Shown here: positions 1 to 64,000 of the stretch, piece after piece
Numbering within the stretch: the stretch's first letter is position 1
Layout: the number at the start of each line of letters is the position of its first letter
Source: Acidobacteriota bacterium
GTDB lineage: Bacteria > Acidobacteriota > Terriglobia > Bryobacterales > Bryobacteraceae
DNA: 64,000 nucleotides
Direction: 5' to 3'
NCBI GenBank assembly: GCA_016213775.1
Contig: JACQZR010000022.1
Location: forward strand, 1-64,000
Made by a program: the position numbers and the translations under genes
Notes under the pieces: model-generated
Seen by the model: the letters and a program-made list of their open reading frames with translations, nothing else
Databases searched by the model: none
Told to the model about the DNA's origin: nothing

Positions 1-131
1 CTTCAGAAGATCAGCCCCGAAAAATTCTCAGCGGCGCAGCGATTCTTGAGTCGCAGCAGCAGATCGAGTCATCCAAGATTTAATTTGTACTCAAGAGCTC
101 CTCTGAGTTATAGAAATTAATTCTCGGACGG

Positions 132-439
132 GCTCCTAGGCCCACGGCTCTTTAACGTAAGCACGCTGTGCGGCCTTATATCGCTCGTATGCTGCGTTCT
201 CTACCTGGAGTTGATCGGCAAACTTTCCTGTTGGATGTTGCTCCATGGCGAGTTGCTTTGTCTTTGACTCCTCAATCATCCACTCATTCATTGCGCGAAG
301 GTACGCCAGTTCGAGTTCTTGCTTTTTCGCCATTTTGCCCCAGTATAGCCGTTAGAAAAGCGGTGCCGGAAGGAAAGGCCGGATCCAGTTCCATCTGGCC
401 ACGCTGTTGCAGACGGTACGCGCGATGCTCCTAGGCCCA
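132..439. repeat. 13-bp direct repeat bracketing the small gene
   Basis: GCTCCTAGGCCCA is present at 132-144 and 427-439 in the same orientation, about 295 bp apart. The core CCTAGG is palindromic. The first copy overlaps the stop codon of the 65-aa gene. It may be an insertion footprint or coincidence. Confidence 0.4.
136..333 (-). CDS. small hypothetical protein, 65 aa
   Basis: I do not recognise the family. The product is short, charged and alanine-rich, probably a helical soluble protein, with no signal peptide, membrane segment or cysteine. A purine-rich GGGGCAAA lies just before the ATG and can serve as a weak ribosome binding site. It stands alone at the window edge, and a 13-bp direct repeat GCTCCTAGGCCCA occurs at its 3' end (132-144) and again behind its start (427-439). 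The near absence of rare-looking residues favours a real gene, but the length alone cannot prove it. Confidence 0.45.
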   Translation of the reverse strand: MAKKQELELAYLRAMNEWMIEESKTKQLAMEQHPTGKFADQLQVENAAYERYKAAQRAYVKEPWA

Positions 440-889
440 GGGGACGGCGGGGCAAGACCTAACCTGTAACCCCTACTGCTGACTCTCACGCCTTTAACAC
501 TGTCCCCAGCCGCCCGCAATTCGAGCAAATGTCCTCGCCTTCCAGGAACGATTGCCCGTGGATACCTGTCACTTTCGACATCAGCCCGGATGCTTGCTTC
601 GTGAGAGTCTGAAGACAGCGACGGCAAAGCGGTTGGCCCTTGTGCTGCGAGTTCTAGAGCATCCATTTGTCCCATGATCGTCATCGTAGCAGAGGGTGTC
701 AACGCCGGTTGAATATTCCCCAGTTCGATCCTGGCCGCCGGCTCCAGTCAAGCCCACAAGACCTGAATCGGAAGTACTAAACCTCGACCTCGCCGGCACA
801 CGACCACAGTGGCAGTACAGAGTTAGTTGATACTGATACGGCAGGCCCTTTGGCAGCCCACGTTTGAGCTTCAAGATGCTTATGCATCT
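334..889. other. 556-bp stretch without a supported gene
   Basis: I see no convincing coding sequence here. The stretch holds the second copy of the 13-bp repeat (427-439) and a tRNA 3'-end fragment (715-747). Candidate reading frames are all overlapping and low in family-like motifs. It looks like an old integration boundary. Confidence 0.5.
715..747 (+). tRNA. 3'-terminal fragment of a tRNA (Thr-like), not a full tRNA
   Basis: The segment has a T-loop TTCGATC followed by exactly 16 nt: a T-stem half CTGGC, an acceptor half CGCCGGC, discriminator T and CCA. Four of five T-stem pairs form (CCAG with CTGG). A matching 5' acceptor half GCCGGCG is not found about 76 nt upstream, and no anticodon arm is visible, so only the 3' end is present. 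The ending GCCGGCTCCA is typical of bacterial tRNA-Thr. Such fragments are usually left where an integrative element recombined into a tRNA gene. Confidence 0.5.
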
Positions 890-1594
890 ATGAAAAACCT
901 CATCTCGCGCACCTGCCAACTCGCATTCGGAATGTTGGCCTTCCTTTCGACGGGACTTTCCACCCCTGTCACGGTTACGAGTGCCTCAAATCTCATTCTC
1001 AACTTCAATGGTTTCGGGGGCGATCCTGTCCAAGTGATCAACGGGCTGACTGCTCAACTGTACCTATACAACTTCACGTTTACACCGGGAACCGGATCAC
1101 ACACCGGCCAAACTCAAGTCTCATTCCTCTTCGACTTGTCGAACACATCGTCGAGTCCGGTTTCCACAAGCCGCGTCAGCGGGATCGCCTTCAATACTGA
1201 CCCCGATCTGGTCGACACCAGTGATAACTCTGTAAGCGGCATATTCAACACGATCGTCGTGGGGCCGAACCTCCCGAACCAGATCGGCACCGTGGAATTC
1301 TGCGTCACGGCTGTCAACTGCACTGGCGGCGGCGGATCGGGCGTGACCAAAGGGAGCACTGCCACGGGCAATACGGCCAGCTTGTACTTCGCCGCCAACA
1401 CGTCGCAGATTACGATTCAAGACGCCTATGTGCGCTATCAGGACGTCTCGTGCACTACAGGAACGACGTGCCCGGGATCCGCAACCGGCAGCGCTGATCC
1501 ATCCGGAAGCGTTCCCGAGCCATCCACATACGCGCTGTTCGGCCTCGGCCTGGCAGGAATTGTGGCTGCCAGGCACCAAAGACGCTGCGTTTGA
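890..1594 (+). CDS. PEP-CTERM sorting-domain exported protein
   Basis: The product has 234 residues: an N-terminal signal peptide (about 1-24, FGMLAFLSTGLSTP core), a beta-rich, Thr/Ser/Asn-rich secreted body, and a C-terminal VPEPSTYALFGLGLAGIVAA segment of PEP motif plus transmembrane helix ending in basic residues. PEP-CTERM proteins are processed by exosortase and are usually tied to exopolysaccharide or biofilm matrix. The ATG at 890 is chosen because the hydrophobic signal starts right there; an upstream in-frame start would add 21 residues before it. No exosortase gene lies in the window. A glycine run and two Cys pairs occur in the body. Confidence 0.85.
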   Translation: MKNLISRTCQLAFGMLAFLSTGLSTPVTVTSASNLILNFNGFGGDPVQVINGLTAQLYLYNFTFTPGTGSHTGQTQVSFLFDLSNTSSSPVSTSRVSGIAFNTDPDLVDTSDNSVSGIFNTIVVGPNLPNQIGTVEFCVTAVNCTGGGGSGVTKGSTATGNTASLYFAANTSQITIQDAYVRYQDVSCTTGTTCPGSATGSADPSGSVPEPSTYALFGLGLAGIVAARHQRRCV

Positions 1595-1871
1595 AGTCGG
1601 GTCAAGCTGCCAAGCGGACTTGACTCAACGTTGACCTCGGTGTGTGTGTGTGCGGCAATGGTTGCCATCGATGCCGGTGAAACCGTATTTGATGGCCAGT
1701 GCCGTTTCTCGTACAACTCCAGTGTGCCGATTGACGTCGGATCCACCGAACAGGTTTGACAGATGGAATGCCACGTCATTGGACCCGTCGCACCCCATTG
1801 TCGGGCGCGGCGGGCAGCGGAACAAACTGCGGTAAGGGAAGGGAAAGAACAAGCCATCATCATTTAAACAT

Positions 1872-4800
1872 TCAAGGAGCAACGCGTTCCCGCGCGCAAC
1901 GGAGCCCGATGGGTTGCACGGAGAGACTGAAAACGGTCTCGTAATGGACCACTGGGCCGGCAGTTGCCACGGAGCCGCCGCGGACAGAACGAAATGGACC
2001 ACTTGCGGGACCCGCGGGATCCACCAGCGGAGTAAAGGAATAAGGCAGCGGCCCAGCCCAGTCCTGGACCAGTTCGTGCACGTTGCCGATGGTGTCGAAC
2101 AGTCCCCAGGCGTTGGGTTTCTTCAGACCGACCGGCTTGGGCGAGGTCTCATTCCGCCATGTGGTTTCGGCTGGAATGCCTCCCGCGTACTGGTCTGACG
2201 TCCCGGCGCGGGCCGAGTACTCCCATTCGGCGGCTGTTGGCAACCGATAGCGGTACCCGTCGTTGAGGGCACTGAGCTTCGCCAGGAACTCTTGTGCCTG
2301 GTCCCAACTGAAGTGGGTAACGGGCAGTGTCGCGCCCTGGACTTCACTTGGGTTGCTCCCCATTAATGCCTGCCATTGCGCTTGCGTGACTTCGTGTTTC
2401 GCCATCTCCATCTTCTTCGTAATGCGCACCAGTGCACGGGGAGCGCTGCCGCAAAGGGAGCGGAACGAACAACCCTGGATAAACTCACCGGGCGGAATCT
2501 CCACAAACGACATATCAAGAGGGCCGGCATTCGATGTGGGCGAAGGGATGATCTTCAGCGCGACGGTTCTGACATCGCCACCGAGTGTCGCCGTGAAAGT
2601 GAGCGGACGGGTGGCGGCAACGGTGCTGGCGGCGAAGTAGAAATCTGCTTCCTTTAATCCGGCGGGCACTGTGATGCCCGCGGGGAAATCGGTGAGGGCC
2701 GGATCGCTGCTTGTCAGCGTAATTCGAGCGCCACCGTCGAGTGCGGGCGGGGTGAGATTGACAGTGGCCAGCACTGTCCCCCCGGAGGTCAATGTGCTCG
2801 CGAACACGACAAACTCGTTCAGTCTCGGGGTTGCCGGCGTGTCGAGCCGTTCTCTGAGGACGCGCACGCCAAAGCCGACAGGTCCGGCAAACAACTGTGG
2901 AGTGTATCCGGACCGTCTCGAGACACGAAGATCCCGGCTGTAGATGTCACCGCCTCGCACAACTTTGCCGGTATCGGGCCACGATGTAGAGACCCCTTGC
3001 GGATCGACGAGCGGAGAAACGGCAGGATGTTCGCTGTATCTGCTGTAGAAATCCTCCACCATCTCTGCGACATTTCCGAGCATGTCGTACAGGCTCCACG
3101 CATTGGGAAGTTTTTCTCCCACGGAGTGCAGGGTTCCTATGTTGAACCATGCAATGTCACTCAGCTTGCCGTAGGCGCTACCCGTCGTGCCCGCGCGAGC
3201 CGCGTACTCCCATTCGGCTTCCGTAGGGAGGCGGTAGCGATAGCCGTCGCTGCGGGCGTTCAGCGCCACGAGGAATGGGCGAGTCATGAGCCATGTCAGC
3301 GGTGCAGCCGGCAAATTGGCTGCGATCTGGCGGGCGGGATTGGAGGCGAGCACAGCCTGCCACTCGCACTGCCTTACCTCGTACTTGGCCATTTGAAAAG
3401 TCTTGGTGATACGCACCAGATGGGCCGGTTTTTCGGCGGAAGCGCAGGCCGTGTCCCCAGGCGAACACCCCATCATGAACTCGCCGGGATTGATGTTGAC
3501 GAACTGCATGCCGACGCCGCCTCCGAGGTCGGCGATCTCCGGACCGGTTGGCATGCCTGGGTAGGCGCGGCCAGTGATACGGGTAACAGCTTCCTCCATC
3601 CAGGCGTCGCGGTTGCGCAGAGCGACCGCTGCTGATGGCTTGATTTCGACATGAGGAAGTATGCCGAATGGATGAGTCGGAGCGGTGTTGGGATAGAACA
3701 CTCCTGCACCCCGTATGGAAGCGCGGAGACCACCCGGCAGCGGAAGGATGGAAACAGGGCCGGCTGCACTTGCAGTGGTGCTTCCCACTAGCAAGGCGTT
3801 CGGCACTGCCTGTAACGCCATCGCTGCCATTTCTCCGGACCCCTGGGTGAGTTCATCCACCAAGATGAACACCTGGCCGCTGTAGCGCGGTTCCTGCGGG
3901 GTGACACGCAGAGTCGCTCCCCAAACGAACGCTCCGGGAGTGGCGGGATCGACATTCGCATAGCGGGCGAACTCCACCGGAGTTGCCACCAGGTGCCCGG
4001 CGAGGGTGGCAGCAAATGAACCGACCGATACGTTGCGCAAGTCGATGATGAGCCCCTTGGCAGCGGCGGCAGACCGAATATAAGCCGGCAGTTGCGAAGC
4101 GGACGCCGCACTCAGTTTGAGGTAGGCGACATCCGGATAGAGCATCTGAAACGCAAGTCCGGCGCGGTCATGGGCCAAGGTCGCGGCGGGATTGACTGCT
4201 GACGTGGAGACCCGGGTATCACCCGAGAATCCACAAGGCCCGCGAGTCATGTATTGTGCAATGTCCCGCAGCATCGCCGATTCATTGGAGGCCGGATAAT
4301 AGGGCATCCATTGGTGCAGTAAGTCCTTCAAGGGAATCTCATCCAGTGCGTCGATCTCTCGTCCAATAGTCAGGTTGTGGACTCGATTCCCATCTGGTGT
4401 GAGGTACTGTGTCACTATCGCGCGGCCATCGAAGAAGCGGATACCGCTGGTGAACTGGCAGGGACCTGTGGGAGGACGAATGGCGGCGGCATCCAAAAGG
4501 GTAGTGGAGGTGTCGTGGACACGGGCGGCGAGTTGCATCAATTGTTGCTGCAACTGCTCTCGTGTGTTTGCTGACACGAAGGCCGGTATGAATTCCCGCA
4601 GCACGTCGTCCCAGTACCCGGCATGTCGGTCGGGTCGATCCGCCATGGCCTCGCGATGTGGGTAGTAATACTCGATGGCATTCCAAAAGCGGAACAACGC
4701 CAGTAGCTGATAGCCGGCATCCGGAAAATTCAACGCCGGATAATCGGGTTCGTTCCGGAAGGACGGATTCGGGGAACCCGGTGGAAAAGCAACGTAGAAA

Positions 4801-5111
4801 TTGGCCCGCCGAGGCCTGTTGCTGTAAATGCCACGCAATATGGAGCTGAGTTGCGGCCCCAGCAGCGCTTCGTCGGAGAGCCAGTCGAGGTTCGGCACCT
4901 GCTGAAGGTTTTCAGGCTCAGTCGCACAGGGGGCGCAGTCGGGAACTGGACCCAGTGCAGCGATCCATTCCGAGATGGCGTCGTTTGCCGCATCGGCGGT
5001 GGGCGCGGCGAGCACCCGTGGAAGAAAGGTGAGCAGATCGTTGTCCCACTGGCGCTCAGCCGCGGCAACCGCGGGATGGTGGTACTTCAGGAACCCCCAG
5101 ATCTTTGCCAC
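1872..5111 (-). CDS. S41-family peptidase fused to two FGE/sulfatase-modifying-factor-like domains
   Basis: The 1079-residue frame begins with an S41 (tail-specific protease) module, about 1-505, with the serine region VDELTQGSGEMAAM near residue 424. Two SUMF1/FGE-sulfatase-type domains follow, about 530-755 and 867-1079. Each carries NPGEF or PPGEF, MAK(Y/H)EV, YRYRLPT(E/A)AEWEY(A/S)ARAG, MLGNV or TIGNV, and VRGG signatures. A 100-residue Ig-like linker (LTSSDPALTDFPAGITV) lies between them. The only start in this frame is a GTG at 5111, yet family-like sequence (IRNLTEPQIANLRKV) continues upstream without a start codon. The natural N-terminus is most likely the out-of-frame signal peptide at 5087-5248, so the gene has a -1 frameshift. 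It lies directly downstream of another S41 peptidase gene. Whether the FGE domains are catalytic or only structural is unknown. Confidence 0.8.
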   Translation of the reverse strand: MAKIWGFLKYHHPAVAAAERQWDNDLLTFLPRVLAAPTADAANDAISEWIAALGPVPDCAPCATEPENLQQVPNLDWLSDEALLGPQLSSILRGIYSNRPRRANFYVAFPPGSPNPSFRNEPDYPALNFPDAGYQLLALFRFWNAIEYYYPHREAMADRPDRHAGYWDDVLREFIPAFVSANTREQLQQQLMQLAARVHDTSTTLLDAAAIRPPTGPCQFTSGIRFFDGRAIVTQYLTPDGNRVHNLTIGREIDALDEIPLKDLLHQWMPYYPASNESAMLRDIAQYMTRGPCGFSGDTRVSTSAVNPAATLAHDRAGLAFQMLYPDVAYLKLSAASASQLPAYIRSAAAAKGLIIDLRNVSVGSFAATLAGHLVATPVEFARYANVDPATPGAFVWGATLRVTPQEPRYSGQVFILVDELTQGSGEMAAMALQAVPNALLVGSTTASAAGPVSILPLPGGLRASIRGAGVFYPNTAPTHPFGILPHVEIKPSAAVALRNRDAWMEEAVTRITGRAYPGMPTGPEIADLGGGVGMQFVNINPGEFMMGCSPGDTACASAEKPAHLVRITKTFQMAKYEVRQCEWQAVLASNPARQIAANLPAAPLTWLMTRPFLVALNARSDGYRYRLPTEAEWEYAARAGTTGSAYGKLSDIAWFNIGTLHSVGEKLPNAWSLYDMLGNVAEMVEDFYSRYSEHPAVSPLVDPQGVSTSWPDTGKVVRGGDIYSRDLRVSRRSGYTPQLFAGPVGFGVRVLRERLDTPATPRLNEFVVFASTLTSGGTVLATVNLTPPALDGGARITLTSSDPALTDFPAGITVPAGLKEADFYFAASTVAATRPLTFTATLGGDVRTVALKIIPSPTSNAGPLDMSFVEIPPGEFIQGCSFRSLCGSAPRALVRITKKMEMAKHEVTQAQWQALMGSNPSEVQGATLPVTHFSWDQAQEFLAKLSALNDGYRYRLPTAAEWEYSARAGTSDQYAGGIPAETTWRNETSPKPVGLKKPNAWGLFDTIGNVHELVQDWAGPLPYSFTPLVDPAGPASGPFRSVRGGSVATAGPVVHYETVFSLSVQPIGLRCARERVAP

Positions 5112-5248
5112 TTTCCGGAGGTTCGCGATTTGCGGCTCAGTGAGATTTCGTATGGCAATTCCGGAGCCGGGTCCGCGGCCGTAGACGGGTGAACCAGCAG
5201 CGAGCCCAGCAGCGCCAGGACCAGGAGCCTGCCGGAGCCTTTACTCAT
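5087..5248 (-). other. out-of-frame signal-peptide leader of the S41-FGE gene
   Basis: An ATG at 5248 overlaps the TGA stop (5247-5245) of the upstream S41 gene as ATGA, the usual coupling arrangement. It encodes a clear signal peptide, MSKGSGRLLVLALLGSLLV then HPSTAADPAPELPYE, with a plausible cleavage after STA. This 53-codon frame ends at 5087, while the S41-FGE frame is read one base back and has no start before 5111. The simplest reading is one missing base between about 5190 and 5145. A programmed shift or assembly error cannot be excluded. Confidence 0.7.
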
Positions 5249-7497
5249 TTGTTCCCTTTCACAGCCTCCACGCCTCGCAGGAGGACTTCATCGCGCCCTT
5301 CGGCGATGCCGCGGCGAGTGCGCCGTTGCAGCACGGTCGGCTTCACGCCGATACCGTGGAACTGCCCGCCATCGGTGCGCAGCACTTGCATGCCGGTCCA
5401 GGAGATGCGAAACCCACCAGGTAAGGTAAACGGATTGATATTGCCGTTTGTGCCTGCGGTGGTCTCTCCAACGATCTCCGCGAGTTTGTGAAACTCCACA
5501 ATACCGAGGTCTGTCTCGGCCTGGCTGATGGCGCGTCCATCGGTGAGGAACGCTTTCTTCGCGGTCAAGTAGGGCCGTGCCGGGGTGAGTGTCCATCCCA
5601 TGTCGAGGAATGACATTTCCTTCTGATCGGGGAGCGATGGAACGGGCACGCGGAACATACCGCTGCGCAGCGGTTCCTGGCTGAGGTTGACAAGGAAGGT
5701 TGGGGCAATCAGGTTGGGGTAGCCGCGCATATCGAGGACGATTCCCGAGGCGCGCTCCAGGCGGGCGGCAGAGGCGAACCATTCGGCAGTGGTGACACGG
5801 CTCAGATCCACATAGACGATTCCGGGTTCGAGGTCAGCAATCTTGTCCGGCCGCGTTTCACTCCAGTCGGCATCGTTGGCCCGGCAGTTGAATTGGATTG
5901 TACGCCGTGTACCTAATGCGGCGTAAGGCTCGATTTCCAACTGCATCCGGCGTGAGGCGCCGCACTCGGCGATTTCGAGAACACTTCGCCAGCGGATCCA
6001 TTGGGGCGTCGCTCCGGATTGCAGCGCGTCTGTTTCCGTCAGAAGCGCGTTGATCTCCTTGCCATCGATGGATAGAATGCGGTCGCCACGCTGTATGTTC
6101 TGGCCCTGCGCTTCCTTGATGCGAGTGATAATCAGTTGCCCCTCGGCCCAAGCCCATACCACAGGCACGCCGTAATAAGCCGGCTTGGGATAGATTACGG
6201 TGCCATGGCCATCCTGCATGGCCGCCACCAGCCGTCGCATGGTAAGCGCGAAATCGGTCGTGCCTTCGTTCTCCGCTGCGCTTTGCAGTGCCTGCCGCAG
6301 TACGGCCGGCATATCGACCTTGACGGTGTCGAAGTATGGGTAGAAGTGCTGGAAGATATTCCAGGTGATGATCACGTTGGTGAAACGCGTGGCGCGGTCA
6401 GTAACGTCGCGCAGCCAGTAGTCGGTGGAGTCCGTGGCGGGTCGCTTCGGCAGCGTACCGTTGCCATCCGCGTACAACGACACCGGCACGCGCGCCGTCA
6501 GTCCTCCGCCGATCTGCGCTTCGTAGGGGGCGGCTGGGTCGAGGAATCCACCGGGAAGGCTATCCCCATCGACCGCGGCGAATTCCCGTTTACTCTCGTA
6601 GGGATTGCTTTCCAGCCTGACTCCGGAGTGGACCCAGCGCACGATGCGCACGCCGGTACCCTCGGGCCGCTTCCATGCTTCGGGCGGCTCCGGATTGTCC
6701 CCGTCCGGGAATAGCTGGATAGCCGGGGCGATCGGATCAAAGAGCAGTTGCAGCCGTTCCGCCAGTTCCGCTGGCGAGGCGGCGTCCTCCACTTTGCGAG
6801 TTCCATCGATGAGGAACGTGTTCCAATCGATGGTGGCCGCCTGATCGCTGGGGTGGAAATAGCGGACATAGCCCGCGAGGCGTGCGAAGGCCGCCAGATT
6901 CTCGAGTCCGGATTCCGAGAGAGGCCTTGGCGCCTCGGCGGGATCACTGCGGACGGTTCCTGTGATCTCGAGGGTGACATCGTCAAACCAGACCTTTCCG
7001 CCAGACGGGAGGAATAGACCGAACACAATGGTCTGCGTGTCTGACCCGGCAATGCCGTCGATCGTGTAGTAGTTCCAGGTATTGGAGGTTATGGGACGAT
7101 TCTGCATGTTGTCGAAGAAGCTATATCCCCCGCCTATCTTGTCCACTCGAAGCCACATCTGTGCGCGCGCATTGGTTCCTTCGACTCGCACGGCGCCCTT
7201 GTAGCGAATTCGCTTGTTGACGTATGCGGCTCCAGGACGGCTCGAGCTGAGGATCCCGAGGGAGTTGGGAGCAGGCGTGGCCGGTGCCGTCACTACAACG
7301 CACTGTTTTCCCTGATGGCAGCCTTCGGTGGTGAGGACCCCGGTAAATCCTGGACCTCCGGAGGAGACAAAGCTCCAGGAAGGAGGCACGGACCCCGGAT
7401 TGCCGGTTTCGAAATCGCCGTTGGGCGGACGGGATTGCCCGAGGGCGGTTGCGGCGATTAGGAGCGCGGCCAGTGAAAGTACAAGACGCTGACGCAT
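5245..7497 (-). CDS. exported S41-family peptidase
   Basis: The product has 750 residues. A signal peptide (MRQRLVLSLAALLIAATALG) is followed by an N-terminal beta-sandwich of the carbohydrate-binding/galactose-binding type (about 25-185, GGKVWFDDVTLEITG at its end). Next come a helical S41 N-terminal region (FARLAGYVRYFHPSDQA), a PDZ-like region (QGQNIQRGDRILSIDGKEI) and the S41 catalytic fold (IVLDMRGYPN, then DGRAISQAE with the likely nucleophile Ser near 657, then VGETTAGTNG). S41 enzymes cleave C-terminal or unstructured tails of proteins in the periplasm. It is coupled by ATGA overlap to the S41-FGE gene. The 230 bp upstream should hold the promoter. Confidence 0.9.
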   Translation of the reverse strand: MRQRLVLSLAALLIAATALGQSRPPNGDFETGNPGSVPPSWSFVSSGGPGFTGVLTTEGCHQGKQCVVVTAPATPAPNSLGILSSSRPGAAYVNKRIRYKGAVRVEGTNARAQMWLRVDKIGGGYSFFDNMQNRPITSNTWNYYTIDGIAGSDTQTIVFGLFLPSGGKVWFDDVTLEITGTVRSDPAEAPRPLSESGLENLAAFARLAGYVRYFHPSDQAATIDWNTFLIDGTRKVEDAASPAELAERLQLLFDPIAPAIQLFPDGDNPEPPEAWKRPEGTGVRIVRWVHSGVRLESNPYESKREFAAVDGDSLPGGFLDPAAPYEAQIGGGLTARVPVSLYADGNGTLPKRPATDSTDYWLRDVTDRATRFTNVIITWNIFQHFYPYFDTVKVDMPAVLRQALQSAAENEGTTDFALTMRRLVAAMQDGHGTVIYPKPAYYGVPVVWAWAEGQLIITRIKEAQGQNIQRGDRILSIDGKEINALLTETDALQSGATPQWIRWRSVLEIAECGASRRMQLEIEPYAALGTRRTIQFNCRANDADWSETRPDKIADLEPGIVYVDLSRVTTAEWFASAARLERASGIVLDMRGYPNLIAPTFLVNLSQEPLRSGMFRVPVPSLPDQKEMSFLDMGWTLTPARPYLTAKKAFLTDGRAISQAETDLGIVEFHKLAEIVGETTAGTNGNINPFTLPGGFRISWTGMQVLRTDGGQFHGIGVKPTVLQRRTRRGIAEGRDEVLLRGVEAVKGNK

Positions 7498-7726
7498 GAT
7501 AAGCCCTTTCTTTTTCTACAGATTCCGATAGCCGTGACAATGCCAGGCATCAACTCAACAAGCGACAATCCAGGAGAAAAGAGGACACACAATCGCTAAT
7601 CTTGCGAGCTGGCCCGGCTGGGCTGCGGTTCGGCTGTCTGCCGCTGGACTTTGACGCGCTCCATCAGGGGAGCGCGGAACGTCTCAGCCCCAGAACGCGA
7701 AGCCATTCTATCTGCGCCGACCGCGG

Positions 7727-10700
7727 CTAGTACAACTCCGCACTAATGCCAGATGCGACACTGTCGAAGCCCCCAGCAATCAGCACTGTCCCATTTCCCA
7801 ACAGAGTAGCCGTAGAGAAATAGCGCTTCGTCGACATATTCCCGGCTGCTGAGAAGAGCCCGGTTGAAGGATCATACAACTCGGCACTGGATCGAAACTC
7901 ACCGCCGAATCCCGCGACAATCAGAACCTTCCCATTGCTGAGTTTGGTCGCAGTGTGCGTATCGCGGGGCACCGTCATGCTGCCTGTTGGCGAGAAAGTT
8001 CCGCTGGCAGGATCGTACAGTTGCGCGGCTGCGGTATACGGCTGTCCTCCCGCGATGAGGACCTTGCCGCTATTCAACAGTGTGCCAGACGCATAATGCC
8101 AAGCGTAACTCATACTGCCCGTCGGAGAAAAGGTTCCTGTTGCCGGGTCGTATAGCTCTGCTGTCGCCAGGATGGTTCCATTCTGCCCGCCCGCAATCAG
8201 GACCTTACCGTTCATCAGCAATACGGCTGCCGGCGCTCCGCGGCCGGCAGACATTGTTCCAGTCAGCGTGAATGTGTTCGTGGCAGGATCGAATAACTCT
8301 GCCGTCGCGGGGTACCCGAATCCGAGGCCACCTGCGACCAGGACCTTTCCTGTGCCCAGCAATGTCAAAGTGTGACTGAAGCGCGGAAACGACATATCGG
8401 CAACTCGAGTGAATAGCCCGGTAGCCGGGTCGTACAGTTCCGCAATCGCCGTCGCGCCGGGATTACGGCCACCCGCTATCAGAACCTTGCCGTTGGCGAG
8501 TAGCGTAGCCCGATGTTCATAGCGTCCGATGCTCATGCTTCCGGTCGGCGTGAAAAGACCCGTCGTCGGATCGTACAACTCGGCAGTCGTCAAATACTGT
8601 TCGGGCGCGCCCATCCCTCCGGCAAGCAGGACTTTTCCGTTGTTGAGGAGCGTCGCGGTGTGGCAGTAGCGAGCGGTGCCGAGCATCCCGGTGGCAATAA
8701 AGCCCGGCGAGCGCACCGCGAGCATCGCGGAACCAGTAACCGTTCCGGCACTGGCGGAAACCGTCGCAGCTCCGCTTGCCGCCGCCGCGGCCATTCCGCT
8801 GTTACTCTCGTCATTGCTCACAGTCGCAACAGCCGGCCAGGAGGAACTCCACGACACTGATGTCAGTATCCGCGTGCTGTTGTCGGCGAACCGCCCAGTG
8901 GCAACAAATTGCTGCGCCGCAGTCGGCGAGATGGTGGCAGTGGCTGGGGTCACGGTGATGGAAACCAAACCTGCAGGTGCCAGTGTCTCTGGCTCAAACA
9001 GCTCTGCGCTTGGTATGAAGTATCCGGCATCGTAGCCGCCCGTCAGCAACAGGCGCCCGCTCGGCAACAGTGTTGCACGGTGAACCCAGCGCGCGGCTCG
9101 CATGTTGCCGATGCTGCTGAAACTCCGGCTGACAGGATCGTAGATCTCGGCACCGGCGATTGGTGTACCACCCCCAAGTTGGTTGTAGCCGCCGGCTATC
9201 AGAATCATCCCATTGCTCAGCAAAGTGGATGTGTGAACTACGCGCGTGTCCAGCATATCCCCCACAGCGGTGAATATCCCCGTCGCGGGGTCGTATAGTT
9301 CCGCGCTGCGCAAACGTACTCCACTCACGGTTCCCATGTAGCTCCCCCCGGACAGCAGCACTTTGCCGTCATTGAGCAACGTGGCAGCATGGGAACCGCG
9401 CACCGCCACCATGCTTCCCGTGGCGCTGAATGATTCCGTCAGTGGGTCGAAGACTTCCGCCACAGTCGGAGAACCGGCGTACACCTGGTTCCCCGCGATC
9501 AACACCCGGCCGTCGGCAAGCAGGGTGGCTGTATGTCCTGTCCGCTCGAACAGCATGCTGCCGCAAAGATGGAATGTTCGACCTACGGGATCGTACACCT
9601 CGGCGGTTCCGGGAGATCCGTAGCCTCCCGTGGCGAGCACCTTGCCGCTCTTCAGCACGGTTAAAGTTGGTCCAATGCGGTAAGTCGACATGCTCCCCAC
9701 CGCCGTGAACGAGCCCGTTGTTGGATCGTAGATTTCAGCCGTTGCAGTCGCCCCTCCTACTACCAGCACGGTGCCGTCGTTCATGAGCACTGCCTGGTGC
9801 TGGTAGCGCCCGATCATCATTGACCCGGTAGGCGTAAACAGTCCTGTTGCCGGGTCGTATAGCTCGGTGCTCGCCGAGTAGCCGGCAGTGGTTGATATCA
9901 TGCCTCCCGCAATTAGCACCTTTCCATTGTTCAGCAATGTGGCCGTGTGCCCTGAACGTCCGGTATTCATGGTCCCGGTGAACGTGAACGCCACTTTCAC
10001 CGTCAACGTCGTTTGGCCGGCGACCGGTCCCGATGCCGCGGAGATGGTAGTCATGCCCGATCCCTGTCCGCTAAACCGGCCGTATCCATGGTTCCCGGCG
10101 ACCCCTGGCGCGGAACTACTCCACATGGCTGAGTTCGTCAGGTTCTGGGTCGTCCCATCCGTGTAGCTGCCGGTCGCGGTGAACTGCTTTGTCTGGCCAA
10201 ACCAAATCGTCGGGTCGGCTGGTGTCACCTGAATGGTTGTCAAAGCGTATCCAAAGCCACTCAGCGATACCACCTGAGGACTGTTGCCCGCGCTGTTGCT
10301 GATCGTTACGCTCCCAATCCGGTTCCCGGGCGCCGTGGGGGTGAAGTACACGTTGATGACACAACTCGCTCCGCTGGCGAGACTGGCGGGACAATTATTG
10401 GTCTGCTGAAAATCGCCGGTGGTGCCGACGGCAATGTTGTTCACGTTTCCGTTCCCGGTGTTGGTCATAGTCACCGATTTGGCGGCGCTTTCCGTACCGG
10501 CCAACTGCCGGTCAAAAGTCAGACTTCCAGGCGAAACCGTCACTGGCGGCGCGACGCCGTTTCCGGTCAGGCTGAGCACTTGTGGGCTATTTGTCGCGGC
10601 GTCCGTAATAGTCACGGCTCCTGTTCGCGCACCCGTCGCCGCCGGAGAAAACCGGACACTGATCGTGCAACTGCCGCCTGCGGCCAGGCTCACGCCGCAG

Positions 10701-11524
10701 GTATTGGTTTGTGTGAAATCACCACTGGACACTATGCTTGTGATGGCGATTGGGATGCTCGAGCTGTTCGTGAGCGTGGCGGTTTGTGCGCTACCGGTTA
10801 CCCCTACCGTTTGGCTACCGAAATTCAGGCTGCTGGAAAGGGTCAGATTGACGATACCGGTTCCGCTCAGCGGAATGACCTCCGGACTCAGAATGGCGCT
10901 GTGAATGATTGAGAGCAGCCCGCTGCGGACGCCCATCGCCGTCGCGATGAAGCTGACGTTGATCGTACAAGTGGCTCCAGGAGCAAGGCTCACGCCACAG
11001 TCATTCGTCGCGAAATAATCTCCGCTCGCGGTGATTCCTGCGATGTTCAACGCCACTGTCTGGTTGTTTTTGAGCTTCAAACCGAGCGTGGAGCCTGCGA
11101 CACCTACGACACGGCTCCCGAACGAGAGACTGGTTGGACTTACCGTGGCAGGTTCCACTCCAGTACCGGACAAGGTGATCATGTGCGGGTTTCCGGGAGC
11201 GTTATGGACGATGGTGACAACGCCATTCCTGCTGCCGGCGGCTGTAGGAGTGAACGTCACCGTGATCTTACACTTGTTCCCTGGCGCCAACGACGAGCCG
11301 CAATCGTTGGCGGCTGCGAAATCCCCGGATGCGGTGATACTTGTAATGGACAACGAAGCTGTGCCGCTATTCGTCAGCGTCTCGCCCTTGGGGCCACTTG
11401 TAGTAAAAACCACCATCTTGCCGTTGAAAGAGATATCCGTCGCGGAAAGTGATACCGCGGGGACACTTTGAGCACTTGCCTGCATAGACAGGCTGAGAAG
11501 GAGGACGAGCGTTGGGGTCAGCAA
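7727..11524 (-). CDS. secreted protein with choice-of-anchor D-like, Big2-like and two Kelch-propeller blocks
   Basis: The product has 1265 residues with a signal peptide ending QASAQ. Four repeats of about 100 residues (roughly 25-425) are of the ASPM-SPD-2-Hydin/choice-of-anchor D kind, with SLSFGSRVVG-like starts and GASCTINV-like centres. A Big2-type domain (about 427-505), seven Kelch repeats (about 510-850), a second Big2-type domain (about 853-940) and seven more Kelch repeats (about 950-1265) follow. Each Kelch unit reads like HTATLLNNGKVLIAGG then AELYDPATGLFTPTGSM. Seven units per block predicts two seven-bladed propellers. The chain ends with the last blade. It is divergent from the ECF sigma gene, which may control it. 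Adhesion or polymer binding is a guess. Confidence 0.85.
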   Translation of the reverse strand: MLTPTLVLLLSLSMQASAQSVPAVSLSATDISFNGKMVVFTTSGPKGETLTNSGTASLSITSITASGDFAAANDCGSSLAPGNKCKITVTFTPTAAGSRNGVVTIVHNAPGNPHMITLSGTGVEPATVSPTSLSFGSRVVGVAGSTLGLKLKNNQTVALNIAGITASGDYFATNDCGVSLAPGATCTINVSFIATAMGVRSGLLSIIHSAILSPEVIPLSGTGIVNLTLSSSLNFGSQTVGVTGSAQTATLTNSSSIPIAITSIVSSGDFTQTNTCGVSLAAGGSCTISVRFSPAATGARTGAVTITDAATNSPQVLSLTGNGVAPPVTVSPGSLTFDRQLAGTESAAKSVTMTNTGNGNVNNIAVGTTGDFQQTNNCPASLASGASCVINVYFTPTAPGNRIGSVTISNSAGNSPQVVSLSGFGYALTTIQVTPADPTIWFGQTKQFTATGSYTDGTTQNLTNSAMWSSSAPGVAGNHGYGRFSGQGSGMTTISAASGPVAGQTTLTVKVAFTFTGTMNTGRSGHTATLLNNGKVLIAGGMISTTAGYSASTELYDPATGLFTPTGSMMIGRYQHQAVLMNDGTVLVVGGATATAEIYDPTTGSFTAVGSMSTYRIGPTLTVLKSGKVLATGGYGSPGTAEVYDPVGRTFHLCGSMLFERTGHTATLLADGRVLIAGNQVYAGSPTVAEVFDPLTESFSATGSMVAVRGSHAATLLNDGKVLLSGGSYMGTVSGVRLRSAELYDPATGIFTAVGDMLDTRVVHTSTLLSNGMILIAGGYNQLGGGTPIAGAEIYDPVSRSFSSIGNMRAARWVHRATLLPSGRLLLTGGYDAGYFIPSAELFEPETLAPAGLVSITVTPATATISPTAAQQFVATGRFADNSTRILTSVSWSSSWPAVATVSNDESNSGMAAAAASGAATVSASAGTVTGSAMLAVRSPGFIATGMLGTARYCHTATLLNNGKVLLAGGMGAPEQYLTTAELYDPTTGLFTPTGSMSIGRYEHRATLLANGKVLIAGGRNPGATAIAELYDPATGLFTRVADMSFPRFSHTLTLLGTGKVLVAGGLGFGYPATAELFDPATNTFTLTGTMSAGRGAPAAVLLMNGKVLIAGGQNGTILATAELYDPATGTFSPTGSMSYAWHYASGTLLNSGKVLIAGGQPYTAAAQLYDPASGTFSPTGSMTVPRDTHTATKLSNGKVLIVAGFGGEFRSSAELYDPSTGLFSAAGNMSTKRYFSTATLLGNGTVLIAGGFDSVASGISAELY

Positions 11525-11617
11525 GGTATTGCTCCTTTGGTCATAACTGGACGAATGAAAACGTCATGCCAACAAGCGTCAACGCCGCAGAATTGTGGTC
11601 ACCTTTTTTGCAACCTG

Positions 11618-12205
11618 ATGTATAATCTCCGCAGCACCGTGACCCTTGGCGATATTACGTCCGAGCTGACACGCCTGAAGGCCGGAACGCCGGAAGGTTG
11701 GCAGATGGTGATCCCGAAAGTGTACGATGAGCTGCGGCGCCTTGCCGCCGCCCGCCTTTCGCACGAATCGGAAAACCACACATTACAGCCGACGGAGCTA
11801 GTTCACGAGGCATACATGCGTCTGATCCACCAACGTCAGGTTGACTGGGCGAGCCGGACCCATTTCTTCGGGGTTGCGGCACAATTGATGCGATTGATAC
11901 TGATCGACTACGCGCGTCGAGGCAGCCGCGCGAAACGGACCACGCCGGCGTGGCGAGTGGACGTCAGTTTCGTCGATTCCCGAACCAGGACGATCGACCT
12001 GGAAGCACTTGACCAAGCTCTCGACCGGCTCACCCAAGTCGATCCCCGTCAAAGCCTGATCGTCGAGATGCGCTACTTCGGCGGGTTGACGGTTGACGAA
12101 ACGGCGGCGGAGTTGGGTATCTCGCCGAAGACCGTACGCCGTGATTGGAACGTCGCGCGCGCATGGCTCTACGGCGAACTGCATAGGGAGTCGCGTGAGT
12201 CCTGA
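11618..12205 (+). CDS. ECF-type RNA polymerase sigma factor (acidobacterial TIGR02999-like)
   Basis: The product has about 195 residues. Region 2 is visible (VYDELRRLAAARLSHE, HTLQPTELVHEAYMRLI, FFGVAAQLMRLILIDYAR) and region 4 (VEMRYFGGLTVDETAAELG, ISPKTVRRDW). This is the acidobacterial/planctomycete ECF group whose genes sit beside Ser/Thr kinases. The start is uncertain: ATG 11618 is used, but GTG 11639 fits the family length, and a TATAAT at 11621-11626 would place transcription just before that GTG. The last codons overlap the kinase start at 12195, so the two are translationally coupled. No zinc-finger anti-sigma gene is adjacent; regulation by the coupled kinase is inferred. Confidence 0.9.
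   Translation: MYNLRSTVTLGDITSELTRLKAGTPEGWQMVIPKVYDELRRLAAARLSHESENHTLQPTELVHEAYMRLIHQRQVDWASRTHFFGVAAQLMRLILIDYARRGSRAKRTTPAWRVDVSFVDSRTRTIDLEALDQALDRLTQVDPRQSLIVEMRYFGGLTVDETAAELGISPKTVRRDWNVARAWLYGELHRESRES
11621..11626 (+). promoter_or_regulatory. possible -10 box before the alternative sigma start
   Basis: TATAAT is a perfect -10 hexamer. No good -35 box lies 16-18 bp upstream. If used, transcription would begin near 11633 and favour the GTG start at 11639. Confidence 0.35.
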
Positions 12206-14507
12206 GCGATGGGAGCGTGTCAAGGATATCTTTGACGCGGCTCTCGATCTCGATGCCGCGGCCCGGCCCGGCTTTCTCGCGCAGTCCTGCCTGGCCGACG
12301 AAGAACTGCGCGCGGAAGTGGAGCGCTTGCTCAGCCAGCACGAGCAGGCCGATTCTTCGTTCCTTCGCACACCCCCTGGCGGCGGTGTCATTGACAGTGG
12401 CGAGGAGGTCTCCCGCCAAGGCCTCACGCTGAACGGCCGCTACCGTATTGAGCGAGAACTGGGGCGTGGCGGTAGTGGTGTAGTTTACCTCGCCCGCGAT
12501 GAACAGCTTCTCGACCGGCTCGTGGTGGTGAAGTTCCTGCATGAGCGTGTCGAGCGGCATCCGGTGCTCCGCGCCCGGTTTCGTAGTGAAATGGAGGCGC
12601 TGGCCCGCATCAGCCATCCCGGTGTCGTCAGCGTGCTCGATGTTGGCGAATTGCACGACGGCGCGCGATACCTCGTGATGGAATACGTCGAAGGCGTGAC
12701 TTTGCGTTCCGAGATAAACGCCGGCGGTCTCGAGTTGCACCGCGCGGCCCGGCTCGTGCGCCATATCTGTGCCGCTCTCACAGCCGCACACGAGAAAGGG
12801 ATCTTCCATAGGGATCTCAAGCCGGAAAACATCATGGTGCTGCGCGCAGGTGAAGAAGATGAGTCAGTCAAACTCATTGACTTCGGGATCGCCAAGGTAG
12901 AGCAATCTCAGTTGAAGGCCCGGACGGAAACATGGACCTTTGTAGGTACCATCAATTACGTCTCCCCGGAGCAGTTGCTCGGAAAGGCTGGGACGGCGAC
13001 TGACATTTGGGCGCTCGGCGTGATTGCGTATGAGATGGTGACGGGCCGGCGGCCGTATCAGCCGGAGACGCCGTTCCATCTGTATGAAATGCAGCGCTCG
13101 CAGAGGTTCCCGGATCCCGCGCGTCTGCGTCGCCGATTGCCGGCGGGTGCGCGTGCGGCCATCCTCAAAGCGCTCTCGTTTCGTCCGGAAGACAGGCAGC
13201 CGACCCCGGCGGAATTCGCACGGGAATTCGCCAGTGCTCTGGATGCCGGCAGGTTTGGCGATTCACTCGCCCACGCCTGGATCGCGATACGCCGTCCGCG
13301 CATGAGACTGGTCACGCTCACGGCGCTGGCTGCTCTTTCCGTGCTCTCCGTGTGGCTGCTGGCGGGCCGCGTTGGAGGTCTTACGCGCTCCGGTTCGATT
13401 GCTGCAAACGGTGTGAGAGCGCTTGACCTTTCCATCAACACTCCGACCGGCGTCGCGATGGACAGCCGAGGCAACGTCTATTTCTCCGAATACGCCAATA
13501 ACAGGGTCTGGCGCGTGGACCGGTCCGGGATGGCCGCGCCCTTTGCGGGAACCGGCCTTGCGGGGTTCACCGGAAACGGGGGACTGGCGGTCCGTGCCCA
13601 GATTGAAAGCCCGCGCACGCTGACCGTGGACGGGGACAAATACCTGTACCTCGTGGAGACTACCACTGACCGTGTGAGGCGAGTGGACCTGGCAAGCGGT
13701 ATCATTTCTCACGTACTCGGAACGGGCCGCCCGCGCTTCAATGGAGATGGAAGGCCCGCTGTGGAGACGAGTTTCAGCGAAGGGCTCGGACTGGCTGTGG
13801 ATTCACAGGGCAATCTATACTTCGCCGATACCAACAACCATCGAATCCGGCGCCTGTCGGCGGCGGATGGGCTGGTCTCGACGATCGCGGGCACGGGAAC
13901 CGATGGCTCCACCGGCGACGGCGGACCGGCAGTAGCGGCGCGGCTCGCCAGGCCCTCCGGACTTGCGCTTCATCCGAACGGGGATTTGTATCTCTTCGAA
14001 GTGAACACCCAACGGCTGCGGCGGATCCGTGATGGCAGGATCGAGACGATTGCCGGGAGCGAGGCTGGTCCGATGGAGGGCCCTGCCGGCAAAGTCCGAC
14101 TGGGACCGTCAACGGGAATTGCGATTGATCCTCAGGGCGAGAATCTCTATTTCACCGAAGAGTCGCTGGATACGGTGCGGAAGCTGCATCTCGCCAGCGG
14201 GCTGATCACGATCGTCGCCGGCAACGGCACTAGCGGGTATTCAGGGGATGGCGGACCGGCAAGGATGGCGACCATGGCCAACCCCACAGGCATCGCTGTG
14301 GATCGTGAAGGATTTGTTTATGTCGCGGAGGCGATGAGTAACAGGATTCGCCGCATTTCACCTGCGGGAGTGATTTCTACTTTTGCCGGGGGCAAGGTGC
14401 CGTATGCTCGCGATTTTCCACCCCTGGGTTTGATCCAGTTGGCGCGGCAGGCGAAATCAACGGCTCGCCCCCTGACGGTATTGCTCTCCCCATACCGATG
14501 GTGGTGA
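12195..14507 (+). CDS. membrane Ser/Thr protein kinase with extracytoplasmic NHL-repeat sensor
   Basis: The product has 770 residues. A helical N-terminal adaptor (about 1-75, SPERWERVKDIFDAALDLD) precedes a Hanks-type kinase (about 83-345) with GRGGSG, VVVKFL, HRDLKPENIMV, LIDFGIAK and VSPEQLLG. One membrane helix follows (LTALAALSVLSVWLLAG, near 375-395), then at least five NHL-type repeats (GNVYFSEYANNRVWRVD, GNLYFADTNNHRIRRL, GFVYVAEAMSNRIRRI) alternating with STGDGGPA-like loops. The GTG at 12195 lies inside the end of the sigma gene and has AGGGAG four bases before it. The outer propeller presumably senses a ligand or partner and the kinase may act on the coupled sigma factor. Confidence 0.9.
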   Translation: MSPERWERVKDIFDAALDLDAAARPGFLAQSCLADEELRAEVERLLSQHEQADSSFLRTPPGGGVIDSGEEVSRQGLTLNGRYRIERELGRGGSGVVYLARDEQLLDRLVVVKFLHERVERHPVLRARFRSEMEALARISHPGVVSVLDVGELHDGARYLVMEYVEGVTLRSEINAGGLELHRAARLVRHICAALTAAHEKGIFHRDLKPENIMVLRAGEEDESVKLIDFGIAKVEQSQLKARTETWTFVGTINYVSPEQLLGKAGTATDIWALGVIAYEMVTGRRPYQPETPFHLYEMQRSQRFPDPARLRRRLPAGARAAILKALSFRPEDRQPTPAEFAREFASALDAGRFGDSLAHAWIAIRRPRMRLVTLTALAALSVLSVWLLAGRVGGLTRSGSIAANGVRALDLSINTPTGVAMDSRGNVYFSEYANNRVWRVDRSGMAAPFAGTGLAGFTGNGGLAVRAQIESPRTLTVDGDKYLYLVETTTDRVRRVDLASGIISHVLGTGRPRFNGDGRPAVETSFSEGLGLAVDSQGNLYFADTNNHRIRRLSAADGLVSTIAGTGTDGSTGDGGPAVAARLARPSGLALHPNGDLYLFEVNTQRLRRIRDGRIETIAGSEAGPMEGPAGKVRLGPSTGIAIDPQGENLYFTEESLDTVRKLHLASGLITIVAGNGTSGYSGDGGPARMATMANPTGIAVDREGFVYVAEAMSNRIRRISPAGVISTFAGGKVPYARDFPPLGLIQLARQAKSTARPLTVLLSPYRWW

Positions 14508-14563
14508 AATCGTTCAGGACGCCGATTCAAGGAATCCGACCACCGATTTCGAGGACTATTGAT

Positions 14564-15859
14564 ATGAGCACAAAAACAAGGGCCGCTCTCAACGTGAAGC
14601 TCTACCGTTCCAACCTCCCCATTGTCGAGGAAGGCGCTTCAGAGACCGTGCAGGCCGCAGCCGTGGCCGGCGGCGGCGTGCTGCGCTGCTTCCCCAGTTT
14701 CGTCGGACGCAAGTTTTGCCTCCCGGGAAAGAACCTGGAACTCGTCGACGAGGATTACTTCCCGGAAGGTCCCCACGGATGGGCCATCGACGAGCGCTGG
14801 AATGGCAGTGCAATCCTCGCCGACACCGGCAACGGCATCCACGGCGAGGGTCTTTGCCACTTCCACCATCCCGACGGTTTCCTCATCCCAATGGACGCGG
14901 CCGTCCACGGAGCCCCCAACTTCATGGTCGGCCCTATCTACCGCACCCTCGGTGGCACCGGCTTCTATAACAAGGAGTTCGACAACCTGTACCCGCTCGG
15001 CCACCACATGCATCCGTTCAAACCCGAGGCGTACAACTTCAATCCGTGGCGCAACAAGCGCTACAAGAACGATTGCCACACCTCCGTCGGCCTGCTCGAC
15101 TATTTCGACGAGGAGATGCTCGCTGATGCCGTGCGCGACTTCATCGACGGCAAGGACAATCACATCCGCAGCCACGCCCGCCACTTCATGGTGCGCATGG
15201 GCACCGGCTTCTTCACACCGACGCGCATCCTCCACGGACCTGCCGCCGTCAACACCGAAGAGCCGCAGCGCGATCGCGACGACTTCCGCTTCTACCAGAG
15301 CCACGTGCTCTGCCCCGATGGCGAAGTTTTCCTCGGCCATGAACTGCTGTTCCGCCACCTCCCCGAAGGGCTCGAAGGCGAGGAGCGCGTGCAGCGGCTT
15401 GTCTCCGACATCGACATGCCCCGTAACCTCGACCCTCACATCGTGGAAAAGCACATGTTGATGCCCGTTCTTGACGAAGAGGTGAGCCACGGCGGATTCC
15501 GTGACGAATGGCGCGTGTATGGCAAGCCCTACGGCGATGAGTTGTTCAGCCTACGCCAGTTCGAACTGGCCCCGGGCGCCGAGACCGTCCTCACCGGACC
15601 TGCCGCGCTCTGTATCCTCCACTTCAGCCATGGCCACGGGCTGATTGGCAATCACAAGGTGGAAGTGAAGTCGGGAATCCGCCTCGGCGAACCGCTCGAC
15701 GATGAGTTCGTCATACCCTACGCACCGTCCAAGGCGCTTGGCGGTGTGCGCCTGATCAACACGAGTGCCACTGAGCCGCTGGTGGGCACGCGCTGTTGGG
15801 GGCCCGAAGCCTGGGGCCACAAAATGCCCAAAGCGCCGTTTGAAACCTGGCCTCGATAG
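14564..15859 (+). CDS. conserved cupin-like protein of unknown function
   Basis: The product has 431 residues and no signal peptide. It is rich in His and aromatic residues (GLCHFHHPDG, YPLGHHMHPFKPEAYNF, ALCILHFSHGHGLIGNHKVEV) and has a C-terminal part that looks like a double-stranded beta-helix (FELAPGAETVLTGPAALCI, SGIRLGEPL). This recalls metal-binding cupins such as type I mannose-6-phosphate isomerases, where similar C-terminal segments occur, but I cannot confirm the catalytic set. The ATG at 14564 is chosen; upstream in-frame codons belong to the 3' region of the kinase gene. It may be a sugar isomerase relative. Confidence 0.65.
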   Translation: MSTKTRAALNVKLYRSNLPIVEEGASETVQAAAVAGGGVLRCFPSFVGRKFCLPGKNLELVDEDYFPEGPHGWAIDERWNGSAILADTGNGIHGEGLCHFHHPDGFLIPMDAAVHGAPNFMVGPIYRTLGGTGFYNKEFDNLYPLGHHMHPFKPEAYNFNPWRNKRYKNDCHTSVGLLDYFDEEMLADAVRDFIDGKDNHIRSHARHFMVRMGTGFFTPTRILHGPAAVNTEEPQRDRDDFRFYQSHVLCPDGEVFLGHELLFRHLPEGLEGEERVQRLVSDIDMPRNLDPHIVEKHMLMPVLDEEVSHGGFRDEWRVYGKPYGDELFSLRQFELAPGAETVLTGPAALCILHFSHGHGLIGNHKVEVKSGIRLGEPLDDEFVIPYAPSKALGGVRLINTSATEPLVGTRCWGPEAWGHKMPKAPFETWPR

Positions 15860-15870
15860 GCCGGCGACAA

Positions 15871-17004
15871 TTACCGAGGTGCGGTGACGTCGACGGATAC
15901 CGTCGTGGCTGCCGGCGATGCGGCAGTGGCTCGCCCGGCTTGTCCCGGGGTCGCTGCGGCGCGTCCGCCGGCAGCTTGCGATCCCGGCCTGGGTGCGGCC
16001 TCGTCGGCGGTTTTGCGTTTCGCCATTGCAACGGCGGGGGTAGCGCGAAAGCTCTGTGCCGCGAGGCCGAATTCCCCTGGGTCCCCAATCACCTGTCCGG
16101 GGCGCTCGCGCGAAAGCACAACCTGGAACGTTTGTCCGGCTGCGTTGGGCGGGAAACGCAGTGTCTCGGTGAATCCTTTGCGCGCGCGCACCGAGGCAAT
16201 CACGCGCGTGGTGTTCGCGGCGGTGTTGCGAACCACCAGCGCCGCAAATCCATCCTCGGAGGGCAGAATTTGCACGCCCTCGGGCATCACCTGGTAATCG
16301 AAGGCGAGCAGCACAGGCGCGGCTTCTGCCTTCTTCACGTCTTCCTCTTTCTTCGCCTCATCACGACGCGCGGAGTCAGCGGCCACCACCTGTGGCGGCG
16401 GAGCCGTAGCGGCTGCCGCGGGTTGGGCCCGCTCCTCGGCGGCCTTGCTGACCTGCCCGATGACGACAGGCGCAGGCGCCTTAGGCGCGGGTTCGGCAGG
16501 GCCGGCTGCCACCTGCTCCCGTTTGCGCTGGCGCAGATCTTCCGATCGCGTCGCCACCTGCGTTTCAGCGGGTGTGGCGGCCGGGGGCGGAGGCGTAACA
16601 GCCGGAGCAGGGTGGGGAGCCGCCTGTTCCACCTTGGCGTACTCAGCCGCCGCCGGAACGCGCGGATTGCGGTTTGCCACCACCACCAGCACTACTGCGG
16701 CGGTAGCCACTGCTCCCACCGCGCCCCACGCCACTGGCGTCGTAAACCAGTGCACAATGCGCTGCCAAAGCGATTGCTCGGGAGTCAACGAGTCGATTAA
16801 CTCGCGGCGGACTCCAGGCTCGTCCAGCAACTGCCGCAAGCCTTCGTCCTCCAACAGCGAATCGAACAGTTCCTGATCGTTGAGCGCGGCCTGATACAGT
16901 TGCTGCTTTTCGGGATCGGTAAGGTTACCCGCGGCGAACCCGCCGAGCAGTTTGCCGGGCCCATCGAGTTTGGGATTCGGTTTGTGATCGTGCTTGTCGC
17001 TCAT
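15871..17004 (-). CDS. membrane anti-sigma-like protein with Pro/Ala-rich stalk
   Basis: The product has 377 residues: a cytoplasmic helical N-terminus (about 1-85, GNLTDPEKQQLYQAALNDQE), one membrane helix (WGAVGAVATAAVVLVVVAN, near 100-120), a long Ala/Pro/Lys-rich low-complexity stalk, a small beta domain (FDYQVMPEGVQILPSEDG, about 255-330) and a low-complexity tail. The start ATG at 17004 overlaps the TGA of the sigma gene (ATGA), which strongly suggests an anti-sigma role. The N-terminus lacks the HxxxCxxC zinc-finger motif, so if it binds sigma it does so through a different fold. The exported DUF-like domain could respond to envelope state. Confidence 0.7.
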   Translation of the reverse strand: MSDKHDHKPNPKLDGPGKLLGGFAAGNLTDPEKQQLYQAALNDQELFDSLLEDEGLRQLLDEPGVRRELIDSLTPEQSLWQRIVHWFTTPVAWGAVGAVATAAVVLVVVANRNPRVPAAAEYAKVEQAAPHPAPAVTPPPPAATPAETQVATRSEDLRQRKREQVAAGPAEPAPKAPAPVVIGQVSKAAEERAQPAAAATAPPPQVVAADSARRDEAKKEEDVKKAEAAPVLLAFDYQVMPEGVQILPSEDGFAALVVRNTAANTTRVIASVRARKGFTETLRFPPNAAGQTFQVVLSRERPGQVIGDPGEFGLAAQSFRATPAVAMAKRKTADEAAPRPGSQAAGGRAAATPGQAGRATAASPAATTVSVDVTAPR

Positions 17005-17522
17005 GTGGCTGCCTCCCGGCTCGATTGGAGCCAACTGCCGCCAAGCTTCTCCAAAAGTTGCTTGCGGCAACGGAAATCCCACGTGTAGATGGTGTTGATG
17101 GATGGCGTCTGGAAGATACGCTGGATTTCGGGAAAGCTCTTCCCTTCCAGCTTATAGCGCATCAGATCGCGGCAACGCTCGCCGAGTGTCGCCAGCGCAG
17201 CCTTCAGACGCGCGACGTTCTGTTTGCGCACTGCCAAGTCTTCCGGGTTGGTGGCCGGGTCCGGCAACGGCAACACGTCCACCTGCGCCTGGTTGTGCTC
17301 GCCACGGCGAAAGCTGGTGCGGCCGGCCGACATCATGTGAAACCTCGCAATCTGCAGGGAGAGCGGCACTAGTTCCGTCAGCTCGGTGACGTGCGCGTAC
17401 TTCTCCACCAGCAGGCGGAGAACCTCCTGGGCGACGTCCTCGGCCATCTCCCTACGATAACGAGATGCCGCGAACGCCACAATCCTTTCACGGAGAAGTT
17501 TGAGGACTTGTTCGCGATCCAC
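17001..17522 (-). CDS. ECF-like RNA polymerase sigma factor
   Basis: The product has 173 residues. Region 2 is seen as AASRYRREMAEDVAQEVLRLL and region 4 as LGERCRDLMRYKLEGKSFPE then TIYTWDFRCRKQLLEKL. It starts at a GTG and ends in an ATGA overlap with the anti-sigma-like gene. Region 4 has the helix-turn-helix form, although FPEIQRIFQTPSINTIYTW is divergent from common ECFs. The divergent neighbour at 17627 has its own strong ribosome site. Confidence 0.85.
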   Translation of the reverse strand: MDREQVLKLLRERIVAFAASRYRREMAEDVAQEVLRLLVEKYAHVTELTELVPLSLQIARFHMMSAGRTSFRRGEHNQAQVDVLPLPDPATNPEDLAVRKQNVARLKAALATLGERCRDLMRYKLEGKSFPEIQRIFQTPSINTIYTWDFRCRKQLLEKLGGSWLQSSREAAT

Positions 17523-17626
17523 TGAAAGACTTCATTCTATCGCGGAGGGGCGGCTCGATAGCGCTCTGTCACATTTCCGGCCGTGATTCCGCTGTAGAGT
17601 TGTGAGAGGTGTCGTAGGAGGAAACT

Positions 17627-18997
17627 ATGCCGGACAGAGGAAGTGCACTACTGATGATCACGGCGCTGTTGGTGGCGCTGACGAGCGCGCTTGTGCCATC
17701 TCCCAAACCTGCTCCCCCCGAGCCGCCCAAAGGTGGCGCGGCGACGGTAACCACCAGGAATGAGGAACCCAAGGGCGGGTTGGAATACAAGGGACTGCCA
17801 GCTACAATCGCCCCGGTTCGGGGAGAATACCGTGCGCGGTTCTTCATCGAGAACACCTCCACTGCCGAACTGCGGATTACGCCACGGTGGGTAGGGCCCG
17901 TGGAAAGGAATGTCACGATCACGCCCGATATCGTCAAGGCCAAAGAAATCGTGCCAGCGACGCTGGCCATCGACGGTACGCCGCCGTTGGAGGCCGAGAA
18001 GAGTATGCTGCTGCTGGAGGACAAAAAGAACGCCAAGACGGAGAAATTTACGGTGGAGTTGACTCCGCCCGCGCTGGTGCTGGGAACGATGCCCGCCGCC
18101 GCCACTCTCAACTCCGAGCGGCAGTATGTGATCGAGTTCTTCCTTCGCGACAAGAAGGGTCAAAACGAGGTTGTCAAAGCCGAATGGTTCGGCATCAAGG
18201 GCAGCCACCGCAACGCCACCGGAAGCAAGCCCAGCCAGGGCGACAATTTCTCAGCCGTAAAATTGACCTTCGACGGGTTTCCGCTGGAGGAAAGTGAAAG
18301 CGGCTATTTGCAGCTTACTGTCTGCCCGCCCGGTAAGGCGAACACGGCGTCTTGCGTTTCCAGCGATTCGAAAGTGGATTTGCCCGCGCTGCCGCGCACT
18401 TTGTACGACACCAGCTTGTTATGGATTCCGCTCGCCTGGGCGGCCGGCTCCATTTTGATTGGGCTGGTATGTGTCGGACTGTCTGACAGGACTCTTCCGG
18501 GAGTGCCTGCGGAGTTGCAGTGGAAGATCGGTTCCAGCTTTGTAGCCAGCTTGAACGCCGGCACAACCATCCTTGCCGTGCTTGCCAACCTGGGCCTTTC
18601 GCTGTCGGCGCAGGGGCAGAAGTACACCAAGAGCGAGTATGACGCCTGGATCGCGCTCTACGGACTCGGAACCGCGCTGGCGCCCATCGTGTTCGGGTTG
18701 CTGCTCCGTTTCGAAGGCGGCAAATTGGTGGGCACGATGCCGGGCTTTCTCGCCGCCCATCTGTTGAATCTGTTCGGGGCGTTCGGCCAACTCTGGTTCA
18801 GCCGCGAACTGATTACCCTGTTGGGGAGGACGAACATGGTTTCCGGGCAGGTTGTTTCTCTGTTGCGGGTCCTTCCAGTTGCGTTGATGCTCTGCACCGT
18901 GTGGTACGTTTACACCTCATTCCAGGCGGTCAGCGTGAAGCAGGACGCTGGCGAGGAAGGCCGGCGGGCTGCCGAGGCGAATTGCAAGATGCTGTAA
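17627..18997 (+). CDS. polytopic membrane protein with large exported N-terminal domain, unknown
   Basis: The product has 456 residues with a strong AGGAGG six bases before the ATG. A signal/anchor segment (LLMITALLVALTSALV) is followed by a beta-rich extracytoplasmic region (about 25-260) with two similar halves (FIENTSTAELRITPRWVG and FLRDKKGQNEVVKAEWFG). Five hydrophobic segments follow (IPLAWAAGSILIGLVCVGL, ILAVLANLGLSLSA, LGTALAPIVFGLLL, FLAAHLLNLFGAFGQLWF, LLRVLPVALMLCTVWYVY). I do not recognise the family. It is divergent from the sigma/anti-sigma pair and may belong to its regulon. Confidence 0.75.
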   Translation: MPDRGSALLMITALLVALTSALVPSPKPAPPEPPKGGAATVTTRNEEPKGGLEYKGLPATIAPVRGEYRARFFIENTSTAELRITPRWVGPVERNVTITPDIVKAKEIVPATLAIDGTPPLEAEKSMLLLEDKKNAKTEKFTVELTPPALVLGTMPAAATLNSERQYVIEFFLRDKKGQNEVVKAEWFGIKGSHRNATGSKPSQGDNFSAVKLTFDGFPLEESESGYLQLTVCPPGKANTASCVSSDSKVDLPALPRTLYDTSLLWIPLAWAAGSILIGLVCVGLSDRTLPGVPAELQWKIGSSFVASLNAGTTILAVLANLGLSLSAQGQKYTKSEYDAWIALYGLGTALAPIVFGLLLRFEGGKLVGTMPGFLAAHLLNLFGAFGQLWFSRELITLLGRTNMVSGQVVSLLRVLPVALMLCTVWYVYTSFQAVSVKQDAGEEGRRAAEANCKML

Positions 18998-19005
18998 GTG
19001 AAACT

Positions 19006-19899
19006 TCAGCCACGCGTGAGAATTTCGCCGGCCACTTCTTCCACTTTTGCGGCATAAGTTGCAGCTATCTCACGTAGCGGAACGGGCGGCGCGATGCCAA
19101 TCTTGATGGGAATCTCGTGACGCGATTCAGGAACGTTGCCCAGCACATGAACGAGTAACTGGTTGAGTTGCAGCCAAAGCTCCAGCAGTTGCGCCCATGG
19201 AAGCATCTCGTAGTTCTGAGCGGTGGTCCATTCCTGCTCCGGATAACTCACCGCCGCAACGCGCGGTTCCACCAAAGCCCGCGCAATCCACTGGTGGTGC
19301 GCCGTGGCGAGATCGATCAGGTGCCCAAGGGCCTGTTTGCGGGTCCAGTTCCGGCGCTTGAGCATCTGGCCGGCATCGTATTCGCTGATCGCGAGCAAGT
19401 ACGTTTCCGTGAGCGCCACCTGTGCCGCGAGCTCTCGAGCCAGCGGTCCAATCTCGGGGACGGGAGAAGGCACAGGCGGCGTACGGGTTGCAATCGAGGC
19501 AAGCTGAGGCTCAATCATCTCGACCCGAAAACCAACTTCGCCGAGCACTTGGGCCGCCACACTGGCCTGTTCCATCAGGATTCCCGCGAGCATATGCGCC
19601 GGATGTATGTACATGGAATTCCGCCGGTCTGCTTCCTGAGCTGCGTGCACCAGGATTCTCTTGCACTCCATGTTCAGTGGGATGTCGAGGCTGGTCGTCG
19701 CTGCCGTTTTCGGCTGCGCGCGCGACTTGACAGCTTTGCGGACGGCCTCCCCGTCGATATGCTTCTTCAGAAACGGATCTTCGCGCACCATCCCCAGCAG
19801 CAGGTGTTCCGAGGCGATGTACTCCGCGCCGAACTGGCTCGCTTCATAACGCGCAAAGAAGATCACCCGCCGCGCCTGGTCGGTGTACCGCTCAAACAT
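19006..19899 (-). CDS. Clp N-terminal domain fused to a DinB-like domain
   Basis: The product has 297 residues. Residues 1-145 match the double ClpA/B/C N-terminal repeat (FERYTDQARRVIFFARYEA, YIASEHLLLGMVRED, then RILVHAAQEADRRNSMYIHP and HMLAGILMEQ). Residues about 155-295 look like a DinB/YfiT four-helix bundle (LLAISEYDAGQMLKRRNW, ALGHLIDLATAHHQWIARAL), whose histidines usually bind a metal. There is no AAA ATPase, so it is not a protease chaperone. A role as a substrate-binding or thiol/metal-dependent enzyme is inference. It is convergent with the gene ending at 18997, only 8 bp away. Confidence 0.85.
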   Translation of the reverse strand: MFERYTDQARRVIFFARYEASQFGAEYIASEHLLLGMVREDPFLKKHIDGEAVRKAVKSRAQPKTAATTSLDIPLNMECKRILVHAAQEADRRNSMYIHPAHMLAGILMEQASVAAQVLGEVGFRVEMIEPQLASIATRTPPVPSPVPEIGPLARELAAQVALTETYLLAISEYDAGQMLKRRNWTRKQALGHLIDLATAHHQWIARALVEPRVAAVSYPEQEWTTAQNYEMLPWAQLLELWLQLNQLLVHVLGNVPESRHEIPIKIGIAPPVPLREIAATYAAKVEEVAGEILTRG

Positions 19900-19930
19900 G
19901 GGGAAATGGTAGCAGGTTTTCCCAGTGAAC

Positions 19931-20794
19931 CTAATTCTCTGTCGGCTTCTCCGCGTGTTCGATTGTGTATCGGTCGGTTGCGGTTTTTTGCCGCTCCAAT
20001 CTCAGCCCAAGCTGTTCTCTAACTGCCGGAATGAGAGACTCCTCCGGAAGTCCATTGAGAGCCGCCACCGAACTCGGAAGAGGCACCGGAGTCCAGTTGA
20101 GTCGAAAACTGTATCGTCCCTCCAGTCCGGTCCGGTCGACCACCGTTGCTTGCAGGTGCACGCCGAGGAAACGGGCGAGAAGAGGCATCTCGACTCCTTG
20201 CGCACGAATCTCCCATCGCCCAACCTGGCGTAACTGGCGAGACGCCGGATCATGATCGGCGACGGCCATCTTGTGCCCCTTCTTTTCAACTGTCAACACA
20301 TAGCCGGAAGCCTGGCTTGCTTCTGACGGGATTGCCAGTTGAAAGCGTTCCGCCAGGAGCCCCCTCAGACGCTTGAGAGTCAGCGCTTTCTGCTCGGCTG
20401 CCGAAAGAGCTTCGGGACCTTTGGCGATCACCGTATACTGCTCAGAACCGGTCCATCCAGCGCCGCCGGACAACTGCTCCGGTCGAATCTCGTACGCCAA
20501 CTCAATAAGCAGCTTCAGGGTTACGTTCGTCGCACGGAGCCCGCCGCCTGGGGTGAACTCCATCGCGGGGCGGCCATCGTTCACGCTCCCGGGACGGATG
20601 GACGCTACCTCGAATCGTTCAGATTCATCCGGGATAGGTTGCGCCCGCAGTAATCCAGTCAGATGGCTGGAGGTTAAGACGAGTAATCCGAGGCATAACA
20701 CCTTGGCACTGATGCTGAGAATCAGAGTGCTCACAACTAAGTCACACCAGGAATAGTCGCCCGGTGGTTCCTGACCGTTGATTCTATCATCCAT
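19931..20794 (-). CDS. TIGR03435-type acidobacterial exported protein
   Basis: The product has 287 residues with the family hallmarks FEVASIRPGS, FTPGGGLRATNVTLKLLIELAY, YTVIAKGP, LRGLLAERFQLAI, GYVLTVEKKGHKM, VVDRTGLEGRYSFRLNWTP and a final LGLRLERQK. A signal segment (LILSISAKVLCLGLLVLTSS) precedes the body. ATG 20794 begins 5 nt after the queG stop; GTG 20734, right before the signal segment, is an alternative. Family members often sit in multi-copy envelope loci in Acidobacteria; the function is unknown. Confidence 0.85.
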   Translation of the reverse strand: MDDRINGQEPPGDYSWCDLVVSTLILSISAKVLCLGLLVLTSSHLTGLLRAQPIPDESERFEVASIRPGSVNDGRPAMEFTPGGGLRATNVTLKLLIELAYEIRPEQLSGGAGWTGSEQYTVIAKGPEALSAAEQKALTLKRLRGLLAERFQLAIPSEASQASGYVLTVEKKGHKMAVADHDPASRQLRQVGRWEIRAQGVEMPLLARFLGVHLQATVVDRTGLEGRYSFRLNWTPVPLPSSVAALNGLPEESLIPAVREQLGLRLERQKTATDRYTIEHAEKPTEN

Positions 20795-20799
20795 GGCGA

Positions 20800-21828
20800 C
20801 TAACTCGCTAATTGCCGCAGCGCCCAAACCGCATGCTCCGCCACCAATGGCATCGGCGACCGTGCCAGCGCCTCCAGCGGCGCCCGAAATCTCCCCACCC
20901 CGCTGTTGCCCATCGCAAGCGCCACGTTCCGCATGAATCCGGCATACCGCGCCCGCGAGACCGGCGTCTCCCGGAACATCGCCCGGAACTCTGGTTCCGT
21001 CAACGCCGCCATCGCCTCCAACGGCGGTTCGGCATTCCGCGGTTGAAAGGCCGGCTCCGTGGTCAAGGCAGCCCGGCGGTTCCACGGGCACACGTCCTGG
21101 CAGATGTCGCACCCGAACACGTTGCCCCCGATGTCCCCCCGGTGCTCCTCCGGCACCGCGCCATGCAGTTCAATCGTGAAATAGGAAATGCACAACCGAG
21201 CGTCCAACTGCCACCGGCCGTCCTTCTCCACCAACGCCTGTGTGGGGCAGGCGTCGATGCAACGGCGGCAAGTCCCGCAACGGTCCGGCGGCGGCCCGTC
21301 CGCTTCCAGATCAAGCGAAGTCAACACCTCGCCCAGAAACAGCCACGACCCCAGCCCTTGGCTGATCAGACAGGTGTTCCGGCCGATCCACCCCAATCCG
21401 GCCTCTCGCGCGTAGCTGCGCTCCAACAACGGCGCGGTATCCACGCAGATCCTGTAGTCAAAGGGCTCCACCTCCAGCAGCCGGCCCACCATACGCTGGA
21501 GCCGCTGGCGCATCCATATATGATAGTCATCACCCCAGGCATAGCGGGAGATCCACGCCAACTCCTCGGGTGGCCGCTCCCCGCGCGCCCGAGGGGCATT
21601 GTAGACCTTGCCAACAACCAGAATCGATCGCGCCGATGCAAGCAAGTTCTTTGGATCCATGCGGATAGCCGCTCGATAGTCGGTCAGGTATCCCATCCGC
21701 CCCGCCATTCCCGCTTCGGCCCATTCCCGGAACGCCTCCCCGTCAGAATGCGCCAACGCCCGTGCCACCCCGGCCGTTTCGAAGCCCTCCGAACGTGTTA
21801 ACTCCTTGATAAAGCTGCTAGTAAGCAT
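20800..21828 (-). CDS. queG: epoxyqueuosine reductase
   Basis: QueG reduces epoxyqueuosine to queuosine in tRNA wobble positions, using cobalamin and two [4Fe-4S] clusters. The 342-residue product shows the two ferredoxin-like motifs CGTCRRCIDACP and GCDICQDVCPWN, the family segments WGDDYHIWMRQRL and LGEVLTSLDLEADGPP, and a C-terminal HEAT-like tail (FMRNVALAMGN, PLVAEHAVWALRQL). ATG 21828 is preferred; GTG 21831 and an upstream TTG are less likely. The TIGR03435 gene follows 5 nt later, probably cotranscribed without functional link. Confidence 0.95.
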   Translation of the reverse strand: MLTSSFIKELTRSEGFETAGVARALAHSDGEAFREWAEAGMAGRMGYLTDYRAAIRMDPKNLLASARSILVVGKVYNAPRARGERPPEELAWISRYAWGDDYHIWMRQRLQRMVGRLLEVEPFDYRICVDTAPLLERSYAREAGLGWIGRNTCLISQGLGSWLFLGEVLTSLDLEADGPPPDRCGTCRRCIDACPTQALVEKDGRWQLDARLCISYFTIELHGAVPEEHRGDIGGNVFGCDICQDVCPWNRRAALTTEPAFQPRNAEPPLEAMAALTEPEFRAMFRETPVSRARYAGFMRNVALAMGNSGVGRFRAPLEALARSPMPLVAEHAVWALRQLAS

Positions 21829-22094
21829 CACCGTACGCAATCTGTACAAAAAGTGTGAGCGCCGCCGGACTACTCGTTCCGTTCAGGTTCCCGTTTACTC
21901 CACACAATGATGAAAAGACGCATTTTAATTGAATCGCCTGTTGCGAGTGTAGCTCCTTCGTTATACTGCATGCTTGGACACGGCTATCCGTGCGCCAAAG
22001 GTTCTACAATCCATCGACAGACATCCTCCGGAGCGGCCGTTCTTGGCCAGTGTAATGGTATCTACGGTTTGCCGGAAGGGTGAGGAGACAAGGA

Positions 22095-24203
22095 ATGCAT
22101 AAGCCCATTAAGTACGCTGAAAAGCTCTTCACGTACGCCGCCAACGCAGCATGGGTGGTGTTTGACAAAGTCAACTCCATTAACCCGAACCCGTCGTTCA
22201 CACCGGCTTGGTCGGAAAAACCCCTGCAGAAGTCGTGGGAAAAGACCAAGCCGCCACTGGGCTGGCCGCGCGAAACCGACTCTCTTTGCCCCAAGTGCGT
22301 TCCTGAGGCAAGACAGCAGATTCTCGACGGCAACAAGGATTGGAAAGACCTGCTCCACGAAAAGGTCGGCGAAATCAAAGCCCAGATCATCGAGCGCGAC
22401 GGCAAGATCCTGATGGTGAAGGAATGTCCCAAGCATGGCAAGTTTGAAGATGTCATGGCTATAGACACAGCCTTCTTCCGTCACCTGGAGGAGGTTTTCC
22501 CGGGCCGCGACATCCGCGCGCACAATGACGAAAAACTCCACAACCACGGTTCGAGCACTGTGAAGCACGGGCGCGGCTCCGTGCTGACGGTGGACCTCAC
22601 CAACCGCTGCAACATGATGTGCGACCCCTGCTTCATGGACGCCAACCAGGTCGGCTTTGTGCATGAGCTGACGTGGGATGACATCAAGCAGTTGCTGGAC
22701 AACGCCATTTCGATCAAGCCGAAGCGCCAGATGTCGGTACAATTCTCCGGCGGTGAGCCGACACTGTCGCCCTACTTCCTCGACGCCGTGCGCTACGCAC
22801 GCAAAGTCGGTTACACCAGCGTTCAGGCCGCCACCAACGGGATCGAGTTTGCAAAGAGTCCCGAGTTCGCCCGTCAGGCCGCTGAAGCGGGTCTTCGCTA
22901 CCTCTACCTGCAGTTTGATGGCATCGGCAACGCAGCCAATTCGCACCGCGCCGTCGGCAACCTCTTTGATGTGAAACTGCGGGCGATCGAAAACGCCTGG
23001 AGCGCCGGTATCGACATTGTCCCCGTCACCACCATCGTCAACGGCATCAACAACGAGCAGGTGGGCCGCATCATTCAGTTCGCCCTCGACAATCCGAAGA
23101 AGATTCCGTTCCTCAGCTTCCAGCCGGTCTCCTTCACCGGCCGCGACGAAGCGGTTTCGGACGAGCGACGCAAGGCCCAGCGCTACACGCTGTCGCATCT
23201 GGCGCATGATGTGAAGAACCAGACCGGCCTCGGCGAACCCGTTCGCGACTGGTTCCCGATCAGCTTCATGGGTACGTTCTCCGATTGGTCGGATCTGGTG
23301 CACGGGCCGCAGGCTTCGTGGGGCCAGTTGAGCTGCGGTTGCCACCCCAACTGCGGCGTCGGCATGGCGATCATGGTGGACAAGGAAACCAAGGAATCGG
23401 CTCCGGTGACTGCGTTCCTGAAGGCGGATCAACTCGCCAAGGACGTTGCCAAGGTGAACGACGCAGCTCGCGGCAAGTGGCTTTCGATTGTCGGCATGAT
23501 GCTCGCGGTGGCCCGCAACTACGATCCGTTCATGTCTCCGTCGCAGTTCAAGATGACCGATCTGCTGAAGAAGTTCGATAAGACCTTCGGGGCCACCGGT
23601 AAGAGCTACGGCAAGGTGGATGGGACGCGTACCCGCGCCGACATCGATGCCCGCCGCAACGACCGGTGGAACTTCCTCTTCATCGCCGGCATGTGGTTCC
23701 AGGATCTGTTCAACTACGATTTCCGCCGCACCGAGCAGTGCATCATCCCTTACGCGACGCAGGAAGGCGAAATCAGCTTCTGCGCCTACAACACCGGCAT
23801 TGGCTGGCGCAATATCATCGAGAAGATGCATATGACCGCCACGCTCACTAAGTGGTACAACGACAAGGGCCGTCATGAGATCTTCGCCGGCGGCAAGCAG
23901 GTCAAAATGGCGAACGCCGAGCATTCCATGTTGCTCCGCGACGAGATTGTGACTAAGGATATCCAGCACGACCTGGATAAGCTGGGTATCGCCAAAACGG
24001 CGCGCGAAGAGAAGATTCGTGCCCGCGACGCCAAACTCGCCTCGCAGGACCCGAAGGAAGCCGAGATGGCGCGACTCTATCGCAAGCACGTGCTGAAGGA
24101 ACCCGATTCGGTGGAGTTTGTGCCCCTCAGCGGGATTGCTCCAGCCAAGCCCGCGGCCCCGAAGAAGGAAGCCGAGAAGGAAGTCGGTAGCTTCGGCGAT
24201 TAG
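22095..24203 (+). CDS. radical SAM enzyme of the Tes/membrane-spanning-lipid-synthase-like group
   Basis: The product has 702 residues. The N-terminal part has LCPKC near 64-67 and KECPKHGKFEDV, like the small metal-binding domain of tetraether synthase (Tes, MJ0619 type). The radical SAM motif is CNMMCDPC (about 171, 175, 178), with SGGEP-type FSGGEPTLSP. Further Cys lie in CGCHPNCG (about 413-420) and CIIPYA/SFCAYNTG (about 548 and 561), the extra-cluster pattern of that group. A charged C-terminal extension (about 620-702) is longer than in archaeal members. ATG 22095 has AAGG just before it. Acidobacteria make iso-diabolic acid and branched tetraethers, so joining of lipid tails is the inferred role; a pterin methyltransferase-like role is the alternative. 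Confidence 0.8.
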   Translation: MHKPIKYAEKLFTYAANAAWVVFDKVNSINPNPSFTPAWSEKPLQKSWEKTKPPLGWPRETDSLCPKCVPEARQQILDGNKDWKDLLHEKVGEIKAQIIERDGKILMVKECPKHGKFEDVMAIDTAFFRHLEEVFPGRDIRAHNDEKLHNHGSSTVKHGRGSVLTVDLTNRCNMMCDPCFMDANQVGFVHELTWDDIKQLLDNAISIKPKRQMSVQFSGGEPTLSPYFLDAVRYARKVGYTSVQAATNGIEFAKSPEFARQAAEAGLRYLYLQFDGIGNAANSHRAVGNLFDVKLRAIENAWSAGIDIVPVTTIVNGINNEQVGRIIQFALDNPKKIPFLSFQPVSFTGRDEAVSDERRKAQRYTLSHLAHDVKNQTGLGEPVRDWFPISFMGTFSDWSDLVHGPQASWGQLSCGCHPNCGVGMAIMVDKETKESAPVTAFLKADQLAKDVAKVNDAARGKWLSIVGMMLAVARNYDPFMSPSQFKMTDLLKKFDKTFGATGKSYGKVDGTRTRADIDARRNDRWNFLFIAGMWFQDLFNYDFRRTEQCIIPYATQEGEISFCAYNTGIGWRNIIEKMHMTATLTKWYNDKGRHEIFAGGKQVKMANAEHSMLLRDEIVTKDIQHDLDKLGIAKTAREEKIRARDAKLASQDPKEAEMARLYRKHVLKEPDSVEFVPLSGIAPAKPAAPKKEAEKEVGSFGD

Positions 24204-24227
24204 TTCTATTTCGTGAGGTTAGTCCGG

Positions 24228-24264
24228 AACGGTCGTCAAGGGAGAGACCTTGGCGGCCGTTTTG
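24228..24264 (+). terminator. rho-independent terminator after the radical SAM gene
   Basis: Arms 24228-24241 (AACGGTCGTCAAGG) and 24248-24261 (CCTTGGCGGCCGTT) pair over 14 bp, counting two G-T wobbles, around a 6-nt GAGAGA loop. A short T run follows. It lies 25 bp beyond the stop codon. Confidence 0.85.
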
Positions 24265-24314
24265 CTATTCTGAGAGGTGCCCCTCCGCGTCCCCGGCAGC
24301 GAACGGAGGATTGT

Positions 24315-26963
24315 GTGTTCCCGGCTATCGTTGTTCTCTTCCTTTCTATCTCCTGTTCCGCTCAGGATGCGGCAGCGGGCAAAGGGCTTCGCTTCCGCGA
24401 CTTCAACCTGGTGCCCGGAGCCTATCCGTCGGATGTCAATGATCAGGGCGTGGTGGCGGCGAATATCCCCGGTATAGGACCGGTTCTGATCGCGGCCGAC
24501 GGCACCATCACAACTCTCGGAATCCAAGGCTCAATTGTGGCGATGAACAATCGCGGCCAAATGCTGCTTCAACGCGACCAGGAGGTGTTTCTGGTCCAGC
24601 CGGACGGCACCATGGAGCCGCGCAATCACGGCTATGGGTTGAATAACTTGGGACAAGTGGTGGGTCAGGTCTCGGGTGTGGGTGCGGTCCAGTGGGATGA
24701 GAACGGGACAAGAAGCGCGTTGCGCATGCCGCCAACCCCACTGGGCAGCCTCCCATATGCAATGAGCATCAACGACACCTGAGAGATTGCCGGCGCCTAC
24801 TCAGAAGGCAGTGGGCCGTATCGGGTCTATCGGCGTACCACCGATGGTTTCTTCCGGGATGTGGGCCGGGCGGTTCGATTTCCCAGAATGGGACTGAGTA
24901 ACAGCGGCGACTTGTTTTACTCGCATGCGTATGCGACGAGTCTGATAAACACCGAGATACGTTCCAGTACTGGGGCGGTCGTCTACTCGGCGTCGATCTC
25001 CGGCTTGCCTCCAACGGGTTCAATTCCGGTCTTTACCGCCATGAGCCCAAACGGGCGGCTGCTGATCGGAAGGTATGATCCCTCCCCCCAAACCCCGTTC
25101 CTGGCTGAGGTCTGCCCAGTGGAAGTCACACCGTCGGCAACCACCGTTCCGATGGAAGGCGGAACGGTCACCGTGTCAGTGAAGGCAGACGCCGATTGCG
25201 AGTGGTACTCGGAAGCTTCGGGCCGCCAGCGGGGCAACGGCGAGGTCAGTCTTACGATGCCCGCGTCCCAAGCCCCCAAGACATCGCATGTTTGGGTAGC
25301 CTGGCAGGACGTGGTGATCCTCCAAGGAGGCGGAGCTTGCGAATACAGGCTGCCTGGCACAGCTTACCTGATCGGCGCTGAAGGAGGCACGGTCCGTGTT
25401 CCGGTCACTACAGCACCCGATTGCCCCTGGCTGGCCACCGGAGGCGATCACGTGGACATCGCACCGGCCGCCGGAACAGGTCCGGGCGAACTAACGGTCA
25501 CGGTCAAGCCTGGCGAGTCCCCGCAAGACCGGCGCTACTCCATCACAATCGGTGACGCGGTTCTGATCATCCATCAGGATCCGGCACCCTGCCGCCGGCA
25601 ATTCACGTTTCCCTCAGAGTTGGGCGCCGGGTCCGGAGCGGCCATGCTGACGCAGCAGACCCAACCCGAATGCCATGTCTACTCCAATGCCGATGTGGAT
25701 TGGCTACGTCCGGACATTCTGGTTCGGGATAGCCCAGCCCTATCCCATCAGATCTTTTTCTACGGATTGAATTCCATTGGCCAATCGCGCGCGGCTCAAC
25801 TGAGAACGGGGAGCACTCTCGTCCAGACGCGGCAGCAGATCGCAGCCCCGAGCGACGCCCTGCTGGTTGAGCCGGCCCTATCCAAGGGGCCACGTCAGAA
25901 GTTCCGCTTCACGTTTGCCGAGCCTGCCGGAGAGCCGGAAGTTTCCATCGGCAAGGCATGCAACATCCACTACCGTGGAGGATTCTTTCCGTTTAACGTC
26001 GATGGCTCCTGCCAATTGAATGATGCGGGAGTCACCTCGGTGGCCGGACGCTTCCGGACCATCGATCTTGATGTGACTCTTGCCGAACGCGGCCCTTTGT
26101 CCATCGTGTCGGGAACTCGCTCGCTAGGCGCTTTCCTCGCCACCGACCGTGCGCCCGAGAGCCCGCGACTCACTGCGCCCAAACCGCCATCCGGCGCCAC
26201 AGGATTCTCCATAGATTCCGATCACGGCTACGGGGGGACGTTCCGAATGGTGCTGGAGTCGGCCAACCGCCAGCCGATCCGCATCGCCGCGCTCACTTTC
26301 CAGGCGACCGGAAGAGACTTCATTAGGTCCTGCACCGTGGAACTGATCGTCGCCACCCGCCAATTCAGTCTCATCACCTACGACGGAACCGGCCAATCGC
26401 GAGCCGGCCCTATCGAACTGGGCGCGACCGGCACCCTCGAATCCGACGCCTGCATCGTCAAAGGTGTCGGCGGTGCGTTCACGGCGGTGAATCCCGATGG
26501 TTCTCGTGCCGTCTGGGATGTAACGCTTCTCTTCCGCTCCACGTGGAGCGGTCTCCACTTCGCCACGGTGGAAGTCGTCGGATCGGACGGCGTTCGGCTG
26601 AACCAGGGTGGCCAATACTACACGATCGACCCGCAGGTGAACACGCCATCCGTGGCCCTTTACTCGGATCTGCTGCGAGTGGGAATCTCCGCCAGCGCAG
26701 CGATCGCTTCGGCGCGAGTGGCGGCCGGCGCATGCCTGTTCGAATACGACCCAGCCGGAGGATTGCGGGCGGGTGCCGCCCAGCCCTGCCGCCTCGATCT
26801 GACCCGGTCAGCAGCAGTAGCTTCGGGTACCAATCTAACTCTCGTTCTGGCTTACTCGGGCGATCAGTCCGGCGGCGGATTGCGCCCGTTGAAAGTCGAG
26901 GCAACACCCGTCGGTGGAGTGGCCAGCGGCTGGTTCCAATTGGGCCAGGTCCCGGCGAGATAG
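24315..26963 (+). pseudogene. HAF-repeat/BACON-like secreted protein gene interrupted by one in-frame TGA
   Basis: A GTG at 24315 with GGAGGA four bases before it starts a signal peptide (MFPAIVVLFLSISCSAQ). HAF-type repeats follow (GAYPSDVNDQGVVAANIP, YGLNNLGQVVGQVSG). At 24780-24782 a TGA stands where the repeat INDTGEIAG needs glycine, and the frame then runs open for 2.2 kb. The second part has BACON-like modules (CEYRLPGTAYLIGAEGG, CPWLATGG, then GDAVLIIHQDP) and a beta-rich C-terminal half of unknown family. GGA to TGA is a single change. Translation might yield a 155-residue fragment only. The last about 110 bp region has a second copy at 27706-27800. Confidence 0.75.
26687..26795 (+). 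repeat. copy 1 of a roughly 100-bp repeat, inside the BACON-like gene
   Basis: This coding segment (from CTCCGCCAGCGCAGCGATCG to CAGCCCTGCCGCCT) recurs at 27706-27800 in the same orientation with scattered substitutions and one internal deletion of about 14 nt in the second copy. Confidence 0.85.
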
Positions 26964-26972
26964 CTTCGGCGT

Positions 26973-27227
26973 TTAGTCTTCGGCGATTTCATCGCCATGT
27001 CGTGGTGGCTCGCCGCCCTTACGTTTCAGGATCTTTCGAAATTCCCTTCGGTTACTTAAAGCCCTGCGCTCCTCAAAAAACTGGGCAGTGTGAATCGCTG
27101 AGATCTTCTCCGCCACCGCCATGACAACATACTGATTGATGCTGACCCCATCTTCCTTGCTCAGTTTCTCCAGCGCGGCTTTGAGCGATACAGGGAGGCG
27201 TAATGGAAAGGTGCTCGTCTTCGTCAT
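26973..27227 (-). CDS. ribbon-helix-helix antitoxin
   Basis: The product has 84 residues. FPLRLPVSLKAALEKLSKED then GVSINQYVVMAVAEKIS is a ribbon-helix-helix DNA-binding unit as found in HicB/Arc-type antitoxins; the charged C-terminal tail (RREFRKILKRKGGEPPRHGDE) would wrap the toxin. It lies 12 bp downstream of the PIN toxin gene, the reverse of the usual antitoxin-first order. It probably represses its own operon through the promoter before 27662. Confidence 0.85.
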   Translation of the reverse strand: MTKTSTFPLRLPVSLKAALEKLSKEDGVSINQYVVMAVAEKISAIHTAQFFEERRALSNRREFRKILKRKGGEPPRHGDEIAED

Positions 27228-27239
27228 CCTGAAATTCCT

Positions 27240-27662
27240 TTATATCTTCATCCTCTTCAGTGCGTCGCGTGGAAGCAACAACTCGATACCGAAGCGTGAA
27301 GGAGCATCGCCGTAGTGCCGGTGGTTGAAGGTAACGAGCGCATCGGCGCGCCCGTTGATTGCGGCCTCCAGTACCATCTCATCTCCAGGATCCTTCAACG
27401 CCGGCCTCCAAAGATAATGCACCGTAACCGGTTCGGACAGGGCAATCAAAGTATTCACGAACACGTCCGCTCTTCGAGAACTGAATCCTGACGCGAGCCG
27501 GTGTTCCGCCTGTTGGCAAATCGACTCATATTCCATTGCCAGCGCGGTGGTCAGCACCATGGTGCCAATTCCTTGTTCCAGCAAGTCAAGGATGGCCGCG
27601 GAGGCGCCTGAAGGGCTGGGCATGGCAGCCACAATCACATCAGTGTCGAGCACAACTCTCAA
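27240..27662 (-). CDS. PIN-domain toxin (VapC-like)
   Basis: The product has 140 residues. PIN nuclease acidic residues are seen in VVLDTDVIVAAM, LAMEYESICQQ and LKDPGDEMVLEAA, and the closing strand is ADALVTFNHRHYG. Such proteins are Mg-dependent ribonucleases that cut tRNA or rRNA and are neutralised by the partner antitoxin. The TTG at 27662 is chosen because the family begins with the first PIN strand (LRVVLDTD); upstream codons are not family-like. The pair sits between two copies of a fragment of the neighbouring surface-protein gene. Confidence 0.85.
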   Translation of the reverse strand: MRVVLDTDVIVAAMPSPSGASAAILDLLEQGIGTMVLTTALAMEYESICQQAEHRLASGFSSRRADVFVNTLIALSEPVTVHYLWRPALKDPGDEMVLEAAINGRADALVTFNHRHYGDAPSRFGIELLLPRDALKRMKI

Positions 27663-27705
27663 GTACGCCCATGATATCACATCGCGGGCGATGTCATTAT
27701 CCCAA

Positions 27706-27800
27706 ACTCCGCTAGCGCAGCGATCGCTTCGGCGCAAGTTGCGGCTCGAATACGACCGGCCGGGGGATTGCGAACCGGCGCCGCGCAGCCCTGCCGCCTA
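27706..27800 (+). repeat. copy 2 of the roughly 100-bp repeat, noncoding side of the TA module
   Basis: This segment matches 26687-26795 of the BACON-like gene, including GCGCAGCGATCGCTTCGGCG and CAGCCCTGCCGCCT. It lies behind the start of the PIN gene, so the toxin-antitoxin pair is bracketed by direct repeats. The copy is not translated as a family protein. Confidence 0.85.
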
Positions 27801-27839
27801 TCGGCATCGCCCACGCCCGGCGCCGCTCCCCTTGCGTTC

Positions 27840-27859
27840 TTATGGGAATGCTCCCATAA
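27840..27859. promoter_or_regulatory. palindromic operator before padR
   Basis: TTATGGGA and TCCCATAA form perfect 8-bp arms around ATGC, ending 7 bp before the padR ATG at 27867. Position and symmetry suit autorepression by a dimeric PadR protein. Confidence 0.7.
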
Positions 27860-27866
27860 TGTGATT

Positions 27867-28196
27867 ATGGGTATCCGACACAACGAGTTGCTTCCCGGCA
27901 CTCTCGATCTCATGATCCTCCAGGCCGTCGAAAGGGCCCCCGCCCACGGCTACTCCATCATGGAGTCCATCTGGGCCGGCTCCGGCGAGCTCTTCCGCGT
28001 TGAGGAAGGTGCTCTCTACCCCGCGCTCCACCGCCTTCAGCTCAAAGGCTGGCTCAAAGCCCAATGGGGCGCGTCCGAAGCCAACCGCAAAGCCAAGTTC
28101 TACGAACTCACCGCGGCGGGGCGCAGACAACTCGTCCTGGAGCGCAAACGTTGGGATCGCCTCGCCGCCGGCATGACGCGGCTTCTGGAGTCCTGA
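27867..28196 (+). CDS. PadR-family transcriptional regulator
   Basis: The product has 109 residues. The PadR winged helix is clear: [48 protein letters not shown] and AKFYELTAAGRRQL. The short C-terminus ERKRWDRLAAGMTRLLES is the dimerisation helix. A perfect palindrome lies just before the start. The permease gene begins one base after the stop, the arrangement typical of acidobacterial ADOP loci, so it likely controls that transporter. Confidence 0.95.
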   Translation: MGIRHNELLPGTLDLMILQAVERAPAHGYSIMESIWAGSGELFRVEEGALYPALHRLQLKGWLKAQWGASEANRKAKFYELTAAGRRQLVLERKRWDRLAAGMTRLLES

Positions 28197-28197
28197 C

Positions 28198-30852
28198 ATG
28201 ACGCGGCTTCTCTTCAAACTCCGTGCCCTCTTCCAGCGCGCCCAACTCGACGCCGACCTCCGCGCCGAACTGGAACACCACCAAACCATGCAAGGCCGGC
28301 GCATCGGCCTTGGCAGCAGTCTCTACTGGCAGGAAGAAATCCGCAGCCAGTGGACCTTCATATCCATCGAAGCCCTCCTCGCCGATCTCAAAACCGCCGC
28401 CCGCCGTCTGCGCCGGGACCGTGCCTTCACCGCCATCGCCGTCCTAACGGTCGTTCTCGGCGTGGGCGCCACCACTGCCATCTTCACTCTCATCAACGGC
28501 ATCGCCCTGCGTCCGCTGCCCGTCCCCGCACCGGCGCAACTCGTGCGCTTCGTCCTTACCCACCTGCCGCCCACGGAGCGCCATTGGGTGGACGGCCGCC
28601 CCGTCCCGGCGCGCGAGCGCTCCTCCGTTTCCTTCCCCTTCTACCAGGTCCTCACTCGCCACGACAGCATCTTCAGCGGCTTCTTCGCCACCGCCGGCAC
28701 CGGCGACATCCACGCCGAATACAACGGCATCCCCCGCCAGGTCAATTTCGGAGTGGTCACCGGGTCGCTGTTCGAAGTACTCGGCATACAACCACAAGCC
28801 GGCCGCTTCTTCAACTCCTCCGACGATATCGAGGGCGGACGCGCCGGCACAACTTGGCCCGCCGTGATCAGCGACCGGCTCTGGACCTCCATGTTCCAGC
28901 GCTCGCCCGGCGCCATCGGGGCAACCATTACGGTCGACCGCGCCCCCTTCGTAATTGCAGCCGTCTGCCCGCCGGAATTCAAAGGCATCTCCCCGGGCAT
29001 CGACCGCGATCTCTGGATTCCGCTCAGCTCCACCGAGTCGGTCTTCCCGCTCTACAAATGGCGCCGCCAACCCGGCGTTGGAGCACTGCGTGTCTTCGCA
29101 CGCCTCAAACCCGGCGTCACACCGCAACAGGCGGCACGCTTCATACAGGGCATTTCCGCTACGGTGCTGCGGGAAACCGACGATCCCGGCCACAACCCCG
29201 AAGCCAGCCGCTATTGGCGGGCCATGCAACTGGAGACGCGTTCCGGCCAGAACGGATTCACTCCACTCAACTCCTACCTCGAACCACTCACCATCCTCAT
29301 CGCCGCGGTAGCCGGCGTTCTCCTCATCGCCGCCACCAACCTCACCAGCCTCTTTCTCGCCCGCGCCGCCGCGCGTTCCCATGAACTCGCGATTCGTGTC
29401 TCGCTCGGCGCGCCTGCTCACCGTCTCCGCCGCGAACTGCTGCTGGAAAGCGCCCTCATCGCCCTTGCAGGCGTGGTCGCCGGCTATGCATTCGGCCAGT
29501 GGCTTAGCCGCGCGCTCCAGGCACTGGGGTCGTCCCCAACAACGGCGGTCAACCTGGACACATCCTTCGACCTACACACCTTCGCGTTCCTCGCCGTGAC
29601 GCTTCTCGCCGTCACCTTCATCGCCGGGCTAGCTCCGGCCTGGCGAGCCGGCGCTGCAACCGCCGCGCGGCTCAAAAACAAATCCGGCTCTTTACGTTTG
29701 CGAGCTGCACTCATCATTCTCCAGACCGGACTCTCACTGGCGCTAATCGCCGGAGCGGGCATCATGACGGCTTCTCTTCGTTCGCTGCTCGCTGAAGACA
29801 CGGGCTACGATCACGAGCAATCCGTCTTCCTCTGGCCCGACCTGTTCAACGCCGGCATCAGCCGCGAGCGCATGCCGCGCGCTTACCAGTCCATCGCCGC
29901 GCGCCTGCGCGCCCTCCCCGAAATCGCCGGCGCCGGCTGGACCGACCTGATCCCCCTCGCGGGCGGCCTCCGCAGCACGACCATCGAAATCCCCGGCCGC
30001 GACATGCCGCTCGCCCAACGCCATGTCTTCCTCATGAACGTCGGCGACGGCTATCTGAGTGGCGCCGGAGTCGCACTCCGCGCCGGCGCCGACATCGAGC
30101 CGCAATCGGCCAACCGCCCCACCTTCATCGTCATCAGCGAAAGCGCCGCTCTTCATTTCTACGGCTCCATACACAACGCGATTGGCAGCCGTCTGAAACT
30201 CAACAACGCGTTTGTCCAGATCAGCGGCGTGGCCTCCGACGCCAAGTACCACAACGTCCGCGAAGCCCATCCGCTCGTCATCTATGCGCCATATTGGCTC
30301 TCGCAAACACGGCCCGGTTTCAGCCTCGCGCTGCGCTACCGCGGCAGTCGCCAGACAGCCATCGCCGCGGCCACGCGCGTCTTTCAGGAGGAAGCGGGAC
30401 GGTTGCCGTTCCTCGAAGTCCGCACTATCCAGAGCAGCCTCTCGGCCGCCGTCAGCCGCGAGCGCCTGCTCACCTGGCTACTATCCTCCTTCGCACTGCT
30501 CGCCCTCATCATCTCCGCCACGGGCCTCGCGGGCCTCCTCTCCTTCATGGTGGAGCAGCGCCGCCGCGACTTCGGCATCCGCCTGGCCCTCGGAGCTTCT
30601 GTCCGTCATATACGAGGTCTGATCCTCAAGCACTCGCTGCTACTCACCTCCGCCGGACTCGGCTTCGGGGCGCTGCTCAGCTATCTGCTGCGGCGGTCGC
30701 TCGACGCGTATGTCTTCGCCATCACGACCGCCGATCCGCGCGTCTGGTTGGGCGGTGGCGTGCTCCTGCTGCTGGCCGCGGTTCTCGCTGCCGTCTCTCC
30801 CGCGTGGCGCGCCGGACGCATCGACCCCGCGCCCATGCTCCGCAGCCAATAA
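28198..30852 (+). CDS. MacB/FtsX-type ABC transporter permease (ADOP family)
   Basis: The product has 884 residues. A short cytoplasmic N-terminus (MTRLLFKLRALFQRAQLDAD) is followed by a first membrane helix (AIAVLTVVLGVGATTAIFTL, about 80-102), a MacB periplasmic-core domain (about 105-345), an FtsX module of three helices (about 360-500), a second periplasmic domain and a second FtsX module (SSFALLALIISATGLAGLLS onward). No ATPase gene is adjacent, which is normal for this duplicated orphan permease group. Substrate unknown. It is in operon with padR. Confidence 0.95.
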   Translation: MTRLLFKLRALFQRAQLDADLRAELEHHQTMQGRRIGLGSSLYWQEEIRSQWTFISIEALLADLKTAARRLRRDRAFTAIAVLTVVLGVGATTAIFTLINGIALRPLPVPAPAQLVRFVLTHLPPTERHWVDGRPVPARERSSVSFPFYQVLTRHDSIFSGFFATAGTGDIHAEYNGIPRQVNFGVVTGSLFEVLGIQPQAGRFFNSSDDIEGGRAGTTWPAVISDRLWTSMFQRSPGAIGATITVDRAPFVIAAVCPPEFKGISPGIDRDLWIPLSSTESVFPLYKWRRQPGVGALRVFARLKPGVTPQQAARFIQGISATVLRETDDPGHNPEASRYWRAMQLETRSGQNGFTPLNSYLEPLTILIAAVAGVLLIAATNLTSLFLARAAARSHELAIRVSLGAPAHRLRRELLLESALIALAGVVAGYAFGQWLSRALQALGSSPTTAVNLDTSFDLHTFAFLAVTLLAVTFIAGLAPAWRAGAATAARLKNKSGSLRLRAALIILQTGLSLALIAGAGIMTASLRSLLAEDTGYDHEQSVFLWPDLFNAGISRERMPRAYQSIAARLRALPEIAGAGWTDLIPLAGGLRSTTIEIPGRDMPLAQRHVFLMNVGDGYLSGAGVALRAGADIEPQSANRPTFIVISESAALHFYGSIHNAIGSRLKLNNAFVQISGVASDAKYHNVREAHPLVIYAPYWLSQTRPGFSLALRYRGSRQTAIAAATRVFQEEAGRLPFLEVRTIQSSLSAAVSRERLLTWLLSSFALLALIISATGLAGLLSFMVEQRRRDFGIRLALGASVRHIRGLILKHSLLLTSAGLGFGALLSYLLRRSLDAYVFAITTADPRVWLGGGVLLLLAAVLAAVSPAWRAGRIDPAPMLRSQ

Positions 30853-30881
30853 CCAACGTCCGCCCGCTACAATCAGTGACA

Positions 30882-31637
30882 GTGAAGCACCCCGCATCCT
30901 ACCAGTGGCTCGCTGAGCATTACGACGAGATCTTCTCTTTCCGCTCCTGGATGGCGCCTGCGCGGGAGCGGATTCTCGAATCTATCCTGCTACGAGTACG
31001 AACAGGCTGCGACCTCGGCTGCGGGACCGCATCCACCGCAATCGAACTGGCGCGCGATGGCGTCCGGATGTACGCCGTCGATCTATCAGCGGTAATGTGC
31101 CGCAAGGCTAAGGAGAAGGTGGCGCGCGCTGGAGTCCCCGTCACCGTGCTCCGCGCCGATATGCGGACCTTCCGCCTGCCCACACCAGTGGACCTGGTTA
31201 CCTGCGAGTTCGATGCCATCAACCACGTGCCGCTCAAGGGCGACCTCGTCCGCGTCTGCAAGAGCGTCGCTCGTGCCCTCAACCCGGGCGGGCACTTCTT
31301 CTTTGACGTCAATCATGAGCCCGCCTTCGCCGACGTTTGGCCGCTCACCTGGTGGATTGACAGGCCTTCGGTGGCCGTTACCATGCACGGCGGATACGAC
31401 AAGCGGCGTGCTCGCGGCTGGGTCGAGATGGAAGGCTTCGTGCGCGAGGGCAAGCTCTGGCGCCGCCACCACGATTACATCGAGGAGGTCTGTTGGACCG
31501 TTGCCGAGATCCGCGCCGCGCTCACGGCAGCGGGGTTCGACCGCATCAAAATCTGGGATGCGATGAAATTCCTGCATCACGACAAAGGCCTCAAGAGGGG
31601 CCACCGCAGCTTTTGTCTGGCGCGCCGAGCCGTCTAG
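30882..31637 (+). CDS. class I SAM-dependent methyltransferase
   Basis: The product has about 251 residues. The SAM-binding glycine motif is CDLGCGTASTAIELA, followed by acidic VDLSAVM, RADMRTF and VDLVTCEFDAINHV, then LNPGGHFFFDVN, which is the standard motif order. The C-terminal half is beta-rich (WVEMEGFVREGKLWRRHHDY). GTG 30882 is chosen; GTG 30876 is an equal choice. TACAAT just upstream suggests a near-leaderless transcript. The stop TAG abuts the stop of the convergent amidohydrolase with no spacer. Substrate cannot be told. Confidence 0.9.
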   Translation: MKHPASYQWLAEHYDEIFSFRSWMAPARERILESILLRVRTGCDLGCGTASTAIELARDGVRMYAVDLSAVMCRKAKEKVARAGVPVTVLRADMRTFRLPTPVDLVTCEFDAINHVPLKGDLVRVCKSVARALNPGGHFFFDVNHEPAFADVWPLTWWIDRPSVAVTMHGGYDKRRARGWVEMEGFVREGKLWRRHHDYIEEVCWTVAEIRAALTAAGFDRIKIWDAMKFLHHDKGLKRGHRSFCLARRAV

Positions 31638-32423
31638 TTACAGCCGCACCCCCTTGGCTCGCAAAATCGGCAGCATCATCTCCTTGAGGTTCTCACTGAA
31701 GATCCGCTGCCTGGCCTCGTCGGGAATAGCGGCTCCATGCACTTTCGCGAGCTGCGAAGAGAAGCTACGCCCTCCGGTGTCACTGCCGTAAATGACCCGC
31801 CGCGCACCTAACTCCCGCACCGCCATCTCGGTGAATCCCGCCGTCGGGTCCGACCCCGCGAGGTCCACACTCACATTCGGGAACGGCCGCATGGCTCGCA
31901 CTCCGATCTCCCAATTGCCGCCCGTGTGCCCGCAGATCAGTGGCACATTGGGAAAGCGCGCGGCCAGCACCGCCATGTCCATCGGGCTCGATTCGCCCGG
32001 CAGATTGCCACCGGTCTTGAGCCAAGTATGCTGGAAGATCACCGCCTTCAATGCAGCGGCGCGCTCAATGATGGGGTCGATTGCAGCATCGTTGCAGCGG
32101 CGCGCCACCCACAGCTTGATGCCGGTCATTGGACCGTCACGAACGCACCGGTTGATCTCATCAAGACTCGCCTGCACATGGTTCGGATTGACATAAACGA
32201 ACCCAAACACGCGATGCGCAAAATGATTTACGCAGCGCAGGATGTAATCGTTGTGCTGGCGCAGTTGATCCGCTGTCGGATCGGTGTGCGCGAGCGTGCT
32301 CAGATAGATGCACAGCCGCTCTACCCCCATTCGGTCGGCCAGCTTCACCAACTCCGCCATCGACTCTTCCGGCGTGCGCCCGCCGAAACTCGCCGGATGA
32401 CAGTGGAGATCCCATATCGTCAT
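31638..32423 (-). CDS. amidohydrolase (COG2159-type)
   Basis: The product has 261 residues. The metal-binding signature WDLHCHPASF is at the N-terminus, then FVYVNPNH, IKLWVARRCND, ICGHTGGNWE and VIYGSDTGGR, which fit the TIM-barrel amidohydrolase-2 family. The ATG at 32423 overlaps the TGA of the paralogous gene upstream (ATGA), so both are made together and may form a heteromer. It acts in the cytoplasm as no signal peptide is present. The substrate is unknown; decarboxylation or hydrolysis of a small cyclic acid is typical for the family. Confidence 0.85.
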   Translation of the reverse strand: MTIWDLHCHPASFGGRTPEESMAELVKLADRMGVERLCIYLSTLAHTDPTADQLRQHNDYILRCVNHFAHRVFGFVYVNPNHVQASLDEINRCVRDGPMTGIKLWVARRCNDAAIDPIIERAAALKAVIFQHTWLKTGGNLPGESSPMDMAVLAARFPNVPLICGHTGGNWEIGVRAMRPFPNVSVDLAGSDPTAGFTEMAVRELGARRVIYGSDTGGRSFSSQLAKVHGAAIPDEARQRIFSENLKEMMLPILRAKGVRL

Positions 32424-33181
32424 GGCAGTTCTCCCAACATGCGCCGGGCGTTGGTCTCGCAGAGCGCGGCGGCATCGAGGCCGCTCTCGGTGACCTTCAG
32501 CAACGCAGACTCCCAGTAGTAGAACGGCGCATGCGATCCGAATACCACCTGTGATGTGCCCACACTGTCTGTGAGCCGCCGTATGCCGTGGACTCCTTCC
32601 GTCATGGAGAAATCGAACCATACATTCTTCGCCTTGATCGCCGGAAACAGACGACAGTTCAGAATCTGCAACCGCAGCGTGGGGCCGACCGCGGCGAGCT
32701 CGGCACACGGGCGCCAGTCCACCGGAGCAACCTTCAGCCGTGGGTGCAGCGTGCGCTCGTCCTCCATCTCCAGCGGGATCTGCACCAGCAGTTTGCGCCG
32801 TGCAGCGTCGGCGAATAGCTCGCGAGCGGCGGAGTCGGCCAGCGTGTAGCCGTGATAGTTGGGATGCAGCCGTATGGCCGTCATGCGATACGCCTCGTGG
32901 CAGCGGCGCAGCTCTTCGCGCCAGTCGGGTTGCGTGGGATCGACGCAGCCCACCGGCGCCAGGATGCCGCCGCCGTACTCCTTGCATTCGCGCGCCGTGC
33001 GCTCATTCACAGCGCCCAGATCATGATGCAGCATCGCGTCGAACGACCCGGCAAGAGCGCGTGTAACTTTGTGTTGCTTCAGCTTCGCGACGAGCTTTGG
33101 AGTCTCATCCAAAGGCAATCGGCGAAACGGATAGCGCGACAGGGAAACGTTGGTGTCGAGGATGACTTGACGGGCGTTCAT
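32420..33181 (-). CDS. amidohydrolase-family protein, partner of the downstream amidohydrolase
   Basis: The product has 253 residues. It shares the barrel landmarks (LDTNVSLSRYPFRRLP, GCVDPTQPDWREELRRC, IRLHPNYHGY, VVFGSHAPFYYWESALLKV) but has LDTNVS where metal-binding relatives have DxHxH, and GSHAP in place of GSDxP. It may lack the full metal site and act as a structural or regulatory subunit. It is the first gene of a coupled pair (ATGA at 32420-32423) and is divergent from the VWFA gene 60 bp away. Confidence 0.8.
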   Translation of the reverse strand: MNARQVILDTNVSLSRYPFRRLPLDETPKLVAKLKQHKVTRALAGSFDAMLHHDLGAVNERTARECKEYGGGILAPVGCVDPTQPDWREELRRCHEAYRMTAIRLHPNYHGYTLADSAARELFADAARRKLLVQIPLEMEDERTLHPRLKVAPVDWRPCAELAAVGPTLRLQILNCRLFPAIKAKNVWFDFSMTEGVHGIRRLTDSVGTSQVVFGSHAPFYYWESALLKVTESGLDAAALCETNARRMLGELP

Positions 33182-33241
33182 CTCAGTTCATGTCCTCCCA
33201 AAGTGTAACCCGAAGCACTCGGCGAGCATCCCTTTCATCAA

Positions 33242-34195
33242 ATGGCGATAACACGTCGCGTTTGGCTGTCGTCGTGTATTTCGCTGCTGCCCGCCTGGGC
33301 GCAGCAGCCTGTAACCGTGCTCGCGACGGTTCGCGACAAGCAGGGCAACGTCGTGCGCGATTTGCCCAGGGAAACGTTCACACTTCTGGAGGACGGCGAA
33401 ACTCGCGACATACAGACCTTCTCGCAACAATCCAACCTCCCTCTAACGCTCGGTCTGCTGGTGGATACCAGCGGCCGGCGCCCCCTCACCAGCGACGAGC
33501 GCCTGGCCTGTTGGAAGCTCTTTGAGCAGGTGCTGCGCGAAGACAGGGATCAGGCCTTTGTCATCCACTTCGATTTCGACGTGGAACTCCTCGCTGACCT
33601 CACCGGTTCCAAGACAACCATCCAGCGTACGCTGGACAAACTCGGAGCCGCCGCGCGTTCGCCACAATTGCAGCGCCGTGTGGAAGGCGGCGCTCAGCAG
33701 CGCCGCAACACGGGCACGAGCCTCTACGATTCCATCCTCCTTGCCTCCGACGAAATCCTGATCAAGCAACCCGGCCGCAAAGCCATCCTCCTCCTTAGCG
33801 ACGGCGTCGACACCGGGAGCCGTACGACAATCGAAGATGCCATTGAGTCCGCGCAGCGCGCCGATACGATGGTCTATGCCATCCGGTTCATCGAACAGTC
33901 CGGCACCGGCTCCCGAGACCGCGAACGCCAACTCCCTCCGGGAGTGCGTCTGCCCGACGGAAGGAAAGTGCTCCAGAGAATCGCCGCGGAAACAGGCGGC
34001 GGGTTCTTCGATCTCACCGGAAAACATCAACTCGACGAATTCCTTCGCCGCATCGAGGAAGAACTCCGCAACCAGTACAACATCGGGTTCAGCCCCACCA
34101 AAGCCGACCCCGGAACGTTCCACACCATCAAACTAACTGCGAAGCAGAAGAACCTGCTTGTCCAGACCCGCGCCGGCTACTACACCTCCAGGTAG
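33242..34195 (+). CDS. VWFA-related acidobacterial exported protein (TIGR03436-like)
   Basis: The product has 317 residues. A signal peptide (RVWLSSCISLLPAWAQ) is followed by the family start VTVLATVRDKQGNVVRDL, DFxLxEDG-type FTLLEDGETRDIQTF, and the von Willebrand A fold LTLGLLVDTSG, TSLYDSILLASDEI, AILLLSDGVDTGS. The closing YNIGFSPTKADPGTFHTIKL and TRAGYY are diagnostic. The MIDAS motif reads DTSGR instead of DxSxS, so metal binding may be weakened. Paralogues are abundant in Acidobacteria; adhesion or protein binding in the periplasm is assumed. Confidence 0.9.
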   Translation: MAITRRVWLSSCISLLPAWAQQPVTVLATVRDKQGNVVRDLPRETFTLLEDGETRDIQTFSQQSNLPLTLGLLVDTSGRRPLTSDERLACWKLFEQVLREDRDQAFVIHFDFDVELLADLTGSKTTIQRTLDKLGAAARSPQLQRRVEGGAQQRRNTGTSLYDSILLASDEILIKQPGRKAILLLSDGVDTGSRTTIEDAIESAQRADTMVYAIRFIEQSGTGSRDRERQLPPGVRLPDGRKVLQRIAAETGGGFFDLTGKHQLDEFLRRIEEELRNQYNIGFSPTKADPGTFHTIKLTAKQKNLLVQTRAGYYTSR

Positions 34196-34214
34196 CGCCT
34201 CGTACAATAGAAGG

Positions 34215-35078
34215 ATGCACCGCTTTCTTCTGCACAACGGGCAGATCCACGACACCTCCGCGAAACTGGTCACTCCGGGCCAGGTGGGACTGCTCAACGG
34301 CTGGGGCGTCTTCTCCACGCTCCGCGTGATGGACGGTGTGCTGTTCGCCTGGGAGCGCCACTATGCGCGCATGCGCAAGGACGCGGCCCTGATGCATATT
34401 CCGTTCCCTCAGGACGCCGGCGTCCTGCGCGACAGCCTCATTCGCCTCGTGGAAGCCAACGAAGCGTTCAACTCTACTTTGCGCGTTGCGGTGGTGCGCA
34501 ACAAGGGCGGCATGTTCGAATCGCCTGGCCTGGACAACGAGTACGACGTTATCGCTTTTACCAAGGATCTCGCCGATTGGGGCGCCGGAGTCACGCTCGC
34601 CGTGCAGGAGCGAGCCCGCATGTCGAGCGCGCCGTTCTCAGGCGCCAAGATTCTATCCTGGTCGATGAACCTCACCTGGCTCGAAGAAGCCCAGCGACGG
34701 GGCTTCCAGGAGATGCTGCTGCTGGACGATCACGGGCTGGTGAGCGAGTGCACGTCGGCCAACATCTTTGCAGTGCACGGCACCCGCGTATCCACGCCGC
34801 CGCTCACCTGCGGCTGTCTGCCTGGCGTCACGCGCGCCGTGCTTCTAGAGGACATCCGGGTGGACGGATTGAACATCGAGGAGCGGGAGCTGCGTATGGA
34901 CGATCTGGCCAGCGCCAGCGAGCTGTTTATTACTTCCAGTACCCGTGACCTACTGCCTGTGTTGGCCATTGAAGGTATCTCCGTCCAGCAGGGCCGCGAG
35001 GTGCGCGGCCGGCTCAATGATGCGTTCCAACAGTACCTTTGTTCCTATGTTTCCCAGTCTAGAAGTGTATTAAACTGA
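34215..35078 (+). CDS. class IV PLP-dependent aminotransferase / aminodeoxychorismate lyase-like
   Basis: The product has 287 residues. Family motifs in order: NGWGVFSTLRVMDGVLFAWE, RHYARMRKDA, the PLP lysine in GAKILSWSMNL (near 145), LLLDDHGLVSECTSANIF and CLPGVTRAVLLE, ending with ASELFITSSTRDLLPV. GWGVFSTLRV resembles lyase/D-amino-acid members more than branched-chain aminotransferases. AAGG stands two bases before the ATG. The zinc-ribbon gene follows 15 bp later. Confidence 0.9.
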   Translation: MHRFLLHNGQIHDTSAKLVTPGQVGLLNGWGVFSTLRVMDGVLFAWERHYARMRKDAALMHIPFPQDAGVLRDSLIRLVEANEAFNSTLRVAVVRNKGGMFESPGLDNEYDVIAFTKDLADWGAGVTLAVQERARMSSAPFSGAKILSWSMNLTWLEEAQRRGFQEMLLLDDHGLVSECTSANIFAVHGTRVSTPPLTCGCLPGVTRAVLLEDIRVDGLNIEERELRMDDLASASELFITSSTRDLLPVLAIEGISVQQGREVRGRLNDAFQQYLCSYVSQSRSVLN

Positions 35079-35093
35079 AGATTCACTCGTCCT

Positions 35094-35579
35094 ATGTTTG
35101 TGAACTGTCCGAATTGCGGCTCGAAGCATATCCGCCATTCTCACTATCAATCGTTCGGTGAACGATTCCTGTCGCTATTCGGCGTTCATCAGTTGCGCTG
35201 CAAGGATTGCCAGCACCGCTTTGCGAGCAGAGTTTTCCGCCTGGTGGACCTTTACTGGTCGAAGTGCCCGCGCTGCTACCGCATGGACCTCAGCAGTTGG
35301 AACGAAGACCACTACCTGCCGAAGTGGGGCACGAAAGTCAAAATGAGACTCGGCGCCAAACGGCTCCGATGCGAATACTGCCGGCTGAACTTCGCCGGAT
35401 GGCGGCCCGTGAAAATGAAGTATCAGTGGCGCCGCCGGAAGAAAGAGGAAACACCCGTGCCCGTAGACGTGGATGCTTCCGTGGACAAGCAAGTGAACGC
35501 GCAAGCCACTGCGACCGAGGTCTCCGAGCCACATGCCGTGGAACCAGTGGCCGTCCAGCCAGTGATCAAGGACGAGTAG
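35094..35579 (+). CDS. zinc-ribbon protein, unknown function
   Basis: The product has 161 residues. Four CxxC knuckles are spaced along the first 100 residues: CPNC (5-8), CKDC (36-39), CPRC (59-62) and CEYC (near 92-95), which can pair into two zinc ribbons. A basic patch follows (KMKYQWRRRKKEE) and then an acidic Val/Ala-rich disordered tail. This suggests nucleic-acid or protein binding. The last 14 bases overlap the convergent TrmB-like gene. Confidence 0.75.
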   Translation: MFVNCPNCGSKHIRHSHYQSFGERFLSLFGVHQLRCKDCQHRFASRVFRLVDLYWSKCPRCYRMDLSSWNEDHYLPKWGTKVKMRLGAKRLRCEYCRLNFAGWRPVKMKYQWRRRKKEETPVPVDVDASVDKQVNAQATATEVSEPHAVEPVAVQPVIKDE

Positions 35580-36420
35580 CCGGCTCCGCCAATTCCATCT
35601 CTACCACGGCAGCACGCTGCCAGTGTTCTTCAAACAGGCCCTTCATTGCGTCACCCATCCCGGAGTGTTCAAACACCACCGAGGTCCAACTCGGTTTGGT
35701 GATCACCGGATCGAGCAAGGCGATGAGACCCTGTTTGCCGTCGAAGACGGCGAGTTTCATGGGCAGCTTCTCAGCCTGCCGCACCTCGACTCCGGCCGCT
35801 GTATAGTCGCGGAGGCGAGCCCTATGGACGATGTCCATCGGCGCCGATTCGAGCAGTAAACGGCAGTTGACGCCGCGCTCGCGGGCCCGGAACACCAGTT
35901 GTTCATCGAGTGGATCGACTGCGTAGGGCGGGCGCGAAAACTCGAGATACTCGCGCTCCACGTTGGCCAGCATCAGACGGTATTGGGCGCCACTTTGCGC
36001 CGGTTCGCTGACGATGCGGAGAAAGTCAAGAGTGCCTCGGCCTCCTTGCCCTGACGAGTACGCCGTGTTGAGATCGTGGATCAGGCCGTCGGCGAGGCGG
36101 GCCTGCTCCTGAACCTCCTTTTGCAGCCGCTGCTGTTGCCGGGCGAGATAGGACGGGACCGCGAGCGCCGGTTCCACCGCCGAGAAGAGTTTGGTCTTCT
36201 CCTGGACCACTTGCGCGAAGCCCTTCTCCACGAGGCTATCGAGCACTTCGTAGATCTTCTGGCGCGGGACATGCGCGCGCGCAGCCAGGGCAAGCGCCTT
36301 GAACCGCGGATGGCCTATCAGGACCATATAAGATCGGGCCTCGTAGGCATTGAGGCCAATCTGCTGGAGCCTGCGCCAAAAACTCTCGAAATCCATATCC
36401 GGCAAATCCCGTTGCAACAT
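35566..36420 (-). CDS. TrmB-like transcriptional regulator
   Basis: The product has about 284 residues. The N-terminal winged helix reads LNAYEARSYMVLIGHPRF, ALALAARAHVPRQKIYEVLD and LVEKGFAQVVQ, close to TrmB sugar-sensing regulators. A coiled coil (YLARQQQRLQKEVQEQARL) and an effector domain with a phospholipase-D-like fold (YLEFSRPPYAVDPLDEQLVF, CRLLLE) follow. It begins 56 bp after the M20 peptidase gene on the same strand, so it may be the last gene and the regulator of the 36477-41809 operon. ATG 36396 is an alternative start. Confidence 0.75.
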   Translation of the reverse strand: MLQRDLPDMDFESFWRRLQQIGLNAYEARSYMVLIGHPRFKALALAARAHVPRQKIYEVLDSLVEKGFAQVVQEKTKLFSAVEPALAVPSYLARQQQRLQKEVQEQARLADGLIHDLNTAYSSGQGGRGTLDFLRIVSEPAQSGAQYRLMLANVEREYLEFSRPPYAVDPLDEQLVFRARERGVNCRLLLESAPMDIVHRARLRDYTAAGVEVRQAEKLPMKLAVFDGKQGLIALLDPVITKPSWTSVVFEHSGMGDAMKGLFEEHWQRAAVVEMELAEPATRP

Positions 36421-36476
36421 GACGAGATGTGAGCATATCAAATGGCCGCGATGATTTGGGAATGATTATGGCGGCA

Positions 36477-37868
36477 TTATTTGGCTGCGGCGACTCCGAG
36501 GACGATGTCCCAATGGAATTTGATGAAGCGGTGGAGTTCGGATTCGAGGATGCGCTCCTGGTCGCTGTGGGCGCCGAAGCCTTTGGGGCCGTCCTCGCTG
36601 TCGGTGGCGGGGCCGACGCCGTAACATTGAATGCCCTTGGCCCGCAGGTAGGCCATGTCGGTTGCGCCGGTCTGCATCGTGGGCAGCGTGACGACGCCGC
36701 TGTAAACGCGTTTGACCGCGGCCTCGATGGCCTTGAAGGCCTCGCTGTCGAGGCGGCTGGGCAAGGCTTGCGGACGGGTGTCACGGCCCTCGCGCACGAC
36801 CTCGACTGCGGGGTCGTTGACTACCTTGCGGACCTGCTCGACGAAGGCGGGGAGGTTCTCATCGGGCAGCGCCCGGACGTCCAATGTCGCCACGGCTTCC
36901 GATGGGATGACATTGACCCGGTAGCCGGCTTGAATGATGTTTGGCGAGATGGAGGTACGGATCATCGAGTTGTGGCCGGGCTCTTTTTCGGCGAAGTACT
37001 GTTGAATGGCTGCGGTCCTATCAGGGTTGACGATGTTGTTGTAGCGGGCGGCTTCCTCGGGAGTGGAGACGGTGGCGAGGCGTTCGAAATAGGTGCGCGT
37101 GGTATCGTTGAGCCGCATGGGGGGCTGCCAGTTGGCAACGTTGGCGACGGCCTGAGCGAGGTGCACCACGGCGTTGGTTTTAAGGGGACGGGAGCCGTGA
37201 CCTGCGGGGCCGCGCGCGACGAGCTTCAGCGCATAGGGGATCTTTTCGGCTGTGGAGATGGAGATGTGATGCAGCTTGCCGCCGGTGCGGATGCCGCCGC
37301 CACCTTCTGCGAAGCAGTATTCGGCGTCGATCTTATCGAAGTGTTCCTTGACCATGAAGCCGATGCCGACGCGGACGGTGCCTTCTTCTCCGGATTCGGC
37401 GAGGAAGATGACGTCGCGGTCGAGCTTCACGTTCATGCGCTTGATCATGAGCATCATCATGAGGCAGGCGACAAGGTTGTCTTTGTCATCGACGGTGCCG
37501 CGGCCGTAGACGTAGCCTCCGTTGCGGACCGCGCCGAAGGGCGGGAAGGTCCATTTCTTCGGGTCGACGTTGACGACGTCGGTGTGGCCCATGATGAGCA
37601 GCGGCCGCTTCTTGCCGTTGCCCTTGATGCGGGCTACGATGTTGGGGCGGTGGGCTTCGAGGGCGAGCACTTCGTTCTGGATGCCTTCGGCGTCGAGCAC
37701 CTTCTTTATGTATTCCACCGCGGGGAGTTCGCGTCCTGGAGGGTCGCTAGTGTCGAAGCGCAGCAGGGTCTGGTAGTGGCGCATCGTTTCTTCCTCGATG
37801 GCCGGCCAGTTGGGCGCGGGGGGCTGGGCCGCGGCCAGCGCGGTGAGGATGGTAAGCAGGGCAAGCAT
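36477..37868 (-). CDS. exported M20-family metallopeptidase
   Basis: The product has 463 residues. A signal peptide (MLALLTILTALAAAQ) precedes an M20/ArgE/DapE-type di-zinc enzyme: MGHTDVV, GRGTVDDKDNL, LAESGEEG, YCFAEGGGG and the C-terminal HSDQE. The inserted dimerisation domain lies about 205-330 (LKLVARGPAGHGSRPL). It cleaves a peptide, acyl-amino acid or carbamoyl substrate in the periplasm. It starts 13 bp after the triple-RidA gene and shares its operon. Confidence 0.95.
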   Translation of the reverse strand: MLALLTILTALAAAQPPAPNWPAIEEETMRHYQTLLRFDTSDPPGRELPAVEYIKKVLDAEGIQNEVLALEAHRPNIVARIKGNGKKRPLLIMGHTDVVNVDPKKWTFPPFGAVRNGGYVYGRGTVDDKDNLVACLMMMLMIKRMNVKLDRDVIFLAESGEEGTVRVGIGFMVKEHFDKIDAEYCFAEGGGGIRTGGKLHHISISTAEKIPYALKLVARGPAGHGSRPLKTNAVVHLAQAVANVANWQPPMRLNDTTRTYFERLATVSTPEEAARYNNIVNPDRTAAIQQYFAEKEPGHNSMIRTSISPNIIQAGYRVNVIPSEAVATLDVRALPDENLPAFVEQVRKVVNDPAVEVVREGRDTRPQALPSRLDSEAFKAIEAAVKRVYSGVVTLPTMQTGATDMAYLRAKGIQCYGVGPATDSEDGPKGFGAHSDQERILESELHRFIKFHWDIVLGVAAAK

Positions 37869-37881
37869 GGAGGATTCCTTT

Positions 37882-39099
37882 CTACTTCACGGCAATGATG
37901 GAGATCTCTTCCAACTTGGGATAGTGACCAGCGGCGGACCGTTTTCGTTCGACTGGGGGTAGCGGGGAGACGGTGGTTCTGGTGGGCGGCAGATTGGGAA
38001 AGTACTTAGCGTAGACTGCGTTCATTTTCGGAAACTCGTCCAGGTTGTCGATGTAGACGTTGCTGAGCACGACCTTGGAGAAATCGAGTCCTGCTTCTTC
38101 GAGGCCGTCGAGCAGGTTGCGCATGGTCATGCGGACCTGGTCTTCAACGTTGTCGAACCAGATGCCGCCGTTCATGCCGGGGATGAAGCCGGCCTTGGCG
38201 GAACAGTAGAAGGAATCGACCGCGAAGACGCAGGGGCTGGCAGTGGCGCTGGGCGGCATATTTTTCGGGCGCACTGCCTTGCGGTCGGCGAGGTTGCGGA
38301 CAGCGACTCCGGTGAATTCGATGTTTGCGCCGAGCGGGAGGAACGACACCTGGATCGTGGCTCGTGCGGGCGTGTTTCCGAACTCGACCTTTTTGGCGTA
38401 GAGCTCATCGAGGACGCGGCGCGGGACTTTGGCCGTGTGATAGGGGTTGACGAAGACCATGTGCCGCCAGTCGAGGCCGGCGGCTTTGAGGATCTGGTCA
38501 ATGCGGGTGAGGCCGAGACGGACCTGCTCGGCGGGGTCGTCGGGGATCTTGCCGGTGTCGATGTCGCGGCCGAGGAAGCCGGAGAGGAAGATGCGGCCAT
38601 GGGCTTCGACGGCCGGCGCGATGTTCATGTTCTTGGGATACCAATCAGGGATGATCGGCTTCTTGTTCTTGAGGTCGCGAACTGCGATGGCGTTGATCTC
38701 AATGGGCGTCTCGGTGGGCATGCGGTGTACGCCGAGAGTGGCACGTCCGGGCGGGTTTTTTGTGAAGAACTCGCCCCAGACCTTGTTCATCAGTTCGTAG
38801 GGCGTGGATTCGTGGAGGTAGACCTGCGCGTAGACCACGTGCTCCATGGTGAGTCCGGCAGCTTCGACGATGGCTTTGACGTTAGTGAAGCACTGGCGGA
38901 CGCGGGCTTCAGCGGTGGGCGCGAACTGATTGTTGAGATCGCGGGCGCCTTGGCCGGAGACGTAGAGGAAGTCGCCGGCGAGGAGACCGGGGCTGTAGGG
39001 GCCCACTGGTTTGGGGCCGTTGGCCGCGTAGACCAGTTTCTTTTCGGCGGCCGACAGTGTGCAGGCCGCCACGAGAAGAGCTAACAGAATGCGCGTCAT
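37882..39099 (-). CDS. exported protein with three RidA (YjgF/UK114) domains
   Basis: The product has 405 residues with a signal peptide (MTRILLALLVAACTLSAA). Three RidA folds follow in a row: about 22-140 (GPYSPGLLAGDFLYVSGQG, GRATLGVHRM), 155-275 (AVEAHGRIFLSGFLGRD, ARATIQVSFLPL) and 285-395 (CVFAVDSFYCSAKAGF, TRTTVSPLPP). Each keeps the conserved arginine of the imine/enamine deaminase site. RidA proteins act as homotrimers, so this chain may form the trimer by itself. The start lies two bases after the stop of the molybdopterin subunit gene. Removal of reactive imines formed by that hydroxylase is a reasonable inference. Confidence 0.9.
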   Translation of the reverse strand: MTRILLALLVAACTLSAAEKKLVYAANGPKPVGPYSPGLLAGDFLYVSGQGARDLNNQFAPTAEARVRQCFTNVKAIVEAAGLTMEHVVYAQVYLHESTPYELMNKVWGEFFTKNPPGRATLGVHRMPTETPIEINAIAVRDLKNKKPIIPDWYPKNMNIAPAVEAHGRIFLSGFLGRDIDTGKIPDDPAEQVRLGLTRIDQILKAAGLDWRHMVFVNPYHTAKVPRRVLDELYAKKVEFGNTPARATIQVSFLPLGANIEFTGVAVRNLADRKAVRPKNMPPSATASPCVFAVDSFYCSAKAGFIPGMNGGIWFDNVEDQVRMTMRNLLDGLEEAGLDFSKVVLSNVYIDNLDEFPKMNAVYAKYFPNLPPTRTTVSPLPPVERKRSAAGHYPKLEEISIIAVK

Positions 39100-39101
39100 G
39101 G

Positions 39102-41354
39102 CTACACCAGCTTCGTCCTTTTGATGGGGAGTTCGCGGACGCGCTTGCCGGTGGCACGGAAGATCGCGTTGCAAATGGCCGGGGCGATGACGGGGACGCC
39201 GGGTTCTCCGACGCCCGCCGGGAGATCGGTGCTCGGAACGATATGGACGTGGGTTTCGTACGGCGCATCGTTCATGCGGGCGACGGGGTAGTCGTGATAA
39301 TTCGATTGTTGGATGCGGCCGTTGGCGGCTGTGATTTCGCCCATCATGGCGAGGCTGGTGCCGAATACGGCTGCGCCTTCAAACTGCGAACGGACGCGTT
39401 CGGGATGAATGATGGTGCCGCAATCGACGGCGAGGTCGACGCGTGGGATGCGCACCTTGCCTTGATTGTCGACTTCCACTTCCACCACAGCGGCGATGTA
39501 GGAGAGGAAGCTGCGGTGAGCCGCTATGCCGAGGGCGCGGCCCTTGGTGGGCTTCTTTTTGGCCCAACCGGATTTTTCGGCGGCCACTTCAATGACGCGG
39601 CGGAGACGGGCGGTGTCGACGGGATACTTGTCCTGGCCCTGATCGTTGTTCCAGTATTTGAAGCCCTCGGGCTTGATCTCGACTTTACGCGGTTTGCCGA
39701 GCAGATCGAGGTAGTATTCCACCGGGTCGCGGTTTGCGGCAGCGGCGAGCTCACCGATGAAGGAGTGAATCGCGAAGGCATGATAGACATGCGCGACGGA
39801 ACGAAGCCAGCCGATGCGAACGTGATTTTTCGCAGGCCCGTTTTCGGCGCGGTGGTTCGGGATATCGAAGGGGAGGTCGACCCATCCCATGCCCATTTCG
39901 AGATCCATGGCGTATTCGGCTTTGGGATCGAAGGTGGTTCCGATGCTCGGGAAGACGCTGCGCTGGAGCCACGCGGTCGGTCGGCCCTTGGCATCGAGGA
40001 CCGCCTTCATGTGCATTCCGGCGACGGAGTGATAGAAGTCGAAGCGAATGTCCTCTTCACGTGACCAGACCACTTTCACTGGTTTTCCCAGTTTCTTGGA
40101 GAGAATGGCAGCTTCGGCGACGTAATCGGGTTTGGACTTGCGTCCAAAACCACCACCGAGGAGGGTAACGTTGCAGATGACCTTTTCCTTGGGGATGCCA
40201 AGGGCTGGGGCGAGGGTTTCCTGCACGGCTTGCGGATTCTGAGTTGCGGTCCAGACAGTGCACTGGCCGTCGCGGAAATCGGCGACGGCGGCAGGCGGTT
40301 CCATGGGCGCGTGGGAAAGCAACGGAGCATAGTAGCTCGCCTCGTGCAGTTTGCCACCCTTGGCGAATTCGGCATCGACGTTGCCGATGTTGCGAACGAC
40401 CTTTTGGGGCTTGCGAGCGGCGTCGAGCAACTCCTTCCTATAGGCGGCGGAATCGTAGGACGCGTGCGGGCCGAGGTCCCAATCGACCTTGAGAGCTTTT
40501 CGACCTTGCATGGCGGCCCAAGTATTATTGGCGATCACTGCGACGCCACCGAGGGCCTGGAAACTGTGAGGCGGCTTGAAGGCCTCGATCTGTACGACGT
40601 CACTGACACCGGCGACCTTTTTTGCGGCGCTGGCATCGAAACTCTTCACCTTGCCGCCGTAGACGGGGCAACGCTCGATGGAGGCGTAAACCATGCCGGG
40701 CACTTTGACATCCATGCCGAAGATGCCCTTGCCGTTGCAGATGGCATCCATGTCGTAAATGGGGATGTCCTTGCCGACGTAGCGGTATTGGGCCGGGGTC
40801 TTGAACTTGAGCTCGTTCTCTTTGGGGACCGGCTGCGCAGCGGCGGCTTTGGCGAGTTCTCCGAAGCCGGCCTTCTTACCGGACTTGGTGTGGACGACTT
40901 CGTGGTTCTTTGCTTCGCATTCGGCGGGAGGCACGTTCCACTGTTTGGCAGCCGCGCGTTCGAGCATGAGACGCGCGGAGGAACCGGCGACCCGCATCGT
41001 CTTGTAGAAATCGCGAATGGAGCAGGAGCCATCGGTGTTTTGCGAACCGTATTTCGGGTCGCCGAGGGCCTGTTCGATGGTGACGCGCTTCCAGTCGGCT
41101 TCCATCTCGTCGGCGAGAACCATGGGCAGAGCGGTTCGAATGCCGGTGCCCATTTCGCTGCGATGGGCGACGACGATGAGGGTGCCGGAGGGTTCGAGCC
41201 CAAGGAAGACGCTGGGCTTGAATGCGGATGTCGCGGCGGTGGCGGCGTGGGCCTGCTTGGGGAGCAGACTCGCGCCGAGGACAAAAGCTCCGGCGGAGAA
41301 GACGTCGCTCAAGAAGGCGCGGCGTGTGCGTTGAGAAACCTGATGGACGCTCAT
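39102..41354 (-). CDS. Tat-exported xanthine-dehydrogenase-family molybdopterin subunit (IorB-like)
   Basis: The product has 750 residues. A twin-arginine signal (QRTRRAFLSDVFSAGAFVLG, ending KQAHA) is followed by the two-part aldehyde oxidase/isoquinoline 1-oxidoreductase beta fold: HRSEMGTGIRTALPMVLADE, GSCSIRDFYKTMRVAGSSAR, SHAPMEPPAAVADF, TLLGGGFGRKSKPDYVAEA, PVKVVWSREEDIRFD, GVGEPGVPVIAPAICNAIF. It hydroxylates an N-heterocycle or aldehyde using Mo-cytosine-dinucleotide. ATG 41354 overlaps the TAA of the [2Fe-2S] gene (TAATG). No FAD subunit is present, so electrons likely pass to a periplasmic carrier, as in Ior enzymes. Confidence 0.95.
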   Translation of the reverse strand: MSVHQVSQRTRRAFLSDVFSAGAFVLGASLLPKQAHAATAATSAFKPSVFLGLEPSGTLIVVAHRSEMGTGIRTALPMVLADEMEADWKRVTIEQALGDPKYGSQNTDGSCSIRDFYKTMRVAGSSARLMLERAAAKQWNVPPAECEAKNHEVVHTKSGKKAGFGELAKAAAAQPVPKENELKFKTPAQYRYVGKDIPIYDMDAICNGKGIFGMDVKVPGMVYASIERCPVYGGKVKSFDASAAKKVAGVSDVVQIEAFKPPHSFQALGGVAVIANNTWAAMQGRKALKVDWDLGPHASYDSAAYRKELLDAARKPQKVVRNIGNVDAEFAKGGKLHEASYYAPLLSHAPMEPPAAVADFRDGQCTVWTATQNPQAVQETLAPALGIPKEKVICNVTLLGGGFGRKSKPDYVAEAAILSKKLGKPVKVVWSREEDIRFDFYHSVAGMHMKAVLDAKGRPTAWLQRSVFPSIGTTFDPKAEYAMDLEMGMGWVDLPFDIPNHRAENGPAKNHVRIGWLRSVAHVYHAFAIHSFIGELAAAANRDPVEYYLDLLGKPRKVEIKPEGFKYWNNDQGQDKYPVDTARLRRVIEVAAEKSGWAKKKPTKGRALGIAAHRSFLSYIAAVVEVEVDNQGKVRIPRVDLAVDCGTIIHPERVRSQFEGAAVFGTSLAMMGEITAANGRIQQSNYHDYPVARMNDAPYETHVHIVPSTDLPAGVGEPGVPVIAPAICNAIFRATGKRVRELPIKRTKLV

Positions 41355-41809
41355 TATGCTTTCCCTCCCGCTGCGGTTTTGATGGCTTTGCGGATGCGCT
41401 GGTAGGTGCCGCATCGACAGATGTTGCCGGACATGGCCTGATCGATGTCGGCGTCGGTGGGTTTCGGTTTCTTCTTGAGCAAAGATGCGGCCTGCATGAT
41501 CTGGCCGGGCTGGCAGTAGCCGCACTGAGGGACGTTGATCTGTTTCCAAGCGGTCTGGAGCGGATGGTCGCCCCTGGGGGAGAGCCCTTCGATTGTGGTG
41601 ATCTCCTTACCGGCGGCGCTCTTCATTGGGGTGACGCAACTGCGGGCGGCTTCGCCGTTGATGAGGACGGTGCAGGAGCCACAGATGCCCATGCCGCAAC
41701 TGAACTTGGTTCCGGTGAGTTCGAGCAGGTCGTGGATGTACCAGAGCAACGGCATTTCGGGGTCGCCATCGAACTGGCGGCCGGCGCCGTTCACCTTGAG
41801 TTGAATCAT
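41354..41809 (-). CDS. [2Fe-2S] subunit of the molybdenum hydroxylase (IorA-like)
   Basis: The product has 151 residues with all eight cluster cysteines: CGMGICGSC then C (SCVTP), and CGYCQPGQ with CRCG near the C-terminus. AGGAG precedes the ATG at 41809 with a 6-bp spacer. It passes electrons from the molybdopterin subunit. It has no own signal and should be exported as a hitch-hiker with the Tat-dependent partner. It is the first gene of the operon; its promoter must lie in 41810-41901, which also holds the left repeat of the terminase cassette. Confidence 0.95.
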
Positions 41810-41846
41810 GGAGGTCTCCTCGGTGGATGGAATTTTCTGATTGTAG

Positions 41847-41886
41847 CCTAATGGCCGGTGGTGAACACAGATGAACAGTGATAAGG
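41847..41886. repeat. left boundary repeat: CCTAATGGCC plus three 10-bp units
   Basis: CCTAATGGCC (41847-41856) is followed by GGTGGTGAAC, ACAGATGAAC and AGTGATAAGG. The same layout occurs at 44341-44380. The unit resembles the CACAGATGAA-type 10-bp repeat seen scattered in many bacterial genomes (from memory). Confidence 0.8.
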
Positions 41887-41901
41887 CAGGAAGACGGACT
41901 T

Positions 41902-42522
41902 TCATTTCTGCTCCTTGTGGAGGCGGTGGATCTTGTTTGCCTGCCAAACGGCCAGGCTGACGGCGATTGCCAGGTCGTCGTGCGGGGCTGTGCTGTGGCC
42001 TGCGAGGTCCAGGGCCGTGATCTCGTTGATGGCTTCCTGTGCGGATGGGAGCTTCGGATTTATCGTCAGTGACCTTGTTTGAAACAGTGTCGCGAGGTTG
42101 TTTAGCAGAATCGTTCTCGATACGTAGTGGAAGCCGCTGGATTCGGTTGGCGTTCCAGAGGCGGTGATGACCAGTTTCACGAGCGACGCTTCGACGGAGT
42201 TCGCGGTGAAGAAATCGAGGAACGGAAGGCCGGGGCCAGTGGCATCGACGACCAGCGTGGGTCGCGATTGGAACTCCGAGTTGCGGAGGGTGGCGCGCAC
42301 GATGTTGGCGATGGCCGGATAACTGGAGCCGAGCGGGATGCGTGTGAGGTGGCGGACCCGCAACACGGCGTGGTAACGGTTCTGATAGGTAGCGTGGTCG
42401 CGGCCGGTGGGACGCGGGTAGTACTGGACGATGGCGATGGCTGCGGGGTCGGAGCGCTGGCCGAGGTCGAGGCCGATGTAGAAGCGCGAGTCGAGCACCG
42501 GGGATGTCGAGGGTAAGAACAT
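41902..42522 (-). CDS. terminase large subunit, nuclease domain
   Basis: The product has 206 residues. The RNase H-like nuclease of large terminases is visible: [18 protein letters not shown] (first acid), [15 protein letters not shown] (second acid) and [13 protein letters not shown] (third acid). It is in the same reading frame as the ATPase gene, separated by TGA-AAC-ATC before its ATG. Relatives carry ATPase and nuclease on one chain, so either the gene was split by a stop codon or the halves are made separately by restart. Confidence 0.85.
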
Positions 42523-42528
42523 GATGTT

Positions 42529-43299
42529 TCAATTGCTCCATTCGGGAATGTCGAGGTCGTAGCAGGCTTCGATGTCGCTGACCGGTATCAGCGAGTTCTG
42601 AGACGAGTGGAAGGCGCAGAGGTATTCCTGCTCGTAGAGGTGAAGCGGCAGGCGGGCGCGCTCCTGTGCGAGGAAATCGGGCTTGATGCGCGGGCAAGCG
42701 GTGGCGGGGACAGACAAGCGGAAGAAGCCGTTGTCATGGTTCATCCATTCGTCGTGGAAGAAGCCGTGTTTGCCATTAGGGGTGGAGAGGAGCCAGAGTC
42801 GGCCATTGGGGCAAGCGGCGAGCATGGGCAGGATGTCGAAGTAAAGTGAATCGGGCACGCGCGCCGCTTCGTCGATGATGATGAGGGAAGGTGCAGAGAA
42901 GCCGCGAATCTTGTCGCCGTTGTTGGGGAGCGCGACGATGCGCGCACGGTTGGGCAGCAACAGGGACGCGCGGTTGAGACCGTCGCCGCGGCGGCTGGAC
43001 CCGAGCCTGGCGAGGAAGAAGGCACACTTGTGGAGAAGTAGCCCGGACTGGCGCGCGGACGGCGATGCGATGAGGATGAGTGCATCGGGCTGTCGAACGG
43101 CGTGATAGACGGCCATGGCGGCAACGGTAGTGGACTTGCCCCACTGGCGCGAACAACAGAGAATGCCGCGGGTGTGAGGGGCGGTGAGCACACTGGCTTG
43201 TTGGGAGTCAGGGGAAAAGCCGAGTGCTTCGATGGCGAATTCAACCGGGCCGGCGGGGAAGCCGGACGGTATCACGTCGCCCCCCCAAGTGTCGATCAT
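42529..43299 (-). CDS. terminase large subunit, ATPase domain
   Basis: The product has 256 residues. Walker A is [15 protein letters not shown], Walker B is [12 protein letters not shown], and the coupling motif is [18 protein letters not shown], all characteristic of phage packaging terminases. AAGGGGAG lies 6 bp before ATG 43299, which overlaps the stop of the 107-residue gene as ATGA. It ends at a TGA (42531-42529) after DLDIPEWSN, exactly at the ATPase-nuclease hinge. Confidence 0.9.
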
Positions 43300-43619
43300 A
43301 CAAATCTCCCCTTCCAACCTATTTCCTGTAAGGGTTTGAGGAAATGACAGTTGGCATTGTAAATGATATCGCGGACCATGGCTGCTATTTCGGAATATGG
43401 TTCTAAGATGCGGCGGAGTTGCAGGGCGAAGTCATTCCAGACCGTGAAATGGAGTTCGTGCACTTCGCGCGCGGCTGCGTGTATTTCCCTTTTCGCAGCG
43501 GGTTTTTCCGAGCGGCGCGCCGGCGCGGGCTCATACGGCGGCGCATCGGGCAGACGATGATAGCGCGCCGGGAAGACATCCGCGAGATTGACTAACTGGG
43601 ACCAGAAATCGAATGGCAT
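43296..43619 (-). CDS. cassette protein of unknown function, 107 aa
   Basis: I do not recognise the family. The product begins with a hydrophobic-aromatic stretch (MPFDFWSQLVNLADVFPARY), has a Pro/Ala/Lys-rich middle and a helical C-terminus (FALQLRRILEPYSEIAAMV). It lies four bases after the 189-residue gene and overlaps the terminase start, so it belongs to the cassette. In phages this position often holds a small terminase or adaptor; no DNA-binding motif is visible. Confidence 0.7.
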   Translation of the reverse strand: MPFDFWSQLVNLADVFPARYHRLPDAPPYEPAPARRSEKPAAKREIHAAAREVHELHFTVWNDFALQLRRILEPYSEIAAMVRDIIYNANCHFLKPLQEIGWKGRFV

Positions 43620-43623
43620 GGAA

Positions 43624-44193
43624 TTATCGATGCTCCTTAGTGCCCGGCGCGGTGTTATCGATTTCCGATTCCGACTTGGATGTTATTGGAGCCACTGGAG
43701 ATAAGCCGGATGTTGGTGTTTCGGAAAAATCATCTTGCAAGCGACGGGCGCGCATGTCGGTGAAGTTGGAGTAAGTCCTGGTATATTGCCGGTTGAGGCG
43801 GTTGATGTGCAGATCCAAGCGATGATGCGCCGGGGTATTATCTTCGAGGGAACGGTAGGCAATGGCCCAGATAGCGGGGCGGTCCAAGGACTTGTAAGTG
43901 GAGGCAATGTCTTTGGCGCAGTTATCGGCCTCGAGACCGAGGAGGGCCTCCTGCATGGCTCCGGCGCGGAGGATCTGCCACTGGAGGGTGGCCATCTGGC
44001 GGACGAGTAACTGCTCGACGTGGCCAAGCGGCGAGAAGGTTTCAACGAAGGCTGCCAGGTGATTATTGAATTCGTCCTGCGAGTCGGCGGGCAGGAGATA
44101 ATGAGATGCCGCGTGGGCCACGGATCGCTTGTTTGCCTGAGCGATGTTCCAACGGGCCTGCATGGCTTTTCTATTTTGTTCGGTCGGCTTCAT
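43624..44193 (-). CDS. cassette protein of unknown function, 189 aa
   Basis: This is the first gene of the cassette. The product is largely helical and charged (MKPTEQNRKAMQARWNIAQA, EQLLVRQMATLQWQILRAGA, HHRLDLHINRLNRQYTRTY) with a disordered Ser/Thr-rich C-terminus. AGGGAA stands upstream of the ATG. The basic N-terminus and helical body could suit a small terminase-like DNA-recognition partner, but this is inference; I do not recognise the family. Confidence 0.75.
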   Translation of the reverse strand: MKPTEQNRKAMQARWNIAQANKRSVAHAASHYLLPADSQDEFNNHLAAFVETFSPLGHVEQLLVRQMATLQWQILRAGAMQEALLGLEADNCAKDIASTYKSLDRPAIWAIAYRSLEDNTPAHHRLDLHINRLNRQYTRTYSNFTDMRARRLQDDFSETPTSGLSPVAPITSKSESEIDNTAPGTKEHR

Positions 44194-44340
44194 ATACGAG
44201 TTCCCTGATTTGGTTCTAGCAGGCCTCTCGAATGGACTTGATCAACTGCTAAGGTGGCGGTGTCTCTATGATGTTGATTTTGTTTGCGATAGCGATTTTC
44301 AAAATATTTGATTCGGGTTGTGACTGATAAAGTTCACTGA

Positions 44341-44380
44341 CCTAATGGCCACCGATGGACACCGATGAAAACCGATTAAA
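44341..44380. repeat. right boundary repeat: CCTAATGGCC plus three 10-bp units
   Basis: CCTAATGGCC (44341-44350) is followed by ACCGATGGAC, ACCGATGAAA and ACCGATTAAA. Orientation matches the left repeat. It lies about 150 bp upstream of the first cassette gene. Confidence 0.8.
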
Positions 44381-44447
44381 GAGGCTTTGACAAACACGCT
44401 CCAATGGAGGTCCGGATGTATCGCGCAGCGGTTTAGTTCACTGTGTT

Positions 44448-44780
44448 ATGGACTTCAAGGAGTTCATTCGGATCTCGGGCATGACGCACGTCAGAACTTC
44501 GCCGTACTATCCCCAATCGAACGGAAAGATCGAACGTTGGCACAAATCGCTCAAAGGAGAGTGCATCCGGCCGGGAACGCCGCTATCGCTGGAAGATGCC
44601 CGGCGTCTGGTGGAGGGCTACGTGGCGCATTACAACAGCGTCCGATTGAACAGCGCCATCGGCTACATCACGCCGAAGGACATGCTCGCCGGGCGTCAGC
44701 AGGAGATCCATGCCGAGCGGGATCGGAAGTTGGAGCAGGCGCGGAAACAGCGCCAGGTTCGCCGGCAGAACTCCGCTTGA
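44448..44780 (+). pseudogene. IS3-family transposase, C-terminal fragment
   Basis: The 110 codons cover the end of the DDE integrase core: FKEFIRISGMTHVRTSPYYP then QSNGKIERWHKSLKGECIRP with the catalytic glutamate, and HYNSVRLNSAIGYITPKDML. The N-terminal half with the two aspartates and the OrfA gene are missing. The break lies about 50 bp beyond the terminase-cassette repeat, so the insertion sequence was truncated there. Confidence 0.9.
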
Positions 44781-44812
44781 AGAACGACGGGCACACGTTC
44801 AGAGTCGCCGGT

Positions 44813-44917
44813 GAAGTGGATAACTTCCGGTTGGCCGACAACTCGTTTCCTGATCGGTTAACACGTTTCCGACCAGCTTATTATCCGAAATTCCGGCCCG
44901 CCATCGACGATTGGATC
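44813..44917. repeat. 105-bp diverged repeat behind kinase gene 1
   Basis: From GAAGTGGATAACTTCCGG to the kinase stop, this flank matches 50125-50228 behind the second 902-residue kinase, by eye about three quarters identical and of nearly equal length. Coding does not explain the conservation, since both lie outside the genes. Confidence 0.65.
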
Positions 44918-47626
44918 CTATTTCCCCACCGGCGCCTTCCGCCGCAGCTCGTCGAAGAAGTTCAGCAGGAACGTCACATGCGTTGGACGGGTGGCGCCCG
45001 CGTTGTCGGACGCCATCAGTGCCGCGAAGCGCTTGCCATCCGGGGCAAGGTCGAAGTTTGTGGAGGTGCCGCCACTCCTAATTCGCGCCTCGGCCCACAA
45101 TTGGGACTTGCCGGCAGCGAAGGAGGCATCCTTGGCCGAGTATGGCGTCATCATGATCCGGTGGTCCAGGGTCCGGTAGAACAATTCGCGGCCGTTCCGC
45201 GACCAGACTGCCATTACACCGCCGCCGGTGGACACCTGCCACTTGCCGCCGGGTCCTGGAAATGGACGGACATACACCTCCATAATGCCCGATTCGTCGG
45301 AAGTGTAAGCCATCCAGCGCCCATCGGGAGAGAATGCAGGAAATCCCTCAGTGAACTTTGTGCGCAGAAAAGGTTCGGGCTTGCCCGGCTTCGGATTGTC
45401 AGAATCGCTGCCTTCGAGAGGCAGTGTCCATATGTCCACACCGGTTGCGCCAGCCTGCTCTGTGAACGCCAGCCGTTTTCCGTCCGGCGAGAAGGAAGCG
45501 GGGCTCTCGTTGTTTTTACTTTGCGTTAGCCGTAGCGGTTCGCCGGCGCCATCGGAACGGATCCAATAGATGCCGTTATTTTCGTTGGCTCGGAACGCGA
45601 TGTGTTTGCCGTCCGGGCTCCACACCGGCCTGAAGTTCGCGCCTGCCGCGAAGGTCAACCGTGTCATCGTGTCCCGCTCCCATTCGTAGACCCACACGTC
45701 AGGCTTTCCGGAGCTCATTACTACCATTGCCAGCCGCTTGCCGTCCGGAGCAAAGCGCATGTCATAATATGCTCCCGGCTTGGCAAGGATTGGCGTGGTC
45801 TTGCCGGCATTCTCCAGCCAAACGATCGGCCATGCCTGCTCCACCGACTTTCCGGCCTGGTAGACGGATGTTCCGGTCTGAGAAAAATCGAACTCCGCGC
45901 TTCCATGGCCCGGATAGGCCGTCACATCCTCCAATACGGGGACCGCGGGACCAGCCAACTCCAACCGGTCCAGATCCAGCGGCGCCGCAAACAGAACTCC
46001 CTGGCGCATATAAAGCAGGTGTCCGCTGGGGACAAAGCGCCCGAAATATCCCCCGCTTTGCAGCGTCTTTCTCTGGCCGGTTTGGAAGGAATGAACCTCG
46101 ATCGTGGCATCCTCATAGTTGTTCGCCGTTACGCCGGCCACGAACAGCACCGCTTTGCTGCCTGGCAGCACCTGCGGATAGCGCAAACTCCGGTCCCGCT
46201 TTTGCGTGTTCAATTCCACCGCCGGTTGCGGCAATCCTCCAGCGGAGGAGATACGCCAGAGGCTGCTGGTGGCTCCCAGCGCTGCAATGATATTGCCGTC
46301 GTCGCCCCAACTGCCGCCGCGCGCCGTGGGCGCGTCGCACAACGTCACTGCGCCTCCCCCTTGCACCAGAACCTTCTTCAGCTTGCTGTCCGCGAAAAAG
46401 CCGACCCACTGCCCATCCGGGGAGAAGAATGGACTCACGGCATTTTCCGTGCCGGCGAGCACCACCGGCTGCTTCTGGTCGAGTGAGCGGGTGGCGAGCC
46501 GCTCTTTGCCGTCCGCCCCACTGATCAGGTAGACCAACCGGGTCCCGTCCGGGGATAGGATCGCCCGGGGACCGCCGAGACCGCCACTCAGGGAGCTTTC
46601 CGGCCCCGTGTCGACACTCAGCCGCATGAGCGGGTATACCACGGGACGGCTGGCGCGCCACCAGGCCACGAGTGAAACTACCAGGGCAACACCCAGACAT
46701 GCTACTGCCACGGCCCACGGGAGCCTGCCCGTTCCGGGAGGAGGCCCTGCTAGGGGGACGGAGACGGACGCGGCTTCCTCCGGAGAGGAGAGCGCTTCCT
46801 CAATCTCGATCCGGGCGTCAGCGATGTCGGCCAGTCGTTTCTTGCGGTCGCGCTCAAGGCTGCGCCGCAGGAGCTTGCGTATCGCCGGCGGTGTCGTAGC
46901 CGGCAGTTTGGCCCAATCGAAGTCTGCACGCAACACCGCCGCAAGCGAGTCCGACACGGTTTCGCCCGGGAACATCTCCTGCCCGCTGAGCATCTCAAAC
47001 AGCACGACGCCAAACGCCCAGATATCGGCCCGCTTATCGACGCGCATACCACGGGCCTGCTCGGGAGCCATGTAGCCCGCCGTCCCCATGATCATGCCGG
47101 CCATCGTGGGTGAATGCCCCCGTACCACCGTCAGCGCACTGGCCGGATCCTCGCCGGCATCCGTGGGATCGGATAACTTCGCCAAGCCGAAATCGAGCAC
47201 TTTCACTTTGCCATCGGGGGTGACTTTGACGTTGGCGGGCTTCAGATCACGGTGAATGATGCCTTTCTCGTGGGCCGCTTCCAATGCTTCGGCAATCTGA
47301 CGCGCAATGGCAAGCGCCTCGTCCAAAGGCAGCGCACCCTGGGCAATGCGGTCGGCGAGTGTCGGCCCCTCCACCAGTTCCATCACGATGGCTCTGTCTT
47401 CGATGCCGTGGATGGTGGCGATGTTCGGATGGTTCAACGAGGCCAGCAACTGCGCCTCTCGAACGAACCGCGCCATCCGATCAGGGTCATTGGCGTACGC
47501 CTCGGGCAGCACCTTGATTGCCACATCGCGGGCGAGTTTGGTATCGGTGGCGCGGTAGACCGCGCCCATGCCGCCCTCGCCTAACTTGGACGTGATGCGG
47601 TAGTGGGCAATCGATTGGGGGTCCAT
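44918..47626 (-). CDS. Ser/Thr protein kinase with TolB-like WD40 sensor domain (kinase 1)
   Basis: The product has 902 residues. The Hanks kinase (about 10-275) has GEGGMGAVYRATD, VAIKVLPE, GIIHRDLKPANVKVTPDGKV, LDFGLAKL and GYMAPEQARG. A membrane helix (AVAVACLGVALVVSLVAWW, near 315) leads to an extracytoplasmic six-bladed TolB-like propeller with repeated SPDG(K/Q) units (FFSPDGQWVGFFAD, APDGKRLAMVV, SPDGKHIAFRAN, SPDGRWMAYTSDESG). It ends RRKAPVGK, as does the paralogue at 50229. Ligand and substrates are unknown. Confidence 0.95.
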   Translation of the reverse strand: MDPQSIAHYRITSKLGEGGMGAVYRATDTKLARDVAIKVLPEAYANDPDRMARFVREAQLLASLNHPNIATIHGIEDRAIVMELVEGPTLADRIAQGALPLDEALAIARQIAEALEAAHEKGIIHRDLKPANVKVTPDGKVKVLDFGLAKLSDPTDAGEDPASALTVVRGHSPTMAGMIMGTAGYMAPEQARGMRVDKRADIWAFGVVLFEMLSGQEMFPGETVSDSLAAVLRADFDWAKLPATTPPAIRKLLRRSLERDRKKRLADIADARIEIEEALSSPEEAASVSVPLAGPPPGTGRLPWAVAVACLGVALVVSLVAWWRASRPVVYPLMRLSVDTGPESSLSGGLGGPRAILSPDGTRLVYLISGADGKERLATRSLDQKQPVVLAGTENAVSPFFSPDGQWVGFFADSKLKKVLVQGGGAVTLCDAPTARGGSWGDDGNIIAALGATSSLWRISSAGGLPQPAVELNTQKRDRSLRYPQVLPGSKAVLFVAGVTANNYEDATIEVHSFQTGQRKTLQSGGYFGRFVPSGHLLYMRQGVLFAAPLDLDRLELAGPAVPVLEDVTAYPGHGSAEFDFSQTGTSVYQAGKSVEQAWPIVWLENAGKTTPILAKPGAYYDMRFAPDGKRLAMVVMSSGKPDVWVYEWERDTMTRLTFAAGANFRPVWSPDGKHIAFRANENNGIYWIRSDGAGEPLRLTQSKNNESPASFSPDGKRLAFTEQAGATGVDIWTLPLEGSDSDNPKPGKPEPFLRTKFTEGFPAFSPDGRWMAYTSDESGIMEVYVRPFPGPGGKWQVSTGGGVMAVWSRNGRELFYRTLDHRIMMTPYSAKDASFAAGKSQLWAEARIRSGGTSTNFDLAPDGKRFAALMASDNAGATRPTHVTFLLNFFDELRRKAPVGK

Positions 47627-47762
47627 TCGGGTTTGGTCTCCAATATCCTATCACTTGCCCGCGCTCCCAACCGGTTTCGCGTGAGGGAATGTGTCACGGC
47701 GCATCCGGACAGAACACTGCATTATTGCATCATCGGTTGGCGGTCGAGGAGGCCGCTACGCG

Positions 47763-48718
47763 ATGGCAAGAAGACATCCATCAAGAAAAGCGCGGGCGGT
47801 TCCGAAGACTGTCTTGCGCCTGCCAGATCTCGACCAAGCGAAGCTGGCTGTTTTGAACAGCTTGAGTTCTCACGACGCACAGCGTGGTTACCGCCACGCT
47901 ATCGATGAGTTCATTGAATGGTATTGCTCAGAGCCGAGACTATCCTTCAGCAAGACTGTCGTTCTCCGGTATCGCATGCACCTGGAATCCCGGAAGCTCG
48001 CACCCGGAACAGTCAACCTGCGCCTCGGGGGCCGTGCGGCGTCTCGCCTATGAAGCCTCCGATTGCGGTCTCCTGAGCCCTGATCTGGCCGCCGGGATTC
48101 GGCGGGTGAAAGGCGTTCAAGAAACTCGGTGTGCGCTTGGGCAACTGGTTAACAGCCGAACAGGGTGAGAAGCTCTGGCAATCTCCTGATGTTGAGCGAC
48201 TGAAGGGCAAGCGTGACCGTGCGCTGCTGGCTGTATTGCTCGCCTGCGGCTTGCGGAGGCACGAAGCTGTTGAGTTGAACTTCTCTCACCTTCAGCAACG
48301 TGAACAACACTGGGCCATTGTCGATCTCGTTGGGAAGGCCGGTCACACGCGGACTGTGCCGGTGCCGGACTGGGTCAAGCAGGTTCTTGATGACTGGCTG
48401 AATGCAGCAGGTCTCACCTCAGGCAGGGTGTTTCGTCGCGTGAACAGGGCTGGAAGAATTTGGGGTGACGGCATGACTGAAAAAGTCGTCTGGCACATCG
48501 TCCGCGAATACGCAAAGCAAGTCGGGATCGAAAAATTGGCACCGCATGATTTGCGTCGAACTTGCGCGAGGCTTTGCCACACTGCCGGAGGCGAACTGGA
48601 GCAGATCCAGTTCCTTCTCGGTCACGTCTCGATCCAAACCACCGAGCGATACCTCGGATGCAAGCAGCGCATCCGATCGGCGGTCAACGACAGAATCGGA
48701 ATTGAGCCGAAGAGCTGA
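47763..48718 (+). pseudogene. tyrosine recombinase/integrase broken by two frameshifts
   Basis: The N-terminal SAM-like part (LDQAKLAVLNSLSSHDAQRG to LAPGTVNLRLG) breaks in a G5 run near 48027, continues one frame over as AVRRLAYEASDCGLLSPDLA, and breaks again near 48120 before LGVRLGNWLTAEQGEKLW. The catalytic C-terminal part is intact from 48131: CGLRRHEAVELN (Arg), APHDLRRTCARLCHTAG (HxxR), LLGHVS and the tyrosine in TTERYLGC. The fragment alone lacks the core-binding domain. It lies between the two kinases and marks past integration. Confidence 0.85.
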
Positions 48719-49133
48719 GAGCACACCGGGAGCAATAGTGGAAGGGTTGACGACGATTCGCTCGCAATTAGACTAAAACGCCCGCCTGGCGTGGGCTGTA
48801 GAAGGCGCGATTCGGTGGAACGAGGAAGGACTCGGGACGGCCCGCGCGGTGGCAGAGGCAACTCAAGAATATCGCGAAAGAATCAGACCAGATCGGGCGG
48901 TTCCTGGACGACTAGTGCGTCCTGGACAGCACACTTAGCACTCGCGGCCGAGATCTTTTCGAATCGTATTCGGGCTGGGCTCGGGAAGCGGGCGAAGCCG
49001 TGCTGTCGGGAACGATGTTCGAACGCAGACTGCGTCCGGATTGCCGCCAACCGCCCACACTCTGGTGGTAACGTCGAGCCGGTCGCCGTTTGATCCACCG
49101 AAGCAAGGCGACGCAAGACCCGGTCAGCGTCTC
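48719..49133. other. 415-bp gap without a supported gene
   Basis: No convincing coding frame, tRNA or strong hairpin is seen. A weak GCCCGC/GTGGGC hairpin occurs near 48782-48797. The tract separates the integrase remnant from the aldolase and may be decayed island DNA. Confidence 0.5.
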
Positions 49134-49970
49134 CTATTCAGGAGGTCTTACAGGACCCGTTACTCTTTGGGACCAGTCCTCCCAAGCGCGCTCGTATCCG
49201 TCTTGTGGTGCTGCTTTGCGGGCTTCTTCTGGGTCGAGGTACGTCACCTTCCCGCCGAGCAGGAGTGCCTGGGTTTGCAGTTTGGCGTTCATCATCATGT
49301 AGAAAGCCCGTCCGGTCACGACACGCAGTGATGGTCCGACGACGACCGCGCCGTGCCCGCGCATGAGCGCGGCTTCTTGCATCCCGAGTGCTTGCGCAAG
49401 TGCGCTGCCGTGCTCGGGCGTGCGTACGAGCAGATCGGTCATGCCGCTCTTCTCGCGCATCTCGTACACGGGGACGTTCGTGCCAAGGAATGCCGCCATG
49501 TGGAAAATGGGCTTGAGGGGGACGGTGCTCACACCGAACGGGATCAGGTCCGGAGCATGGCAATGAACGATCGCGATGATGTCTTTCCTGGCCCGGTAGA
49601 TCTCGCTGTGGATGAACCGTTCCCAGATATGCACCACGGTCTTGTCTTCGACGATGGGCTTGCCATCCAGGCCATATTCGAAGATATCTTGCGCCGCAAC
49701 GAGACTCGCGGCGCGTCGCCGTGACAACAGGAAGCGTGCCGGATTACGATCATCGCGAACGCTCACGTGGCCATAGGAGTCGAGCACCCCCTCGTTCGCG
49801 AGAATTCGGCTGGACATGACGAGTTCCTTGATCAAAACGGGGTTTGGAGTCCCGGTCACGCCTGGGAACTGCTTCCGGCTCTGGGCATGTACCGGCGACA
49901 CACCGATGCAGAGCGAGGTAGTGACTAAGACTCCCCACGACCAGAGCACGCGGAGAGATTTGTCGGGCAT
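49134..49970 (-). CDS. exported class II aldolase/adducin-family protein
   Basis: The product has 278 residues. A signal peptide (LVTTSLCIGVSPVHAQ) precedes the aldolase II fold: LANEGVLDSYGHVSVRD, FLLSRRRAASLV, ERFIHSEIYRARKD, the metal histidines in IVHCHAPD and the third in MRGHGAVVVG. Family members cleave fuculose- or ribulose-phosphate, or decarboxylate, with zinc. Export is unusual because most are cytoplasmic. It stands alone between two kinase genes. Confidence 0.85.
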   Translation of the reverse strand: MPDKSLRVLWSWGVLVTTSLCIGVSPVHAQSRKQFPGVTGTPNPVLIKELVMSSRILANEGVLDSYGHVSVRDDRNPARFLLSRRRAASLVAAQDIFEYGLDGKPIVEDKTVVHIWERFIHSEIYRARKDIIAIVHCHAPDLIPFGVSTVPLKPIFHMAAFLGTNVPVYEMREKSGMTDLLVRTPEHGSALAQALGMQEAALMRGHGAVVVGPSLRVVTGRAFYMMMNAKLQTQALLLGGKVTYLDPEEARKAAPQDGYERAWEDWSQRVTGPVRPPE

Positions 49971-50124
49971 CGAGGCGAGTATATCCTATAAGACCTCCGC
50001 CAGGAACGCGTTGTAGGGCCTACCAGCGGGCAGACATTCTCGACGTCGGTGCCTGATCTCCAGTTTTCGACTATTAGACGGCGTGACCGACACCCGGCTG
50101 GCACCTCGGTTTGGGAAGCGATCC

Positions 50125-50228
50125 GAAGTGGCCAACTTCCGTATAGCCGACCACTCGTTCCCTATTCGGCCAACGCGTTTTGAATCAAGTTGTCATCCGG
50201 AATTCCGGGCGCTGTCGACGATTAGATT
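50125..50228. repeat. 104-bp diverged repeat behind kinase gene 2
   Basis: It matches 44813-44917 behind kinase 1, beginning GAAGTGGCCAACTTCCG. It ends at the kinase stop codon. Confidence 0.65.
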
Positions 50229-52937
50229 CTATTTCCCCACCGGCGCCTTCCGCCGCAGTTCGTCGGAGAAGTTCAGCAGAAACGTCAGGTGCGTTGGCGG
50301 CTTCTCGCCGCTCGCATCATCGGGAAGGAGCGCCGCGAGGCGCTTGCCATCCGGTGCGACGTCAAAGTTGGGATTACCGCCAGTCTCCCGCAGGCGGACC
50401 TCGGTCCAAAGCCGGGGCTTGCCCGCGACGAAGGAGTCTCCGCTAGCCGAGTAGGGGACGGCCATTACGCGCTGGTCCGATGTCAGGTAGAGAAGTTCGC
50501 GGCCATTGGGCAACCAGAACACCCTTCGCGATCCGCCGGTCGAGATCTGCCTCCTTCCTCCCGGCCCGGGAAAGGGGCGAACATAAGCTTCCAGGCTTCC
50601 CGACTCGGTCGACCCATAGGCGATCCATCGGCCGTCTGGGGAAAACTTGGCTCCCCCCTCCATGAATGGCGTCGCCAAAAAAGGCTCGGCTTTCCCGAGC
50701 CGGATGCCGGAGCCGCCCGGGCTGGTATCTCCAATGACTGGAAGTGTAAAGATGTCGTCGCTTCCACTGTTACCAGTGCGGTGAAAAGCAAGGCGCTTTC
50801 CGTCTGGCGAGAAGGAATATGGGTACTCCAAAGGCTTCCCCTCGGTCAGACGTTGTGTCTCGCCCGATCCGTCGGAGCGGATCGCGTACAACCCAGGAGC
50901 GGCCGGGTTAGTGGATTGGAACACGATCGACTTTCCGTCGGGGGCCCAGACCGGATAGAAATTCACACCGGGAAGGAAGCTCACTCGCGACGGCGAATCC
51001 CCATCTAGATCCTTCACCCAGATATCGGAACCGCCGCCGTTGTACATCGAGTACGCCAATCGCTTGCCATCCGGAGAAAAGCGAGGCGTCGTGTAAGCGC
51101 CGGGTGGACCGTGCAGCGGTTGCGTCTTGCCGGAGCTGTCGACCCAGTAAATCGGGTACGTCGCCCTTGCCCCGGAACCGGGTAGATAGACAAAGGTTCC
51201 GTTCCGCCCGAACGTAAAATCCCCGCCGCCTTTGGTGGTGCTGCCGGCATCTTCCAGGATCGGAATGGGCGCGCCCACCGGCGACAAACCGACGGGATCG
51301 AACGGCACGGCGAACAGCGTGCTGCCTTCCAGATAAACGACGTGGCCCGGACCGGATGCTTGCGGCACGTAGCGGCCGGAGAATCCCCGGCGCTGGACTG
51401 TTTTTCGCTCGCCGGTCTGGAGCGAGATCACTTCGATGCTGGCCTCGGCTGGATTCGTCATTTCCGGAGAGCCAGTGAACAGGACCGCCTGGCTACCGGG
51501 AAGGACATCGGGCCAACGGTGGGTCGCCTCGGTGGGGCTAAGTTTGGTGAGGGCAACGGGCGATCCTCCAGCGGAGGAAACGCGAGAGAGGCCCTTTGCC
51601 TGATCGAGGGCCGCGATGATGTTGCCATCGTCGCCCCAACTGGCGCCCCTTGGGCTCTGTGCGTCGCAGAGTGTAACGGCGGCGCCACCTTCCACTGCAA
51701 TCTTTTTGAGTTTTTCGCCGGCGAAGAAACCGATCCAGGCGCCATCGGGGGAAAAGAACGGGAAACTGGCGTCCTCGGTGGCGGCGAGCAGTGTCACCCG
51801 GTCCTGGTGCAGCAGGCGAGTATGAAGGCGAATCTTGCCGTCCGCGCTGCGCAGAGTGAGAGCGAGGCGCGTGCCGTCCGGGGAGATGGCCATCATGTTT
51901 GGGCCATTAACGGACCTAGCCAGCGGAGCACCAGCGGCGACTTCGGCGTGTAGGCGAACCAACGGGCGCAATGGCGCGGGGCGGGTGGCGTTGTAGTACC
52001 AGCCGGCAGCGGCGGCGATACATGCGAGAGCGAAAGCGCCCGCTACAGTCCAAGGCCGGCGAGCTGATTTCGAAGGCCCGGCGGTAGCAGTAGTTTCCTG
52101 TGGTGGCGTCCGCAGATCGAGCACGACGTCGCGCATGCTCTGATAGCGATCATCGGGGTCCTTCTGCAGACACCGCTTCACGAAACGTTCGAGCCAGGAA
52201 GGCGTGAACGGCTGCACCGCCATCGGCGCTGGATCGGCGGAGAGAATCGCGCCAAGTAGACTGGAATAGCTCTTGCCCTGGAATGCTTTCTGGCCAGTGA
52301 CCATTTCGTAGAGCATCGCCCCGAAGGCCCAGATGTCCGACCGCGCATCCGCTTCTTTGCCGGCGAATTGCTCCGGCGCCATATATTGCGGCGTGCCCAT
52401 GATGGTGCCCTCGGTAGTCAGCACAGCGGTGAGCGTCTCATCGGTGGGGCCGGGTTTGGCCTGCGATTTGGCGAGGCCGAAATCGAGCACTTTCACGCCG
52501 TCGCGCGTGAGCATGATGTTCTGCGGTTTGACGTCGCGGTGGGTGACGCCGGCGCGGTGGGCGCGGTCAAGCGCGTCGGCGATCTGGGTCGCGAACTTCA
52601 GGGCCTGGTCGAGGGGGATGGCGCCTTTTTCGATTCGCGCGGCGAGCGATTCGCCCTCGATTAGTTCCATCACCATGAACCCGCCCACGCCATCCTGATT
52701 CCCGATGTCGTACAGAGTGCAGATGTTGGGGTGGTTCAGTGAGGCAACCGCTCGCGCTTCCCGTTCAAAACGGGCGCGCAGGTCTGCGCGTTTGGCGATG
52801 TGTTCGGGGAGGACCTTGATGGCGACGGTGCGGTCCAGTCGCGTATCACGGGCTTTGTAGACTTCGCCCATACCCCCGGCCCCGATAGGGGCCGTCACGA
52901 CATACGGGCCGAGCTTATCGCCAGCGGAAAGCGGCAT
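50229..52937 (-). CDS. Ser/Thr protein kinase with TolB-like WD40 sensor domain (kinase 2)
   Basis: The product has 902 residues and the same plan as kinase 1. The kinase domain (about 10-275) has [49 protein letters not shown] and QYMAPEQFAG. A membrane helix (VAGAFALACIAAAAGWYY, near 298) leads to the outer TolB-like propeller (FFSPDGAWIGFFAG, RFSPDGKRLAYSMY, SFSPDGKRLAFHRT, KFSPDGRWIAYGSTESG). It ends RRKAPVGK. HRD is read as THRDVKPQN, so it should be active. It is a paralogue of kinase 1 by an old duplication that also copied the 3' flank. Confidence 0.95.
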   Translation of the reverse strand: MPLSAGDKLGPYVVTAPIGAGGMGEVYKARDTRLDRTVAIKVLPEHIAKRADLRARFEREARAVASLNHPNICTLYDIGNQDGVGGFMVMELIEGESLAARIEKGAIPLDQALKFATQIADALDRAHRAGVTHRDVKPQNIMLTRDGVKVLDFGLAKSQAKPGPTDETLTAVLTTEGTIMGTPQYMAPEQFAGKEADARSDIWAFGAMLYEMVTGQKAFQGKSYSSLLGAILSADPAPMAVQPFTPSWLERFVKRCLQKDPDDRYQSMRDVVLDLRTPPQETTATAGPSKSARRPWTVAGAFALACIAAAAGWYYNATRPAPLRPLVRLHAEVAAGAPLARSVNGPNMMAISPDGTRLALTLRSADGKIRLHTRLLHQDRVTLLAATEDASFPFFSPDGAWIGFFAGEKLKKIAVEGGAAVTLCDAQSPRGASWGDDGNIIAALDQAKGLSRVSSAGGSPVALTKLSPTEATHRWPDVLPGSQAVLFTGSPEMTNPAEASIEVISLQTGERKTVQRRGFSGRYVPQASGPGHVVYLEGSTLFAVPFDPVGLSPVGAPIPILEDAGSTTKGGGDFTFGRNGTFVYLPGSGARATYPIYWVDSSGKTQPLHGPPGAYTTPRFSPDGKRLAYSMYNGGGSDIWVKDLDGDSPSRVSFLPGVNFYPVWAPDGKSIVFQSTNPAAPGLYAIRSDGSGETQRLTEGKPLEYPYSFSPDGKRLAFHRTGNSGSDDIFTLPVIGDTSPGGSGIRLGKAEPFLATPFMEGGAKFSPDGRWIAYGSTESGSLEAYVRPFPGPGGRRQISTGGSRRVFWLPNGRELLYLTSDQRVMAVPYSASGDSFVAGKPRLWTEVRLRETGGNPNFDVAPDGKRLAALLPDDASGEKPPTHLTFLLNFSDELRRKAPVGK

Positions 52938-52981
52938 TGGAATAGTCTATCCGATCAGGAGGCGGTCAAGGCCGTGAATAC

Positions 52982-53033
52982 GGCGCATCCTTCCACTACT
53001 TTTTCAGATTCGCGGTTCGGCGCGCAGTCGAGG
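52982..53033. repeat. dispersed repeat, copy A
   Basis: The segment begins GGCGCATCCTTCCACTACTT and ends GGTTCGGCGCGCAGTCGAGG. A related copy is at 57291-57343 and its first 15 bases recur at 57956-57970. It is noncoding, upstream of kinase 2. Confidence 0.7.
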
Positions 53034-53197
53034 CTCCCCCAAAACCCAATTTCCGGGTGGCGACGAGCAGCTCCCTATTCAACCAAGACATTTCCAACCA
53101 AACTTAACCAGACTTTTGCCCTGAAATCCACGCCGCAATCGGCGCTTAGCAGTAGCAGGTGAGTACGCGGGAAACGCTAGCTGCCGGCACTTCAGAC

Positions 53198-54256
53198 CTA
53201 CTTCCACCTGGGGAAGATCCGCAGCGCGTTCCCTCCCAGGACCCCGCGAAGCTCGTCGGCGTTCAATTGCGAGCCCTGCAATCTCTGAATCGTATCAAGT
53301 GGGGAAGCGAACGGGAAATCGGATCCGAAGACGATCTGCGAGGCGCCGACGAGCGACTTCAGGGCGGTCATCTGGATCGGATTCGCCGAGACGGCGGTGT
53401 CATAGTAGAAGCGCCTCAGATGATAGAGTCTGGAGTTCGGCTTCGGCACTCGTGCCAGGCCCTCTGCGCTCGAGTCGGCGCCGAGGAATCGCTGGATGAG
53501 TCCGAGCAACGTGCCACCCGCGTGCGACCAGATGAAAGTGACTTTCGGACAGCGTGTCGCCGTACTCACGCGCGGCGGAGCGAGTTCACCGTCGTCGATC
53601 ATGCTCCAGATCGCGCGGCTCGTGTCTGTGTTCCACTCCAGTACTTGCGAGCCTGTGCCCGGCAAGAGGTCATGACAGCAAGGGGCGGTGATCGGGTGTG
53701 CGTAGACGACCGCACGGCGGCGATTGAGTTCATCGAAAACGGGCTGAAATACGGCATCGCCCAGCCAGCGACCGCCGTAGCTCGTCAGGAGTCCGACCCC
53801 GTCGGCTTTGAGCGTGTCCAAGGCGTACGCAATCTCGCGAAGGCTAGAGTCCACATCCGGCAGAGGCAAGGCCGCAAGCAAGCCGAATCGGCCGCGGTGG
53901 TCCGACGTCAGCCGCGCTCCGTAGTCGTTCATCTCACGCGTTACCCGAAGAACGTTGTCGCGCGCGGCGACAGGATTGTCGCCGAACGGAATGTTGCAGG
54001 AGAGCATCGCCGTGCGTACGCCGGCCTGATCCATGGCTTCAAGGGATCGCGCAGGGGTCCAGTCCAACCGCAAAGGGCCCGGATTGCCTTTATCGAAGTT
54101 GGCGCGGAACGTATTCACCGCTTCCCGGCTGAACATGTGATGGTGTACATCCAGCCTTCGCGGCCCCGTTGGCGTCTGCGCGATCCCATTCGCAGCGTAG
54201 GCGCCCGCTGCAAGCGCGGCCACGGCTTCGCGCCGCGTCAGTCCGGGAGATCTCAT
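53198..54256 (-). CDS. Tat-exported amidohydrolase (ACMSD-like)
   Basis: The product has 352 residues. The N-terminus LTRREAVAALAAGAYAANG has twin arginines and a hydrophobic core. The metal-dependent amidohydrolase-2 signature follows: LDVHHHMFSR, GLLAALPLPDVDSSLREIAY, AVVYAHPITAP, FIWSHAGGTL and VFGSDFPF, a pattern close to aminocarboxymuconate-semialdehyde decarboxylase. ATG 54256 is chosen since it places the Tat motif at residue 8. It stands downstream of the small gene at 54344. Confidence 0.9.
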   Translation of the reverse strand: MRSPGLTRREAVAALAAGAYAANGIAQTPTGPRRLDVHHHMFSREAVNTFRANFDKGNPGPLRLDWTPARSLEAMDQAGVRTAMLSCNIPFGDNPVAARDNVLRVTREMNDYGARLTSDHRGRFGLLAALPLPDVDSSLREIAYALDTLKADGVGLLTSYGGRWLGDAVFQPVFDELNRRRAVVYAHPITAPCCHDLLPGTGSQVLEWNTDTSRAIWSMIDDGELAPPRVSTATRCPKVTFIWSHAGGTLLGLIQRFLGADSSAEGLARVPKPNSRLYHLRRFYYDTAVSANPIQMTALKSLVGASQIVFGSDFPFASPLDTIQRLQGSQLNADELRGVLGGNALRIFPRWK

Positions 54257-54343
54257 TGGGAACACCTCAATAGTTCGTGAACGGAACGCATCGCGGCTGC
54301 CGACTGACTGCTTACGGGGCACCACACCATGAACGAGAGTTCT

Positions 54344-54669
54344 CTAGTCTGCTTTGCCGTATCGCTTCGCCGCCTCGCCAATCGATGGTCCGGCCTTGGC
54401 GAGGTCTTGCGGCTCCATAATCGGCCGCATCGAGACTCTTGCGTTGAACGCGAGAAACCAGGGCTCGGCGACCGCAGGAATCCGCGATGCGTCTTTTAGA
54501 TCGAAAATGATCGCGCCCGACCGTCGACCACTGTCGTCCGAATAGAAATAGGATGCTTCCGGTTTCAAATCGGCAAGGATCCCCTCGATTGTGGAGCCCA
54601 TGGTTCCAGCCTTCGCGGTCTGCATTTCCGGACTCAACGGGCATCGATACAGTCTAGCAACATGCGCAT
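54344..54669 (-). pseudogene. small conserved protein gene, N-terminus out of frame
   Basis: The main frame (97 codons from TTG 54637) has STIEGILADLKPEASYF, RSGAIIFDLKDASRIPAVAE and PWFLAFNARVSMRPIMEPQD, a small domain I associate with dimeric alpha/beta proteins of unknown role. A good AAGGAG and ATG (54669) start a different frame, MRMLLDCIDAR, typical of how such proteins begin; it stops at TGA 54636-54634. A one-base loss near 54640 explains both. TTG 54637 overlapping the stop might still allow restart. Confidence 0.6.
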
Positions 54670-54932
54670 TGGTTTTCTCCTTAAGAAAAGATCCCTTCGA
54701 GTATACATGGCTGCTTAGTGAATGTTTGAGTGATCAGGATCCGCCCAACATGTGGATCACGCATCCGGAAGGTATGCCGACGGGAATCGTCTTCTGGAAG
54801 AGGCGAGGGTTGGTGGGGCTCTCGCCTCTTCTGCGTTTGGACGTCCGGCGTTGAGCATCGCGGGAGTCTCCGCGCCTCTCTAGTCCACCACCTCGGGTAC
54901 ATTTGCGATGATCGGTAGCGACCAATTTGCAG

Positions 54933-54938
54933 TATAAT
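54933..54938 (+). promoter_or_regulatory. -10 box for the APC permease gene
   Basis: TATAAT lies 16 bp before the ATG at 54954. No clear -35 match lies at the usual distance. The short leader would be under 10 bases. Confidence 0.45.
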
Positions 54939-54953
54939 CTCCCCTAAAACCCA

Positions 54954-56381
54954 ATGACTCACGAACTCAATCGGGTGGTTGGCCTGCCCGGCGGTATCGC
55001 CTGTGCGGTCGGCGTTGTCGTCGCTTCGAGCACGCTGGTGATGCAGGGCAACGGGTTTGGGACAGGGGGTCCCGGCTTCCTCATGGCAATGGTGTTGGCG
55101 ATGCTCATCAACCTCTTCACGATGTGCTCGTTCGCCGAGCTCTCCGGAATGATTCCTCGAGCCGGCTCGCTCAATCACTACACACAAGCCGCCCTGGGAC
55201 CGTTCGTTGCGATCGTGGCAATCATCGCGGTCTACATTATTCCCGCCATCTTGGGTCTAGGCGTCGAGGCATCCGTCGCCGGAATCATCGTCCGGGACGT
55301 CTTCTTGGACTGGATGCCGGTGAAAGGCTTTGCGATTGCTCTGGTACTCGTCTTTGTCGTCACCAACCTACGCGGAATTCGATGGTTTAACACGATCCAG
55401 ATTGCTACGGCAGGCTTTATGATTTTTTCCATCGCCGCTGCGGGCATCATCGGGCTTCTCGGACTGGGATCGGGCACTCCCGTTGCGACGTCGCTCGGCC
55501 CTTTCAATCCTCTTGGGTGGGGCGTGTTGTCGCTGGTCGCCATGGCATTTTGGCTCTTCGCCGGCGCTGAGATGGTCACGGCGCTGGCTGAAGAGATCAG
55601 GCGACCTGAGCTCTACATCCCTTTATCGATGTTCCTGGGTCTCTTGATCATTCTTGCCGCGGGCGGCCTATACGGCCTCGCCTCGCTGAAGTACGTTGCC
55701 GCGGCGGACCTCGCCGGCTCGACCACTCCACACATCCACATGGCTGCGGCGATGATGGGACGGACCGGACAGATCTGGTTGTCGCTGGCCAGTATTCTGG
55801 CATCGGCCACGACCATCAATACGGTGCTGTGCGCGCTGCCGCGGATGCTGTACGGCATGGCCAAGAAAGGTCAGATGCCGGCTGTGCTGGGGAAGGTCAA
55901 CCGACACCAGGTTCCGAGCGGCGCCACCTACTTCATCGCCTTCTGTATCCTGGCGCCGCTGGTGAGCGGAGCAGCGACAGCGGCCACTATCGTCACTTAC
56001 ATGCTTGCCGCGACATTTACGTGGGTGATCGGCTACGTCATCGCCCATGTGGATCTGTTCATCCTGCGCGCGAGGCGCCCTGAAATCCCGGGCGGTTTTC
56101 GGACGCCGTTGTATCCGCTCCCTCAGTTGTTGAGCCTGGCCGGTCTGGTGTGGATTCTGTTCAATATCAGCCCCGATCCGGCGCTCACGCGCAGCGTCTA
56201 CACGATCGCGTTCGCTTTCCTGGGAGTATCCGTCGTCTACGCGTATCTATGGGTGCGATTCAAGGAAAAGAAAGGGCTGTTCGAGACCACCGCGATCGCC
56301 GAACTGGTAGAGGACTTTGGCGAGGGCCAGTCCGTTACGAAAACTCCCGAGCCTGCGCAGGTGCTGGAGCGCAGTGCGTAG
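54954..56381 (+). CDS. APC-superfamily amino acid permease
   Basis: The product has 475 residues and about 12 membrane helices. The APC start GLPGGIACAVGVVVASSTL and the consensus FAELSGMIPRAGSLNHYTQAA, AMAFWLFAGAEMVTALAEEI and LPRMLYGMAKKGQMP are clear. It imports an amino acid or amine with protons; specificity cannot be told. The C-terminus is cytoplasmic and acidic. It is convergent with the acetyltransferase gene, 8 bp apart. Confidence 0.95.
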   Translation: MTHELNRVVGLPGGIACAVGVVVASSTLVMQGNGFGTGGPGFLMAMVLAMLINLFTMCSFAELSGMIPRAGSLNHYTQAALGPFVAIVAIIAVYIIPAILGLGVEASVAGIIVRDVFLDWMPVKGFAIALVLVFVVTNLRGIRWFNTIQIATAGFMIFSIAAAGIIGLLGLGSGTPVATSLGPFNPLGWGVLSLVAMAFWLFAGAEMVTALAEEIRRPELYIPLSMFLGLLIILAAGGLYGLASLKYVAAADLAGSTTPHIHMAAAMMGRTGQIWLSLASILASATTINTVLCALPRMLYGMAKKGQMPAVLGKVNRHQVPSGATYFIAFCILAPLVSGAATAATIVTYMLAATFTWVIGYVIAHVDLFILRARRPEIPGGFRTPLYPLPQLLSLAGLVWILFNISPDPALTRSVYTIAFAFLGVSVVYAYLWVRFKEKKGLFETTAIAELVEDFGEGQSVTKTPEPAQVLERSA

Positions 56382-56389
56382 CTGGCTGC

Positions 56390-56980
56390 CTACAACCCGC
56401 CAGGTTCGCGGAGCATCGCCGTGAATACGGGGCAATCTCCAGAACGTACTTCCCCAATCACCCGGAATCCGTGCCGTTCATAGAGCGAGATGTTGCGGGG
56501 ATTGGATGATTCCAGATAGGCGCGAGCGCCGGTTTTGTCGCATCTGGCAGTCGCGTGCTTCAGCAGCGCGGAGCCAATCCCGCGGCCCTGGCAGATGGGG
56601 TCAACCGCGATGAGGGGCAGAAACCAGTGCGGCTCGTCTGGATGATATGCGCCCAGTTCTTCCAGCGCGGCCAATAGCTGAGCTTGCTTTGGCTCGCCAA
56701 GAGTCGAGGTCACCACCTGCCCCAATTCCTCCTCGTCGGGCGCAACGCCGGGCGGCAGCCAAAGCGCGGCGCCTCGAAATGCGCCGTCCGTCCAAGCGCA
56801 ACCATTTTCAATGGCCCGACCGCCATAAGCATGGATGAACTTCGCCATGTTTGCCAAGTATGCCGCTGGCTCCGGCCAGCACCAACGGGCTACCGGGTCG
56901 CCGAGGAAACCTGCGACCAGGGTCGCTGCGATACGCGAGCGCTCCGACTCAAGCGCGGTTCTCACTTGAATGCCATTCAT
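56390..56980 (-). CDS. GNAT-family N-acetyltransferase
   Basis: The product has 196 residues. The acetyl-CoA loop is PICQGRGIGSALLKHA, preceded by WFLPLIAVD and followed by ARAYLESSNPRNISLYERHG and GFRVIGEV, the GNAT order. ATG 56980 has GAGG eight bases upstream and is preferred over GTG 56989. The substrate is unknown. Confidence 0.95.
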   Translation of the reverse strand: MNGIQVRTALESERSRIAATLVAGFLGDPVARWCWPEPAAYLANMAKFIHAYGGRAIENGCAWTDGAFRGAALWLPPGVAPDEEELGQVVTSTLGEPKQAQLLAALEELGAYHPDEPHWFLPLIAVDPICQGRGIGSALLKHATARCDKTGARAYLESSNPRNISLYERHGFRVIGEVRSGDCPVFTAMLREPGGL

Positions 56981-57468
56981 CGGTTCCACCTCAAGGGCTC
57001 CCGCCGGGAGTAGTGGCCATCAACGCTAAGCTTTCGCCTCGCGGAGGAGTCAGCGCATTGCCGGTTTCGCCCAAATAGAAACGTAGGTGAGAGATCAGGA
57101 TCTCAACTCCGCTGACGAGCTGAGCAAAAAAGGAGATGACCGTGATCCAGTGTATCAACAAATGAGTGCGGAATGCCGAAGCATTTTCAGATCTTCCGGC
57201 GCCACGCCGTGGAGCATGGGGGAAGCATACCACGCCCCGTGGCGATGAGCCGAGATCAAGAGACAAGGGCCTCACGCCGATAGGCGGATAATGACGCACC
57301 GTTCCACTACTTTTGCAACTTCGAGGTTCGGCGCAGAGTTGAGGCATCGCAGAGAAGTAGAGGAGGACTAGCCGACCATCCGGGAGCCGGATTCGGACGG
57401 GGCTCGCATAGACCGAGCGGTTGAGGTGCGGCTCGTGTACCCCTTGGGGCGGGATGGTCCTGTGGTTG
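56981..57468. other. 488-bp gap without a supported gene, with repeat copy B
   Basis: No family-like frame is seen. It holds the dispersed repeat copy B (57291-57343) and CCGACCATCCGGG at about 57372, which recurs near 57981. The tract appears to be eroded insertion DNA. Confidence 0.5.
57291..57343. repeat. dispersed repeat, copy B
   Basis: It matches 52982-53033 (GTTCCACTACTTTTGCAACT, then GAGGTTCGGCGCAGAGTTGAGG shortened) with several substitutions and no coding role. Confidence 0.65.
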
Positions 57469-57804
57469 TCAGCGCTTACGCTTGGGAGCAGCGGCTTTCG
57501 CCTGCTTCCTGGGCGGTGCGACCTTCTTTGCCGGCACGATCACCTTGTGCACTGGCATCACGCTCGGCTCATTCAAATTGATCCCGAGTTGTTGAAGGAT
57601 AGGCATCAGCTTCTTACCGAACTTGTCGAACGCCGCCTGCGATGTCCAAACATCGAACACCATAAGATCGTCTTTCGGGCCAAACGACGCGTGGTACGAA
57701 CGTCCAGCCGGGTTGCCCACCCCAGCCTTTTTCAATAGTTTGATGCACTCGTCGTATTTCGCCGCAGACATACCAGCTTGAGTGAAATATACACCTATCG
57801 CCAT
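57469..57804 (-). CDS. small dimeric alpha/beta-barrel-like protein
   Basis: The product has 111 residues. MAIGVYFTQAGMSAAKYDEC then SFGPKDDLMVFDVWTSQAAF and GKKLMPILQQLGI fit the ferredoxin-like ABM/dimeric barrel fold, often found in small monooxygenases or stress proteins. The C-terminal tail is Lys/Ala/Pro-rich (KKVAPPRKQAKAAAPKRKR), as in DNA-binding tails. AAAGGGG lies upstream of the ATG. The function is unknown. Confidence 0.8.
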   Translation of the reverse strand: MAIGVYFTQAGMSAAKYDECIKLLKKAGVGNPAGRSYHASFGPKDDLMVFDVWTSQAAFDKFGKKLMPILQQLGINLNEPSVMPVHKVIVPAKKVAPPRKQAKAAAPKRKR

Positions 57805-57955
57805 GGACGTGCCCCTTTCTTGAGCCTCAACACCGCCTCAGCGGCGGCTGGTCATCGAAATTGTAGTACAAATTCTGTAGCCAAGTCCCGTCACTGTGGA
57901 ACGGGGAGAGAATGTGACCCGCCCCGCGCCTTGAGGTCGATAGCTCCACGCTGAC

Positions 57956-58022
57956 GGCGCATCCTTCCACGATCCCGTCGCCGACCATCCGGGCAATGTA
58001 GTGGAAGGGTGGCCGACCATCC
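57956..58022. repeat. dispersed repeat copy C with hairpin
   Basis: GGCGCATCCTTCCAC (57956-57970) is identical to the start of copy A. CCTTCCAC (57963-57970) and GTGGAAGG (58001-58008) are inverted arms, and CCGACCATCC occurs twice (57981-57990 and 58013-58022). Confidence 0.65.
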
Positions 58023-58035
58023 AGGAGTTATCCCG

Positions 58036-58866
58036 CTAGTTGATACAGCGTACGGCATCACTGCGGCGGACCATGCCTGTCCTCACGATATCGGCGTACA
58101 CGCCCGCGCACGGCAGCCTACCGAGGTCACCGAGGTCGCACCGATTGTGCTGAGCAAGCGTGCGCAAGATGCCCGGATCGTGCGGCAGACCGTCCTGCGG
58201 CAATGTGGTATTCACGCACCGTGGGACTGGGATGGACACCTTCAGCAGCACCTCATCTCCAATCGCCAACGTCCGCCCAAGCCAAGAATTTTCCGAAAAC
58301 GGCTCGCCATCCGACTGGACCACGAAATTAGCACGGAACCGGCGTACATCGAAATTGCCTTGCGGATAAAGTTTGCTTAAGCCATCCAGTGTTCCGGTGG
58401 TGATCAAGTGCACGCAGGCGTAATCGAAAAACGTGCCGACGGGCGAAGCTCCAGCAAGCGGAGCTTCGGTCGCGCTTTCCATCTTGCCTCCCAAGGTTCC
58501 GGCAGGAAACTCCATCAATAAACCGGAAGGCGCAGAAGGCATCAGTGTTAAATCACGTCCTAGAGCCGCAGAAAGTTGGCGATCAGCGCTGCCGTCCGCA
58601 GTCTGCATCTGCTCCCCATCGGGTGAGTCAATCCTTACAGCGGGGGAGAGCGTCTCCAACTCCGGCTCGCTGACAAACTTGGGATGGTAGCGGAACAGAG
58701 CCGTAGCCCAGGACCGGGTCGGCGCGACACGGTTCAATGCCTTGTCCACGAGTGCGTAGGCGCGGTCTCCGAGGAGTCCCCGCTCCGTGATGAACGTAGC
58801 GGCAATCTCTTCTCCCGCCATGGACTTCACGGGGTAACGGTAGATGCGATCGATAGTGTCGGGCAT
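58036..58866 (-). CDS. MOSC-domain protein
   Basis: The product has 276 residues. The N-terminal MOSC beta-barrel (IYRYPVKSMAGEEIAATFIT, RGLLGDRAYALVD) is followed by the MOSC domain (FFDYACVHLITTGTLDGL, VRRFRANFVV, PRCVNTTLPQDGL). The cysteine in PRCVNTT is the conserved metal/persulfide-binding residue of MOSC proteins such as YcbX/mARC, which handle N-hydroxylated substrates with molybdenum cofactor. The gene begins 36 bp after a kinase remnant on the same strand. Confidence 0.9.
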   Translation of the reverse strand: MPDTIDRIYRYPVKSMAGEEIAATFITERGLLGDRAYALVDKALNRVAPTRSWATALFRYHPKFVSEPELETLSPAVRIDSPDGEQMQTADGSADRQLSAALGRDLTLMPSAPSGLLMEFPAGTLGGKMESATEAPLAGASPVGTFFDYACVHLITTGTLDGLSKLYPQGNFDVRRFRANFVVQSDGEPFSENSWLGRTLAIGDEVLLKVSIPVPRCVNTTLPQDGLPHDPGILRTLAQHNRCDLGDLGRLPCAGVYADIVRTGMVRRSDAVRCIN

Positions 58867-58902
58867 GTCGTGAATTTTGTTTAGTTTATCTTAATTGCAA
58901 CT

Positions 58903-59028
58903 TCACGCCATTGCAACTTCACGCCCGAGCCGCGTATCCCGCGCCTTGTACACCTCTCCCATGCCGCCCGCGCCGAGCAACGAGAGGACTTCAAAGTGGC
59001 CGAGTTTGTCGCCGGGAGAGAGTGCCAT
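58903..59028 (-). pseudogene. N-terminal remnant of a Ser/Thr kinase gene
   Basis: Forty-one codons match kinase N-termini: [40 protein letters not shown] perfect 16-bp tandem duplication (58894-58909 and 58910-58925) shifts the frame just before the VAIK lysine; without it the reading would be GREVAIK. The rest of the kinase is missing and the MOSC gene follows. Confidence 0.9.
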
Positions 59029-59195
59029 CTTTAGGTCAGCGTTAAGTTTATGCGGTCAGAAAGCGCCCAAGTCCTGGATCACGGCGTATCCGGAAGTTGA
59101 CCGCGCTGGTTGCGGCGGCGCTACAATGATTTCGCCGGGTGAAACGGAAGCGGTACTGCGGGGACGCAACCATGCTGAGGGATAGTCCGGTGGGC

Positions 59196-59672
59196 TCATC
59201 GAGACGATGAACGGAGCGCGGCGGCTTCGCTTCTGCGCTCCCCAGACAGACCACATCGGATCGGTAGACCCTCATGCCTTGAAAATCCCCGCCCGAAGGG
59301 CGGAATTCCTCCTTCGGCCAAAGCGACCCTCATTTTCACGCTGAGCCAAAACACGAGATGGCTTCGGTGGAAACCCGAGCGGCGATAGTCGGCGTCGGTG
59401 GCTGAGGCAGGGAGTTCGTGGTCCCGGCGGAAGTGCTGGCGCGGCGCGGAGGGTGCGTCGAGCATCTCGGGGGTGAGTTGGTAAGCGGTCCAGATGGGAA
59501 CTCTGTGCGTGTTGCTGAGGCAGAGGGTGAAGGCGGTGCGAGTGGCGAGTTGTTGATGGGGGGCGGTGCAGGCGGGGAGTCCGAAGCGGTTGGGTTGGGC
59601 GCTCAGGCTTTGGATTGCGAGGAGGAGGCTCGTCAGTAGCATCACAATTATTAGATCGGATGTTTTAAACAT
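59196..59672 (-). pseudogene. degenerate, truncated DNA/RNA non-specific endonuclease (NUC1-like)
   Basis: A signal peptide (DLIIVMLLTSLLLAIQSLSA) leads to TAYQLTPEML, then DYRRSGFHRSHL. Active NUC1 enzymes have DRGH in this place; here it is HRSH, and the second half with the metal-binding Asn is absent, replaced by unrelated sequence. The frame stays open to 59196 but is not family-like. It is divergent from the phosphatase gene. Confidence 0.65.
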
Positions 59673-59731
59673 TTCTTTAGGGAAATGTTTTAGAATTTGA
59701 ACTGTGTGCATCTGTGTGTATAGTGGACGGT

Positions 59732-60853
59732 ATGATTCGGACTATTTCTTTACTACTCATCTACGCGGCGCTGGCTCTGACGGGCTGGGCCGCGGACGGG
59801 AAACCAGCGCGGGCGAAGAATGTCATTCTTCTGCTTGCTGACGCCGGGGGCATCCCGACGCTGAACGCGGCGAGCCTGCATGGGTACAACGCGCCTCAGA
59901 AACTGTTTGTGCAGAGTTGGGAGCACGTGGGACTGTCGGATACGTCGCCGGCGGGGAAGTGGGTGACGGATTCGGCGGCGGGGATGACGGCGATTGTTAC
60001 GGGGCGGAAGACATGGAATGGCGTGATCAGCCAGGGACCGGATGGGGTGCGGGGTAAGAAAGACGGCACGGTACTGAAGACCATTCTCGAGATCGCGGAG
60101 GAGAAGGGACTTTCCACGGGCGTGATGTCGAACGTCTCGATCGCGGATGCGACTCCGGCGGCGTGTTACGGGCACGCGAACGACCGGAGGAACTGGGGGG
60201 AGATTTTTTTGCAGATCTTCACGCCGCTGTTTGGCGATGGTGTGGACGTGGTTTTCGGAATGGGGCGCAAGCGGATCTACGAAGAAGTGAAGAAAGTTGG
60301 GAAAGATCTGGATGAGGTGGCGAGACAGAAGGGGAGGCCGGTGTTCTCGTCACTGAGCGAGGTTCCCGCTGGTGCGGTGAGGGGATTGGTGGTGATGGAC
60401 GAGCCGATCGCGCTGCCTGATGCGGCAAAGAAAGCGATTCAGATGCTGTCCAAGAATGAAAAAGGCTACTTCCTGATGATCGAGTCGGATGCCCATACGG
60501 ACAATCCGGCGGCGGGACTGGACCGGCTGGTGGCGTTCGACAAACTGATCAAGGAACTGGCCGGAATGGTGGGGGACGACACGCTTCTGCTGTTCACGGC
60601 GGACCACTCGTTTGATCTGCGGCTGGATGGTGGCGGCCCGGACCAGCCGATTCTCCAGGACTGGGAGGCATTTCGGAAGGCCCGGGAACCCGGAGTAAGG
60701 AAGACGCGTCTGGCCGCACTGCAAATTGACGGCAAGCACACGGGCGAAGAAGTGCTGGTGGCGGCAAAGGGGCCTGGCGCGGAACGAGTAAGGGGGTTCA
60801 TGCCGAACACACGGATCTTCGAGATCATGCAGCAGGCGTGGGGCTGGAAGTAG
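59732..60853 (+). CDS. alkaline phosphatase (PhoA superfamily)
   Basis: The product has 373 residues with a signal peptide (MIRTISLLLIYAALALTGWA). The nucleophile region is VTDSAAGMTAIVTGRKTWNG (Ser), with metal ligands in LLLADAGG, IESDAHTDNPAAGLD, FTADHSFDL and GKHTGEEV. It releases phosphate from monoesters in the periplasm, using zinc. The first motif is ADAGG where most have GDGMG. ATG 59732 puts the signal at the start. It is convergent with the ADOP gene, 10 bp apart. Confidence 0.9.
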   Translation: MIRTISLLLIYAALALTGWAADGKPARAKNVILLLADAGGIPTLNAASLHGYNAPQKLFVQSWEHVGLSDTSPAGKWVTDSAAGMTAIVTGRKTWNGVISQGPDGVRGKKDGTVLKTILEIAEEKGLSTGVMSNVSIADATPAACYGHANDRRNWGEIFLQIFTPLFGDGVDVVFGMGRKRIYEEVKKVGKDLDEVARQKGRPVFSSLSEVPAGAVRGLVVMDEPIALPDAAKKAIQMLSKNEKGYFLMIESDAHTDNPAAGLDRLVAFDKLIKELAGMVGDDTLLLFTADHSFDLRLDGGGPDQPILQDWEAFRKAREPGVRKTRLAALQIDGKHTGEEVLVAAKGPGAERVRGFMPNTRIFEIMQQAWGWK

Positions 60854-60863
60854 GCGGTACAAC

Positions 60864-63635
60864 CTACTCTTGCCGTAGGGCGCTCATCGGATCGATTCGA
60901 GAAGCTTTCCTCGCTGGTATGTAGCCAGCCAGCAGCACCGCGCTCAGAAGGATGGCGACCGCCAACACCAATGCCGCCGGGCTATTGGGTTTCACCCCAT
61001 AGAGAAAAGACTCGACGGATTTGGAGATGCCGAGGGCCAAGGGAACACTGACGGCGAGCCCTGTGGCTGCGAGGACAAAGGCCTCGCGCAGGACCATCCA
61101 GACGACGCGTCCGCGCTCTGCACCGAGCGCCATCCGGATGCCGATTTCGCCCGCGCGCCGGGCAACCGTGTAGGCCATGGTGCCGTACAAACCAATGCAG
61201 GCGATGAGCAATGCGAGGAGCGCGAAAGCGGTGCAGAGCGTGGCGAGGATGATCTCCTGGTTCATCGTTTGATCGATCTGCGCGGACTGTGTTCTGACAT
61301 TGGCCACCGGCACGCGGGCGTCCGCCTGGTGTACGATGGCGCGTACTGTCTTGACGTACTGAAGCGGGTCGCCACTGGTGCGAAGGGCGAACGTCATATC
61401 ATCCACTGGACGGTAGGAGCGCTGGCTAAACGGGAGGTAGACGATTTCACGAAACTCACCCTTGAGCGACCCATAGCGAGCATTTGCGACGACACCGACG
61501 ATCTCGACATCCTGTTCGCTTAGCGGGGGACGACGCGGAATGGTGAGATGTTGACCAAGCGGATTTCGATCGCCGAAGTGAGTCTTGACGTAGGCCTCGC
61601 TCACGACTGCGACCGGAGTTGAGCCGGGCTGGTCACGGTAGTCAATGGCACGGCCGAGCAGCACCGGGATCTGCATCGTCGTGAAGAAATCGAGTCCGGT
61701 GGTGAGAACACGAGGATTCCTGCCGGGCGTTGGCTGGGCGCCAACCGGCAGCACCGGTCCCGCGGAGGTGCCTTCCCCGATCAACGGTATATCGGAGGAA
61801 GTGGCGGCGCGCACACCGGGAATGGATCGGAACCGCTTTTGCAGGCCGCTGTAGAACGTAGCGATTTCCGGATCCTGATGTCCGGCCTGGCGCGCGTTCA
61901 TGCGGAACAGCAACAGGTTTTCGCTGTTGAATCCCAACTCGATGGATTGCAGATTCGACAAGGTCCGCGTGAACAGTCCGGCGGCAACGAGCATCAGGAG
62001 TGAAATGCCGATCTGAGCGGCTACCAGCACCTGGCTTAAACTGACGCGCCAGAATCGATGCCGCGGACCGGTCTGGCCTGCTCGTGCCTGCTTGAGAGCA
62101 GGAATTACATCGACTCGAGTGGATTGCAGGGCTGGGGCCAGCCCGAACAGCAGTCCGGTGAGAAGGGATAGGGCCGAGGCCGCGGCGAGCACATTCCAAT
62201 TCAAGTTTGGATGGAGGGTGAAGTTCTCGGTCCCGTTGGCCAGCAGGAACGTGAGGAAGCGAATGCCCCAAATCGCGAATAAGACTCCGGCTCCGCCTCC
62301 GATGGAGGCAAGGAGCATGCTCTCTGTCAACAGTTGGCGAATGACGCGGAAACGTCCGGCGCCTATACTGAGTCGAACGGCAATCTCGCGTCTGCGCGCC
62401 GTGGCTCTGGCGAGCAGCAGACTGGCGATGTTGGCGCATGCGATGGCGAGGATCAGCGCCACCATTGCGAGGAGGACGTATAGGGGTTTTGAGTAGCGGC
62501 GGCGCAGGGTGTCGAGGCCTGTGGCGCCCTCGCGGACCAGGAATTGGGGAAGATTCGCGCGCTCGCGATCGTTGGCGGCCGTGGAGTCGACCCATTGGTG
62601 AAAGACCGGAGCGAGTGCGGCCTGGGCTTGGGAATGGCTCACGCCCGGACGCAGGCGGGCCATCATCTCGAGCCAATAGTAGTTCTGGGCGTGGTAGACA
62701 TTGGCATCGCCGGCTCCGAACCTTTGCTTCAACAAGAGGTTGGTGTGAAGCGGGATATAGAAATCGGGCGCGGAGGCGGGATCGACGCCGAAGAACCCCG
62801 GAGGCGCGACTCCCGCGACGGTGAACGGGACGTTGTTGATGAGGATGGATTGACCGGGTGCACTGGTCACATCGCCGAAGCGGCGTTGACCGTAGGGGAA
62901 GCTAAGGACGGCGATAGCCGGTGCTCCGGCGCGATCGTCATCGGGCAGAATCAGACGGCCGGCAGCGGGCGCGAGGGCGAGTCCGCGAAAATAGTCACCG
63001 GAGACATACTCGCCGCTAGCCTGCTCGGCCTGGCCCTTCACCATCACATTGACCTTGCGTGTGGGGTAGTAGGCGAAGACACTGGAGAAGACCTCTGTGG
63101 ATTTGGTCCGGATGAGCTCGAAGGCGGGAAACGGAAAAATTCCGCCTGTTTCTTTCCAGTTTGAATCACTCCATGTGCTGCCGCTCATGCTGCGCATAAC
63201 GGAATCGCGTCCGGCGGGGTTCATCCCCCAATTGAGAACAGCGAGCGATTCGGCATGGGAAACGGGCAGCGAGCGCAGCAGGAGCGAATCCATGAAACTA
63301 TAGATGGCGGTGTTGGCACCGATGCCGAGCGCAAGGGAGAGAATCGCGAGAAGGCTGAAGGCCTTGTTGGCTGCCATGCTCCGAAGCCCGTAGCGGCAGT
63401 CCTGCGCTAGTTGTTCCAGATACGTCCAAGTCCACACGGCGCGTGTTTCCTCCTGTACGAGGGTGAAGTTCCCGATGTCGCGGCGTGCGGCGCCGCGCGC
63501 CTCGGCGGAGGTGAAGCCCTCGGACTGACGTTCCTCGGCTTCCTCATCCAGATGAAACTGGAGTTCGTCGCGGAGATCTTCTTCCTTGCGGCGGCGGCGT
63601 AGCAAGGATCGCAATTTCAGAAAGAACGGGTTCAT
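60864..63635 (-). CDS. MacB/FtsX-type ABC transporter permease (ADOP family)
   Basis: The product has 923 residues. The N-terminal helical segment ([20 protein letters not shown]) and the first helix ([20 protein letters not shown]) are typical of ADOP. A MacB core domain, an FtsX triple helix ([20 protein letters not shown]), a second periplasmic domain ([20 protein letters not shown]) and a second FtsX module ([20 protein letters not shown]) follow. ATG 63635 overlaps the padR stop as ATGA. No ATPase is encoded nearby. It is a second, distinct copy of the 28198 system. Confidence 0.95.
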
Positions 63636-63988
63636 TGTCCCTCCTGTGTGAATGGATTCACGATCAATCGCATGGCTCGTGAGAACGTCTCCCATTTGGA
63701 TTGTTCGGCCGTGAGTTGTTTCCGTCCCAGCGGCGTGAGGCGGTAGAATCTGGCCCGTTTGCCTTTGACGGAGAGCTTCCAGGAAGCGGCGATCCAGCCT
63801 TTCGCCTCCAACCGGTGGAGCGCCGGATAGAGGGAGCCGGTTTCCACCTGGAGGAGGTCTTCGGAGGTCCGCTGAATGTGTTTTGCGATCGCGTGGCCGT
63901 GGGATGGGCCGGCGAGTAGTGTGCGGAGGATCAGGAGATCGAGCGTGCCTCGCAGAAGGTCAACATGGGAGGGCGGCCCAGCAGTCAT
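63632..63988 (-). CDS. PadR-family transcriptional regulator
   Basis: The product has 118 residues. The PadR fold is clear: [56 protein letters not shown] and [18 protein letters not shown]. It is coupled by ATGA overlap to the ADOP permease and likely represses it. The upstream operator region is cut off by the window end (12 bp remain). Confidence 0.95.
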
Positions 63989-64000
63989 TCTGTAGATATC

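Follow-up and report, generated by a model that had tools for sequence, protein, structure and literature searches.

Terminases are the motors that fill virus capsids, and the question raised by this locus is what such a motor does in a bacterial genome with no capsid to fill. The window, that is, the whole 64,000-nucleotide stretch of Acidobacteriota DNA analysed here (contig JACQZR010000022.1), carries a short cassette with both parts of a terminase large subunit (TerL). A sequence-only reading had taken it for a stand-alone unit bounded by 10-bp repeats, and for either a new mobile element or a terminase recruited to another task. The features concerned are the following.

41847-41882, forward strand: degenerate array of 10-bp units, about 20 bp past the stop of the nuclease gene; member of a dispersed family
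41902-42522, reverse strand: terminase large subunit, RNase H-fold nuclease part (motifs GLDLG, VDATG, HDD)
41912-44309, strand not applicable: DNA similarity to a second copy, C292 (91.7%)
42529-43317, reverse strand: terminase large subunit, ATPase part (motifs RQWGKST, IIIDEAA)
43296-43619, reverse strand: p107, a 107-aa protein, found among 52 loci only in this genome (C257, C292, C26)
43624-44193, reverse strand: p189, a 189-aa all-helical protein, partner gene of the terminase and TerS-like candidate
44320-44326, reverse strand: CAGTCAC, member of a (C/A)C(A/G)GTCAC-like motif, read by eye
44341-44376, forward strand: array of 10-bp units upstream of p189; member of the same dispersed family

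Genes of the cassette and their distribution

Gene calls came from a simple ORF scorer and not from a trained gene-finding program. The four overlapping or near-touching genes read from the sequence are real, with spacings of 4, -22 and 6 bp in the order p189, p107, ATPase and nuclease; the ATPase gene has a TTG start and an in-frame ATG at 43299. The ATPase matches PF03237 in Pfam (1.2e-9) and phage terminase families in PHROG (phrog_7579, 2.9e-43), and the nuclease matches phrog_27743 (8e-25). For p189 and p107, which had been assigned to no known family, there was no Pfam or NCBIfam match, and PHROG matches appeared only with E above 0.2. The Pfam scan identified no known transposase among the four cassette proteins, and the Y1 HUH transposase domain was absent from them. 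An Rfam scan of 40-50 kb gave no match, and no inverted repeat of at least 14 nt pairing the ends of 41700-44600 was found.

The distribution of these genes was followed in 151 genomes (the cassette's own and 150 relatives). A search with the window ATPase found matches at E <= 1e-10 in 37 of the 151, at up to 13 places each, and the p189 profile matches 83 at E <= 1e-6, with copies per genome reaching at least 19. p189 occurs in all 37 terminase genomes but in only 46 of the 114 without a terminase match (Fisher 2.5e-12), and within the family code in 37/37 against 37/54 (5e-5), both P values being too small by an unknown amount because related genomes are not independent. In a collection of named genomes, 159 encoding places were found and 80 kept; by record title these loci belong to Acidobacteriota, mostly Bryobacterales, with two exceptions, a Verrucomicrobiales and a Nevskia soli record. 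In a first map, which covered 52 loci, the ATPase was found at 49, p189 at 37 and the nuclease at 44; p107 was found at three, all in this genome. Among the 80 named loci, many of which are cut by contig ends, p189 is present in 36 and the nuclease in 76. The two sets overlap (L063-L102 and L122-L201 share 18 ATPase sequences under two identifiers). What recurs in Bryobacterales is a terminase large subunit with a single partner, and the proposed four-gene set is really the pair of p189 and terminase.

The terminase, its partner and the neighbouring genes

Some loci encode a fused TerL of about 440-540 aa, others separate ATPase and nuclease proteins. Across the 13 fused proteins aligned, the Walker A/B residues R102, G105-K106-S107-T108 and D194-E195 are invariant, as are the acidic residues of the nuclease (D333, D408 and H505-D506-D507), and the nuclease part of the solved TerL structures 5m1f and 5tge was matched. 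dN/dS between copies ranges from 0.09 to 0.30 in 11 comparisons (0.26 for the window p189 against the C292 copy, 0.15 for p107, 0.16 for the ATPase and 0.09 for the nuclease); the cassette genes are under purifying selection.

A tree of 97 ATPase domains, which sampled 40 of the 80 named loci and five copies from this genome, grouped the 45 bacterial rows with the viral rows L217 and L234 (long branch) at 98% SH-aLRT, the own-genome copies being scattered over several places. Constraining the 45 stand-alone TerLs together improved on the free search by 16.3 log units (p-AU 0.69). The sampled stand-alone TerLs therefore appear to fit one clade beside phages with split terminases, and a single origin is not rejected.

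The kinship of p189 is less clear-cut. Its predicted model has a pLDDT of 88. The family phrog_9231, 'terminase small subunit', was weakly matched by two of 26 p189 members (best 2.8e-5), and the model of the L156 member aligned with HK97 TerS at Z 6.8 (rmsd 3.4, 92 aligned), tied with other helical matches. HK97 TerS was missing from the best 50 fold matches listed for the window p189 model, a fold search of the L156 model against the PDB and viral models returned nothing at E <= 0.001, and a second look gave Z values of up to 7.4 (L156) and 7.8 (window p189), which lie in the chance range for helical proteins. The weak profile match in two members and the non-decisive fold match make p189 a candidate relative of TerS. 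No p189-like protein was retrieved from phage records at E 0.01, and a search of plasmids gave two partial matches. A 175-aa protein whose family occurs in 18 viral loci was considered as a relative and rejected, since profile comparison shows no relation.

The p189 gene lies mostly upstream of the terminase in the same direction or divergently, and behind it in a few loci. It is frequently solitary, even in genome G002, where TerL was not found, so p189 does not need a TerL nearby. A (C/A)C(A/G)GTCAC-like motif was spotted by eye upstream of p189 in many of the loci inspected.

The cassette had been described as free of portal, capsid, tail and lysis genes, and this description was borne out. 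The 27 window proteins encoded at 27-61 kb match 14 PHROG families, including integrase and transposase families, and have zero matches to head, tail, portal or lysis families; the tyrosine integrase, itself split, lies at 47691-48718. In the surroundings of 47 loci, TerL (43) and p189 (33) are widely shared, the next gene family being found at five. In 62 viral loci, by comparison, 53 protein families are present in three or more; only two of these occur in bacterial loci, at 2/80 and 1/80. Ten of the viral-locus families were sampled, and the nine with a PHROG match comprised portal (three), major head or head protease (three), head-tail adaptor, tail and protease (one each). None of the 80 viral loci had p189. 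For 125 immediate neighbours of bacterial cassettes, the 25 of 41 PHROG families listed include neither a head nor a tail family, and no recurring recombinase stands beside the cassettes among the families listed for the 80 loci. At one bacterial locus, L146, a protein judged recombinase-like by eye belongs to a family present in eight viral loci. In the stretches scanned, the terminase is not accompanied by the portal, capsid and tail genes of a prophage; no complete prophage enclosing the genes was seen, and the cassette is unlikely to be a prophage remnant.

Copies, borders and repeat arrays

A search with the ATPase found 10 places in the genome of the window, and fragments of the nuclease end or of p189/p107 were detected at C306, C159, C32, C97, C238 and C26. 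The copies form four paralogue families: A (C257, C292), to which the window copy belongs; B (C278, C208, C197, C154, C306, C159, C32, C97; 77-93%); C (C301, C238; 88%); and D (C223, C65, C231; 87-92%). C292 is a second full copy, 91.7% identical over 2399 bp. Nine copies (C278, C208, C223, C231, C65, C154, C306, C159, C32) are cut by a contig end, and repeated DNA is often broken at contig ends in assemblies. The paralogues of this genome have the cassette in common and unrelated flanks, as copies of an insertion sequence do. There is good support for copying of the whole cassette as a unit, by a mechanism that we infer.

On the p189 side, similarity within families B and C begins at AAACTAYANNAGTAG. 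At up to one mismatch this motif has four matches in 11 Mb, all of them p189-side cassette borders (C238, C278, C301, C197), against 22 for the reversed pattern; it is absent from family A, including the window copy, and from C208. On the terminase side, similarity stops at or close to the stop codon, and C197, C306, C159 and C32 share the end ..AAAGCTATGA, followed by differing DNA. Insertion at start codons was considered from a stop overlapping ATG in C306, C159 and C32, and dropped, as only 11 of 106 listed terminase ends read ATGA. Starts called downstream of terminase ends may be artefacts of choosing the longest ORF.

The comparison with empty sites in relatives, which had been proposed as a check, did not yield one. 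At C197 the host nadE ends 8 bp from the cassette. In the ten relatives listed, nadE has no cassette behind it, and in eight of them the next gene overlaps nadE by 4 bp. No gene of the C197 locus matches that next gene, which is missing there and not merely displaced, so the nadE site of the relatives is not a clean empty site. For the window copy, five relatives have iorA without a cassette in the fetched stretch, and the upstream genes differ between species. Neither precise excision nor a target-site duplication nor a clean empty site was obtained when the C197 and window loci were compared with relatives. All own-genome pairs tested have a dS of at least 0.18; no near-identical copies that would point to recent movement were seen, although assembly breaks could hide some.

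The border repeats were the other main element of the sequence-only reading. They are in direct orientation, as claimed, and beyond chance: no longer direct repeat was reported in 41700-44600 than the one formed by the two window arrays, which run the same way and agree at 75% over 36 nt, and the three-unit pattern has 35 matches in this genome and 0 for the reversed control, which has one match in all 151 genomes. Tandem Repeats Finder (TRF) reported the right array (3.2 units, score 43) but not the degenerate left one. The claim that CCTAATGGCC followed by 10-bp units marks the ends of the element did not hold. The exact CCTAATGGCC occurs at two window sites only, both of them borders, but its frequency at up to one mismatch is unremarkable (seven found, 3.15 expected), and the arrays, of the form CACnGATGAACnCnGATGAAC and often led by ATGGCC, occur in 45 of the 151 genomes, many of them without the cassette. 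Among array genomes of the family code, 13 of 35 have no terminase, and two of these 13 have no p189 either; conversely, 15 of the 37 genomes with a terminase lack arrays when up to two mismatches are allowed. PF13366 (GxxExxY) is found in 38 of the 45 array genomes (odds ratio 18.5, 1e-12) and the terminase in 22 (odds ratio 5.8, 2e-5). The link of GxxExxY genes to the cassettes themselves is occasional, as they lie nearby in 4 of 131 locus entries.

The window border arrays score 40 against each other and on average 42.6 against 19 other arrays of the genome, with 24 of 38 comparisons as high; a specific attachment-site pair was rejected, the two being no more alike than other family members. 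The border arrays of C292 are also alike (125 columns, 78%), with one of 38 comparisons with other arrays as high, but so are the five arrays found locally, which share one orientation and separate several gene blocks. Arrays at both ends in the TTCATC (p189-sense) orientation were seen at just two of the loci examined, the window copy and its nearest paralogue, and some genomes have inverted array pairs. Family B copies occur with an array (C208, locus L013, whose array has five mismatches and was not counted) and without one (C278, C197), which indicates that the array is not part of the element. The repeats, then, do not coincide with the borders of conservation: the arrays are a dispersed repeat family and not the element's own ends.

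They are nevertheless found near cassettes more often than expected. Of the 33 cassette loci in genomes with arrays, 26 lack one within 2 kb (up to two mismatches allowed); yet eight arrays lie within 500 bp of the 33 loci (at seven of them), against 0.32 expected, an enrichment of about 25-fold (Poisson 2e-9). Upstream of p189 there are 10 arrays at 9 of 79 distinct genes, the nearest at 64-199 bp and a second one in L198 at 587 bp; by comparison, 18 of 1099 control genes have an array within 700 bp upstream (Fisher 3e-5). In the p189 sense, every one of these upstream arrays reads TTCATC (sign test 0.004; with one of L103 and L104, paralogues that share their array, left out, 0.008). Arrays downstream of the nuclease, present at five loci, show this orientation in two cases and the opposite one in three. 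The enrichment and the constant upstream orientation suggest that arrays are a favoured neighbour or target of the cassette.

Proposed movement of the cassette and its relation to known systems

We tentatively take the cassette in the window for one representative of a small Bryobacterales element that is capsid-less and multi-copy, consists of a TerS-like p189 and TerL and copies itself to new places, a reading to which we give slightly less than even weight. It is possible, if somewhat doubtful, that such elements form a new class of mobile element with a phage-type terminase as the sole enzyme, in which TerL inserts DNA itself or feeds a borrowed capsid. The small terminase of a phage recognises a cos or pac site that adjoins the gene encoding it. 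By analogy, p189 may act as the small terminase and recognise the 5' end of the element or the adjacent array, and TerL, as the engine of movement, would use ATP to cut and move DNA from the point marked by p189. The cassette would thereby be copied to new sites, those adjacent to arrays being preferred, either by direct insertion or by delivery in a borrowed capsid followed by recombination. We know of no TerL that re-joins DNA; direct self-mobilisation is ranked first because copies multiply inside single genomes. The earlier alternative of a new mobile element or a recruited terminase fits a cassette that is stand-alone, multi-copy and under purifying selection, and its mobility is still a matter of what we infer.

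Of the other explanations, one would make the cassette a packaging parasite, a minimal satellite whose TerS-like protein marks a pac-like site from which TerL fills the capsids of a co-resident phage with chromosomal DNA, starting at the cassette. Entry into new hosts by homologous recombination with copies or arrays would require no integrase, consistent with the lack of a recurring recombinase family beside the cassettes among the families listed, and a terminase pair kept under selection without a capsid would be expected. Those arrays that do occur upstream of p189 share one orientation and are 64-199 bp away from it, a position like that of the cos/pac sites adjoining terS genes in phages such as lambda. 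However, most cassettes have no array, the arrays persist in 13 of 35 family array genomes without TerL, and packaging alone leaves multiplication within one genome unexplained; we consider this rather unlikely. If the arrays themselves were the mobile unit, as GxxExxY-linked, REP-like repeats that move the genes between them, the terminase would be passive cargo. The arrays do follow GxxExxY more closely than the terminase, and at C292 five of them in one orientation stand between gene blocks, but families B and C multiplied though most of their ends seen have no array, and the 15 terminase genomes without an array at up to two mismatches make this explanation highly improbable.

Purifying selection would equally suit a DNA-processing or defence module domesticated for the benefit of the host and spread by ordinary horizontal transfer. 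A type III CRISPR-like effector operon lies directly behind the terminase at L140, L164 and L185, and at L171 by similarity to a Cas6-like family. This link concerns only about four of 80 loci, however, and six cassette proteins had no PADLOC match; among the 25 of 79 families listed from PADLOC for 125 neighbours, most have single members and Cas6 has up to three. Up to 13 places per genome in scattered positions are also unlike a host function, and such a role seems improbable. The least probable explanation, to which we give very little weight, is that of decayed prophages that chanced to keep their terminase. TerL is indeed phage-derived, and related split TerLs occur in viral contigs with recurring portal and head genes, but the same two genes are found in dozens of loci with no other phage gene recurring, and one clade not rejected, conserved active sites and low dN/dS are at odds with decay.

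A capsid-free chromosomal terminase lineage, present in many copies and under selection, would mean another use of the motor, namely gene movement without a transposase or integrase, in a compact two-protein system that can be tested. It would also change the reading of terminase matches in prophage surveys. In an acidobacterial genome survey, a terminase gene sufficed to call a predicted prophage active (PMC5900883). We found no description of stand-alone terminase elements in the open-access literature.

One close known relative is the TerL of tailed phages (T4 gp17, Thermus phage), which likewise combines an ATPase and an RNase H nuclease with conserved catalytic residues. The profile of the fused cassette TerL matches gp17 structures at 4e-23, among phage records the window ATPase is matched best by Thermus phage Riverbug (41%), and in many viral contigs the ATPase and nuclease are split as in the cassette; the window nuclease had no tblastn match in phage records. 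Unlike phage TerL, that of the cassette has no portal, head or tail gene beside it, forms a separate group in the tree save for the two long-branch viral rows, and is accompanied by a protein found in none of the 80 viral loci. Terminase genes and the use of foreign capsids are also known from some phage satellites (SaPI/PICI, cf-PICI, PLE); the cassette differs from these in its size of about 2.4 kb, its many copies per genome and the lack of a linked integrase.

Insertion sequences offer a further comparison. ISPpu9 targets dispersed REP sequences and, like the cassette, is short, present in several copies and adjoining members of a dispersed repeat family (PMC8450116). The cassette has no transposase of a known family and no inverted repeats of 14 nt or more pairing its ends. 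REPINs are likewise dispersed short repeats tied to a gene, that of the RAYT transposase (PMC3116915), and inverted array pairs are present in some genomes here; in contrast to that system, the cassette has no Y1 transposase and the repeats persist without the terminase. The cassette fails one defining test each of a phage, a satellite and an insertion sequence, and has the look of a novel DNA element, selfish or recruited, and not of a dead virus.

Arrays and GxxExxY genes

In many genomes, the arrays of tandem 10-bp units often adjoin genes of the GxxExxY family (PF13366). One locus, L009, provides examples:

L009 8003-8457, array-GxxExxY site
L009 10787-11052, array-GxxExxY site
L009 15731-15889, array-GxxExxY site

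The association extends to co-occurrence across genomes, as PF13366 genes were present in 38 of the 45 array-bearing genomes (odds ratio 18.5). This link with GxxExxY may indicate the true owner of the 10-bp-unit repeats.

Neighbours of the window cassette

Two genes of mobile-element families lie on one side of the terminase cassette. The C-terminal remnant of an rve-type transposase is encoded immediately past the right array, with relatives at 84-91% identity in its own genome and genus, and a tyrosine integrase broken into two ORFs is found approximately 3.5 kb from the cassette.

44448-44780, rve-type transposase remnant
47691-48053, tyrosine integrase, first ORF
48131-48718, tyrosine integrase, second ORF

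Terminase and p189-type genes in other contexts

In three genomes, a type III CRISPR-like effector operon was located directly behind the terminase. It encodes Cas6-, Cas10- and RAMP-like proteins, the majority of the matches being under NCBIfam cut-offs, and a relative of the Cas6-like family was detected in a fourth genome.

L140 11463-16005, type III CRISPR-like operon
L164 11715-18109, type III CRISPR-like operon
L185 2283-10372, type III CRISPR-like operon
L171 11555-12166, relative of the Cas6-like family

On the 14.9-kb Salinibacter ruber plasmid pSR14 (NZ_CP030359.1; L333 6614-8040), a gene for a terminase-family protein precedes those for a hypothetical protein of 209 aa, a primase-helicase and ParA, and the plasmid's annotation includes no capsid gene. 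Separate genes for the TerL ATPase and nuclease were also retrieved in many IMG/VR viral contigs (L202-L263), in some of which other genes intervene between the two.

Genes of the p189 type additionally form a high-copy orphan family, reaching at least 19 per genome, without any terminase match (L309-L322 and L326; genomes G002, G060, G062, G063, G073 and others). In G002, several were encoded at contig ends.

Arrangement of the arrays

Contig C292, which carries the closest paralogue of the cassette, contains five arrays in the same orientation inside 11 kb (L009 5460-15757 and L108 2280-2326). They set apart several blocks: the terminase cassette, copies of GxxExxY, and two genes of 632 and 1373 aa, the product of the latter being judged by eye to be TIR-like. 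These array-separated blocks have the look of gene cassettes.

Inverted pairs of arrays, 42-55 bp from start to start, were detected in two genomes:

G004, contigs C143, C207, C236, C247 and C265
G048, contigs C110, C196, C275, C278 and C28

These inverted pairs resemble REP doublets.
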